NCBI GenBank assembly: GCA_005116885.1
Contig: SWDP01000034.1
Location: 177,988 to 222,763 of the forward strand
Length of the DNA stretch: 44,776 nucleotides
DNA from: Nitrospira sp.
Lineage (GTDB): Bacteria; Nitrospirota; Nitrospiria; Nitrospirales; Nitrospiraceae
Direction of reading: 5' to 3'
A program made the translations under genes and the position numbers. Numbering within the stretch: position 1 is the stretch's first letter; each line of letters opens with the position of its first letter. Under the pieces are notes generated by a model. It worked only from the letters and a program-made list of their open reading frames with translations. It searched no databases and was not told the DNA's origin. Positions 1 through 44,776 of the stretch are shown piece by piece.

Positions 1-307
1 GCTGCATCTTGGCAAGCTGCTTGACGATCACTTCCAGCAACCAATCAACTTTCATGATCCAAGGGAGCAGCGGCGATTGCGCCAATTGCTCACCGCTGCG
101 GAGCAACAAGTCTGACGTGGGCTTGGCAACGGCAGCCGAAATTGCCTCCTGGCTTATCGGTAAGGCCCCCGGGATCGGCCCCTCCGCTGGGTCAGTCAAG
201 AGCCGACACTCGAAAAGTACCCGATCGTCGATTCGCACCCACTCACGCCGCTCGTCCGACAGGGCTTTGGTTGTTTTCGTTGAGGGAGGAGGCATCGTGA
301 TACTCAT
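1..307 (-). CDS. PilZ-like protein, N-terminal part (cut by window edge)
   Basis: Translating the minus strand gives an open frame running off the left edge, about 102 codons. I place the start at the ATG at 307 because GGAAAGG lies about four bases upstream; a second in-frame ATG is at 295 (MPPPSTKTT). The segment ERREWVRIDDRVLFECRLL resembles the first strand and RxxxR-type region of some PilZ proteins, and the helical stretch after it (WIMKVDWLLEVIVKQLAKM) resembles the connector seen in that group. The DxSxxG motif that would confirm c-di-GMP binding would lie beyond the edge. It starts 16 bases after the GGDEF gene stop, so it is likely the last visible gene of the fliD-fliS-fliT-GGDEF unit. 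The PilZ call is tentative. Confidence 0.6.
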   Translation of the reverse strand, partial: MSITMPPPSTKTTKALSDERREWVRIDDRVLFECRLLTDPAEGPIPGALPISQEAISAAVAKPTSDLLLRSGEQLAQSPLLPWIMKVDWLLEVIVKQLAKMQ

Positions 308-323
308 GGGACCTTTCCAGCCA

Positions 324-1910
324 TCATGGCGCCGCAAACGTCAAGGTGGCGCCTGCAACCGATACCGCCTGACCAGGCACATGGACGACCACTCGATTTC
401 TTCCCAACGCCTTGGCCCCGTACAACGCCGAATCTGCGGCCGCAATCCATTCTGACACGGATCGAATGGTTACGGCAGGAATGTGGGCGATGCCGATGCT
501 GGCGGTTATCCGCACGATCCCTTGCTCCGCGTCGAACTTCTGACTCTCTATCTCCCTGCGCAGCCGCTCTGCCAATACCAACGCGCAATCGAGATCGGTA
601 TGAGGCAACACGATCCCGAATTCTTCCCCACCATACCGCCCGACGACATCGATATCGCGAACCGCTCTTCGCATCAACGCCGCTGTACTCCTGAGCACCT
701 GATCCCCCGCAAGATGACCCAGCTGGTCATTGACCGCCTTAAAATAGTCCAAGGCCACGAGAAGCAAACAGGCCGATGAGCTATAGCGGAAACCTCCTTT
801 GAATTCCCGCGCAAGGACGTCCTCAAGTGCCCGGCGGTTCAACAACCCGGTCATGCTATCGCGTAAGGCCAATTCCTGGATCATCTGGTGGGTAGAGGCA
901 TTTCGAAGCGCCATGGCGAGTGATGTTCCCACAGTTGACAACATTTTGAATTCGGTTTCGGTAAACGTGCCCTCTCGACGTTCGAGATACAGTACGCCCT
1001 GTGTATCTGGCGAGAGAGGCAATGGAATCGTCATCGTATGACGGTCGTCGCCCATGGCGGGGAACGATGAAAGCGGTGCACAGTCTTCCCTCGATAGGGC
1101 CCCAGCCCCTACCAGGTTAAGAGACTGTCGGCTAGACGCCCCAGGCTTGGCATCTTCCGGAAAATGACGAAGCAGCCACTCTCGAACCTGCATTTCGTGA
1201 CATGTCCACGCTGACGAGCGGGACCAGGTCATGACCCGATGGGGCTCTGTGCAGGCGAGGCCAATGATATCCAATGGAACGAGAGTTGCGAGCCCGGTGA
1301 AGAGGGACCGGACGATGGTCTCACTGTCCAACGAGGCGGTCAATACTTGGGTCAAATGATTCAAGGCCAAGAGCGTTCGATTCCAATGTTTGAGCGCGTT
1401 GCGCTCCTCGGCGAGCCGCTCATTCGATTGAGCGAGTTCCTGTGACAGATTGCGCACGGCGCGGAAGGTATGCCGATTGACAAGGCCCTCGTGGAGCGAC
1501 GTCATGAATCGAGCAGGTGAGACTGGAACCGTAAGGTAGTCAAAGGCTCCAGATCGTAGACAGTGGGCCACCGACTCTGCGCCGATTTCAGGACCAACCA
1601 GGATCACACAGGCGTCATGGTTCAGCTTGGCTAAATGATTGAGGAACTGAACAGCGCGCTCACGTCCTGCAGGAATTTCGTACACAATCGCAGAGGGTGA
1701 ACGTGCCCCCACGGCATCGAGAAGCGCGAGATCTTCCGTAAACCGATACACGGCATGACCTGCCTTTTCAAGATAATGCCAGAGTGTCTGATGGTGAAAC
1801 TCCGGGCGACCCGAAATACAGACGGAGGATAGTGGATTCAGTCTGGTGGGATCACTATGGGAGCTATTGCAAATTGCCGTTTCGACCGTGGACATCCTGT
1901 CCTTATTCAT
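324..1910 (-). CDS. GGDEF diguanylate cyclase with receiver-like and GAF-like N-terminal regions
   Basis: The product should make cyclic di-GMP from GTP. Residues about 30-140 look like a response-regulator receiver fold, but the phospho-acceptor position reads VYEIPAG, so the acidic aspartate seems replaced. A coiled-coil linker and a GAF-like region (about 182-337) follow. The C-terminal GGDEF domain has an intact GGEEF signature near residue 427 and, just before it, RDID, which fits the inhibitory I-site RxxD. I chose the ATG at 1910 (MNKDRMSTVE) because AAGGAG lies eight bases upstream; the frame also extends to a TTG at 1934. It lies downstream of fliD-fliS-fliT and the 63-codon gene with short gaps, so it is probably co-expressed with late flagellar genes and sets c-di-GMP in motile cells. 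Confidence 0.9.
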   Translation of the reverse strand: MNKDRMSTVETAICNSSHSDPTRLNPLSSVCISGRPEFHHQTLWHYLEKAGHAVYRFTEDLALLDAVGARSPSAIVYEIPAGRERAVQFLNHLAKLNHDACVILVGPEIGAESVAHCLRSGAFDYLTVPVSPARFMTSLHEGLVNRHTFRAVRNLSQELAQSNERLAEERNALKHWNRTLLALNHLTQVLTASLDSETIVRSLFTGLATLVPLDIIGLACTEPHRVMTWSRSSAWTCHEMQVREWLLRHFPEDAKPGASSRQSLNLVGAGALSREDCAPLSSFPAMGDDRHTMTIPLPLSPDTQGVLYLERREGTFTETEFKMLSTVGTSLAMALRNASTHQMIQELALRDSMTGLLNRRALEDVLAREFKGGFRYSSSACLLLVALDYFKAVNDQLGHLAGDQVLRSTAALMRRAVRDIDVVGRYGGEEFGIVLPHTDLDCALVLAERLRREIESQKFDAEQGIVRITASIGIAHIPAVTIRSVSEWIAAADSALYGAKALGRNRVVVHVPGQAVSVAGATLTFAAP

Positions 1911-1930
1911 ATAAGACACTCCTTGTCTTA

Positions 1931-2122
1931 TCAAATATCTATAATAATAACCTCATGTATTACACGCATAATATTCCGTTGGCGTGTACCTGGGGAGTCC
2001 GACAGCAGACCCTGTCCCAGCTCTCCTGTTCGCTCAACCTCGTGCAGCCCCGATAGGGAAGAGTGGATGGCCTGATGATAGGTACGCACCACATTGTGAA
2101 TCCGGGTCAATTCGATTGCCAT
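1931..2122 (-). CDS. Small unknown protein (63 aa) in the late flagellar unit
   Basis: A 63-codon frame starts at ATG 2122, with a modest GGA-containing ribosome site nine bases upstream. It sits tightly between fliT (19-base gap) and the GGDEF gene (about 20 bases). The product begins MAIELTRIHNVVRTYHQAI and ends with a hydrophobic IHEVIIIDI. Small proteins with an IxxVxxTY-like N-terminus occur in flagellar loci of several phyla and some are called FlgM-associated, but I cannot confirm homology here. Spacing, frame integrity and placement support a real gene; the function is unknown. Confidence 0.6.
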   Translation of the reverse strand: MAIELTRIHNVVRTYHQAIHSSLSGLHEVERTGELGQGLLSDSPGTRQRNIMRVIHEVIIIDI

Positions 2123-2141
2123 AACTATTCGTCCAAGCCAA

Positions 2142-2471
2142 TCATGCTAGTTGGTCCATGAGAGGAGCCTGTTTCTCTCTCAGCCCTTGCCAGGATCGTA
2201 CGCCTTGTAAGTTCTGGCGGATCTTTGCTGCCTCAATCAGCTGCGATTGAACGGCTAACTGAGCGTTCACAATTCTGGCTGTGACCGCTTGGTCAGATAC
2301 CGAGAGATCCATGGCGAGGGCTGGAAGCATGGGATGGTCAAGGAGATGCTCTTCACGCAGCGCATAACATGCCTCAACCTGATCCCACTGTCCGAGCTCT
2401 GCGGCCTGACCAGCCTGCATCGTTAAGGTGCGCAGGTTCTGCTCCCAGCTTGTCCTATTCGATAGACTCAT
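2142..2471 (-). CDS. fliT: FliT-like flagellar export chaperone
   Basis: A short all-helical protein (109 aa from the chosen start) directly after fliD and fliS, the position where FliT is normally found. FliT proteins bind the cap protein FliD and, in enterics, FlhDC. The sequence is weakly conserved in the family. Here it shows two long amphipathic helices and the segment WDQVEACYALREEHLL, which fits the FliT helical hairpin. The ATG at 2471 (MSLSNRTSW) has GAGG just upstream. The ATG at 2489 has no Shine-Dalgarno match, so the longer start is less likely. Assignment rests on size, fold and context more than on sequence motifs. Confidence 0.7.
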   Translation of the reverse strand: MSLSNRTSWEQNLRTLTMQAGQAAELGQWDQVEACYALREEHLLDHPMLPALAMDLSVSDQAVTARIVNAQLAVQSQLIEAAKIRQNLQGVRSWQGLREKQAPLMDQLA

Positions 2472-2501
2472 GTAGCCCTCATGACTCATGAACGCGAGCG
2501 T

Positions 2502-2552
2502 GTGAAGCGTCTGAGTCCGGAAACGAATAACCCTTCACGAGATACGCTTCAC
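2502..2552. repeat. Intergenic inverted repeat, GTGAAGCGT family, between fliS and fliT
   Basis: GTGAAGCGT (2502-2510) and ACGCTTCAC (2544-2552) form a nine-base inverted repeat with a 33-base loop in the fliS-fliT gap. The surrounding bases are built from related words (TTCACG, CGCTTCGCG). Similar words recur between fliP/fliQ and fliE/fliF. No run of T follows, so it does not look like a classical terminator. Confidence 0.55.
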
Positions 2553-2574
2553 GCCTACTCCTCGCGCTTCGCGC

Positions 2575-2991
2575 TCAGCCTCGCGGCAAAGCCATCGGCT
2601 GGTTTTGTTGCTGCGCCACCGTGTGCCAGGCTCCACGCATTTCCTTCAGACATCGTAGCGGGCCATCGAGCCGGCGAGCATCGTTTCGCAAATTGGCCTG
2701 CGTAAACTCTGACAGCATGTAATCATAGAGACGGTAGAGCGACTTGGCGATCTCGCCGCCTCGTTCGAAATCGAGGACGCTGGACAATTCGCTGACAATT
2801 CCGACGGCGCGTCCGAGAAATCGAGCTTTATCGGGCTGATGCTGCCGAGCGATCCCGTCACTCGCAAGCTCAACCGCCTGGATGGCAGAATCGTACAGCA
2901 GGACGATGAGCTGAACGCTTGATGTGGTCAGCACCTCCGTTTGACGATACCGTGAGGCGGCGGCTGTGTTGGGGAAGGTGTTCATCATCAT
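2575..2991 (-). CDS. fliS: Flagellin export chaperone FliS
   Basis: FliS binds the C-terminal helix of flagellin in the cytoplasm and stops it polymerising before export. The 138-residue product has the typical N-terminus (NTAAASRYRQTEVLTTSSVQL) with the YRxxxVxTxSxxxL pattern, followed by LIVLLYDSAI and the LYDYM region. Its length matches the family. The start ATG at 2991 overlaps the fliD stop (ATGA), implying translational coupling. Two further in-frame ATGs follow at once (2988, 2985), and AAGGG upstream could serve any of them. The C-terminus runs into the repeat-rich gap before fliT. Confidence 0.95.
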   Translation of the reverse strand: MMMNTFPNTAAASRYRQTEVLTTSSVQLIVLLYDSAIQAVELASDGIARQHQPDKARFLGRAVGIVSELSSVLDFERGGEIAKSLYRLYDYMLSEFTQANLRNDARRLDGPLRCLKEMRGAWHTVAQQQNQPMALPRG

Positions 2992-4385
2992 GACCCTTGT
3001 GATTGTTGAGATTGCAAGAAGGTGCTCTGGCCTTTCAGCCGGCTTAGGAGTCCGTCGAGCGCGGCATATTGTCTCTTGAGCGACTCCTCGTAGGCCGAGA
3101 GGGCATCTTCTTTCCTGTTGATTTCGACTGTGAGACTGCTGAGCTGCTTGGTCAATGCGTTTTTGCGAACCGTGAGTGAGCCGGTCCCAATATCATCGAT
3201 GGCATCGATGGCATCATTGACTCGCTGAGCAACACCAGCCACCCCTGCCTGAGTGATAAAGAGGGATTTCACCGCACCATATTTGCTGTTCAGTACGCCA
3301 TCCAGTTTGGCATCATCCACCGTGATCGTGCCGTCGCGTTCCGTCTTAAACCCGATTTCCCCCACGGACGAGTAGGTCGTCAGTCCGCTGGCAGAAGCCG
3401 AGAGGGCCTGCCGGAGTTGCGACAGGAGACCTTTCGCCGTCGGTTCAGCGAAGAAGAGGGCACCCGTTTTCGTAGCGACGTCGTACGTGGTACGTTCATT
3501 CACAAATTTCACGATATCGCTATAGGCTGTGGCAAACTTTTTGATGCTCTCTTTCACCGCCCCGTTGTCACGCGTAACATTAACGGAAACGGTGTCGGAT
3601 CCGGTTGTCTTGAGGAGCGAGAGGCTCACGCCAGGAATCGCGTCCGTGAGAACATTGTTACTGCGCTGCAGAGTGACGGGGTTCAATGCCGGGTCGCCGA
3701 CGATGGCAATAGCATCCTGTGCCGCCCGCAAGGTGTCGACGCCCCCTGTGCCCCCTCCATTGGTAAAGTCCAATGTGGTTCCGTCGGCCACAATCGTCAC
3801 CCCATTGCTTGCTCCTGATGCAGTGGCTGTGAGAATCACGCGATAGGCCGGTGTGGTCTCGCTGCCTGCATTCACAATCGACGCAGTCACGCCGGCACCC
3901 AAGTCGTTAATGCCGGTCTGTAAATCTTCAAGCGTAGCGGCGCTGCTCAACGCCACAGTCTGATCGGTTCCCGTTCCGACGCGGAAGGTAAACGAAGCCG
4001 ACGCGCCACCGACAATATCGGTCGTCACACTCGATACGGCTGTCGCTCCTTTGTTGGTAATCTGATGCGACTGGGCCAATTGCGTCACCCGGACGAGATA
4101 GGAACCAGGCGTCGCAGTGGATGATGCCGAGGCAGTCAAGGCCTTCTCATCCGAGACGGTGGTGGTCGACCGATCGAAAGATGTCGGCAATCGCAGGGCA
4201 TCTCCAGCCGATTGCAAGGCCAGAAGCTTACCCTCAAGCAATGCGTAGTCTGTCAATTTTGACTGCGCCGTTGCTTTCTTCTGACCGAGTTGATCGATGG
4301 GGCCGCGCTGGATTTTGACCAGTTGATCGACCACTTGACCAAAATCCAGTCCGTTCCCTAATCCCCCGAACGAAATCGATGCCAT
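2988..4385 (-). CDS. fliD: Flagellar filament capping protein FliD
   Basis: FliD (hook-associated protein 2) forms the cap under which flagellin subunits fold at the filament tip. The 465-residue product has the FliD N-terminal helix (GLGNGLDFGQVVDQLVKIQ), a Ser/Thr/Ala-rich middle with GSYLVRVTQLAQSHQ, and a C-terminal coiled coil (about 405-460, LTKQLSSLTVEINRKEDAL). Length and domain order are normal. It follows flaG by 18 bases and overlaps fliS by four. It is probably expressed with flagellin from the upstream sigma-28 promoter. Confidence 0.97.
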   Translation of the reverse strand: MASISFGGLGNGLDFGQVVDQLVKIQRGPIDQLGQKKATAQSKLTDYALLEGKLLALQSAGDALRLPTSFDRSTTTVSDEKALTASASSTATPGSYLVRVTQLAQSHQITNKGATAVSSVTTDIVGGASASFTFRVGTGTDQTVALSSAATLEDLQTGINDLGAGVTASIVNAGSETTPAYRVILTATASGASNGVTIVADGTTLDFTNGGGTGGVDTLRAAQDAIAIVGDPALNPVTLQRSNNVLTDAIPGVSLSLLKTTGSDTVSVNVTRDNGAVKESIKKFATAYSDIVKFVNERTTYDVATKTGALFFAEPTAKGLLSQLRQALSASASGLTTYSSVGEIGFKTERDGTITVDDAKLDGVLNSKYGAVKSLFITQAGVAGVAQRVNDAIDAIDDIGTGSLTVRKNALTKQLSSLTVEINRKEDALSAYEESLKRQYAALDGLLSRLKGQSTFLQSQQSQGS

Positions 4386-4403
4386 AGTGTCAGCGTTCCT
4401 CTC

Positions 4404-4763
4404 TTACGCGCGTTCCTCAACCAAGAGGCCTTTGGGCTCATCCAGATGCTTGGCCAGATCCAGAAGTTCTTGCGCAGGAATCTGTCGAATGATCTCTCCG
4501 GATTCGCCATTGAGAATCTTGATCACTGCTTTGTGCGAATCGGAATCGATCTCGATCTCTAGACGGGACGTGGTTCCACGAAGCACTTCCTTGACACGAG
4601 CTGCAGCCTGCTCCAGCTTCTCTTTTGTCGGCGCCGGTTCCGGAGTAGAAGTATTGAGATCGGCGTCCACCCGGCTGTCTCTATCGTGAACCGGCTTTAC
4701 AGCGCTTTCGGGATGGCGTGGGACGAAATACAGATCGTGAGGCGGTCGAATGTTTTGGACCAT
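4404..4763 (-). CDS. flaG: FlaG family protein
   Basis: FlaG proteins affect filament length and are usually encoded between flagellin and FliD, as here. The 119-residue product has a disordered N-terminal half and a conserved C-terminal half: LEIEIDSDSHKAVIKIL, then SGEIIRQIPAQELLDLAKHL, ending KGLLVEERA, as in the family. I chose the ATG at 4763 because GGAGG lies five bases upstream. The ATG at 4775 lies in the centre of a 14-base palindrome and has only a distant purine tract. Confidence 0.92.
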   Translation of the reverse strand: MVQNIRPPHDLYFVPRHPESAVKPVHDRDSRVDADLNTSTPEPAPTKEKLEQAAARVKEVLRGTTSRLEIEIDSDSHKAVIKILNGESGEIIRQIPAQELLDLAKHLDEPKGLLVEERA

Positions 4764-4767
4764 AGAT

Positions 4768-4781
4768 GCCTCCATGGAGGC
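4768..4781. promoter_or_regulatory. 14-base perfect palindrome over the flaG translation start region
   Basis: GCCTCCATGGAGGC is self-complementary and contains the GGAGG Shine-Dalgarno of flaG (start at 4763). In mRNA the palindrome could fold or pair between molecules and hide the ribosome site. No experimental basis is known to me, and a four-base or smaller loop makes a stable hairpin uncertain. Confidence 0.4.
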
Positions 4782-4807
4782 TGCTTTCCCTCATCGCCCG
4801 CTGGAGG

Positions 4808-4832
4808 CCCAGCCGCCGATACGGCGGCTGGG
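4808..4832 (-). terminator. Strong hairpin between fliC and flaG
   Basis: CCCAGCCGCC (4808-4817) and GGCGGCTGGG (4823-4832) make a perfect ten-base stem with a five-base loop, 30 bases after the flagellin stop. No T tract follows on the minus strand, so it may act as a partial terminator or as a 3' stabiliser of flagellin mRNA. Either would give more fliC than flaG-fliD. Confidence 0.6.
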
Positions 4833-4861
4833 TGATCACTCCAACGAAACGATCTGAAGGT

Positions 4862-5686
4862 CTACCGCAGCAACGCGAGTGCCTGTTGCGGGAGTGAGTT
4901 GGCTTGTGCCAACACCGCAACGCCTGATTGCACAAGAACCTGATTCTTCGTGAACTGCGATGTCTCGTAGGCGATGTCGGCATCGCGGATACGAGATTCT
5001 GCCGCCACGAAATTCTCACTTGTGACCTGCAAGTTCGAAATAGCCGCCTCGAAACGGTTTTGAATCGAGCCGTATTCCGCTCGAGCGGTGGCCACTGAAC
5101 TGATCGCGCTGTCGATATTGCTCAACGCGCTCTGAGCGTTTGCCGAGGTCGAGATGTTCACGGTTGCCAAGCCGATGCTCGTGACGTCTAAATCGTTCAG
5201 AGCAGCGGTGAGCGAGTTGCCCGTGCCGCTCTTGAAGCCGACGAAGACTTCGAACGAGTTGGTGGCCCCGCTCAACAGCGCCTGGCCATTGAACTCGCTC
5301 ACGGTAGCGATCCGGTCGATTTCGGACCGGAGTGTCACAAACTCTTGATCCAAGTACGACCGTTCCGTGGCCCCGATGGTACCGCTGGCGGACTGCGTCG
5401 TCAGCTCACGGAGACGGGAAAGCAAGTTACCGATGGTGGCCGCGGCCCCGTCGGCGACCTGCGTCAAGCTGATGCCGTCATTCGCATTTCGTGTGGCTTG
5501 GTTGATACTGCGAATGTGCGCGCGCAATGTTTCAGACACACCGAGTCCGGCAGCATCGTCCGCCGCACGGGTGATCCGAAGCCCTGAGGACAACCGTTCC
5601 ACCGACCGCTGCAACTGATTCGTATTCACGGTCAAATTGCGCTGTGCCGAGACCGAAGACGGGTTGTTATTGACGATTAAAGACAT
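4862..5686 (-). CDS. fliC: Flagellin
   Basis: This is the filament subunit. The 274 residues contain the canonical N-terminal D0/D1 domain (SAQRNLTVNTNQLQRSVERL, then SSGLRITRAADDAAGLGVSE) and C-terminal D1/D0 (AVLAQANSLPQQALALLR). Only a short Ser/Thr-rich loop lies between, so D2/D3 are essentially absent. The start has AAGGAGGAAGAGG upstream. A sigma-28 promoter lies about 130 bases upstream. The adjacent glycosyltransferase operon suggests the filament is glycosylated, probably on exposed Ser/Thr of the D1 loop; this is inference. Confidence 0.97.
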   Translation of the reverse strand: MSLIVNNNPSSVSAQRNLTVNTNQLQRSVERLSSGLRITRAADDAAGLGVSETLRAHIRSINQATRNANDGISLTQVADGAAATIGNLLSRLRELTTQSASGTIGATERSYLDQEFVTLRSEIDRIATVSEFNGQALLSGATNSFEVFVGFKSGTGNSLTAALNDLDVTSIGLATVNISTSANAQSALSNIDSAISSVATARAEYGSIQNRFEAAISNLQVTSENFVAAESRIRDADIAYETSQFTKNQVLVQSGVAVLAQANSLPQQALALLR

Positions 5687-5815
5687 GGACCTCTTCCTCC
5701 TTGAAAGCCGAACAAATCAACCATTCGTACTTCCCGGCATCCGTGCCAGAATTGTTTTGACCGGTGACTCCGCAGATAGCATGCATACCGGCGAAGGTCC
5801 TTGGTCGTGCATTCC

Positions 5816-5843
5816 TTATCGGTCCCGGCCAGTCCACACTTGA
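5816..5843 (-). promoter_or_regulatory. Sigma-28 (FliA) promoter of fliC
   Basis: On the minus strand TCAAGTGT (5843-5836), 12 bases, then ACCGATAA (5823-5816) match the FliA consensus TAAAGTTT-N11-GCCGATAA closely. The start of transcription would be near 5808, giving a leader of about 120 bases. That leader contains a possible CCGGT/ACCGG hairpin. Confidence 0.8.
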
Positions 5844-5911
5844 GGGGGCCTGAGGAGCAGTACGGAGAGAAGCCATAGTGGTCGATAACCGACAGTATTC
5901 GAGGTAAAGAC

Positions 5912-6442
5912 TCACAGGGAAGCCACGCGTGGGAGGATCTCGAATTCCAGGATATCCGCAATGCGAACAGGATCTTGGATTGACCGGGCATCCAGGAAGT
6001 CTTGAATCCACTGGGAAAGGGCCTGCAGATCATCACCGCCTTGACTACCCGGCCCAGCAGCCTGAAGAAGTTCCATATAATCAGCCAATTGTCCGAACCA
6101 GCGGTCCAATGCTGAAGGAATGATGCCGTTCACACGCAGGGGCGTAAGAAATCCCTGCGCCTCGGCTTTCAATGTCGAGGAAAACCTGGCGATGGTCGGC
6201 GTCGCGTTCGTCATGATCTCAGGAATATTCTGTGAACAGGCGTCGACCGATCCGACCTCTTTGAGAAGCTTGCCCAACAGCATGGGCTGGAGGTCGCGAT
6301 CCGTAATCAGGCGCCCCCCGAGCTTCAGCGACGTGACCAGCCGATGTCGTGCATGGGCGCGATCACTGATCTGCGCCAGAACCTCACCGACTAATTGATC
6401 GTCACTGACGTCCCACTGATCATGATCGAGTGTGATACGCAT
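5912..6442 (-). CDS. Unknown protein upstream of flagellin
   Basis: A 176-residue protein starting at ATG 6442 with AAGGAG seven bases upstream, three bases after the GT9 gene stop and so in the same transcript. It begins MRITLDHDQWDVSDDQLVGEVL, is mostly alpha-helical, and has no signal peptide or membrane segment. I do not recognise a family. Its position as the last gene of the glycosylation operon, directly upstream of the flagellin promoter, suggests a role in flagellin handling or its regulation, but nothing in the sequence proves this. Confidence 0.75.
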   Translation of the reverse strand: MRITLDHDQWDVSDDQLVGEVLAQISDRAHARHRLVTSLKLGGRLITDRDLQPMLLGKLLKEVGSVDACSQNIPEIMTNATPTIARFSSTLKAEAQGFLTPLRVNGIIPSALDRWFGQLADYMELLQAAGPGSQGGDDLQALSQWIQDFLDARSIQDPVRIADILEFEILPRVASL

Positions 6443-6445
6443 AGC

Positions 6446-8143
6446 TCAACTCCTTGTGATAGATACGGACGCGACTGAGACTGCCTGTTGTATCAAGGGC
6501 AACGAGCGCGGTCGTCTCTCGACCTGCGCCGGTGCGTCTGACAATATTGTTCTGACTCGAGCGATGCGCTGCTGCCACCGTCGATACGCATTCACGTGTT
6601 GATCGGCTAGTATCGCCAAATCTCTCGCGCCATCGTTATGAATGTCTCTGATCATCGCCACAGTGGCCGGGCCAGTGGCCGAATGAGCCATCATCCGAGG
6701 CAGAAGATTTTCTCGCTCTTGACGGAGCAGCGCTTGTTCCCGTTGTAGCATTGAAGCCGGTATTGGGCGACGTCTCGTGAGGGTCGCGATATGCCGAGCC
6801 CGCTGTTCCAGGAGTCGCAGGGGTTGGTCCGCTTCTCTCATCCAGGCCATCGCACGCTCTCGGGCCGGCGCTGGTTCAACGTTCGACGCCACCTGGCTCG
6901 GCCTGCCTGTAAAGTCTTCGTACCAGAATCTCCTCCAAAATTCGGCATACCAGGCCACCTCGGCATCCACATGTCCTGCTCGCAAGATAAAGGCGCCAAG
7001 TCCATCGGCATCCGCACTCGATTGATACACTCGCACGCCTAGGCTCCATGCGGGAAATGGAACGCGCCCTAACGCGTGAAGACACAGCATCGCGACTTCT
7101 TCGTGAATGATTCGATCTTTGCAGGCATGGTGCGCGCAGATCTGGTCGAATCCGCAGGGTGAACAAGCCAGATCGGGCTGAATGACCCAATGGCCTGGCC
7201 CGTAGGGTCCTGTTTCATGGTGATCGACATGGCCGACTGACAGGTCGATCACTGGAGTTCCAACGCTGACCGCGAGATGCATGGGCCCCGTGTCATTGGT
7301 GAGGAGCAGCTGACAACGCGAGAGCAGGCCGACGAGTTGATTGAGTGTCGTCCGGCCACTGGCATCGAGCATCGGCGCGACTCCCCCGCTGTCTCGATAG
7401 GTCGTCACGGCCAGTTGGATGGCATCCGCCTCGGCAGCCGTGCCGATCATGACAAATCCCACGCCTGAATGACGGCTCAGCCGTGCCATGGTCTGACCGA
7501 AATATTCCGGCCGCCACGCTTTCATGACATCGCTGGCTCCGGCTTGTACGGCGATCCACTGGCGGACGGTTCGGCCCTGGGACTGGAGAAATAGATCGGC
7601 CCAGACTCGACCATCGGCTGGAATAGTGATCGACAGCGGCGAGAAGGCGCCAGTACCACTCCCGCCCATGGCATAGAGATCAACCAGGTTGAACTGGTTG
7701 AAACGCCGATGTCTATGCAGATCCGTGAAGTAAGACAGCCATGGATTTTGCACGATGGGACAGCCGTCCGGCCCTGCAATAATCCCCCGCAAGTCCGGGG
7801 CACCGATGTACGAGGCGAGTAAACCGGTCTGACGATTGAAGGTGAGATTGACGATGCGGTCGTACCGTGCACCCCGAAGCGGTGCCGCCCAAGCCGTCAT
7901 CTCTTGCATCAGCGTCACCAGGCTTTTTGATTGCATGCGGCACTCATCGAGTAATCCCGTGAAATCGCAACTGATGATCTGTCGAAGTCCGGTCAGCAGC
8001 GCAGCCGTCGGCGCAAAACTTCGATCGACGACCAGGTCGATCGCCACGTCAGGCCATTCGTCTCGCAATCGGGACAACAAGGGGCCGGTCTGAATCAGAT
8101 CCCCCATACGAGTCACATTGATGATCAGCACTTGTTTGGTCAT
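6446..8143 (-). CDS. GT9 (heptosyltransferase-like) glycosyltransferase with helical C-terminal extension
   Basis: Residues 1-360 follow the glycosyltransferase family 9 pattern: an N-terminal VLIINVTRMGDLIQTGPLL, a middle AVQAGASDVMKAWRPEYF, and LLLTNDTGPMHLAVSVGTPVI, typical of ADP-heptose:LPS heptosyltransferases. About 200 further residues form a charged helical tail unlike normal GT9 enzymes. It probably transfers a sugar to flagellin or to a glycan intermediate in the cytoplasm. The second GT9 gene (10060-11268) has a related post-catalytic segment containing GWSL...QSS, so the two look like paralogues. The start is ATG 8143 with a weak ribosome site; the repeat element ends just upstream. 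Confidence 0.9.
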   Translation of the reverse strand: MTKQVLIINVTRMGDLIQTGPLLSRLRDEWPDVAIDLVVDRSFAPTAALLTGLRQIISCDFTGLLDECRMQSKSLVTLMQEMTAWAAPLRGARYDRIVNLTFNRQTGLLASYIGAPDLRGIIAGPDGCPIVQNPWLSYFTDLHRHRRFNQFNLVDLYAMGGSGTGAFSPLSITIPADGRVWADLFLQSQGRTVRQWIAVQAGASDVMKAWRPEYFGQTMARLSRHSGVGFVMIGTAAEADAIQLAVTTYRDSGGVAPMLDASGRTTLNQLVGLLSRCQLLLTNDTGPMHLAVSVGTPVIDLSVGHVDHHETGPYGPGHWVIQPDLACSPCGFDQICAHHACKDRIIHEEVAMLCLHALGRVPFPAWSLGVRVYQSSADADGLGAFILRAGHVDAEVAWYAEFWRRFWYEDFTGRPSQVASNVEPAPARERAMAWMREADQPLRLLEQRARHIATLTRRRPIPASMLQREQALLRQERENLLPRMMAHSATGPATVAMIRDIHNDGARDLAILADQHVNAYRRWQQRIARVRTILSDAPAQVERRPRSLPLIQQAVSVASVSITRS

Positions 8144-8156
8144 ATCGAGTCTGAAT

Positions 8157-8225
8157 TACTCAGGGGTTCAGGCTGAAGGCTGAAGGCGATAAATTATCTC
8201 GAATCGAAACCTTCAGCCTGAACCC
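8157..8225. repeat. Intergenic repeat, CTTCAGCCTGAA family, copy 1
   Basis: GGGTTCAGGCTGAAGG (8164-8179) and CCTTCAGCCTGAACCC (8210-8225) make a perfect 16-base inverted repeat with a 30-base loop. The left end, 26 bases from 8157, is identical to the left end of the copy at 18819. The right flank (GTCTAT.TACCTG) is also shared. It lies in the gap between the Maf/CgeB-like gene and the GT9 gene, inside an operon. Confidence 0.75.
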
Positions 8226-8248
8226 ATCCCGTCTATATACCTGGGCAG

Positions 8249-10063
8249 CTACACTAAATCTTTGGTTTCGGAGCGATACTCATCCAACATCAGCACCATC
8301 AGATCCTCCCTCGACAGAGTACCCATGGGACCGCGTGAACGAATCTGTGCCGCAAGCTGCTTCAGCTCCACCCGTTGAGTGGAGGGAAACGTTCCCAGCG
8401 TCGAGGCCACCGATGGAAATGCATCACCGGCTGCTGACGCGAGCGCGCCCGCCTGGCGGGTTCCTCGCAGAATCGACCCAATACGGTCCGGACTGGCGAC
8501 ACCGATATGGGACAGTAACTCGCGCATACGATGAGGATAGGTATGTTCGGCCAGCACGCGTCGACGAGCTTGTGCCGCCATGGCCACGCGTCCCTCAGGC
8601 TCGCGAAGCCAGCGGGTAATTTCACCAGGCAGATCATCGGGAGAGGACACCGTGGCGACTTCGCTCTCAGTGAAGAGAGCCGGCATCAGAGCACGGCGAT
8701 CCGTAAGCTGAAACGCTCCGCATGCCGCCAGCTCGAACGTGCGGGGATTCACGAAATCCCCGTCAGGATCGAACCCGGTCCCACCCCAAGAATGCAGGTT
8801 GAGGTTCACAGCACTTGCGTTGAATACTTTCTGACAGGTGTCGGTATCGATCCGGGCGCCGTTGCGTTGAAGCACTGGGGTCAGGCCGGTCGCACCGTTC
8901 CATTCATTGCCCCACAGCTTGAATATCCACTCATGACCGAGTAGCCGAGGAAAGATCTCGCGGCGGTTGGCATAGCCTGCGCCGACAAATGACACATCCG
9001 ACCCGTATTCATCTTGCTCGGCCTGAGTCAAGTCCACGGGACGGTGGACAGATGGGTCGGCCGCCATCGGAAGATAGCGCACATCCTTCGCGCCAGCCTG
9101 TTTGAGCGCCGAGATACATGACTCTTGCTGAATCACGAACCAAAAATCGTAGCCTGCCGCTAACTGTTGCCAGTAGGTGAGATGCCGGTAATTCTCGACA
9201 AACCACATCGCCGTCAGAAACTTTTTACGCCGGAGATGCTCCAGCGCCGGAAGAATCAATGGAGACTGTGCGAGCGAGAGGACCAAGTCAGGTGGATCTT
9301 CTGCCAGCTGAGCCATCGTGATCCGGCTCAGCATCTCCGCATACTTACTCTGCAAAGCCAATCGATGTTGGGAGTTCTTCAGCAATTCCAACTGATGATA
9401 GCTTGTGGCATGGACGCTATGATCGAGCCAGCGGACGCGATGTCCCAGCGATTCAAGCGCGCTGACCGCATAACGGGCAATAGGAAGAGAACCTCCGTAG
9501 ATCGGCCCCACAACGGCAATGCTGAGCTGCCCACCGGCCTTAGACGCAACCCCCCGCTGCAAGACCGTTTCAATGGCACGATGACTATCCGTATAGAACG
9601 CAGCAGCCGGCGCATAGGTGACAAGCCGCAGTGGTTGGCCGGCTGCGGCAACCTGTTCACCGATTGCCTCCGTGGTCCCCCAAGCCCAAGACACACGATC
9701 CATCCAATCGCCCCACACGCGAGCCGCCGCCGCATCGACGACGACATTCAGGTCGGGAGCGACCACGACAATCGAGGCCGTTCGAGGCAGTCGCGCACAC
9801 AAGGCCTCGACGTGATAGAGCAGCCCGACGCCGAATACCACCATCGTTTCTCCATCCTGATAACTCTGCCCTTCGGCCCAGGCCTGCGCTTCTTTTATGG
9901 GATCATAGGCGCTATGAATCCATCGTCCGTTGATGCGCGCCGACATCACCCCGGTACGCGCCGGCACGATCTCCAGCGCGCCCCCTTCGCGTTGGCGGAG
10001 CGCCGCCGCCAGAGCAGAATCGCGCCGCGTCAATCGAGCGATATTTGTCTCGAAGGAGTTCAT
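8249..10063 (-). CDS. Maf-like / CgeB-like glycosyltransferase (flagellin modification)
   Basis: The 604-residue product has two parts. Residues 1-150 resemble the N-terminal domain of motility-associated Maf proteins: WIHSAYDPIKEAQAWAEG and VVFGVGLLYHVEALCARL match the usual HSxYDPxxEAxRxA and FGxGxGYHxxxL. Residues about 230-560 are a GT-B glycosyltransferase of the CgeB type, with VNLNLHSWGG and VNPRTFELAACGAFQLTDR near the active site. Maf proteins transfer nonulosonic acids to flagellin; the CgeB fold suggests a different sugar donor. I use the ATG at 10063, which overlaps the upstream stop (ATGA) and has AAGG six bases before it. The frame stays open to 10303, but that part overlaps the upstream gene. 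Confidence 0.85.
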   Translation of the reverse strand: MNSFETNIARLTRRDSALAAALRQREGGALEIVPARTGVMSARINGRWIHSAYDPIKEAQAWAEGQSYQDGETMVVFGVGLLYHVEALCARLPRTASIVVVAPDLNVVVDAAAARVWGDWMDRVSWAWGTTEAIGEQVAAAGQPLRLVTYAPAAAFYTDSHRAIETVLQRGVASKAGGQLSIAVVGPIYGGSLPIARYAVSALESLGHRVRWLDHSVHATSYHQLELLKNSQHRLALQSKYAEMLSRITMAQLAEDPPDLVLSLAQSPLILPALEHLRRKKFLTAMWFVENYRHLTYWQQLAAGYDFWFVIQQESCISALKQAGAKDVRYLPMAADPSVHRPVDLTQAEQDEYGSDVSFVGAGYANRREIFPRLLGHEWIFKLWGNEWNGATGLTPVLQRNGARIDTDTCQKVFNASAVNLNLHSWGGTGFDPDGDFVNPRTFELAACGAFQLTDRRALMPALFTESEVATVSSPDDLPGEITRWLREPEGRVAMAAQARRRVLAEHTYPHRMRELLSHIGVASPDRIGSILRGTRQAGALASAAGDAFPSVASTLGTFPSTQRVELKQLAAQIRSRGPMGTLSREDLMVLMLDEYRSETKDLV

Positions 10064-11268
10064 CGCACACCTTGCAGCGGCCGGCGCTGTTCCGATAACT
10101 GCCGCCAGATTGCAGCGCGCTGATCTTCGACTGGATCGTTCTCGTCCACGCGTCGGAAAATGGCCCCCCATTCGTCGTGGGAGGACTGCCATAAAGACCA
10201 GCCTGCGACCGGTTCTTGTTGCGGGATTGTGCTGGGCTCTCGAATCATCTTCACACTGGCTTGGATCGGCCACATCGCCGGCGAGGCACAATCGGCTTGC
10301 CACACCCAGTGGCCCTCTCCGTAAGGCCCCGTTTCATGCACGCGGGCGCGCGAGAAATACAACCCTATTGCACAGGTACCGACAGCGGCTGCCAGATGGA
10401 GCGGGCCCGTATCAGCGCCGACAGCCCAATGACATCGCTTTAAGAGGGTGGCCAGTTGCGGAAGAGTCGTACGTCCCGTGGCATCCCACACACGCCCAGC
10501 AATCATCGGTGAGAGTCCATCCTGAATCGCAAGAGCCGCGTACTGGTCGCGCTCACTCCCAATCAAGACAACCCCACAAGGCGATTCATGGGCGAGCAAG
10601 AGCGAGATCCATTCACTCCACACCTCGATTGGAATTGATCGATCTGCGTCACCGGCTCCTACCATGACCGCAACCCATTGCCCTGCCGACGTGCCAACCT
10701 CAGCTAAATCGCCAGAAAGATTGCTCGTGGAAGGTATGAAGACAGGCGGAGTCCGGGGAGGATTCACTCCGCACAGACCACAGAAGGTATCGGAAAGATG
10801 AATGCGATTCGAACCTCGTTGGTGCGCAACCTGACGCAGATACACAGCCCAGGGTGACAGCTCATGATTCAAAGGCCCATGCAGGTTGGGGCCTTGAACC
10901 TCTGCAGCCAACAGCGCCCCTGCCAGGATTGCGCGCGGGTGATGGTTCAGCACATAGGCGATCGAATAGGGCTCGGGCGTCAACTCCGCGAGGTATCGCT
11001 CGACTTCGCGCAAGCACGAGGGCTGAAACTCTCCGGCAAAGGACTCGGCCCACGTATGCCATCGAATCCCGTTCCACTTTATGACACGCCCAACTTCCGG
11101 AAAGAGCCGGGCGAGATCTACCAGTGGCGCAGGACAGAGCAGGTCGAGAGACTGGTGTGGGTAACGAGTCGCAAGTGAGACGATTGCCGGCAAGCTCTGG
11201 ACCAGATCGCCCAGCCTGGCGAGTTGGATCAACAGCCTTCGCGCCGTCGTGTCTTCATCATGCGCCAT
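10060..11268 (-). CDS. GT9 (heptosyltransferase-like) glycosyltransferase
   Basis: A 402-residue family 9 glycosyltransferase. LLIQLARLGDLVQSLPAIVSL at the N-terminus binds the acceptor side, and WAVGADTGPLHLAAAVGTCAI with HETGPYGEGHW forms the donor pocket as in heptosyltransferases. It overlaps the radical SAM/GT2 gene by 11 bases and the Maf/CgeB gene by four, so translation is coupled. Its ADTGPLHLAAAVG and HETGPYG motifs are shared with the GT9 protein at 6446-8143. The substrate is unknown. Co-occurrence with flagellin genes suggests filament glycan assembly, although an LPS role is possible. Confidence 0.88.
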   Translation of the reverse strand: MAHDEDTTARRLLIQLARLGDLVQSLPAIVSLATRYPHQSLDLLCPAPLVDLARLFPEVGRVIKWNGIRWHTWAESFAGEFQPSCLREVERYLAELTPEPYSIAYVLNHHPRAILAGALLAAEVQGPNLHGPLNHELSPWAVYLRQVAHQRGSNRIHLSDTFCGLCGVNPPRTPPVFIPSTSNLSGDLAEVGTSAGQWVAVMVGAGDADRSIPIEVWSEWISLLLAHESPCGVVLIGSERDQYAALAIQDGLSPMIAGRVWDATGRTTLPQLATLLKRCHWAVGADTGPLHLAAAVGTCAIGLYFSRARVHETGPYGEGHWVWQADCASPAMWPIQASVKMIREPSTIPQQEPVAGWSLWQSSHDEWGAIFRRVDENDPVEDQRAAIWRQLSEQRRPLQGVR

Positions 11269-14200
11269 GATGATGTGTCAGAGCCGGCTCGTTCTCATCG
11301 ATCGCGCTCGCCAATTCACTGAGACCATCGAAGGCTGGATCCAGCATACGAATCGAATCATGTTCGCGCCGAGCATCCGCCCAACGGGTCAGACGGAGAA
11401 ACACGCCTGCCAGCGCGAACCGAATACTGAGGTCTCCAGGATTTCTCGATACGTACCGACTCAGGACGGACTCTAATTGTTCCCACCGTTGGAGCACCGT
11501 ACCGGCCCTCAACAACCAGTGCAGCGTTTCCGCATCGTCGGGATGGTCAGTCGCCACCGCGAGAAACAGTTCCCAGGCATCGGCGGATTCGGTCAACCCC
11601 ATCGCAGCCATGCCGAGCCCTAATTGTGCCTTACGACGATCCGCCCCATGAGCGCCCGCCTGTTCGAAGGCCGTCTTGGCCTCGGCCAACCGATTACGCT
11701 GCATGGCCAGGATCCCGGACAATAACCACCCGTCTCCGTGCTTCGGGCTGCAACTCCGTAACTCGCTGAGACAGTGCTCGGCCTCGTCAAGTCGACCCTC
11801 TTCAAGCGCGCTCTTCGCCAAGGCGTGATAGCCATCCGCATCCGGTTCGATCGCCAGTACGCGTTTCCAAAACGAAAGCGCCAGAGCCGGCGCATTGATC
11901 CATTTGCATACCCATGCTGCCCAACGAAGCACCCACACATCGTTCGGCCATCGATCAACATCATTTAGAAATGTCTTGACCGCTACAAAGTCTTGACGCT
12001 GCGCGGCAGACTGGGTGTCTGCCACAAATTTCCACGCAGTCCGATCGGCCACAGAAGCCAGCGGCTCAAGCTGATTGTAGAGCATGCCCTGCTCGGTACG
12101 GACATGGCAGGCGAGCCCATCCGACAGGTACAACACGTCTTCGTCCGAAGTCCACCACTTATGCGCCCACCGCTCACGCAACCGCCGCCCATTATCTGTA
12201 TCGTGCGCTTTTCGTCCGGGCGTTTGGCTTTCCAAATGGTAGACGACACTGTCTGGACGATACACGATACGCCACCCTCGCTCGCGGATTTTCAAACATA
12301 AGTCAACATCTTCAAATCCATTCTTAAAGCCTTCATCGAATTGACTGACCTGCTTAAACACCTCTCGCCTTACTAACATGCAGGCTGCAGTGACACATTG
12401 AAATTCACGCCTCCGATTGACCATCGGCGAGTCAGCAGGGAACTTCTGATAAATATGATAGGGTCCAAACATGACCCTCGAGAATGCTACACCCGCATGT
12501 TGAATGGTGCCGTCTTCATACAACAGCTTGCTGCCGACTACTGCAACATCGGGGTGACGTTCGACCTCATCCACCAGGGCATTCAACCAACCTTCAGTCG
12601 GTATGGTGTCGTTGTTCAGAAAGAGGAGAAACTCTCCTCTCGCAGCGTTGGCTCCCTGGTTGCAAGCGACAGCAAAGCCGTAATTATCAGGATTGCTGAT
12701 CACCTGAACGTCTCCGCCTAACTCGGCTAGGAATTCTGCCGTACCGTCGGTTGAAGCATTATCCACGACGATGACTTCATATTCAGGCATCGTGGTGAGG
12801 GAAGCCAACGTGGTGAGGCATTGGCGCGTTAGATCGAGCTTGTTGAATACGGGAATGATGATCGACGCCTTGAACCGAGGACGTGGCCGCGCGCAACTCC
12901 CGGCAGACTGGATTGACCCTACGCCCTGATCGACAGCTTCGCAGATACCCCAGGCATAGGCAGACTGCAAGAGCGTCTGATACACGGGATAGAGCACGCG
13001 TTGGAGATAGGTTCGGTCGAACCGTTCTGCACCGGATCGGATCAGCGCCAATTGCTGGAGATCAGGCTTTTCCAGCTCTCGTGTCACGTGAAGCAGTCGC
13101 GTAATCCGATCTTCTCCAAGGGCATCACGGACCGCAAGGGCGTCGTCGATTTTGAGAAGAGTACGGCTCAGCTCAGGATGTTTACGCGCCAGCACAACAG
13201 CCATGTGCCCGGCCTTGCGCTGCCGTTGGACAAACCCCGCCAGGGCAATCTCATGATGGTGACACGTCACCGCCATGGCGTTGTAGTGCAACTCCAGACC
13301 TTGGGTGCTCAAGCGGTATCCCAGTTCCACGTCGTCGTAGGCGGGATAGGTAAAGTCTGGGTCAAAGAGAACCGGTTGCTTGAGCAGCAGATCTCGCTTC
13401 ACCGATAGGTTGCTCGTGTAGAAGAGCCGAAAGTCGGCCTTCCCTTCCCGCACTTCATGAAATGCAAACTGCTGGCCCCCTTCCGGCGAGACAATGAACC
13501 TCATGAACGGCGTGACAGTCAGTTCGGGAGACCAATCGATGAAGCCCAGCATGGCATCCAATTCGCTTGGATGACGCTCGTGGAACGTCGCATGCGCATC
13601 GAGAAACGACGGCTCCGGAATCATATCGTCGCCCGTGATGACGACCACACGTCCTTGAGCGGCTCGAATTCCGAGATTGCGGGCAGCATTCGCGCCAGCG
13701 TGCTCCGCCGTGAGGATACGGAGGGGAAAGGACACGTTGAACTGTCGGACCATCGCAACGGTGTCGTCCGTGGATCCGTCGTCTACGACGATCACCTCGA
13801 ATTTCTCAGGGGCACAGGTCTGGGACATGAAGGCCAGAAGCGTCTTCCGTACAATGGCGCGCCGGTTATAGGTCGGAATGACGACCGACAAGGCAAACCG
13901 CGCGGGGGGAGGCGCTTCTCGTGGGTTGGAGGCCACGGATGGCACATGCTTGGCTGGTTTCGGCACTCCAGGCGCCAGCGCGAGTACGTCCCGTAGTTGC
14001 GCGACCGGTCCGTCGAGACGATAGGCCCACCGCAACAGCCGTTCATAATGTTGCTGCGCCATGGCCTCCAGGGGTTTGGAATGCCCGCCGACTTGCCGCT
14101 TCTGTAAGAGTGCGAAACCTTCTTCCAAGAACCGCTTACCCGCCTCCATGTCGGCCCTCGTGAGGTTGGGTGTATGCATGGGGATCTGGTGGCCCCCATA

Positions 14201-15430
14201 ATCTTTCCATTGCTGTGAATCGATCCAGCCTTCCCGAAGACCTTCCGTATGAAGGGGCGTGCCCGGATAGGGTGTGATGATCGTGACACCGATGGTGTCC
14301 GGCTTATATCGTTGAATCAGGTCATAGGTGGCAACGAGGGATTCACGGGTCTCTTGCGGAAGTCCCACTATCAGAAGGAAATGAAGACGGATGCCGAGCC
14401 GGAATGTGTGCTCACGCAAATGGGCCAACATCGGGACCGTCAGGCCTTTCTTCCCCTCCCGTAAATGCATGACCTGTTCATCGCCCGTCTCCACTCCGAC
14501 GAGAAGACCGACACAGCCGGCCGCGCGCATCTTTTCCAGCAAGGCATCGCCGAGACAATCGACTCGCGTCTCGCACACCCATTCAAGTCGCCACCCGGAA
14601 GCAATAATGAGTTCGCAGAGCCTGACGATACGCGCTTGGTTAAGCGTGAAGGTTGCATCACGAAAATAGATCTTGGTGATACCCTGCCTCTCGACGACGT
14701 CTTTCAGCTCGGCAACGATACGCTCGGGGGTTTGCGATCGCCATTTCACGCCCTCAACTAACGGATATGGACAATAGTACCCGCAGGGATAGGGACAGCC
14801 ACGGCTAGTCTGTAACGTCGCGACGGGGGTACCAAGCAACGGATAGATGTAGTGTTCGTTCGGAAGCAGATCGCGGGCGGGAAACGGCAACTGATTGAGA
14901 TCCTCGACCGGCGACCCTTCGTCGAATTGGAACGATGGTCCGGTGCCCGACGCACCGGCATCGAGCCAAGCCGTGCCGCCGGTGCTCCGGCCATGGGCGA
15001 TGTCGGTGATCGTGAGGTCGGCTTCGCCATGAATCACCAAATCGGCTGTACTTCGTTCCAACAGGGCTTTCAATACACCGTGGTCCCGTACCAGAGTCTT
15101 TCCTGCTATTCGCGCGGACGGGTGTCGGCGACGAAGTTCAGCAAGGAACTCCGCGTCTTGGTCCAAGGTCGGGAGCGACACGGTTGCAACGACAAAATCC
15201 CAATGATGGCCTTCCAATCTGGCATACACCGCGGCTGCGTCCAGACCCAGCGGATCAGCGTCGATGAGGTCCACTATCTCGCCTGCCTGAAGCAACGTGG
15301 CAGCCATGATGGCCAGGTCCAGGGGGGGCAGCAACATACCCTCGCTGCCGTCGAAGCCAAGACCCCCTGCCATGCTGCGGCTGACCGGGCGAACTGAAAG
15401 GGATGGGCTGTTGATCAATGCGATGCGCAT
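11258..15430 (-). CDS. Four-module protein: B12-type radical SAM, two GT2 domains, TPR tail
   Basis: This 1390-residue protein joins four modules. Residues 1-130 look like a cobalamin-binding Rossmann domain. Residues 205-420 are a radical SAM core with cysteines 212, 216 and 220 (CPYPCGYYC, spacing CX3CX3C rather than CX3CX2C). Residues about 513-740 are a GT2 domain (VVIPTYNRR, VVDDGSTDD, ITGDDMIP). Residues about 855-1080 are a second GT2 of rhamnosyltransferase type (IIIPVFNKL, VVDNASTDG, FLNNDT, FEDVDLCLKIRERGW). Residues about 1140-1380 are TPR-like helical pairs. The start ATG at 15430 has GGGAGG upstream and overlaps the preceding radical SAM gene by 16 bases. A role in building or modifying a flagellin glycan is inferred from the operon. 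Confidence 0.9.
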   Translation of the reverse strand: MRIALINSPSLSVRPVSRSMAGGLGFDGSEGMLLPPLDLAIMAATLLQAGEIVDLIDADPLGLDAAAVYARLEGHHWDFVVATVSLPTLDQDAEFLAELRRRHPSARIAGKTLVRDHGVLKALLERSTADLVIHGEADLTITDIAHGRSTGGTAWLDAGASGTGPSFQFDEGSPVEDLNQLPFPARDLLPNEHYIYPLLGTPVATLQTSRGCPYPCGYYCPYPLVEGVKWRSQTPERIVAELKDVVERQGITKIYFRDATFTLNQARIVRLCELIIASGWRLEWVCETRVDCLGDALLEKMRAAGCVGLLVGVETGDEQVMHLREGKKGLTVPMLAHLREHTFRLGIRLHFLLIVGLPQETRESLVATYDLIQRYKPDTIGVTIITPYPGTPLHTEGLREGWIDSQQWKDYGGHQIPMHTPNLTRADMEAGKRFLEEGFALLQKRQVGGHSKPLEAMAQQHYERLLRWAYRLDGPVAQLRDVLALAPGVPKPAKHVPSVASNPREAPPPARFALSVVIPTYNRRAIVRKTLLAFMSQTCAPEKFEVIVVDDGSTDDTVAMVRQFNVSFPLRILTAEHAGANAARNLGIRAAQGRVVVITGDDMIPEPSFLDAHATFHERHPSELDAMLGFIDWSPELTVTPFMRFIVSPEGGQQFAFHEVREGKADFRLFYTSNLSVKRDLLLKQPVLFDPDFTYPAYDDVELGYRLSTQGLELHYNAMAVTCHHHEIALAGFVQRQRKAGHMAVVLARKHPELSRTLLKIDDALAVRDALGEDRITRLLHVTRELEKPDLQQLALIRSGAERFDRTYLQRVLYPVYQTLLQSAYAWGICEAVDQGVGSIQSAGSCARPRPRFKASIIIPVFNKLDLTRQCLTTLASLTTMPEYEVIVVDNASTDGTAEFLAELGGDVQVISNPDNYGFAVACNQGANAARGEFLLFLNNDTIPTEGWLNALVDEVERHPDVAVVGSKLLYEDGTIQHAGVAFSRVMFGPYHIYQKFPADSPMVNRRREFQCVTAACMLVRREVFKQVSQFDEGFKNGFEDVDLCLKIRERGWRIVYRPDSVVYHLESQTPGRKAHDTDNGRRLRERWAHKWWTSDEDVLYLSDGLACHVRTEQGMLYNQLEPLASVADRTAWKFVADTQSAAQRQDFVAVKTFLNDVDRWPNDVWVLRWAAWVCKWINAPALALSFWKRVLAIEPDADGYHALAKSALEEGRLDEAEHCLSELRSCSPKHGDGWLLSGILAMQRNRLAEAKTAFEQAGAHGADRRKAQLGLGMAAMGLTESADAWELFLAVATDHPDDAETLHWLLRAGTVLQRWEQLESVLSRYVSRNPGDLSIRFALAGVFLRLTRWADARREHDSIRMLDPAFDGLSELASAIDENEPALTHHHGA

Positions 15431-16750
15431 GAGGCCTCCCGTGATTGCGTGGGAAGCTGACCGAGTGCGATCAGTCGTTCTTCCGACCCTCCGTCATACG
15501 CAAGGGCGATAGCTTTGGTCAGCCATTCGTAATCCGTGTCTTTCATCTTGGCTTCGTTCGGAGTCCGGTTGGATCCATTGAACGGGTCCACCATCGTCAA
15601 CCCCTTCTTTTCCACTTCCTCTGCCATACCGCTGCCTGGTGTCGGGGTAAAGTAGCTACTGCTGAAATGGTCCGGCTTGATCTTCCAGACCATACGGACG
15701 GTCTCCATCACTTCTGCTCTTGTTTCCGTCGGCGCGCCGAACATGACGTTGGCCCAGACCTTGATGCCGTATTCTTTGCAAATGGCAGCCGCCTTCAGAT
15801 TTTCCTCGACCGTGGTTTCTTTCTCGAACAGATCGAGAATACGTTGGCTCCCGCTTTCGAATCCGATCATAGCCCATGCCAGTCCGGACTCGGCCATCTG
15901 CTTGACGACGTCCGGATACCGGCACATCAGATCGGCCCGCATCTGACAGATATAGGGCTCCGTGAAGCCCGCAGCCTTATACACAGAATTCACGGCTCCA
16001 GCGGTGATTGATGAAAAACAGATCGTCATGCGCCATCCAACTGTTGAACTTGAAACGATCTTTCAGATATCGCAGCTCGCCGATCACGTTTTCCTGGCTC
16101 CGCATCTTGACTCGATTGCCGAATACGGCCCGTTCGGCCGGCTGACAAAAGTTGCATTTGAACGGGCAGCCTCGTCCGGCATTAGTCGTGACAAACGGTG
16201 TCGGCATACCCGGCACCATCGGCGTGGCCAATTCGCCGCTCATATCGAAGAGATCGCGGTCCACCCAGGGGATCTCGTCTAACACCGGGCCCTCGCCGAC
16301 GATGAGGCGATCGGCCTGCTTTCCTGCTGCAAACATGTCGAGCAATTTGACAAAACTGATCTCACCCTCTTGCGTGATAATGTGGTCTATGAGTCGGTTT
16401 GCCATGACCTGTGCCGTCTTAATGGTGGCATGGACACCGCCGAGCACGACCACGGCATCTTCCCGCTCTTCCTTGAGAATCCTGATCGCACGGACGACAT
16501 CGGGATAATGGAGACTCCATGAGGTGAAGGCCCAGACTTTCGTGGTGCGCCGCCGGATCTCATCGCGAAAATGGGTCCAGTCTCGCAACGTGCGGAGATC
16601 GATCAGATCGACCGTATGGCCGGCGGCCTTGGCCGCTGCGCTGAGCGATGCCAGACCATGGTCGATGAAATTGGCATCGATGGTGGGTTTCTTCCCGAAA
16701 CTATCAAACCCCGGCAGTGCGATCCCAGGGAAAATCATCGTCACATGCAT
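15415..16750 (-). pseudogene. B12-binding-type radical SAM protein, frameshifted
   Basis: Two overlapping frames encode one protein. The first (16750 to 15977) gives a cobalamin-binding-like domain and the radical SAM motif GRGCPFKCNFC (cysteines 195, 199, 202; canonical CX3CX2C), ending at MAHDDLFFINHRWSREFCV-stop. The second resumes with YKAAGFTEPYICQMRADLM and continues through IGFESGSQRIL to the stop at 15415. The frames join near 15979-15986; one extra base or two missing bases would explain it. Length and motifs after joining look complete. Either a sequencing error or a recent mutation is possible. It overlaps the epimerase gene upstream and the 1390-residue gene downstream, so it belongs to the same operon. 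Confidence 0.85.
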
Positions 16751-17793
16751 GTCATCGCTCCCGGTTGTCGACGCAATGCCGCTAGGAGAGCCGGCAACTG
16801 GCCGCTTGTGTCATACCACTGCAGAGTCCTGGCAAGCCCTCGAGACAGAGGCCAGCGTGCATAGGGGCCGATCTCTGTGCGAAGCCTGCTGTTGTCGTAC
16901 GCGCGGTGGCACTGTTCCGGAGTCCCCATTAACACGTATGCAAAGTCCGGCGCGATCGGAAGCGATCGTCCAGATCGCGCCGCCGGCTCGTACATCGATT
17001 GAACACGGTCTGTCAGTTGCATCAGGCCTGCAAGTTTTGAGACATAGCCTTCGATCGAAACCTGCTCCTCGCCTGTGATGTTATAGGTGCCGACAAGCCG
17101 ACGCTCGACGGCTCGCCAGAGGCCTTCGACGAAATCGTCGATAAAAAGCGGCTGGAAAAGACGATGCCGGAGCTGCCCCCAAATCGCCCGAATCGGGGTG
17201 GCGCCCAGCAAAGCCAATAAGGAAGGATGAAGGAACCAGGCACTCCCCGGTCCATAAATGTTGCCGATACGAAGGACAAGAGACCGATGGCCGGGCAAAG
17301 CCCCCCACGCGGTCACGATCTCTTCCGCCTGCATTTTCGATCGCCCATAGTCTGAGACAGGGCGGCATGCCATATCTTCTCGAAGAGGGATCTCGGATTC
17401 CGATCCGAGTCCCTGCGCTTCGATGCTGCTCGCATACACAATGTATGGAATGGCCAATGCGTCCGCTAAGGCTACGGCGCGGCCCGTGCCGTCGACATTT
17501 GCAGCCCGGAGCGTGGGACTGCTGACAGAAACGTCTGCCGCAAAGTGAAGCAACATGTCGGCAGGATCGAGGCCATCAGGGGGCGGGATGCGATGCGGGT
17601 CGGAAAAATCATAGGCCACGACCTTGCACCCCTGTCCGGCAAGCGCCACTGCCCGTGGGGCCGTCACATTCCGGGTTAATATGGTGACGCGGGTCTTCTC
17701 TTTGAGAAATCGGGCGCTGATCTGCGATCCGATGAAACCAGCTCCACCTGTGATGATCACATGGCGGGGGGGCATTCTTGAAGGTTGTTGCAT
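16741..17793 (-). CDS. NAD-dependent epimerase/dehydratase (SDR family)
   Basis: An extended short-chain dehydrogenase acting on a nucleotide sugar. The N-terminal VIITGGAGFIGSQISARFL carries the GxxGxxG NAD-binding motif; YASSIEAQG and YGRSK give the catalytic Ser/Tyr/Lys set; IGNIYGPGS and PLFIDDFVEGL follow as in the family. Length (350 aa) is normal. The ATG at 17793 has AGAGGA seven bases upstream; a GTG lies one codon before it. It is the first gene of the glycosylation operon, 42 bases downstream of a sigma-54-like promoter, and probably makes the activated sugar used by the downstream transferases. The exact sugar cannot be read from the sequence. Confidence 0.9.
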   Translation of the reverse strand: MQQPSRMPPRHVIITGGAGFIGSQISARFLKEKTRVTILTRNVTAPRAVALAGQGCKVVAYDFSDPHRIPPPDGLDPADMLLHFAADVSVSSPTLRAANVDGTGRAVALADALAIPYIVYASSIEAQGLGSESEIPLREDMACRPVSDYGRSKMQAEEIVTAWGALPGHRSLVLRIGNIYGPGSAWFLHPSLLALLGATPIRAIWGQLRHRLFQPLFIDDFVEGLWRAVERRLVGTYNITGEEQVSIEGYVSKLAGLMQLTDRVQSMYEPAARSGRSLPIAPDFAYVLMGTPEQCHRAYDNSRLRTEIGPYARWPLSRGLARTLQWYDTSGQLPALLAALRRQPGAMTCM

Positions 17794-17834
17794 CACGTGG
17801 TCCTCTGTTCAATTCATGATTCGACTCAAACGGG

Positions 17835-17850
17835 TGCAAAGCTTAGACCA
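17835..17850 (-). promoter_or_regulatory. Probable sigma-54 promoter of the glycosylation operon
   Basis: The minus strand reads TGGTCTAAGCTTTGCA, with GG-N10-GC spacing and a perfect TTGCA at -12. The -24 part has two departures from TGGCA. Transcription would start near 17824, giving a leader of about 31 bases, like the other sigma-54 sites here. Confidence 0.6.
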
Positions 17851-17934
17851 CCAGTTGAGGGATCGAACAGGAAATGGAAATACCACAGTAGACAGGGGTT
17901 TATTGAGGAACGCGCATCTGAGAGGGGGGCCTGA

Positions 17935-17951
17935 CAGGCAAACATTGCCTG
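17935..17951. terminator. Short hairpin after the YcgR-like gene
   Basis: CAGGCAA-ACA-TTGCCTG is a perfect seven-base stem with a three-base loop, 17 bases after the YcgR-like stop. No T run follows on the minus strand, so terminator strength is doubtful. Confidence 0.45.
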
Positions 17952-17967
17952 GTGCTCGGCAACTCCG

Positions 17968-18705
17968 TCATGGTTCTGACGCCGGCGTCAAAAATCCCCA
18001 TTCCGTTTGCCGCTGCATCACGGAATACTCAATGGCCCTCTGAACACTCCCTCCCCACCCGCGGTATTCAATCACCTCTTTCCCGTTAAAACGAAATTCG
18101 ATCCCAAGTGAGAGGCCGCTGTCACGCTCCGCAATATTCTTGATTGTGCCGGCGAGATGGGCGATGTGGCCAATCCCGATCAGTTCAAATTCTAAATAGA
18201 CCGTGGCGCCCAACGTCACGTCGGCACGCGGCCGCTGGACAACAATGCGGCAGCCAGAGGCGCTGAGATCCTGTATCAATCCGCCCATGGGAACAGACCC
18301 GTTCGATAGAGCGAGCGTCGTGCCTCCATGGGGACCATGCAGCAGGAGTAACGGCTCATTGCTTGCCACGCGCGTTTCCTTACGGAGATGGATTTCCTCG
18401 ACCCTCCGAGGAAATGCGAGGTACAGCAGAGGAAGTGGAGAGGTCTGTATCATGCGGACTTCGCTTTGGTATGCGACGAGCTTACCCGCCACCATTGAGC
18501 GGACGAGACAGAGGGTTCCCGTTTCGCACGGAACCGCTTGCCCAAAATGGAATGGCCATTCGCAAATCAGCCACGCCTGCTCCTTCCAGCCCATTAAGGT
18601 GGATCCACAGTTCACTTTGTCGTGATCGGACCCGATCACCAGCTGAAGGGGCAATCCGACCACGAGAATCGACGGAAATGAGGGGGTATGCTGTGATTCC
18701 ATCAT
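17968..18705 (-). CDS. YcgR-like flagellar brake protein (PilZ domain)
   Basis: A c-di-GMP effector of the YcgR type, which in enterics binds the flagellar motor and slows it. The N-terminal 110 residues fit a YcgR N domain (mostly beta strands, VGLPLQLVIGS...). The PilZ domain has RKETR (near 106-110) and DLSASGCRIVV, i.e. the RxxxR and (D/N)xSxxG ligand motifs, then LGIEFRF. Length (245 aa) is normal. The ATG at 18705 overlaps the stop of the 36-codon mini-ORF (ATGA) and has AAGGA six bases upstream. A sigma-28 promoter at 18978-19004 probably drives it through a leader of about 265 bases. The C-terminal 30 residues (YSVMQRQTEWGFLTPASEP) may be disordered. Confidence 0.88.
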   Translation of the reverse strand: MMESQHTPSFPSILVVGLPLQLVIGSDHDKVNCGSTLMGWKEQAWLICEWPFHFGQAVPCETGTLCLVRSMVAGKLVAYQSEVRMIQTSPLPLLYLAFPRRVEEIHLRKETRVASNEPLLLLHGPHGGTTLALSNGSVPMGGLIQDLSASGCRIVVQRPRADVTLGATVYLEFELIGIGHIAHLAGTIKNIAERDSGLSLGIEFRFNGKEVIEYRGWGGSVQRAIEYSVMQRQTEWGFLTPASEP

Positions 18706-18812
18706 GTCGCTTCCTTATCAAGAAAGAGAGAAGGGGTAGCCGGCCAGGAACGGTCGAGCCTCTCGACCTTCATGCCGACTTTCAGTTGATCGATGGATAT
18801 CCGTTTTCGCAT
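18702..18812 (-). CDS. 36-residue DUF3391-like mini-ORF coupled to the YcgR-like gene
   Basis: The minus strand has an ATG at 18812 followed by 36 codons and a TGA that overlaps the YcgR-like start (ATGA). The product starts MRKRISIDQLKVGMKV and continues with LDRSWPATPSLFLDK. It resembles the first 36 residues of the divergent HD-GYP protein ([19 protein letters not shown]...), sharing IDQLKxGM, D..W, TP and a late K. It is either a relict of a second DUF3391/HD-GYP gene or a free-standing leader peptide that couples translation. It has no clear Shine-Dalgarno. Confidence 0.55.
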   Translation of the reverse strand: MRKRISIDQLKVGMKVERLDRSWPATPSLFLDKEAT

Positions 18813-18818
18813 CGTAAC

Positions 18819-18940
18819 TACTCAGGGGTTCAGGCTGAAGGCTGTTAGGAGTTAAGCCGCCCACCGAGGATTCATTTCAACTTGAACCCAAGGTTGTAGA
18901 AGCCACCTTCAGCCTAAAAGCCTTCAGTCTATCTACCTGA
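18819..18940. repeat. Intergenic repeat, CTTCAGCCTGAA family, copy 2
   Basis: The left end is identical for 26 bases to the copy at 8157. AGGCTGAAGG (18833-18842) pairs with CCTTCAGCCT (18906-18915). A second CCTTCAG and GTCTATCTACCTG close the right end, matching the right flank of copy 1 (GTCTATATACCTG). The internal part differs, so the copies share ends but not middles. It lies in the leader of the YcgR-like transcript. Confidence 0.7.
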
Positions 18941-18977
18941 CTAAATACCATCGAACAGCAACGTGCTCTGATGGCCT

Positions 18978-19004
18978 CTATCGGCATCGAAGGAAGAATC
19001 TTGA
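18978..19004 (-). promoter_or_regulatory. Sigma-28 promoter toward the YcgR-like gene
   Basis: The minus strand reads TCAAGATT, 11 bases, GCCGATAG, with consensus spacing for FliA. Transcription would start near 18970. Confidence 0.7.
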
Positions 19005-19068
19005 GGGATAAGAACGAACGGCGCCGAAGCCGATACAACACGTTGGGGCAGAATTTGGTTCGCTCATG

Positions 19069-19096
19069 TCAAGTTCAGCCCGATAGATCCCGATAA
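19069..19096 (+). promoter_or_regulatory. Sigma-28 promoter of the HD-GYP/hybrid kinase operon
   Basis: TCAAGTTC, 12 bases, CCCGATAA on the plus strand closely matches the FliA consensus and the fliC promoter of this window. Transcription would start near 19104, about 80 bases before the HD-GYP start codon. Confidence 0.75.
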
Positions 19097-19186
19097 CACA
19101 ATGCGCAGAACCCTAGTTTTCGTGGCAGAGTTCGACCGATCTGTCCGTCCAATAGGCCTTTACGACACCATGCCAGGGAACCATAG

Positions 19187-20530
19187 ATGAAACAGGTGAA
19201 AACGATCCCGATCGATCAACTGAAGCCGGGGATGTTCATCGTTGGAATGGACCAGCCCTGGTATCGAACCCCTTTCCTCTTGCACAAACGACTCATCCGC
19301 CATCAGCACGACATCGACCTGCTCCGACAGCATGGGATCAGGGAAGTGAAGATCGATCCCGGTCAGGGCCACGATCTGGAGCCTGGCCAGCCCGGAGACA
19401 CAGCTCTGCCGGCTCATACGCAAGAAACAGTTACCGACCCTCAGGCACACCATCAGATAGAGTCGACCCCGCCTGAAAAGGCTCCTCAGAACCATGAGCG
19501 CGAGCCAATCAGAACCGCACAGCCGCCTCTCACACAGGAAAGCACGCCACTGCCGTCACACGCACAGGAACAGGCCGCAGCCGCCCAAGAAACCTATAGA
19601 GAAGCGACCTGTTCGATGGAACGTATGTTCGAAGCGTTAGAGACAGGGCTCGTCCCTCAGACGGAGACGGTGCGAACGGTGGTCACCAATGTGCTTGCGC
19701 GCGTACTGGAGAATCGCACCTCCATGCTCAGTCTCCTTTCTCTCCAAAAGATGAAGCGATTCGATCGCACATTGGCCTCACACGCACTCGATGTCTGTAC
19801 CCTTTCTCTCATTGTCGCGCATGACTACGGGGTTCCGGAAAAAGACCTGGAGGCGCTCGGCGCCGGCGCATTACTCCACGATATCGGTTATATCCGATTG
19901 CCGCGCAATCTATACCGTAAAAGCCCCGACCTCACGGAGGAAGAGCGCTCCATGATGCAGCAGCATCCAGCCCTTGGGCTGGCGATCTTACGTGAGGCGC
20001 AAGAGAACAGTGACGCAGTCGTTCGGATTGTCGCGGAACATCATGAGTGCATCAATGGGACTGGATTCCCGCACAAGCTCAGAGGAGAAGGCCTCTCAGT
20101 CTTGGCGCAACTGGTCAGCCTGGTCGATGTCTATGATGGCCTGGTGAGTCGACGTGGCGGACGTCCGGGAATGCTGCCGCATGATGCGATTCGGCACTTG
20201 TTTCACCTCGGAGATACGGGACTCTATGCAAAGGATATGATCCAAACCATGATCGGCACGTTAGGCGTGTATCCGATCAGCAGTCTGGTCCTCTTGAACA
20301 CCGGAGAACAGGCTGTGGTCGTGGAGATGAATCCCACTCAACGGCTCAAACCGGTCGTCAAAGTGATCACTGGGCCGCAGGGGGAATCCTATCTCCCGCC
20401 GGTTCGCATCGATCTTGGAGCCCCGACAGAAGGGAAGAAGGCACGGACCATTACGAAGGTGCTAGATCCCCTGCATGAGCACGTGAATGTGGCCATGTTT
20501 CTTGACGATGTCCACGAAGAGGTGGCCTGA
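19187..20530 (+). CDS. DUF3391/HD-GYP protein with altered catalytic motifs
   Basis: The 447-residue product has an N-terminal DUF3391 domain ([19 protein letters not shown], residues 7-25), a Gln/Pro-rich linker (about 60-135), and a C-terminal HD-GYP domain (about 180-370). HD-GYP domains hydrolyse c-di-GMP. The HD pair is kept in [11 protein letters not shown] (231-234), but the Lys normally after HDIG is Tyr. The HHExxDGxGYP motif reads [11 protein letters not shown] (286-295), with the Asp and Tyr changed. The metal-binding histidines look intact, so activity is possible but not assured. It is transcribed from a sigma-28 promoter and overlaps the hybrid kinase gene by one base. Confidence 0.92.
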
Positions 20531-23403
20531 TGAAACATCCTGAAAAGATTCACGCAGAAGCATCAGGCACTTCGAACCCCTCACATCCCCAGAATATTCT
20601 GAACCATGCAATACTGGATATCCTCCCTATCGGAATCGTACGGCTCAACAGTCAACTTCATATCCTCTCTGTGAACGTAGAAGCCGCTCGCCTCCTGGGA
20701 CATTCGGTCGATTTCTGCGCATCGAAGCGGCTCCAGGACGTCTTGTTACAGCACCCTGATCCAACCCACGGCATCCCGATGCGCATTCAAGAATCCCTTC
20801 TCAATGGTCGCTCCGTGCAGGCGGCTCATGCGATGCTCAGGGACTCCGCACATGAATCGTTTCCGGTTGAATGGAACTATATTCCTCTGGACACAGGAGA
20901 AGATTCCGGCGGGGTGTTGACGATACGCGACCTCTCCAGCGAGAGGGAGCTGCAACAAGACTACGATCGACTGACGCGTGTGGCAGAAGAAAGTCCATCC
21001 CCCATTATCGAGTTAGACTCTGATGCGAATCTTGTCTATGCCAATCCTGCGATGACGGTGTTGCTGCAACGATTCGGCTTTACGGCGAGCGGATTCCCTA
21101 CTGTGTGTCCGGGTGAGCTTTCTCGGCTCGTTCGACGCTGCCTCGAATCGGGGGAGGAGATACGAGGGGAAGAGGTCTGCTTATCCCAGGCAAGTTTTGC
21201 ATGGATTCTCTGCCCCGTCCCTTCGCATCAGCTGGTCCGAGGCTATGCCGTCGATACAACCGACATCCAGGCAGCCCAAGCGGAGCTGCACCGGTCCGCC
21301 GAGCATCTTCGTAACAGCAATAGTCAATTGGACAAAGCGCTGCAGGAAGCACAAGAAGCCGCTCGCGTGAAGTCCTCGTTCCTGGCAACCGTAAGCCACG
21401 AGTTACGGACGCCGATGAATGGAGTCATCGGCATGACGGACTTATTGCTGGACACGGAACCTTCGGAAGAACAACGATCCTATGTCGAAACCATTCGACA
21501 ATGCGGCGAAGCTTTACTCAACTTGATCAACGATATCCTTGAGTACGGCAAGATCGAAGCAGGCAAATTGGAATTGGAATGTATCGATTTCAACCTCCGT
21601 ACAACGGTGGAAGATGTCTTGGGCCAATTCGCGGAACGGGCACAGACGAAAGGGCTGGAAATCACTGGTCTGGTACATGCGGCTGTCCCGACCGGTCTAC
21701 GCGGTGATCCGGGGCGACTCCGTCAGATCCTTACAAACTTCGTCGGCAATGCCATCAAGTTTACCGAAAAGGGCGACGTGACGGTTCAAGCCTTCCTCGA
21801 GAAAGACCATGTCGATGCGGTGGTGGTCCGATTCGAAATCACCGATAGCGGAATTGGTATCTCCCCAGAGGCACAAGCTCGACTGTTCCAACCGTTTACC
21901 CAGGCCGACAGCTCCACCTCACGAAAATACGGGGGAACCGGGTTAGGGCTCGCGATTTCAAAGCAGCTCACCGAGCAAATGGGCGGCAGCGTCGGCATCG
22001 TCAGTCGGCCGGGGCATGGCAGTACCTTCTGGTGCACCGCACACTTCGCCAAACAAGCGGCGTGCTCTCTGGCCATCATGCCGTCGGCCGAGTTGACAGG
22101 ACGTCGTGTCCTGATCCTGGACGATAATGAATCGAACAGAATCATTCTCCATCATTTGGTCACGGGATGGGGCATGGTCGCCGATCAAGCTCAGGATGCA
22201 GACTCAGCCATCGCGCTACTCGAGCAGCAGGCAGAGAAGGGTCTCGCGTACGATGTGGCCATTGTCGATATGTTGATGCCGGGTAAGGATGGAATACAAT
22301 TCGCCAAGGAGATGAAGACTCATCCTGTCGGATCTCTCGTCCGTCTTGTCATCCTCACTTCACTCATTCAGCGAGGGCACGCGGAGCTGGCACGGCAAGC
22401 CGGATTCGTCGCCTATCTCACCAAACCCATCCGGCACGATCAACTCTCGAACTGTTTGAGAACCGTGCTGGGATTGTCAGAGCTTGTGAACGAAGGAAAG
22501 CCCGCCGTGGCTCCTGTGCCTGCACCGCAGCTCATTACCCGGCACACCCTCACAGAAATGAAGTCGGCGCCCCGCATTCTGGTCGCGGAAGACAATCTGA
22601 TCAATCAGAAGCTGACCATTCGTATTCTGGAAAAGCTCGGCTATCAATCGGATGTGGTGGAAAACGGTCAAGAAGCGTTGACCGCATTAGCCAGAGGCTC
22701 CTATGCCTTAGTCCTGATGGATTGCCAGATGCCCGTCGTCGATGGATTCGAGGCGACCAAGCTCCTTCGCCAGCGTGAAGCGACTGATCAAGAGCCTACT
22801 ACGCCCGATTCCTACACAACACGCCATATTCCGATCGTCGCCTTAACGGCCAATGCCATGCGTGGAGATCGAGAACGCTGCCTCGCTGCCGGCATGGACG
22901 ACTACCTCACGAAGCCCATACGCAAAGACGATCTTAAGGGAGTCCTTGAGCGATGGATTCCTCTATCCGTACATCCACAGGTGACCTCTTCCAGCGATGT
23001 AGAATGCCGTGAGAAGGGAACGGACACTGAGGCGCTATCGGTCATCTTCGATGTGGCGGCAACGTTACGAAACATCGGAGGGGATAGGGCGCTATTAGAA
23101 GATCTGGTTGAGTTGTTCCTTGAACGCTACGAAACCATGCTGGAGAGAATCCGCACGGCTTTGGCCTCGAAGGATCACGTAGCGGTCGAGCAGGCAGCTC
23201 ACGCGCTGAAAGGAACTGCCAACAATCTCTCTGCTTCGGAGGTTGTGCTATCCGCCGGACAATTGGAAGCGCTTGGCCGACTCGGTACGCTGCGTGAAGG
23301 TCCGATGATCTATACACAGCTTGAAAAAGCGGTGCTGCGCCTTGTTCAAGTTCTTGAAAAGCGTAGCCGGTCCCAACGCGACGTCAAAAGGCCCGCCGCA
23401 TAA
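20530..23403 (+). CDS. Hybrid sensor histidine kinase (PAS, HisKA, HATPase, two REC, HPt)
   Basis: A 957-residue BarA/ArcB-type phosphorelay protein without obvious membrane segments, so probably cytoplasmic. Residues about 25-135 and 145-250 are PAS-like sensors; a coiled coil follows. The HisKA box is [15 protein letters not shown] (His 290). The ATPase has [19 protein letters not shown] and [13 protein letters not shown]1 (about 526-640) has the acceptor Asp 580 ([10 protein letters not shown]). REC2 (about 682-805) has Asp 731 ([10 protein letters not shown]) and LTKP. The C-terminal HPt has [11 protein letters not shown] (His 891). The start overlaps the HD-GYP stop (TGATG). Expression with the HD-GYP protein in the late flagellar class suggests it links a cytoplasmic signal to motility or c-di-GMP. 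Its output partner is not in the window. Confidence 0.95.
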
Positions 23404-23427
23404 GAGCCCGTAAGACCGAAGGGATAC

Positions 23428-23461
23428 AGGCTGAAGGTCGGAGATCCGAACACTTCAGCCT
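23428..23461. repeat. CTTCAGCCT inverted repeat between convergent genes, copy 3
   Basis: AGGCTGAAG (23428-23436) and CTTCAGCCT (23453-23461) form a nine-base stem, followed by repeated TTCAGCCTCAGCC words. It fills the 90-base gap between the hybrid kinase (plus) and fliW (minus), so it may serve as a bidirectional terminator. No long T or A run flanks it. Confidence 0.6.
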
Positions 23462-23493
23462 TCAGCCTCAGCCTTGCCCCTTCAGCATTTGGA

Positions 23494-23973
23494 CTAGGCT
23501 AGAACCGCCTCAGCATGGGCAGAAATCAGACCACTCTCAGCATATGTGGAGGTAGAAAACACCGGATATCGAGTGGGATAGTCCTCAGCAAGAACGAGTT
23601 GCTTGCAGAGTCGCGTGCGAGGGTTCATGAGGAGCGGGCCACGAAGGTTCGCAGTCACGGCGGAGGGATCATCCGATGGAATGGTGAGGATCACCACAAG
23701 GCTCAACTCGTCAGTCTCACTCCCCTCCACTTCCAAGCGAGCCTCTGTCGAAATCTCAATCTGATAATTCTGGTGGAATACCGCGGGATCGACGACCACA
23801 AACGCAAGGGACGCTTCTTCCACACAGTGCAACCATTTGAATGGGGCATCCGTATCATGATCAAGCATCACGTAACGGGTCCATTCTGGGAATCCTAATA
23901 CCCCCGACGGGAAGGTCAAGACCTTCTCAGCAGGGACAGTCATGATACCAAAGCGAGTTGACGCGACATTCAT
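23494..23973 (-). CDS. fliW: Flagellar assembly factor FliW
   Basis: FliW binds flagellin and CsrA in turn; when flagellin accumulates, CsrA is freed and represses flagellin translation. The 159-residue product has TRFG at the N-terminus, VLTFPSGVLGFPEWTRYVML, and the C-terminal half GPLLMNPRTRLCKQLVL, all usual for FliW. Length is normal. It follows csrA by 18 bases, the common order. Together with flagellin and CsrA it would form the known three-part feedback loop. Confidence 0.96.
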   Translation of the reverse strand: MNVASTRFGIMTVPAEKVLTFPSGVLGFPEWTRYVMLDHDTDAPFKWLHCVEEASLAFVVVDPAVFHQNYQIEISTEARLEVEGSETDELSLVVILTIPSDDPSAVTANLRGPLLMNPRTRLCKQLVLAEDYPTRYPVFSTSTYAESGLISAHAEAVLA

Positions 23974-23991
23974 AATGACAGCTCCTTAGGC

Positions 23992-24228
23992 TCAAGCTAT
24001 TTTCGTGCGTAACAGTCGCTGAAAGACATCCAATGGAACCACCGGCGAACGTGCTGCAAGTTGGTTTTCATCTTGAATCCTGACGCAGACCTCATCACGA
24101 TGCACTTCGATCGTGCGCGGCGCTTCGATGCCCAGGCGAACCTGTCCATTCTTAATTCCCAGCACCACGATCCGGATATCCGGACCAATGACGACACCTT
24201 CCCCGCGTCTCCGTGTCAGGACGAGCAT
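23992..24228 (-). CDS. csrA: Translational regulator CsrA
   Basis: CsrA is a small RNA-binding dimer that blocks ribosome sites containing GGA. The 78-residue product starts MLVLTRRRGEGVVIG, with LGIEAPRTIEVHRDEV matching the RNA-binding region. The tail is slightly longer than in E. coli (61 aa). It has its own sigma-28 promoter, and its leader has four GGA motifs, including one overlapping the start codon, so it probably represses itself. It is paired with fliW downstream. Confidence 0.97.
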   Translation of the reverse strand: MLVLTRRRGEGVVIGPDIRIVVLGIKNGQVRLGIEAPRTIEVHRDEVCVRIQDENQLAARSPVVPLDVFQRLLRTKIA

Positions 24229-24259
24229 CCGTGCAGTCCAATCGCTCCAGAGTTATTCC
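24228..24259 (-). promoter_or_regulatory. Four spaced GGA motifs in the csrA leader (probable CsrA autoregulation)
   Basis: On the minus strand GGA occurs at 24259-24257, 24248-24246, 24239-24237 and 24230-24228, spaced 11, 9 and 9 bases apart. The last lies in CACGGATG, overlapping the csrA start codon as in known CsrA targets. The predicted transcript starts near 24259, so the whole leader is made of these sites. No conventional ribosome site is seen apart from them. Confidence 0.6.
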
Positions 24260-24266
24260 CCTGGTT

Positions 24267-24293
24267 ATATCGGCGTGGGCGTACGAAACTTGA
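24267..24293 (-). promoter_or_regulatory. Sigma-28 promoter of csrA-fliW
   Basis: The minus strand reads TCAAGTTT, 11 bases, GCCGATAT, the best FliA match in the window. It lies in the short space between flgL and csrA. Transcription would start near 24259. Confidence 0.85.
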
Positions 24294-24300
24294 GGCAGCG

Positions 24301-25191
24301 TCAACGGAGAAACTTCAACAGCGAAAGATCGAACAACCGTGAGAACGTTTGACTGGTCGCTTCATAGGCTGTTTCTTGAAGCTTCAGCTCGGTCAGCGCT
24401 GTCGCCAGATCAGTGCTGGTTTGATCCGAGAGTACTTTCTGAATAGCCTCTGAGACAACCGCTGCAGTCCCTTGGGCCGTCTCTAGACGGTTCTCGATGG
24501 CCCCGATCTGCCCTTGTGCCAAACCAATCTGTGCCGTTGCCTGATCGAGGGCTCCAATCGCAACCTCGATTCCGGCTCCGTTGTTACCTTCCAAAGCTAC
24601 CAGTAGATTACTCAGGCCATCGAAGATATTCGTCGCCCCTCCGGTGAAGACCTGATCGCCAGGGAGCACGATTTGCGTGGTTTGGTTCGGACCGACTGCG
24701 ATGGATTGGCTTTCGCTATTCCCCTGATAGGAGACAGCGTCGCCGACGCCTAAGACAAAGGGGGCCGCATCGGTCTTGGTCCCAGCAAACACTGGCTGTC
24801 CACTGACTTCTGTATTGGCGAGTTGGATCAATTGCCGATGCAGTTGACGGACTTCTTGAGCGATGGTCACCCGTCCTTGCGCAGACGTCGTGTCGCTTCT
24901 CGCTTGCACCGTCAATTCTCGAACCCGGGTGATAAGATTTTGAGCCTCTCCCAAAACCTTGTCAGCCACTGTGACGCGCGCTGTCCCGAACTGAATATTC
25001 CTGATCCACTGCTCGTTGTCGGCAAGTGCGGACTTCTCAAGGATAGCCTGTCCGAAAATACTGGGATCATCGGAAGGTTTGGTGATGCGTTGCTGAGACG
25101 CAATCTGCTCGTGTACGCGGACAATACTGTCCTTGATGCGCGCCAAGCTCCCGGCTGTAGTGCCAAACAACTGGTGGTCGGACACTCGCAT
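24301..25191 (-). CDS. flgL: Hook-filament junction protein FlgL
   Basis: FlgL (HAP3) joins hook and filament. The 296-residue product begins MRVSDHQLFGTTAGSLARI, contains QQRITKPSDDPSIFGQAI and LTVQARSDTTSAQ, has an inner QPVFAGTKTDAAPF, and ends with LQETAYEATSQTFSRLFDLSLLKFL, as in the flagellin-like family. I choose ATG 25191, with a GAGGGGGG tract upstream. The frame stays open to 25365 only because it crosses the TTGGTTT repeat (reading LVYLVDLVHL); that part is unlikely to be protein. It sits downstream of the flgK remnant. Confidence 0.94.
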   Translation of the reverse strand: MRVSDHQLFGTTAGSLARIKDSIVRVHEQIASQQRITKPSDDPSIFGQAILEKSALADNEQWIRNIQFGTARVTVADKVLGEAQNLITRVRELTVQARSDTTSAQGRVTIAQEVRQLHRQLIQLANTEVSGQPVFAGTKTDAAPFVLGVGDAVSYQGNSESQSIAVGPNQTTQIVLPGDQVFTGGATNIFDGLSNLLVALEGNNGAGIEVAIGALDQATAQIGLAQGQIGAIENRLETAQGTAAVVSEAIQKVLSDQTSTDLATALTELKLQETAYEATSQTFSRLFDLSLLKFLR

Positions 25192-25229
25192 GGTCACGCC
25201 CCCCTCTAGATAATCTGCCTCGTTTACTT

Positions 25230-25290
25230 GGTTTGTTTGGTCGATCGAACCAATCAGATGAACCAAATCAACTAAATAAACCAAACAAAC
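25230..25290. repeat. Intergenic inverted repeat, GGTTTGTTTGGT family, between flgK remnant and flgL
   Basis: GTTTGTTTGGT (25231-25241) pairs perfectly with ACCAAACAAAC (25280-25290), 11 bases. The loop and the 3' flank repeat similar words (AACCAAATCAACTAAATAAACC, split across the loop, and CCAACCAACCAA). A second copy lies between fliN and fliO. There is no tract expected of a terminator. Confidence 0.65.
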
Positions 25291-25315
25291 TAGATAGACC
25301 CAACCAACCAATTGT

Positions 25316-25585
25316 TCATCGCTTGAGAGATAAGATAGTTTGAAACAGCTCGTCCGCCACGACAATCAACCTCGAAGCCGCATCAAAACTCCGTTGATAT
25401 TGAAGGAGATTCGCCAGCTCTTCGTCCAACGATACCCCGGAGACGGCCGCACGATGAGAGGTTAATTGGGCATGAAGAATGTCTTGCGCCTTAAGATTCC
25501 CATCAGCCCCTTGTGCTGTCGAGCCGAAACTTCCGGCGATCGTGCTGTAATACTCTTGAAAGGTCACATTACCGAACGCCGATCG
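25316..25585 (-). pseudogene. flgK: C-terminal fragment of FlgK (hook-associated protein 1)
   Basis: The frame ending at 25316 encodes about 90 residues: [18 protein letters not shown], then SHRAAVSGVSLDEELANLLQ and SRLIVVADELFQTILSLKR. This is the standard FlgK C-terminus (VSGVNLDEE...ANL.QYQ...A..L....DELF..L). The frame is blocked upstream by a stop at 25588-25586 and has no proper start; a GTG at 25567 is fortuitous. About 400 N-terminal codons of a normal flgK are missing. The fragment begins exactly where flhA ends, and flgL follows as usual, so the order looks like the far side of a deletion or assembly collapse. Confidence 0.9.
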
Positions 25586-26249
25586 TCAACCCTCCGACGA
25601 TGTTCACAAGCACGATGATGATCGCCGCCATGGCGTCACCCCGAACAAACTTGCTGGCACCGTCCATAGAACCGTAGAAATCGGCTTCCTCTGCAATCTC
25701 GCGCCGCCGCCGTCTCGCTTCCGTCTCGTTGATCAGTCCGGCATTCAAGTCGGCGTCGATGCTCATCTGTTTACCCGGCATCGCATCCAACGTGAACCGA
25801 GCCGCGACTTCGGCGACTCGACCGGCGCCTTTGGTCACCACCACGAAGTTGATGACGACCAGGATAGAGAACACGACAAGCCCGACGGTGTAGTTCCCTC
25901 CCACGACAAAATTGCCGAATGCCCGAATCACCTCGCCTGCGGCGGCGGCGCCTTCATTGCCGTGAAGCAGAATCAGGCGTGTCGACGCAATGTTGAGCGC
26001 CAAGCGGAATAGCGTCACGATGAGAAGAATGGACGGAAAGGCCGAGAACTCGATCGGCCGTCGAACTTGCAGCCCCACGAGTAAGATGATCACGGACAGC
26101 GTAATATTGAACGCGAGCAAGAGATCGAGCAAAAACCGGGGAAGCGGCAGGATCATCAACATGATGATGCCCACCACGCCGAGCGAGAGGAGAATGTCCG
26201 GATGCTTAATGAACGACGATGGGGATAATTCTTTGGTGTCGGATGCCAT
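25569..26249 (-). pseudogene. flhA: FlhA, N-terminal third only (export gate protein)
   Basis: FlhA is the main membrane component of the flagellar export gate, usually about 690 residues. Here the 226 codons cover the N-terminal membrane part: [51 protein letters not shown] and the FHIPEP signature region [21 protein letters not shown]. The frame breaks off after [11 protein letters not shown] at the boundary with the flgK fragment. The remaining membrane helices and the whole cytoplasmic domain are absent, so the protein cannot work as an export gate. The start at ATG 26249 has AAGAGG upstream, 15 bases after flhB. Loss would abolish flagellar assembly if real. Confidence 0.92.
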
Positions 26250-26263
26250 GCGCCTCTTGCCCT

Positions 26264-27352
26264 TTACCGTGTGACTCGCTCAGACGTGACCCCTCGCGCA
26301 CGAAACACAAACGCAAGAATCTCCGCCACGGCACGGTACAGATCCGCGGGTATCTCCTTGCCGATATCGACCAGCTTGTAGAGGGTCCTGGCCACAAATT
26401 TGTTTTCGACGACCACGACCCCGTGCTGCCTGGCCACCGCACGAATTCGCTCCGCGAGATGCCCGGCGCCTTTCGCCACAACGATGGGGGCAGACATGCG
26501 TGCCGTGTCGTATTTCAGCGCGACAGCAAGATGCGTAGGGTTGGTCACCACCACATCGGCCTTCGGGACGGCTGCCATCATGCGTTTTCTCATCATGTCC
26601 CGCTGAACGCTTCGTACCCGACTCTTGATCATCGGGTCGCCTTCTTGGTCCCGATGTTCTTCTTTCACCTCTTGAAGCGTCATCCGCAGGGAACGCTCCC
26701 ACTCATACCGCTGATAAAAAAAATCCGCCGCCGCCACGACGGTAATCGCTCCTGCGATGATGGCTGCGGTTTTCAACGACAGCCCCCCCATCACGGTCAG
26801 AAGTCCCCAAATGTCATAGTGCACCAGCTCGGAAAGACGAGGGAGATCCTGCCAGAGGACGACGGCGCCGATGCCGCCGATAATGGCAATTTTTATCAAC
26901 GCTTTGATCAACTCCGACACAGACCGGAGGGAAAACAGACGGCCCAGACCCTTGATCGGATTTAACCGCTCAATATCGAATGGAAGGGAGGGCTTCCAGA
27001 GCAACCCGGTCTGTACGAGGGACGCGGCGATCCCCACAAGCGCCAGCCCCCCCATGAAGGGCAGCATCAGCAGCAGGCTCGTCAGACCGACCTCAGTAAA
27101 TAATGAGTGAATCTGCTTGATCGTCAGGCTGGTATGAACCACATGGTCGAACGACATCGTCAGACCCCGACGCATGACATCCGTCAGTTGATGAACGCCA
27201 GGACTGGCAAAGAACGCCAGAAGTCCAATGCCGCCGAAGAGAAGGGCGGCAGTGGTCACATCGCGACTCACCGCAACGTTGCCTTTCTGGCGGGCATCCG
27301 CTTTCCGTTTCTCTGTTGCCGGTTCTGTCTTGCTGTCTTGACCTTCAGCCAT
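26264..27352 (-). CDS. flhB: Flagellar export switch protein FlhB
   Basis: FlhB sets substrate specificity of the export gate and cuts itself at NPTH. The 362 residues include the N-terminal charged [21 protein letters not shown], four membrane helices (about 30-210), and the autocleavage motif [14 protein letters not shown] near residue 270. Length and motifs are normal. It overlaps fliR by eight bases and precedes flhA. Confidence 0.97.
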
Positions 27353-28133
27353 GTCCCAACACCCTCAACAGCCGTTCGATCGTGTCGCGTAATCCCGTAA
27401 ATTCCTGTTCGAACAACGAAACGGTATAGGGCAATGCCAGGCCTAAGACCAGAAGTCCTCCCGCTATCGTCAGGGGAAAACTCAACACAAAGACATTGAT
27501 CTGCGCAACAGCTCGGCCCAGCATGGCCAGCAGAAGATTCAAGAGGATCATGGCGACGAGCACCGGCGCCGACAGCTTTAAGGCGACGACAAACATATGC
27601 TGAGAGAGCTGGAGCACTTCTTCGCCGAGCGCCGAAGAGAGCCTCGCGCCGAATGGCGGGATGGCCTCATAGCTCGTGACAATGGCCGCCACGACCACCA
27701 TATGTGCATTGATCGACAGGAACACCAGCGAGGCAATGATCCGAAAATACTCACTGAGCAGCGACGAGTGTTGCGCGGTCATGGGATCCACCAGCTGAAC
27801 GGCGCCGAACCCAATCTGCGTTCCAAGCAGATCGCCGGCCACTTCAAGCGCTCCAAACAGCAATCGCACGCCCAAACCGATGACCAGGCCGATGAGCGAT
27901 TCGCTCACAAGCCCAGCCGTCATTTCGAGTGCGTCCTGTGATAACGGCGGAAGATGAATCAGCGGTGAGAGGACGATCCCCAGCATCACGACCAGGGCGA
28001 TTTTTATTTGAGCCGGAACCGTCCGCCCGCCTAACATCGGAAATGCCGCAACGATGCCCCCGATACGGGACACCAAGACCAGAAAGGACTGAAACTCTGG
28101 CAAGAGAAGATGAAGTGACGGTGCCGTAGTCAT
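27345..28133 (-). CDS. fliR: Flagellar export protein FliR
   Basis: Part of the FliPQR export channel in the inner membrane. The 262-residue product is hydrophobic, with several membrane segments; FLVLVSRIGGIVAAFPMLGGRTVPAQIKIAL at the N-terminus (two pieces of the family signature) and FGAVQLVDPMTAQHSSLLSEY are typical. It lies 33 bases after fliQ and overlaps flhB. Length is normal. Confidence 0.96.
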   Translation of the reverse strand: MTTAPSLHLLLPEFQSFLVLVSRIGGIVAAFPMLGGRTVPAQIKIALVVMLGIVLSPLIHLPPLSQDALEMTAGLVSESLIGLVIGLGVRLLFGALEVAGDLLGTQIGFGAVQLVDPMTAQHSSLLSEYFRIIASLVFLSINAHMVVVAAIVTSYEAIPPFGARLSSALGEEVLQLSQHMFVVALKLSAPVLVAMILLNLLLAMLGRAVAQINVFVLSFPLTIAGGLLVLGLALPYTVSLFEQEFTGLRDTIERLLRVLGHG

Positions 28134-28166
28134 AGTTCTCCCGCAGTCGATCTCACCATTGCCGGC

Positions 28167-28436
28167 TCACTGCACATAATTTGGAATACTCAGAAATAGC
28201 TGCGCCATAAACGATGTAAGCACGCCCAACATCCAGGGTAGAAAGATAATCACCGCGGCGAAGACGGCCAACACTTTCGGCACGAAGGTCAGCGTCGCTT
28301 CGTTCAATTGCGTCATCGCCTGCAGCACACTGACCACGAGCCCCACAACGAGGGCGAGTCCCAGAATGGGGCTAGACACGAGCAGCGTGGTTTCAATAGC
28401 TTGACGGCCGATTTCTGTCACCATCTCAGGGGTCAT
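28167..28436 (-). CDS. fliQ: Flagellar export protein FliQ
   Basis: A small two-helix membrane protein (89 aa) of the export channel. LLVSSPILGLALVVGLVVSV and QAMTQLNEATLTFVPK are the family signature. It begins after a 111-base gap from fliP, filled by an inverted repeat. Confidence 0.96.
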   Translation of the reverse strand: MTPEMVTEIGRQAIETTLLVSSPILGLALVVGLVVSVLQAMTQLNEATLTFVPKVLAVFAAVIIFLPWMLGVLTSFMAQLFLSIPNYVQ

Positions 28437-28444
28437 ACGTCCTC

Positions 28445-28537
28445 GTGATGGGTGATGTGTGAAACGTGATGAGAGCCGATCGCGAGATGCTCATGAGAAT
28501 CCTAATACACTCCAGTTCTTGACACATCACCGATCAC
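28445..28537. repeat. Intergenic inverted repeat, GTGATGTGTGAA family, between fliP and fliQ
   Basis: GTGATGGGTGATGTGT (28445-28460) pairs with ACACATCACCGATCAC (28522-28537), 15 of 16 positions, over a 61-base loop. The loop holds related words (GTGAAACGTGATGAG, CTCATGAG). It lies inside the fliL-flhA operon, so it cannot be a strong terminator. Confidence 0.7.
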
Positions 28538-28547
28538 TCATTACTGT

Positions 28548-29351
28548 TTACTGAAAACTCTTGACCAGCGACCCGACGACCAAATTCCACCCGTCAGCCA
28601 ACACAAAGAGAATGAGTTTGAACGGAAGGGAAATCACGGCAGGAGGCAACAGCATCATGCCCATAGACATCAAGACGCTGGCGACCACCATGTCGACAAT
28701 CAGGAAAGGAATATAGATAAGAAACCCGATCTGAAACGCGATTCGTAGTTCACTCAGAATATAAGCGGGAATCACCACATGGATGGGGACCTGATCCACC
28801 GTGTCAGGCTTCGGCCGCTTACTCAGCTCGATAAAGAGTTCGAGATCTTTGTCGCGCACCTGCTTGAGCATAAAGGTACGAATCGGCTGAATACCTTTGG
28901 TCCACGCCTCCTCGTATGAGATCTGCTCTGCCAGCAAAGGCTGAACGGCTTGGCTATAGACGGCCTCCCCTACTGGAGCCATCACAAAGATCGTAATGAA
29001 CAAGGCGATGCTGATCAGAATCTGGTTCGGTGGGACAGCCTGCGTCCCTAGCGCCTGGCGGAGGAATGAAAGGACGATCACCACTCTCGTGAAGGACGTC
29101 ACCATGATGAAGAATGCGGGCGCCAGGGAGAGCACTGTCAGTAATGCAAGAATTTGGAGAACGACGGCGGTCCCTTTGGGGCCCGGCTGGCCGAGATCGA
29201 TCGTGACAGACGGATTCGCGCCGCCCATGGCATCCTGGGTTACTCCGAGAAACAGACCGATCAGGGCCATAAGCAGAACACCAGTGCGAACGCCTTGTAG
29301 TCGTCGCAGGGCCGGGGTCATCGACGGTGAGGCGCCTGCATCAACTGGCAT
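28548..29351 (-). CDS. fliP: Flagellar export protein FliP
   Basis: FliP is the major ring subunit of the export channel. From the chosen ATG 29351 (AGAGG five bases upstream) the product has 267 residues. It has an N-terminal signal-like helix (GVLLMALIGLFLGVTQ), then FFIMVTSFTRVVIVLSFLRQALG and TQAVPPNQILISIALF, and a C-terminal membrane pair with DMVVASVLMSMGMMLLPP. These are diagnostic. It overlaps fliO by 11 bases; the frame extends to a TTG at 29384. Confidence 0.97.
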   Translation of the reverse strand: MPVDAGASPSMTPALRRLQGVRTGVLLMALIGLFLGVTQDAMGGANPSVTIDLGQPGPKGTAVVLQILALLTVLSLAPAFFIMVTSFTRVVIVLSFLRQALGTQAVPPNQILISIALFITIFVMAPVGEAVYSQAVQPLLAEQISYEEAWTKGIQPIRTFMLKQVRDKDLELFIELSKRPKPDTVDQVPIHVVIPAYILSELRIAFQIGFLIYIPFLIVDMVVASVLMSMGMMLLPPAVISLPFKLILFVLADGWNLVVGSLVKSFQ

Positions 29352-29739
29352 AGTCACCTCTGGCCTCTGCCGCTCCTCCGCCAACCAGGGTCTGGGTGTC
29401 GTGGTGCGCTGAAGAGTTCCCCGGCTTGACCGATCGACCGGCGGTCGCCGTGGACAAAAACCTTTGGACTTGTTCTCGATCCGTGATATGGCCGAGCGAC
29501 ACCAGATCTGTCGGCGTCATGCCGACGATGAGGAATTCGCCTGCAACCGACACCAGAGAAATCGTCTTGCGAGGACCAATATATCCGCTGCCGAGCACCT
29601 GAACGATCGGCGTAGACACAGGAGCGCACAACCGCGTACCAGAAAATCGGCGAACCAAAAAGACGAGTCCACCCATCAGTGCGAGCACGAGGGCCAACGC
29701 TGACACCATGCGAATCAAACTATCCCAGAAATCGAACAC
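29341..29739 (-). CDS. fliO: Flagellar export protein FliO
   Basis: FliO helps assemble the FliP ring. The 132-residue product has one N-terminal membrane helix (MVSALALVLALMGGLVFLVRR) and a cytoplasmic domain with QVLGSGYIGPRKTISLVSV and GEFLIVGMTPTDLVSLGHI, as in the family. It follows fliN after a 77-base gap that contains the GTTTGTTTGG repeat. Confidence 0.92.
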   Translation of the reverse strand: MFDFWDSLIRMVSALALVLALMGGLVFLVRRFSGTRLCAPVSTPIVQVLGSGYIGPRKTISLVSVAGEFLIVGMTPTDLVSLGHITDREQVQRFLSTATAGRSVKPGNSSAHHDTQTLVGGGAAEARGDYAS

Positions 29740-29762
29740 GTTGTCTCCGTTCCTTCGGTCGT

Positions 29763-29796
29763 GTTTGTTTGGTTAAACCAAATAAGCCAAACAAAC
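29763..29796. repeat. Intergenic inverted repeat, GTTTGTTTGG family, between fliN and fliO
   Basis: GTTTGTTTGG (29763-29772) pairs with CCAAACAAAC (29787-29796) over a 14-base loop, inside the operon. It is a second copy of the family found upstream of flgL. Confidence 0.65.
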
Positions 29797-29816
29797 CAGA
29801 TCAACTAGACAAACCC

Positions 29817-30197
29817 TTACCCGAGTTGCTGAACGCGCTCGGCCGCGCTGATCACATCAGTGAGGCGGATACCGAATTTTTCGTTCACCACGACGACTTC
29901 GCCCCGTGCCACCAGCTTATTGTTGACCAACACTTCCATCGGTTCCCCAGCAAGCTTTTCGAGCTCAATCACCGACCCTTGCCCGAGCTGCAATAGCTCT
30001 CGAATCACCATCTTGGTCGACCCAACCTGCACCGTCACCTGCATCGGAATGTCCAGGATAAAGTCTATGTTCTTAGGGGCAGGGGTCGCTCCTCCTCCGT
30101 CAAGTGAAGGAAATGACGCCGGAGTAGGCGAAGGAGAAGAAGCGGGTGAAGGGCTGGGAGCATTCGCTCCAACATTCGCTACTTCGTTGTCAGCCAT
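29817..30197 (-). CDS. fliN: Flagellar motor switch protein FliN
   Basis: FliN forms the lower part of the C-ring. The 126 residues have a Pro/Ser/Ala-rich N-terminus (about 10-40) and a C-terminal SpoA domain: FILDIPMQVTVQVGSTKM, LLQLGQGSVIELEKLAGEPM and VVVVNEKFGIRLTDVIS. It lies 29 bases after fliM. Confidence 0.97.
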   Translation of the reverse strand: MADNEVANVGANAPSPSPASSPSPTPASFPSLDGGGATPAPKNIDFILDIPMQVTVQVGSTKMVIRELLQLGQGSVIELEKLAGEPMEVLVNNKLVARGEVVVVNEKFGIRLTDVISAAERVQQLG

Positions 30198-30226
30198 AGA
30201 ATATTCTCCTCAGATATGCGAGCCAG

Positions 30227-31201
30227 TTACGACAGCACCTTCTCAATGCGGCAAGCGTGATTTCCCTTTGACACGCCGGGGCTTCCTTGAAACTTCAAGT
30301 ATCCTTCGACAAAACAATCGAGTGGATCGCCAGGCCGTTGATCCAACAGGACCAGATCTCCCGGAGCGAAATCCACCACGTCCCGCACTTTGACTGAGGC
30401 GGTTCCGAGCCGGACGGTCACAGCAAGAGAGCATTCTTGTAGCTTTTCCTGAAATCGGATCGGCCAGCTTCCGTCTTGCTCCACTTGATCCGAGACGATG
30501 CCTGAATAGAGCTTCTCTTTAATGGGCTCGAGCATCGAATAGGGATACACGAGGAAAAAGTCGCTGGTGGTCTCACCGAATTGCACTTGAAGGGTGGTGA
30601 CAAAGACAATTTCTGACGCGGAAACCACCATGGCAAACTGCGGATTGACTTCCGAACGGATCAGATCAATCTTGACGGCGAGCGCAGCGCGCCACGATTT
30701 TTCCATATCCTCAAACGCCGACTGCACAAGCTTTTTGATGATCCGTAACTGAATCGACGTAAAATCTCGGCCCTCCGGCTTGACATGCGTTTGCGCCTTT
30801 CCTCCATAGAAATAGTCCACGATGAGGTAGACTAAGAACGCGTTCAGGACTAAGAGACCGTTTCCTCTTAGCGGGTCCATTCGAAACACGTTCAGCGAAG
30901 AGGGAATCGGAACAGTTTTCAAGAACGCGCCGAACTTCATAATTTGCGTCCCGAGAATATTGAACTCCACCTTCGTATTCAGCAGAGCGCTCCAGGACAG
31001 GGACTGGTGCCTGGTAAACCGGTCAGTAATCAACTCGAGCGTCGGCATGCGCCCACGGACAATGCGCTCCTGATTGTGCAGATCGTACGACCTGACTCCT
31101 CCAGCTGGTTGCGCCTCTTCCTCGGCTTGGGTTTCAACCTCCCCGGAGACGACTCCTTTCAACAAAGCATCGATTTCGTCTTGCGACAGTATTTTTTCCA
31201 T
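30227..31201 (-). CDS. fliM: Flagellar motor switch protein FliM
   Basis: FliM binds phospho-CheY and switches rotation. The 324-residue product starts MEKILSQDEIDALLKGV, the CheY-binding N-terminal peptide (LSQDEIDALL), followed by the middle domain (YDLHNQERIVRGRMPTLE) and a C-terminal SpoA domain. I choose ATG 31201; the open frame to 31348 would overlap fliL and precede the conserved N-terminus. The ribosome site at 31201 is weak. Confidence 0.97.
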   Translation of the reverse strand: MEKILSQDEIDALLKGVVSGEVETQAEEEAQPAGGVRSYDLHNQERIVRGRMPTLELITDRFTRHQSLSWSALLNTKVEFNILGTQIMKFGAFLKTVPIPSSLNVFRMDPLRGNGLLVLNAFLVYLIVDYFYGGKAQTHVKPEGRDFTSIQLRIIKKLVQSAFEDMEKSWRAALAVKIDLIRSEVNPQFAMVVSASEIVFVTTLQVQFGETTSDFFLVYPYSMLEPIKEKLYSGIVSDQVEQDGSWPIRFQEKLQECSLAVTVRLGTASVKVRDVVDFAPGDLVLLDQRPGDPLDCFVEGYLKFQGSPGVSKGNHACRIEKVLS

Positions 31202-31220
31202 AGTGACGACGTAGTCCAGA

Positions 31221-31763
31221 CTATTGCACGACGAAGTCCGTGAAGTAGGCGGCCCGCACACCCGGTTTTGGAAGCAGACTGTTGACGCGCTGAGTAATCT
31301 CATCGCGCAACTGGAACTTGCCCTGGGGAGTTCGGATCGAAGCCGCATCCTTACTCGTCAGGAGAACAAGAATCGTGTCGCGCAACTGAGGAACACGGCT
31401 GGCGAGTTCGGCTGATGCATCTGGGTTTTCGAGTTCCAACTTCACGGTCAGTTTCAAATAGCGCACCTCCGGCGTATCTGCCAAGTTCACGATGAAAGGG
31501 TCGACATCGTATATCGCGCCAGGACCACTGCCTTTTGCGGCGCTCGGTTTCGCTTCCGCCTCACCATGCCCTGCCGCCTTCGCAACCGGCTCCTCGGCTT
31601 TGTGCTCATCCCCGCTGTGTCCTCCCGCCATGAGCTTAAAGAGCGTGAACGCCCCTCCCATGCCGAGCACGAGTGTTCCGGCAACGATGATGATGACCAT
31701 TTTCATCGACATTCCCGCCGCAACCGGCACTGGCTCCGGCGGCTTGTTATCTGGCTCTGCCAT
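31221..31763 (-). CDS. fliL: Flagellar basal body-associated protein FliL
   Basis: FliL supports stator function. The 180-residue product has a short cytoplasmic part, one membrane helix (MVIIIVAGTLVLGMGGAFTLF), a Gly/Ala-rich linker, and a periplasmic domain with YDVDPFIVNLADTPEVRYLK and TLVLLTSKD-like LVLLTSKDAASIRTPQGK. ATG 31763 has GAGGAGGG upstream. It is the first gene of the fliL-flhA operon, behind a sigma-54 promoter. Confidence 0.95.
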   Translation of the reverse strand: MAEPDNKPPEPVPVAAGMSMKMVIIIVAGTLVLGMGGAFTLFKLMAGGHSGDEHKAEEPVAKAAGHGEAEAKPSAAKGSGPGAIYDVDPFIVNLADTPEVRYLKLTVKLELENPDASAELASRVPQLRDTILVLLTSKDAASIRTPQGKFQLRDEITQRVNSLLPKPGVRAAYFTDFVVQ

Positions 31764-31806
31764 AGGACCCTCCTCTAGTCGAAACAGTAACGACTCACTG
31801 GAAGTT

Positions 31807-31822
31807 TGCAATGGCTATGCCA
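31807..31822 (-). promoter_or_regulatory. Sigma-54 promoter of the fliL-flhA operon
   Basis: The minus strand reads TGGCATAGCCATTGCA, matching TGGCAC-N5-TTGCA, with GG-N10-GC. Transcription would start near 31796, about 33 bases before fliL. The upstream FlrC-like activator is the likely partner. Confidence 0.85.
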
Positions 31823-31981
31823 TCGCTCTAACCGTGACAAGGATGCCGCATCAACCAGAACAGCCCATCTGGCGTAGCAATGACCTCACATATTGCAGCG
31901 AGGCGATGTGCGATCCTGCCAGAGACTTGACGATGTCAATTAAATGACGCCGAACACCGGGGGTGCAGGGGAAAATAGAAC

Positions 31982-32018
31982 GATGATCGGAGTGCCACGA
32001 GACGGCACTCCGATCATC
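31982..32018 (-). terminator. Terminator of the fliK-flgD-flgE transcript
   Basis: GATGATCGGAGTGCC (31982-31996) and GGCACTCCGATCATC (32004-32018) make a perfect 15-base stem with a seven-base loop, 27 bases after the flgE stop. Read on the minus strand it is followed by GTTCTATTTTCC, a T-rich tract. It separates the hook transcript from the fliL operon. Confidence 0.88.
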
Positions 32019-32044
32019 CCCGAGGAGAGGACTCGCGGACGTGA

Positions 32045-33268
32045 CTACCGTTTCAGATTCAATAATTCCTGTAACATCTCATCACTCGTGGTAATCGTGC
32101 GTGAGTTCGCTTGAAATGCCCGCTGCGTGATGATCATATCGACAAATTCTTTTCCGAGATCGACATTGGACTGTTCGATGGTTTGGGAAATGAGTCGCCC
32201 CAACCCGTTATTCGTCGGAGCCCCATCCAGCGGCGCGCCAGAGTCTATGGTTGCGGCGAACCCGTTTTCACCGGATCGTGTCAATCCATTCGGGTTGGTG
32301 AAACGGCTCAGCACAATTTGAGCGAGCGTTCTGGTTTGGCCGTTAGTAAACTGCGCCACAACTTGTCCCTCTTCATCGATCGACAAACTCTGGAACGACC
32401 CGGAAGTAAACCCATCTTGGGTTTGATCGGTCAAACTCGACGCTGATCCAAATTGCGTGATGTTTGAGAAATCCATCGCCACACTCAATGGCGTGGCTGC
32501 ACCACCGGTGATGGGCAACGAGAACGTCTGCGCTCCGCCTCCTGTCAAGACGCCGCTCGTATTGAAGACTAAGTTCGTTTGCGCCGTCGTGGCGCCACCG
32601 TCGATCTGAGAATGGAGATTCCAGGTATTCGCCGCAGACTTCACATAATACAACCGAAGCTGATGCTGCGCTCCGAGCGAATCGTAGATGGTCATGCCAT
32701 TTGAAAAGTTGTACGTCGTTGCATCAGTTGAGTCGAACGCAGTCGCCGGAATCGTGGACGCAGCGTTGAGGTTGGCTTCCACAGCCGCGGTGCTGCTGGC
32801 CTGTGGGGCAACAGTAGCCGTGGACAACGTAATATTTCCAACGGTCCCTAAGATGACCCCCGTTGTCGATGCTTGATAACCCTGCAAGAATCGACCGCTC
32901 GGGTCCACAATCTCTCCAAGATTGTTCACTTGAAATTGCCCGGCGCGAGAATAGGAGACCGTTCCCGCGGCATCGCGCTCATTGAAAAACCCGTTTCCAT
33001 CGATGGCCAAGTCCAGGGTGTTTCCTGTATTAGAGAGGGAACCCTGAACAAAACTTGTCTGCACATCATTCAGAAAAACCCCCAGCCCAACCTGGCCGGT
33101 CGTCGACCCACCGCCAAGCGAAGCCGAGACCAGATCGGCAAATGATGCGCGGCTCGACTTGAACCCCGCCGTCCCTACGTTCGCAATGTTGTTCCCGATC
33201 ACGGACATGGCATTCCCGTATGTATTGAGTCCGCTGACCGCCGAAAAGAGCGAGGTCAAAATCCCCAT
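32045..33268 (-). CDS. flgE: Flagellar hook protein FlgE
   Basis: The hook subunit. The 407 residues start with the rod/hook signature (FSAVSGLNTYGNAMSVIGNN, then IANVGTAGFKSSRASFAD), contain DGNGFF and YSRAGQFQVNNLGEIVD, and end with SNVDLGKEFVDMIITQRAFQ, ANSRTITTSDEMLQELLNL. AAAGGAG lies upstream of the ATG. Length is normal for a compact FlgE. Confidence 0.97.
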   Translation of the reverse strand: MGILTSLFSAVSGLNTYGNAMSVIGNNIANVGTAGFKSSRASFADLVSASLGGGSTTGQVGLGVFLNDVQTSFVQGSLSNTGNTLDLAIDGNGFFNERDAAGTVSYSRAGQFQVNNLGEIVDPSGRFLQGYQASTTGVILGTVGNITLSTATVAPQASSTAAVEANLNAASTIPATAFDSTDATTYNFSNGMTIYDSLGAQHQLRLYYVKSAANTWNLHSQIDGGATTAQTNLVFNTSGVLTGGGAQTFSLPITGGAATPLSVAMDFSNITQFGSASSLTDQTQDGFTSGSFQSLSIDEEGQVVAQFTNGQTRTLAQIVLSRFTNPNGLTRSGENGFAATIDSGAPLDGAPTNNGLGRLISQTIEQSNVDLGKEFVDMIITQRAFQANSRTITTSDEMLQELLNLKR

Positions 33269-33354
33269 AATCTGTCTCCTTTACTCATTGGAATGTCCCG
33301 ACAACCGATTGATGCCTGTCTCTTCACCGCCCGGCACACATCACACCGACGTCT

Positions 33355-33636
33355 CTACGCCTGTTGCACACGTGGCGTCTGTTTTGACTCGAGTGCTGTT
33401 TCCTGTAATTCAACGCTCCGCTTCATCAATTTGACGAGATCGGTCATCTGGTTCAATTGACTAAACTGCGCCGTCTGCGCAATGAAATCCTGGTTTTCGA
33501 GAGGTTTGAGCGGGTCCTGATACTGGAGCTGGGTGACGAGAAGTTTCAAGAACTCGTCCTGGCCGAGTTCTTTTGGGCCGGTTGTCGGCGTGGGGGTCTT
33601 CGTCGTTGAATTGTTTATCGCCGCGAAGTCGATCAT
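33355..33636 (-). CDS. flgD: Hook-capping protein FlgD, short form
   Basis: FlgD is the scaffold for hook assembly. The 93 residues hold only the conserved N-terminal part: [40 protein letters not shown]. The usual C-terminal Tudor/FnIII-like domains (about 120 residues) are missing. Short FlgD proteins occur in other lineages, so this is probably natural. It follows fliK by 46 bases and precedes flgE. Confidence 0.93.
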
Positions 33637-33682
33637 GACTCTGTCCTTTCGTTACATGCGAAATTTGTGAACATCTCCATAG

Positions 33683-35185
33683 CTATGCAAACAAACTCAA
33701 TGCACGTGAGGGTCGATGAGCGGGCCGATCCCGATCTTGGGCTTGCTGATTATGGTCCTGTGGTGCCGGCTCCTGCTCAAACCCTCCGCCATTTCGTCGA
33801 GACTGCCGATCCGGCAACGCCTCTTGCCTGCCCTGTTGATCGATATGTACCTGAAACTGACCGAGCTCAAGCCCAGACTTAGCCAGGTTGTGCTGAAGCT
33901 GATCCTGTCGTGTAAACAGGAGTGCGCCCAGTTCGTTTCGATCAGTGGTGAACTGTGTATGCACCGTCTGGTCCGTCATGGAGATCCGCACGCTCAAAGG
34001 GCCTGAGTCATGAGATGGAAGTTCCACATGAACAGTCTGAACCTTTCCAGATGCCGAAGTGACATGTTCGGCATGCGCCTCCCCAAGAGGTGCCTGCGCC
34101 GTCTTGAGCTGATCCACCGGTGACGTCAGACCAGAGGCTCTTTCTCCATTTACCGACGACTGTGCCTGCCGCGCTGATGCCAATTGGCCGTTGAAGAAAG
34201 AGGACTGGTTGTCGTGTGTTGCCAATTCCAAAGCCCCACTATCCATTTCATGAAAGAAGGCCCCTCCTTCTCTTCCCTGTGCATCCGCCCCGAATGGGTC
34301 TTGCCCCCTCCCCTCACTGGCTCCAACCACAGGGATCGTGAGCGGTTGCCCTAGCAATGTCGTCGCTTCAGCCTCCTGTTCTTGGATAACCGCCGATGGC
34401 TGAATACCAGTCCCCGGCCGCTCAAGCGACTGCCCCCCTCCATTCGTATACACAGCGGCAAGGACATTCCTCGCCTCGTGGTGTTCCATGAGAGGAATTG
34501 TCCCTTGATCGGAAATCGGGGAGTCCTGTGGCAATGTCCTGGGAGCAAGCGAGTGACTGGACGACTGATTGAGGGGATCAGAAGAACGGTCGGCTTGAGC
34601 GACACGACCATTCCAGACACGCGAGTCGCCCGTGGTACCTGAGACCGTTTGCTTCGGCGTCATCGCAGATGCGTCACCCGACTGCCCAGGAACGATAGTG
34701 GGCTGCTGTGCCGAACCACTACGCCCATCCGTACTCGTAGACAATACCGCCTCGGAGGCCGCACCTGCTTGCCCCTCGGCTCCAGTTCCTTGAATCTCCA
34801 CTTGACTCACACTCTGGGGCAGAGATAGGCCTGACTCAATACCAGGCAAAGAGGAGATTTGGGAATTCTGTGTGCGCTCGACATCGCCGTCCTCAGGAGA
34901 AGAAAGCTCCTGTGCGAGAGAAGTAGGTACCAGCGTGCCTCCTATCACTAAGGCGATGACGGGCTGCTTCTCGGCGTCGGATGATGGGGTTGGCTCAATC
35001 GGATCGTCTGATTCGGAGTATTCGGAAGCCTTCTCCCTGGAAATATTCTGCGCTGCATCCTTGAGAGTCGCAGAAAAGGTTCCGCGCTGCACCGATTGTT
35101 GGAGCGGGCCTTTCTCACTGAATGCGTTCGAATGTAGCGACGCGCCGGAACGGTCGACCAATGGAGTCTGTGTCTGAATATCCAT
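33683..35185 (-). CDS. fliK: Flagellar hook-length control protein FliK
   Basis: FliK measures hook length and triggers the FlhB switch. The 500-residue product has a long Ser/Gln/Pro-rich, low-complexity N-terminal region, as expected for the ruler. The C-terminal domain (about 400-470, VHVELPSHDSGPLSVRISM, LLFTRQDQLQHNLAKSGLEL) fits the Flg_hook domain. I use ATG 35185 (MDIQTQTPLV); the frame continues to a TTG at 35218 without a better ribosome site. The exact start is uncertain. Confidence 0.85.
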   Translation of the reverse strand: MDIQTQTPLVDRSGASLHSNAFSEKGPLQQSVQRGTFSATLKDAAQNISREKASEYSESDDPIEPTPSSDAEKQPVIALVIGGTLVPTSLAQELSSPEDGDVERTQNSQISSLPGIESGLSLPQSVSQVEIQGTGAEGQAGAASEAVLSTSTDGRSGSAQQPTIVPGQSGDASAMTPKQTVSGTTGDSRVWNGRVAQADRSSDPLNQSSSHSLAPRTLPQDSPISDQGTIPLMEHHEARNVLAAVYTNGGGQSLERPGTGIQPSAVIQEQEAEATTLLGQPLTIPVVGASEGRGQDPFGADAQGREGGAFFHEMDSGALELATHDNQSSFFNGQLASARQAQSSVNGERASGLTSPVDQLKTAQAPLGEAHAEHVTSASGKVQTVHVELPSHDSGPLSVRISMTDQTVHTQFTTDRNELGALLFTRQDQLQHNLAKSGLELGQFQVHIDQQGRQEALPDRQSRRNGGGFEQEPAPQDHNQQAQDRDRPAHRPSRALSLFA

Positions 35186-35470
35186 AATGAGGAACAGCCC
35201 GTGACTGTGTGCGAACAAGATCTGATACTGGTACCGGCATGTTCAAGCTCCATGCCAACTCACAATTCGCGAGATATATCATCCGGCGTAGGGTTAGTAA
35301 GGAGATCGAGAGTTGATGAAACAAAATAGGGAAGAAAATGCAGCGTAGGCAGGAAAAATTTTCCTTGTCTGTGGAAGGAATCGGCCTGAACCCTATTCAG
35401 TATTGACTTCCAGACGAGACAACGGCGGCGGTTCATTCGGCGTAGGAGAACCGTTTCGAACGGCAGGCTT
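35186..35470. other. Intergenic region between motE-like gene and fliK
   Basis: About 285 bases without a credible gene. It contains a weak sigma-54-like site (listed separately), a small AT-rich palindrome near 35351-35365 (AGGAAAAATTTTCCT) and a five-base hairpin at 35451-35463. No strong terminator for the upstream operon was recognised. Confidence 0.5.
35242..35257 (-). promoter_or_regulatory. Weak sigma-54-like site upstream of fliK
   Basis: The minus strand reads TGGCATGGAGCTTGAA: a perfect -24 half (TGGCA) at the right spacing, but TTGAA instead of TTGCA at -12. Transcription would start about 47 bases before the fliK ATG. Location supports it; the missing C at -12 weakens it. Confidence 0.35.
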
Positions 35471-36259
35471 CTATGGAGTCGTGAGAAATTCTTCGCTCAA
35501 TTTAGCCGCGCGATCGACTTTGACCTGTGCCAAAATTGCTCCCGCCGACTTGCTCTTCAGGAGACGGAGAATCTCCAAGGCTTTCCGGTTGGTCATTCGC
35601 TCGATGCGCTCAGCGGCCTCCTCTGCAGGCATACTTTCATACATCTTAACGAGCTGTCCTAGTTGCTGCGTGCGTGTATCGACGGCGGGCTTCTCCGGTG
35701 AAGCCTGTTGAGCCACAGCGGATTTTTCTTTCGCAAGACGGCGCTGCTCTGAGGCCTCAACCTGGCTCAAGATCTGCTCCACTTCAGCCTTGAGAATCGC
35801 AAGCTTCGCCTCTGCCTCCCGAACCGAGTTTTCGCGTCGTTCCAAGTCCTGTTTCCGTTGCTGGAACATGGCAACCATTTCTTCTGGCACAGCGAGCGCT
35901 GGCCCTTGGACCGGTTCGGCTCCCGTCGTGGATGATTCGCCTCCCGCTTTCTTGATGTGATCGGCTGCCATCGACCTCGGCGAACCAGCTTCGACAGCCG
36001 CAGAAACCGGCAAGCCCGTCGAGGACCGCTGAGGATCCTGTCCTTGCTCAGCCGAGGCCTGGGGAACAAACACTATCGTCCAGGACAGCGCGATAATCAC
36101 ACCAAGCGCGGCAGCCGACAACCAACCGCTCCACCCAGAAAAATCCGCTCCCCTACTCTCATGACCCCAGGAACCGGTGTGATAATCTCGACGCTTTTGA
36201 GCGCCATGCCTGTGCCTAGCAGGCTGCGGAGAAAATATAGGTCTACCCCAGAATTTCAT
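35471..36259 (-). CDS. MotE-like (MgtE N-terminal-like) membrane-anchored coiled-coil protein
   Basis: Probable separate gene within the composite frame, starting at ATG 36259 (MKFWGRPIFS) with GGGAA upstream. It has a Lys/Arg/His-rich cytoplasmic N-terminus, a single membrane helix (LSAAALGVIIALSWTIVFV, about 50 residues in), a coiled coil (ENSVREAEAKLAILKAEVEQ) and a C-terminal domain containing VKMYESMPAEEAAERIERM and ALEILRLLKSKSAGAILAQV. The last part is typical of MotE proteins and MgtE N-domains. MotE in Helicobacter is a periplasmic partner of MotC, so a role around the stator or basal body is likely. The gene lies after fliJ, a common place. Confidence 0.7.
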   Translation of the reverse strand: MKFWGRPIFSPQPARHRHGAQKRRDYHTGSWGHESRGADFSGWSGWLSAAALGVIIALSWTIVFVPQASAEQGQDPQRSSTGLPVSAAVEAGSPRSMAADHIKKAGGESSTTGAEPVQGPALAVPEEMVAMFQQRKQDLERRENSVREAEAKLAILKAEVEQILSQVEASEQRRLAKEKSAVAQQASPEKPAVDTRTQQLGQLVKMYESMPAEEAAERIERMTNRKALEILRLLKSKSAGAILAQVKVDRAAKLSEEFLTTP

Positions 36260-36757
36260 AGATTTTCCCGTCTGAGGCAATAGGAGCACTCCTCGCAGGA
36301 TGATCAAAAAGGCCGTCCAGCAAGGCCGCAGGTGAATCGAAACCGGAGGCGTACCCTCTGGGGCGCACGGTGCGACGAATAAGGAGCACCACTGGAGACC
36401 ACGCTGTTGCTGCCGTATGCGTTCAGCCAGACGATCGAGGGTGCGCCGATCTTGCATGGCTTCTCGCAATTCATCCTGCTTCTGATCCCCTGCCTCACGG
36501 AGATGCCGTTCCATTTGCATTGCCGCCGACAGATTCGATACCTCGGCAGTCAGCATAGACTGCCGCACCAGGAATTCTTCCAACACGACCCCTCTACCAT
36601 CCTTCGGCAGATACGCATCTGCCGTGTGTTTCATCTGCGCTTCCAGGAGACGAGTGCGCGCTTCTGCATCCTGAAGCTCCTGCCGCAGACGAAACAGGTC
36701 CATCCGCACGACCTCTTCCATCTGCGCTCGGTACCGCCGCAACACATCAAGCTTCAT
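35471..36757 (-). CDS. fliJ: Composite frame: FliJ N-terminal part joined to MotE-like protein
   Basis: One open frame of 428 codons, starting at ATG 36757 (overlapping the fliI stop as ATGA). Residues 1-121 are a FliJ-type coiled coil (MKLDVLRRYRAQMEEVVRMD...TLDRLAERIRQQQR), the soluble export chaperone that links FliI and FlhA. Residues about 122-205 read WCSLFVAPCAPEGTPPVSIH and similar, rich in Cys, Trp and His, unlike coding sequence. The rest is a MotE-like protein with a membrane anchor. In a shifted frame the FliJ part would continue for about 50 codons (VVLLIRRTVRPRGYASGF...) to a TAG at 36243, overlapping an internal ATG at 36259. So this may be two genes with a frameshift near 36390-36410, or a real fusion. 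Confidence 0.75.
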   Translation of the reverse strand: MKLDVLRRYRAQMEEVVRMDLFRLRQELQDAEARTRLLEAQMKHTADAYLPKDGRGVVLEEFLVRQSMLTAEVSNLSAAMQMERHLREAGDQKQDELREAMQDRRTLDRLAERIRQQQRGLQWCSLFVAPCAPEGTPPVSIHLRPCWTAFLIILRGVLLLPQTGKSMKFWGRPIFSPQPARHRHGAQKRRDYHTGSWGHESRGADFSGWSGWLSAAALGVIIALSWTIVFVPQASAEQGQDPQRSSTGLPVSAAVEAGSPRSMAADHIKKAGGESSTTGAEPVQGPALAVPEEMVAMFQQRKQDLERRENSVREAEAKLAILKAEVEQILSQVEASEQRRLAKEKSAVAQQASPEKPAVDTRTQQLGQLVKMYESMPAEEAAERIERMTNRKALEILRLLKSKSAGAILAQVKVDRAAKLSEEFLTTP

Positions 36758-38061
36758 CCTATCGACTTCATCAGAGCGAGCAAGTCTTGAACCGAGGCGC
36801 CCATGGACACGGATTGCTCAATATCCTGACGAAGAAACGCATTGATCCCATCTTGAGCCCTTACGGCTTTGTCGAGGTCGCCATTGGTGCCGGCCTTATA
36901 GGCTCCAAGCAGAATGAGATCCTCAGATTGTTGGTACCGTGCTTGGAGCTCGATCATGGACCTGATCGCGGCATAGTGATCCCGCCCCACGATATCTTTC
37001 ATGACGCGGCTAGTGCTGTTCAGGAGATCGATTGCCGGGAAATGGTTGCGCGCGGCCAACTGCTTCGAGAGCACAATGTGGCCATCCAGGATCGACCGGA
37101 CCGATTCCGCGATGGGATCGGAGAGTTCTTCACTCTCCATGAGCACAGTATAGAGCCCCGTAATCGCGCCAGAACCGGAACTGGTCCCGACTCGTTCCAA
37201 CAGCTTGGGCAACATGGTAAAGACGGAGGGAGTATACCCCTTTGTGGTCGGCGGCTCACCGATCGCGAGTCCGACTTCGCGTTGGCTATGGGCCAAGCGG
37301 GTCAGTGAATCCATCATTAGAAGCACCTGCCTGCCGCAGTCACGAAAGTACTCTGCAATCGTCGTCGCAATGAAGGCACCGCGTAATCGTACTAAGGGTG
37401 GCTGGTCCGACGTCGCCACAATGACCACCGAGCGGCTGAGCGCCTCGGGGGTCAAATCGCGCTCGAGGAATTCGTTGACTTCACGTCCTCGTTCGCCAAT
37501 GAGGGCAATGACGTTCACGTCGGCTTTGGTGTAGCGGCTGATCATCCCAAGTAATACACTTTTCCCGACACCGGAGCTGGCAAAAATGCCGACCTTCTGT
37601 CCACGACCGCATGTCAGGCAGGCATTGATCGCCCGGATACCCAGATCGAGCGGCTGCGCAATACGCGCTCGTTTCAAAGGATTGATCGGCGCGGCATGCA
37701 ACGGATATCGCTGTTCGGTCATGAGAGAACCGCGCCCATCCAATGGCTCACCTAGTCCATTGAGCACACGACCGAGCAGCTGCGGGCCGACCGAGACCGA
37801 CGCGCAATGCCCCCGCATAAGCAACCGGCTGCCGGGACCGATCCCCCGCATTTCACCGAGCGGCATCAACAGCACACGGTCCCCACGAAACCCCACCACT
37901 TCAGCCGGTACGGTTCCCTCTCCATCCTCACGCGTGACGTCGCACAGCTCTCCGACCGATGTCATGGGGCCATAGCCTTCGATCACAATCCCCACGGCCT
38001 GCGCCACACGGCCTGAGACCACCAGCGGATCTGTCCGTTCAATGAGATCAACGAGATTCAC
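36754..38061 (-). CDS. fliI: Flagellar export ATPase FliI
   Basis: FliI energises export of rod, hook and filament proteins. The 435-residue product has Walker A FASSGVGKSVLLGMI (about 160-174), IALIGERGREVNEF, Walker B RQVLLMMDSLTRLAHSQREV and PTTKGYTPSVFTMLP. Length is normal. I take the GTG at 38061 (VNLVDLIERTD), with GAGG upstream, overlapping fliH by 14 bases. The frame stays open to 38124, but this lies inside fliH and lacks the conserved N-terminus. Confidence 0.96.
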   Translation of the reverse strand: MNLVDLIERTDPLVVSGRVAQAVGIVIEGYGPMTSVGELCDVTREDGEGTVPAEVVGFRGDRVLLMPLGEMRGIGPGSRLLMRGHCASVSVGPQLLGRVLNGLGEPLDGRGSLMTEQRYPLHAAPINPLKRARIAQPLDLGIRAINACLTCGRGQKVGIFASSGVGKSVLLGMISRYTKADVNVIALIGERGREVNEFLERDLTPEALSRSVVIVATSDQPPLVRLRGAFIATTIAEYFRDCGRQVLLMMDSLTRLAHSQREVGLAIGEPPTTKGYTPSVFTMLPKLLERVGTSSGSGAITGLYTVLMESEELSDPIAESVRSILDGHIVLSKQLAARNHFPAIDLLNSTSRVMKDIVGRDHYAAIRSMIELQARYQQSEDLILLGAYKAGTNGDLDKAVRAQDGINAFLRQDIEQSVSMGASVQDLLALMKSIG

Positions 38062-39097
38062 GGCGGCCTCGCTTCTGTAACACCTCTCCAAGCCGCAGCA
38101 ATTGCTGGTCCAGCGAAGCATCAATCAGTCGATTTGTAGTTTGAACAAGACAACTCCCCCGGGAGAGCGATGAATCGCCTTCGACATGCATCGCAAATGC
38201 CGGGGGCCGGTCTCGACACAACTCCGCACGAGCCGCCTCGAGGACCTGGACATCGGAGGGATGTGTTCGCACGGTGACAACCCCCGCCTCACGAACCGTG
38301 GCCAAAGCCGACTTTAACAAGGCGATTACCACATCCTGCCGTTCCATCACCGTCTCGCGTAGAATACGTGTCGCTAAACTGAGCGCCAGTGCCGTCACGT
38401 CATCTTCGATGGTCTGATGCAACGATGCCCGCGTGTCATCGAAGCGCCGAACGGCGTTGGCCAAAAGCGTCTGCTCCTGTTGCCTGACTGCCGCGACTCG
38501 TGCGCCGGCTCGCCGCTCACCCTCCGCAATGCCTTGATCGTAGTCCGAGGGGCCCTGGTCGCCGATAAACCGATCGCCGGTACCAAAGTCGGTCAGCGCA
38601 AGACTCCGGCAGCGAACCCCGGAGGCGCGAATCACTGCCTGCTTGAGGACCGTATTTTCAGAACGCAGGTGATACAGGTCAAGGAGACGATTCACCACCA
38701 ACTGTAACGCATCGTTTTCGAACGGCTTCATCAGAAATTCTGCCGCTCCTGCCTTCATCGCCTGAATTGCGAGATCCACCGTGCCGTACCCGGTCATCAC
38801 CAGCCCCATCATGCGGTGATCGAGCTCACAGGCTTGTTGAAGCAACGCGATGCCGTCTTGATCCGGCAATTTGACGTCGGTGATCAGGAGCGAAACAGGA
38901 GACTTTTTTAACGCCGCATGGGCTTCCCGTGCAGACCCAACCGCACGCACACGATGCCCTGCCGACTGCAGCAGCTTCATCAATAGTTCCCGGATCGCCT
39001 CCTCATCGTCAACGACAAGAATTGAACTATCTCGTTGACCGCTGCGACTGACGGATGGCTGGGCGAGTGTCGCCTGGCCGTGTAAAGCCCGTTCCAT
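38048..39097 (-). CDS. fliH: FliH with an N-terminal response-regulator receiver domain
   Basis: A single uninterrupted 349-codon frame. Residues 25-130 are a complete receiver domain of the NtrC/AtoC kind: acidic pair D30-D31 (ILVVDDEEAIREL), phospho-acceptor D74 (LLITDVKLPDQDG), T102 (VMTGYGT) and K124 (FLMKPFEND). Residues about 185-349 are FliH: a short GxxxG-type segment (GIAEGERRAG), LALSLATRILRETV, VTVRTHPSDVQVLE and SCLVQTTNRLIDASLDQQLL, the usual C-terminal FliI-binding domain. FliH normally restrains FliI and tethers it to the C-ring through its N-terminus; here that end is replaced by the receiver. It lies in the normal place between fliG and fliI, with tight spacing. Phosphorylation control of export is an inference. 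Confidence 0.93.
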   Translation of the reverse strand: MERALHGQATLAQPSVSRSGQRDSSILVVDDEEAIRELLMKLLQSAGHRVRAVGSAREAHAALKKSPVSLLITDVKLPDQDGIALLQQACELDHRMMGLVMTGYGTVDLAIQAMKAGAAEFLMKPFENDALQLVVNRLLDLYHLRSENTVLKQAVIRASGVRCRSLALTDFGTGDRFIGDQGPSDYDQGIAEGERRAGARVAAVRQQEQTLLANAVRRFDDTRASLHQTIEDDVTALALSLATRILRETVMERQDVVIALLKSALATVREAGVVTVRTHPSDVQVLEAARAELCRDRPPAFAMHVEGDSSLSRGSCLVQTTNRLIDASLDQQLLRLGEVLQKRGRRESR

Positions 39098-40090
39098 TTA
39101 CAGTACCGCCTCCGCTCCACCGGCAATGACGATCCGCCCTTCCTCTTCCAGCTTTCGGCAGACTTTGAGGATATTTTGTTGTGCCTTCTCGACTTCTGCC
39201 ACCTTCACCGGGCCTCTCGATTCCATGTCGTCTTTCAACATTTCCGCCGCTCGACTCGACATATTTTTCAGGAACTTATCCCTGGTTTCAGGACTTGCTC
39301 CTCGCAATGCCACAGGAAGATCCTCTTTACTGACTTCTTTCATCAGTTCTTGCATACCACGGTCATCCAGCTTAATGAGGTCGTCGAAGACGAACATCAA
39401 TCCACGGATCGTATCGGCCAATAGCTGATCGCGTTCGGCGATTTTTGACAGGATGCCTCCCTCAGTGGCTTTGTCGAGGGTCGTCAGAATATCGGCAATC
39501 GCTTCAGCACCTCCGACGCTTGTTGCACGAGTGCCGGTACTCGCGCCGAGTGAACTCTGCAACGCGTCACTCAGTTCCTCAAGCACGCTTGGCTGCAAGT
39601 CTTCCATGGTGGCGAGGCGCAAGGCGACATCCGTTCGAAGAGCTTCTGGTAAATCGGCCATGACTACGCCGGCCTGATCCGGTTCCATGTGCGCCAAGAT
39701 CACGGAGATCGTCTGGGGATGTTCGGTCCTAATCATGGCTGAGACGGCCTTGGCATCCACCCATTTCATCGCATCGAGTCCCGGATACACCTTGGTGGTC
39801 ATGGACTCGAGCATACGGTGTGCTTTTTCAGGACCGAGCGCCTTGGATAGAATAGTTTTGATATATTCGCTTCCGCGAAAGGTTACCTGACCAGTGGCAC
39901 TGGCCTTCTCAAATTCATCGATGACGATCGATTCCTCATCTCTGGTAAAATTTGCCGTCGCATGCATGGAGGCCCCCAATCGGCGAATCTCCTTCGGGTC
40001 AAGGCCCTTCATCACCAACGCAGCAGCCTCTTCTCCAATAGCTTTCAGGAGAATGGCCGCCTTTTGCTCGCCGCTCAGTTGGGTGGCCAT
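39098..40090 (-). CDS. fliG: Flagellar motor switch protein FliG
   Basis: FliG links the MS-ring to the stators. The 330-residue product has the N-terminal domain (SGEQKAAILLKAIGEEAAAL), the middle-domain EHPQT motif (IRTEHPQTISVILAHMEPDQ) and a C-terminal torque helix (LFVFDD-type GLMFVFDDLIKLDDRGMQ) with the charged residues. Length is normal. The stop is directly followed by the fliH start. Confidence 0.97.
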   Translation of the reverse strand: MATQLSGEQKAAILLKAIGEEAAALVMKGLDPKEIRRLGASMHATANFTRDEESIVIDEFEKASATGQVTFRGSEYIKTILSKALGPEKAHRMLESMTTKVYPGLDAMKWVDAKAVSAMIRTEHPQTISVILAHMEPDQAGVVMADLPEALRTDVALRLATMEDLQPSVLEELSDALQSSLGASTGTRATSVGGAEAIADILTTLDKATEGGILSKIAERDQLLADTIRGLMFVFDDLIKLDDRGMQELMKEVSKEDLPVALRGASPETRDKFLKNMSSRAAEMLKDDMESRGPVKVAEVEKAQQNILKVCRKLEEEGRIVIAGGAEAVL

Positions 40091-40106
40091 CGCTACATAC
40101 GCCTTA

Positions 40107-41666
40107 CTAGCTGGTCTTCAACCATTGCTTGACGACCATCGTCGCGGCATCAGGATTACCACGCGCCATATCGACGATCTGTGCGCGAGGCTTTCCTCCC
40201 GCTATTGACGCTTCGACCTGACTCACCGAAGCGGGCAGCTGCGGCGTGGTGACCCCTTCAGCCGGTTGTCCCGTCGTCCCCAGCATAGCCATCAGTGGAC
40301 GTACCACCATGAAGAGGATGAGAAGGAAGAGCCCTCCTCCAACCGCATAACGAATATAGGGAGTAAAGGAATTGGCCGGCTCTGCCGCGGCCTCGACCCC
40401 CTGCGCGGGAGGTTCTTCTGTCGCAATGTCGAATTGCACGTTGGTCACTTGGACTTGATCTTGCCGGTTCGCCGAATAACCCATGGCTTTTTTGACGATT
40501 TCTTCGATACGCTTCATGTCCTCTTCGGATCGTGCCACATATTTCTTCGCCACGCTGGTTGAAGTTTTCTCACCCTCGGAGGCCTTGCCGCCTTCGTACA
40601 TCCCATCCACCAACACCGCCACGGAAAGTTGCTTGATGCTGCCGGTAGATTCAACGACTCGAGAGACGGTCCGGCTAATTTCATAATTCACGGTCTCGTT
40701 CTTGGTCTGATTCGCGCTCGAACTCGTTTGAGCCGGCTCTTGGGCCGCCCCTTCCGGGACATTCGACTGGACACCCGGCACGCCGCCGGATACACCGTTG
40801 ACCCCATTAGCCTTTTCCTGACCTCGCTGTTCGCTTCGAACGACTTGACTGTTCGGATCGTACTTCTCTTCAGTCGTTTCCACTTTGCGAAAATCAAGAA
40901 TACTCGACACCCGCACTACGGCTTTATTCACCCCGACGATTCGTTCCAACATCGTTTGGATGCGGGTTTCGATATCTTTTTCAACCGTTCGCTGGTACTC
41001 CAGCTGGGAACCGGTCAACCCCGCAGCATCGTCGCCTCCAGCGGCCGATGAAAGGAGCCGTCCATGTCCATCCACCACCGTGACATCCTTGACTTGGAGA
41101 CCCTCGACGCTGCTCGACACCAGATGAACGATCCCATTTACTTGGGTCTTCGCGAGTGCTTGCCCGTTCCGCAACGACACGACAACCGACGCCCGCGCCC
41201 GATTTTCTTCATTGGAGAACAAGCGCCGCTCCGGAGTGGCGAGGTGAACGCGGGCTCGTTCAATCTCCGGCATTTGGGCGATCGTCCGAGCCAATTCGCC
41301 TTGCAGTGCGCGACGATAGTTGAGTTTCTGAACGAAATCTGACATGCCGATCGATGATCGATCGAAGATTTCAAAACCGACGCCTCCCCCATGAGGAAGG
41401 CCCTGGGTCGCCAACTGCAACCGCAACTCATGAACTTGTGCACTAGGAACAAGCACCGTGGTGCCGCCGCCGGTCGTCTCATATGGGACTTTCGTTTCTT
41501 TCAGTTTATCCACAATCCCCGCCGCATCCTCAGGATTGAGGTTCGTGAACAGCACCTGCATATCGGGCTGTTGCGTCCATAACGCAAGCGCGATAAGGCC
41601 GGCAACAGAGCCGGCAAGCGCAATCAGAATGATCATGCGCTGATTGATAGAAAACTTAGACAGCAT
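40107..41666 (-). CDS. fliF: Flagellar MS-ring protein FliF
   Basis: FliF forms the membrane ring. The 519-residue product has an N-terminal membrane helix (MIILIALAGSVAGLIALAL), ring-building domains (VLFTNLNPEDAAGIVDKL, VPYETTGGGTTVLVP, EGELARTI-like LQGELARTIAQMPEIERARV) and a C-terminal helix (YAVGGGLFLLILFMVVRPL) before a FliG-binding tail. ATG 41666 has GAGG upstream; a TTG lies two codons earlier. Confidence 0.96.
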   Translation of the reverse strand: MLSKFSINQRMIILIALAGSVAGLIALALWTQQPDMQVLFTNLNPEDAAGIVDKLKETKVPYETTGGGTTVLVPSAQVHELRLQLATQGLPHGGGVGFEIFDRSSIGMSDFVQKLNYRRALQGELARTIAQMPEIERARVHLATPERRLFSNEENRARASVVVSLRNGQALAKTQVNGIVHLVSSSVEGLQVKDVTVVDGHGRLLSSAAGGDDAAGLTGSQLEYQRTVEKDIETRIQTMLERIVGVNKAVVRVSSILDFRKVETTEEKYDPNSQVVRSEQRGQEKANGVNGVSGGVPGVQSNVPEGAAQEPAQTSSSANQTKNETVNYEISRTVSRVVESTGSIKQLSVAVLVDGMYEGGKASEGEKTSTSVAKKYVARSEEDMKRIEEIVKKAMGYSANRQDQVQVTNVQFDIATEEPPAQGVEAAAEPANSFTPYIRYAVGGGLFLLILFMVVRPLMAMLGTTGQPAEGVTTPQLPASVSQVEASIAGGKPRAQIVDMARGNPDAATMVVKQWLKTS

Positions 41667-41681
41667 GGGCAACCCTCAAGA

Positions 41682-41772
41682 ACGTGAAAGGTAAAATGTG
41701 AAAGGAGAAACGTTGGACCGACAAACGCTCTATCTGTAAACCCTTTTACCTTTTACGTTTCACTTTTCACGT
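41682..41772. repeat. Intergenic inverted repeat, ACGTGAAA family, between fliE and fliF
   Basis: ACGTGAAA (41682-41689) pairs with TTTCACGT (41765-41772), and AAGGTAAAA (41688-41696) with TTTTACCTT (41744-41752). Both arms are built of words such as GTGAAAGG and TTTCAC. It fills the fliE-fliF gap inside the flgB operon. Confidence 0.65.
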
Positions 41773-41773
41773 C

Positions 41774-42079
41774 CTATATCTGCATCCGTTGAATTTCTTC
41801 ATAGGCCGACACCAGCTTGTTCCTGATTTGCATCATCAGTTGGAACGACACATCGGCTTCCTGCAACGCCACCATCGTCTGATGGATGTTCTGTGTCTGG
41901 CCGGTCATCAGCGCCTGGGTCGCCTGTCCTGCTTCCAGTTGAATGTCGTTGACCTTACTGATCGCCTGCTGCAGCGTATTCATAAACCCGCTTGAGGACG
42001 CGCCACCAGCCACATGGGAGGCTCCTGCATTATCCACCGACGGCACGGTTGGGAATGTGATTGCCTTAATCTGATCCAC
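41774..42079 (-). CDS. fliE: Flagellar hook-basal body protein FliE
   Basis: FliE connects the MS-ring to the rod. The 101 residues include SSSGFMNTLQQAISKVNDIQ and the C-terminal MVALQEADVSFQLMMQIRNK, LVSAYEEIQRMQI, the family hallmark. It follows flgC by two bases. Confidence 0.96.
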   Translation of the reverse strand: MDQIKAITFPTVPSVDNAGASHVAGGASSSGFMNTLQQAISKVNDIQLEAGQATQALMTGQTQNIHQTMVALQEADVSFQLMMQIRNKLVSAYEEIQRMQI

Positions 42080-42081
42080 GA

Positions 42082-42531
42082 CTACCTCCCGATCTCCAGC
42101 GCCTTATTCCACATGGTGCGTGTCGCATTGATCGCTTGCACATTGGCTTCGTAGGAGCGGGATGCTCCCATCATGTTCACCATTTCTTCCATGACGTTGA
42201 TGTTCGGCATCTTGACGAAGCCTTTCTTATCGGCGTCCGGATGGCGCGGATCGTAGATCACCTGCCCGGGCCTTCTATCTTCCTGCACGCGCAGCACCTT
42301 GACACCATCGAGCGCGTGAGCCCCTGGCCCCGTCGACACCTGACGAAACGCTTTTTGGAATGGGCTGGCGACCGGCGTGGATTGGAACACCACATCTCGA
42401 CGCTTATACGGACCGCCTCCTGGCGTATGCGTGGACTGTGCGTTCGCCAGATTGCTGGAGATCACGTTGAGCCGCTGACGTTGTGCATCTAAGGCAGTAA
42501 CGGACACCGCCATGCTGTCGGTCATTTCCAT
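42082..42531 (-). CDS. flgC: Flagellar basal-body rod protein FlgC
   Basis: A proximal rod subunit. The 149 residues contain ALDAQRQRLNVISSNLANAQ, STHTPGGGPYKRRDVVF, HPDADKKGFVKMPNINVMEE and a C-terminal ASRSYEANVQAINATRTMWN, all canonical. GGAGG lies six bases before ATG 42531. The 78-base gap from flgB holds only a degenerate TTCACG/GTGAAAG pair. Confidence 0.97.
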   Translation of the reverse strand: MEMTDSMAVSVTALDAQRQRLNVISSNLANAQSTHTPGGGPYKRRDVVFQSTPVASPFQKAFRQVSTGPGAHALDGVKVLRVQEDRRPGQVIYDPRHPDADKKGFVKMPNINVMEEMVNMMGASRSYEANVQAINATRTMWNKALEIGR

Positions 42532-42609
42532 ACGTAACCTCCTTCACGGGCAAACGGTGAAAGGCCAGATGTAGGGGACGGAGAGTCCGGAACTCCCAGC
42601 CTCTTCACG

Positions 42610-43017
42610 TTACCGCCCCTCGCGGATGGCATTGAGTAACCCTCGAAACTTCCTCGCGAGCAAGTCTGCGGCAGCATTGTACTGCATAGCGTTATCCGAC
42701 ATTTTTGCCATCTCCAGCTCGATGTTGACCGAGTTGGCATCCAAGGGCAGGTCCCCCGCGGGCACGGGGCCGAGCTTTCCCATTACCTGTTGCACCGAGT
42801 CTCCGCGTGGACCGATGTGAAGGCCCTGAGTCACCGAGAGTGTGACAAGACCTTTCCCTCGCTGCGCGGCCTGCAAGGAATCCTGAAAATTGAGATCGGC
42901 GGCTCGATAGCCCGGTGTTTCTTCGTTCGCGATATTGGAGGCAATCACCCGCTGTCTGGCTTCGCGCAAATCCAGCGTGCGATGGAGCAATTGCATGGTG
43001 CGATCAAAAATCGTCAT
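42610..43017 (-). CDS. flgB: Flagellar basal-body rod protein FlgB
   Basis: A proximal rod subunit and the first gene of the operon. The 135 residues contain ALDLREARQRVIASNIANEE-type LREARQRVIASNIANEETPG, YRAADLNFQDSL and NSVNIELEMAKMSDNAMQYN, as in the family. GGAGG lies seven bases upstream of ATG 43017. A sigma-54 promoter starts 38 bases upstream. Confidence 0.97.
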   Translation of the reverse strand: MTIFDRTMQLLHRTLDLREARQRVIASNIANEETPGYRAADLNFQDSLQAAQRGKGLVTLSVTQGLHIGPRGDSVQQVMGKLGPVPAGDLPLDANSVNIELEMAKMSDNAMQYNAAADLLARKFRGLLNAIREGR

Positions 43018-43054
43018 GTGATGCCTCCTCTGGTTGTCGGGCTAGCGATACCAC

Positions 43055-43070
43055 TGCAATCGTAATGCCA
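43055..43070 (-). promoter_or_regulatory. Sigma-54 promoter of the flgB operon
   Basis: The minus strand reads TGGCATTACGATTGCA: perfect TGGCA and TTGCA halves and GG-N10-GC spacing. Transcription would start near 43044, about 27 bases before flgB. The activator gene lies just upstream. Confidence 0.88.
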
Positions 43071-43190
43071 TTGCCGACAGTTATCGAGACGCTGTGCAAT
43101 AAAGACTGCCGACGACCTCGTATGACTCATCTTTGCCCATCGGCAATACATGCCGGATACTTTCTCCCCACACCTGGATGAATGACCGGA

Positions 43191-44597
43191 TCATGCAGAA
43201 GCCCGGCAATTGGTCTCCCGATACTCTCGAAGCTTGTTCCGCAACGTGCGAATACTGATGCCTAATTCCTTCGCCGCATGAGTGCGATTCTCCCTCACTC
43301 GCGCCAGAGTTTGAAATATCAAGTCCCGTTCCATTTCCCACAGCGACCCATTGCCGGACGGTTGTGACACCGTTGAGATTGCGGCAGGGATCACCGGCTG
43401 GCTACCGGACTCCAGTAACACGTGGCCTGGAAGGATCGGGCCATTTCCGGCCAACAGCACAGCACGCTCCACGACGTTCTCCAGTTCGCGCACGTTTCCT
43501 TTCCATCGTCTCTCCTGAAGCATCGCATATGTCTCCGCCGACACCATCGGTACCGGGAGCCCATTGCGCGCGGCAGAGGCCGTCACGAAATGTCTTGCGA
43601 GCAACGAAATATCGGCGGGCCTCTCCCGCAACGGAGGCACGGTGATAGGAAACACATTCAAACGATAATACAAGTCTTCCCGAAACCGCCCCTGTTCCAC
43701 TTCGTGGTAGAGCGACCGGTTTGTCGTGGCAATGACCCGAATGTTGACTGAGATAGGTTCTCGGCCTCCCACTCGATCCACCTCTCGCTCCTGAATCACA
43801 CGGAGCAACTTGGCCTGTAAACCCATGTTCATTTCGCTAATTTCATCCAGAAGCAACGTGCCGGTATGGGCCATCTCGAACTTGCCGATTTTCTTCATGA
43901 TGGCTCCGGTAAACGCTCCCCGTTCATGACCAAACAACTCGCTTTCCAGAAGCCCGTCCGGCAACGCCGCGCAATTCACCGCGATAAAGGGACGGTGGGC
44001 ACGAGGGCTTCTGCTATGGATGAAACGGGCCAGCAATTCTTTTCCGGTGCCGCTTTCTCCATTGATGAGAACAGTCGCCTGACTTGCGGCAACCCCCTCA
44101 ACCGTACTGAGCAGACGGACCATGCCCGGGTCTTGCGTCAGAATAGACCGCTGATCGATCGGCTCAGATGGCAGCGGTGAGGCATCCACGTCGCGGGCTT
44201 TCAGATTGGCAATCACCCGTTCAAGCAAATCGGTGGAAAACGGTTTGAGAATATAGTCGCTCGCGCCGTATTTCATCGCCTCCACGGCTGTCTCCACGGT
44301 CCCGTATGCGGTCATCAACACCATCAATGTGTGCGGCGAACGGCCTTTGATCTCTTTGATCAGATCCAGCCCGCCAAGACGCGGCATCTTCAGATCGGTC
44401 ACCACCAACCAGGGCTTGTAGCGACCGACACGTTCCACGGCCTCGACGCCATCGATCGCACCTTGCACGTCAAAGCCCAAACGACGGACAGACTCCATGA
44501 GAGCGGTCCTCATGGATGCATCGTCATCGACGATCAACACTCGCTCGGCTTGCTCAGGAATATCCGACGCATGACCTCCTGTGTCCTGTTCGCTCAT
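43191..44597 (-). CDS. Sigma-54-dependent flagellar response regulator (FlrC/FleR-like)
   Basis: An NtrC-family activator, probably the one that opens the sigma-54 promoters of this cluster. Residues 18-135 are a receiver domain (DDD 24-26, acceptor D68, T96, K118). The AAA+ domain has Walker A GESGTGKE (180-187), GAFTGA (227-232), the sigma-54 contact loop, Walker B LLLDEISEM, and RVIATTNRSL. The C-terminal Fis-type helix-turn-helix includes RENRTHAAKELGISIRTLRN. Length (468 aa) is typical. The start overlaps the upstream kinase stop (ATGA). Its receiver resembles the one fused to FliH (MTxYGTVxxAxxAMKxGAxxxxxKPF). Confidence 0.94.
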   Translation of the reverse strand: MSEQDTGGHASDIPEQAERVLIVDDDASMRTALMESVRRLGFDVQGAIDGVEAVERVGRYKPWLVVTDLKMPRLGGLDLIKEIKGRSPHTLMVLMTAYGTVETAVEAMKYGASDYILKPFSTDLLERVIANLKARDVDASPLPSEPIDQRSILTQDPGMVRLLSTVEGVAASQATVLINGESGTGKELLARFIHSRSPRAHRPFIAVNCAALPDGLLESELFGHERGAFTGAIMKKIGKFEMAHTGTLLLDEISEMNMGLQAKLLRVIQEREVDRVGGREPISVNIRVIATTNRSLYHEVEQGRFREDLYYRLNVFPITVPPLRERPADISLLARHFVTASAARNGLPVPMVSAETYAMLQERRWKGNVRELENVVERAVLLAGNGPILPGHVLLESGSQPVIPAAISTVSQPSGNGSLWEMERDLIFQTLARVRENRTHAAKELGISIRTLRNKLREYRETNCRASA

Positions 44598-44776
44598 GCA
44601 GAGGTCTCCTCTTCAATAAAGTGGTGCGCGTCGATCATGATGGGGTTGTCGGCGTCACCTCCACAATCACGCGCAGTCAATGTTCGCCTCCCGGTGCGAC
44701 TCTCTTCGCAAGGATGCGGGAACACCATCGTAAACGTCGTACCGCGCCCTTCCACGCTCTCCACGTCGATCCGTCC
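44594..44776 (-). CDS. Sensor histidine kinase, C-terminal end (cut by window edge)
   Basis: Sixty codons read from the right edge to a TGA overlapping the activator's start. The first 20 (GRIDVESVEGRGTTFTMVFP) are the end of a HATPase domain (G-x-GTxFxxxxP). An unconserved tail follows, ending IDAHHFIEEETSA. Position upstream of the FlrC-like gene suggests an FlrB/FleS-like partner kinase, which might also phosphorylate the receiver on FliH; the latter is speculation. Confidence 0.8.
   Translation of the reverse strand, partial: GRIDVESVEGRGTTFTMVFPHPCEESRTGRRTLTARDCGGDADNPIMIDAHHFIEEETSA

Follow-up and report, generated by a model that had tools for sequence, protein, structure and literature searches.

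The fliH gene of this Nitrospira genome encodes a FliH protein with a complete response-regulator receiver in front of it (hereafter RR-FliH), and this receiver-FliH fusion is a genuine, family-specific form of FliH. The favoured reading, to which a probability of about 0.45 is given, is that in the Nitrospiraceae FliH carries a head derived from a FleQ-like regulator that would tune docking or export in a phosphorylation-dependent manner.

Gene and domain organization of RR-FliH

The rr-fliH gene (349 amino acids) occupies positions 38048..39097 of the window, i.e. the whole 44,776-nucleotide stretch that was analysed, stop codon included; this and all the window features given below lie on the minus strand. 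Its ATG start abuts the fliG stop and no internal stops are present, which bears out the original prediction of an uninterrupted frame at the normal fliH place, between fliG and fliI. Pfam placed fliF and fliG upstream, the latter directly so (39098..40090; FliG_N/M/C), and the export ATPase gene fliI downstream (36754..38061; ATP-synt_ab and T3SS_ATPase_C), where a candidate GTG start, probably the one used, overlaps the end of rr-fliH. The frame after fliI was assigned to fliJ by its position only, a FliJ Pfam match being absent.

Two domains were recognized by Pfam in RR-FliH: Response_reg (PF00072) at residues 26-134 (85.5 bits versus a cut-off of 30.2, E 3.6e-24) and the FliH domain (PF02108) at residues 207-334 (38096..38479; 66.3 bits versus a cut-off of 24.1, E 3.4e-18). 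Neither a sigma-54 AAA+ domain nor an HTH was found by Pfam, and RR-FliH, which bears an NtrC-like receiver alone, is not an NtrC-family transcription regulator. Two NCBIfam FliH models matched the protein far under their curated cut-offs (63.7 versus 180 and 54.9 versus 148.9), and no model covering both the receiver and the FliH parts was present among the best 25 of the 95 NCBIfam matches. A profile search of the own genome, a MAG that is 84% complete, gave one FliH match.

The AlphaFold model (alignment of 59; mean pLDDT 80.9) comprised a confident receiver with the (beta-alpha)5 fold at residues 25-123, a helix at residues 128-158, a low-confidence stretch, a long helix at residues 185-252 and the FliH C-terminal part, the mutual placing of these parts being undefined at a pTM of 0.43. 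Taking the Pfam match and the predicted fold together, the receiver domain was delimited at residues 25-140 (38678..39025). It is followed by an extended alpha-5 or linker helix, predicted as a single helix (residues 128-158; 38624..38716), by a flexible tether (residues 159-184; 38546..38623) with pLDDT values below 50 at residues 160-180, and by the predicted FliH long helix (residues 185-252; 38342..38545). A Foldseek comparison with the PDB returned only receivers or receiver-bearing proteins in its best 50 rows, including NtrX, NtrC1, FleR and DctD, and the best PDB sequence matches of the receiver were DctD, FleR and NtrC1 rather than CheY.

The receiver had been proposed to replace the C-ring-tethering N-terminus of FliH, but a FliH-type segment seems to remain behind it, although the match is weak. 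When residues 130-349 of the fused proteins were compared as a profile with 33 plain FliH proteins, the alignment ran from residue 146 on, so that a segment corresponding to the plain N-terminus seems to be present behind the receiver. Segment 141-183 alone scored 14.3 against the plain FliH N-termini, a weak match with an hhalign probability of only 2.9%; the controls gave a maximum of 13.1 (mean 7.5) in 100 column shuffles and 11.5 for the receiver, used as an unrelated sequence. The docking-like peptide lies in the flexible tether, with leucine or phenylalanine at position 168 in all of the 79 fusions that were aligned (see below) and phenylalanine at position 171 in 77 of them. In Salmonella FliH, residues W7 and W10 are reported to be directly involved in FliN and FlhA binding (PMC9114704), and it is from the Salmonella literature that the product of fliN (29817..30197; FliMN_C) is the expected docking partner of FliH. 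Retention of a FliH-like docking peptide between the receiver and the long helix is thus weakly supported.

Distribution and conservation of the fusion

The occurrence of the fusion was analysed in a phylum sample of 395 Nitrospirota genomes, drawn from a larger group and with five candidates scored per genome. FliH was found in 218 of them, 87 within the family Nitrospiraceae and 131 outside. A full-length match to a profile of the whole fusion was obtained in 84 of the 87 FliH-bearing family genomes, the three exceptions (G119, G256 and G192) having a FliH without receiver, and in none of the 131 FliH-bearing genomes outside the family among the matches listed. Seven outside-family genomes matched the fusion profile at E values of 1e-41 to 1e-43; these are not fusions, since the FliH frames measure 202-243 aa in four and the other three lack any FliH match. 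Outside the family, the FliH frames measured 170-313 aa among the 71 listed, and the receiver was absent from the two longest (313 and 294 aa).

A closer sample of 61 genomes contained 29 with FliH, 22 of which, the own genome included, belong to the genus Nitrospira; all these 22 carry the receiver on FliH, with one fusion truncated at the end of a contig. Altogether 83 family members were examined (80 with and three without the receiver), and 79 fusions were aligned after leaving out the contig-cut one (G022); sixteen further family members were counted from full-length profile matches only. In a scan of contigs, which reached close relatives only, ten of the best 80 of 250 relatives matched beyond the receiver, nine over residues 1-349 and one, on a short contig, over residues 1-301. 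All ten were assigned to Nitrospira, Nitrospiraceae or Nitrospirae, and seven contig-scan records matched residues 1-349 with 82-92% identity in the best segment. The fusion is also present in single-contig genomes (e.g. G164 and G114).

A search for a conserved internal start from which a separate FliH might be made yielded three positions with a possible start codon in more than 40% of the 79 aligned fusions, none of them with a ribosome-site-like sequence upstream, and the reading of two isoforms made via an internal start was rejected on this basis. Recurrence in 84 genomes and the lack of a conserved internal start also rule out a sequencing error or a chance fusion. Separate, adjacent response-regulator and fliH genes in relatives had been named as the finding that would speak against a real fusion; in the plain-FliH relatives G119, G192, G050 and G286 no stand-alone response-regulator gene was found beside fliH over about 18 kb, and the receivers near their plain fliH are those of the cluster's two NtrC-type regulators.

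All five residues of the phospho-site (D30, D31, D74, T102 and K124) are present in the window protein, as originally predicted, and their conservation was followed in the 79 aligned fusions. The phospho-acceptor position D74 (38876..38878) and the conserved lysine K124 (38726..38728) are invariant, and the switch threonine T102 (38792..38794) is threonine in 77 sequences and serine in two. In the acidic pair D31-D30 (39005..39010), D30 is conserved in 77 sequences and replaced by glutamate in two; D31 is conserved in 68 and has been lost in 11 (alanine in nine, glycine in one and histidine in one). In receivers of the CheY type a D31-type residue binds Mg2+ directly; the 11 members may therefore be phosphorylated weakly or no longer, and these losses are the main evidence in the alignment against phosphorylation in every member. 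Fully invariant columns amount to 10 of 117 in the receiver, including D74, K124 and P125, and to 13 of 200 in the later part of the protein. Conservation in this later part comprises R145 of the linker helix (79 of 79) and, in the long helix, G189 (79 of 79) and G193 (78 of 79).

Median dN/dS values among 21 genus members, calculated from pairs with a dS of 0.1-1.2, were 0.10 for the receiver (111 pairs), 0.11 for the linker (94 pairs) and 0.13 for the FliH part (104 pairs). By these estimates the receiver is under purifying selection as strong as that on the FliH part, with the phospho-site kept. Together with the recurrence in the family, a dN/dS of about 0.10 in the receiver places the fusion beyond chance.

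Origin of the receiver and the question of the kinase

Two regulators of the NtrC type are encoded in the flagellar cluster. One, FleQ-like, stands at the cluster head (L166:4299-5708, outside the window) and has a sigma-54 AAA+ domain and an HTH; the other, a FleR/FlrC-like NtrC-family regulator identified by Pfam, lies inside the window (43191..44597). The original prediction had likened the receiver of RR-FliH to that of the latter, whereas both the own-genome ranking and a receiver tree put the FleQ-like one nearest. In the ranking, the FleQ-like receiver was the best match after RR-FliH itself (43%, E 2.5e-34) and the window FleR/FlrC-like receiver was tenth (32%, E 1.8e-16). In the tree of 68 receivers (135 columns, with many forks not settled and long branches flagged), the 17 FliH receivers formed one clade (99/96), which was joined to the FleQ-like receivers (97/70); a group of their own was made up by the FleR-like receivers (98/79). 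The FlrC/FleR-like gene was therefore rejected as the source of the receiver. A topology in which the FleQ-like receivers group to the exclusion of FliH was not rejected (p-AU 0.158), and at 97/70 the exact branching point of FliH among the FleQ-like receivers is not firm.

The history of the host gene was traced in a FliG+FliI+FliF tree of 21 genomes. The 17 genomes with the fusion fell on one side of a single branch (89/89; 90% of 200 bootstrap trees), with the plain G119 and G192 adjoining the fused group, and one change between plain and fused suffices. A single origin of the fusion and a FleQ-like ancestry of its receiver are supported by these trees, and the simplest history would be one duplication of a FleQ-like receiver onto FliH, followed by vertical descent. 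Where a second match of the fusion profile was listed for a genome, it was in most cases a receiver on the fliH contig, at a distance of about 11 kb, which is the place of the FleQ-like gene. A copy of the receiver and linker helix of the cluster's FleQ-like regulator would have been placed before an essentially whole FliH; this may have happened on the stem leading to most flagellated Nitrospiraceae, once the plain-FliH lineages had split off, with vertical inheritance since.

Identity at 16 positions of kinase contact, as known from Spo0F, was compared with that over the whole 117-column domain. Between the FliH and FleQ-like receivers of the same genome it was 0.52 at the contact positions and 0.42 over the domain, and between the FliH and FleR-like receivers 0.33 and 0.31; the same-genome value of 0.52 is hardly above the cross-genome one (0.48). 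These figures track whole-domain identity and so mostly mirror ancestry, for which reason the contact positions do not prove a shared kinase. The FliH receivers among themselves gave 0.54 at the contact positions versus 0.53 over the domain, which does not point to a closely conserved kinase interface, while the FleR-like receivers among themselves gave 0.86 versus 0.71. A PAS-HisKA kinase (L166:655-1878, partly masked) is encoded just upstream of the FleR/FlrC-like gene. Likeness of the receivers had been the argument for one kinase serving both the FlrC-like regulator and FliH, and it loses its footing with the grouping of the FliH receiver with the FleQ-like ones; given the separate grouping of the FleR-like receivers, nothing points to the PAS-HisKA kinase of the cluster as the one serving RR-FliH.

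Proposed function, alternatives and known systems

In the mechanism that we infer, from the phosphorylation and the identity of the kinase to the dimer change and the effect on export, a histidine kinase, perhaps the one serving the FleQ-like regulator, would phosphorylate D74. In DctD/NtrC1-type receivers, receiver and linker pass into another dimer state upon phosphorylation, and the stalk of known FliH proteins is dimeric. The succession of receiver, linker helix and flexible peptide before such a stalk suggests that phosphorylation might alter the pairing of the heads and thereby docking or FliI restraint: the two receivers and linker helices would go into another dimer state, this change in the FliH dimer would tighten or free the adjacent short, flexible docking peptide, and the FliH-FliI complex would then dock at FliN/FlhA, or restrain FliI, according to the signal. 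More tentatively, the type III export ATPase complex may be under direct two-component control through a receiver on the FliH stalk that was duplicated from a flagellar master regulator, with one phospho-signal that could set both gene expression and, post-translationally, export docking or activity across most of this nitrifier family.

FliH-FliI is reported to be dispensable for export in Salmonella (PMC5789064), an observation that counts against the favoured reading.

The main rival to an export switch, which we regard as unlikely although it deserves consideration, is that the head acts as a decoy or sensor for the kinase of the FleQ-like regulator; with FliH assembled at the C-ring, it would compete for phosphate or pair with the FleQ-like receiver and in this way report the assembly of the export apparatus to transcription. 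The grouping of the FliH receiver with the FleQ-like one, and its greater closeness to this than to the FleR-like receiver at the contact positions (0.52 versus 0.33), point in this direction, as does the report that RpoN-dependent flagellar genes of Campylobacter and Helicobacter respond to the formation of the export apparatus via FlgSR (PMC3930126). However, the contact figures follow those of the whole domain, the small difference between same-genome and cross-genome values gives no clear co-evolution, and the placement of the FliH clade among the FleQ-like receivers is not firm.

Less probable still is that the receiver has been retained for dimerisation or partner binding of FliH, with phosphorylation of little account. 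The domain persists in the 11 members without D31 and in the two with glutamate at position 30, and the invariant R145 together with the predicted linker helix suggests a dimer element. Drift of D74 would nevertheless be expected in a purely structural head, as has occurred at the equivalent residue of Pseudomonas FleQ, whereas D74 and K124 are kept in all 79 fusions and position 102 is threonine or serine in every one. An input on the motor side, in which a chemotaxis kinase or another kinase would act on the head to change the behaviour of the stalk or C-ring (switching or speed) and not export, is improbable to a further degree: FliH is reported to bind the C-ring protein FliN (PMC9114704) and CheY-P, itself a receiver, to act at the same ring (PMC7911332), but the receiver of RR-FliH groups with the NtrC type and, by sequence, is matched best in the PDB by proteins other than CheY. 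That misassembly or read-through joined two genes in this MAG has a negligible probability, for although the same locus has two other odd joins, in flhA and fliJ, the full-length fusion recurs in 84 genomes of the family, single-contig ones among them, and has no frequent internal start with a ribosome-site-like sequence for a separate FliH.

These two joins bear on the strain itself. In the own MAG flhA breaks off at about position 200 of the 657 in the profile, while the flhA frames of ten genus members are 702-712 aa long and those of two others are shorter (562 and 102 aa). About 13 kb found in G005 are absent from the MAG, at a 3-base overlap. The fliJ frame, too, has a changed end and continues into the gene that follows. 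With a cut flhA and an altered fliJ, the strain as assembled may not build flagella; either it is losing them or the MAG is misjoined, and the case for RR-FliH consequently rests on its relatives.

If the favoured reading is correct, a conserved receiver on FliH that can apparently be phosphorylated would give a type III export machine a direct two-component input at the post-translational level. Nitrospira are main nitrifiers, and little seems to be known of their choice between motile and aggregated life. The many fusions, the members without D31 and the plain sister lineages provide a comparison by which the reading can be tested. No published account of a receiver-FliH fusion was found among the matches listed, at the level of titles and abstract openings, in a search that covered mainly literature outside subscription. 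The fusion is thus a variant of FliH without a found description, and its regulatory reading would be a new control of the type III export ATPase; the control of flagellar export is generally attributed to gene expression, FliK/FlhB switching and proton motive force.

Compared with plain FliH (PF02108), RR-FliH has the same place between fliG and fliI, the same Pfam domain, GxxxG region, long helix and C-terminal part, and differs by the complete receiver and linker helix in front. Receiver and linker are common to RR-FliH and the FleQ-like regulator, according to the tree and the own-genome match, whereas the sigma-54 AAA+ domain and the HTH belong to the regulator alone. Homologues of FleQ and FleSR have been reported in Nitrospira ND1 and N. 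defluvii (PMC5767232) and are presumably the cluster genes described here. As in FleSR and FlrBC, the genes of a PAS-HisKA kinase and an NtrC-type regulator are neighbours in the cluster, but the FleR-like receivers group apart from that of FliH. FliY, in which FliN is fused to a CheC-like phosphatase, likewise has a signalling domain in a protein of the flagellar base, and is set apart by description, differing in its host protein and in having a phosphatase, not a receiver. In FlgSR of Campylobacter and Helicobacter two-component signalling is likewise reported to be coupled to the flagellar export apparatus (PMC3930126), but in that system it is the apparatus that signals to a kinase, whereas in RR-FliH the receiver is part of the apparatus.

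Fusions lacking the second acidic residue

Among the 79 aligned FliH proteins with an N-terminal receiver, 11 lacked the second residue of the acidic pair, D31 being replaced by A, H or G, and in all of them D74, T/S102 and K124 were retained. Ten of these fusions belong to genus g6 (loci L148, L149, L150, L154, L174, L176, L183, L188, L201 and L204) and one to genus g3 (L092). They provide a natural test set for the question of whether phosphorylation matters.

The flhA and fliJ-place frames of the MAG

The flhA frame of the MAG (window positions 25569-26249) covers about 200 of the 657 profile positions and then ends, and this was the only FlhA match in the assembly. Frames of 702-712 aa were found in ten members of the genus. 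About 13 kb of the relative G005, comprising the remaining flhA and the genes after it, is absent from the MAG at a 3-base overlap (join at 25574-25576), indicating either a deletion or a misjoin.

The frame called fliJ by its place (35471-36757; 428 aa) continues into the next gene, its C-terminal part being MgtE_N-like. A stop codon separates the two in G005 and in the relatives G027 and G028, and about 100 bases of the latter two are absent at this frame of the MAG.

Regulatory genes of L166

L166, a stretch of the flagellar cluster outside the window, contains several masked runs of N within the PAS-HisKA kinase (655-1878) and other frames; because of those inside the kinase frame, its ATPase domain was unreadable. 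The cluster is headed by the FleQ-like regulator (L166, 4299-5708), whose phospho-acceptor pattern is intact, in contrast to that of Pseudomonas FleQ.
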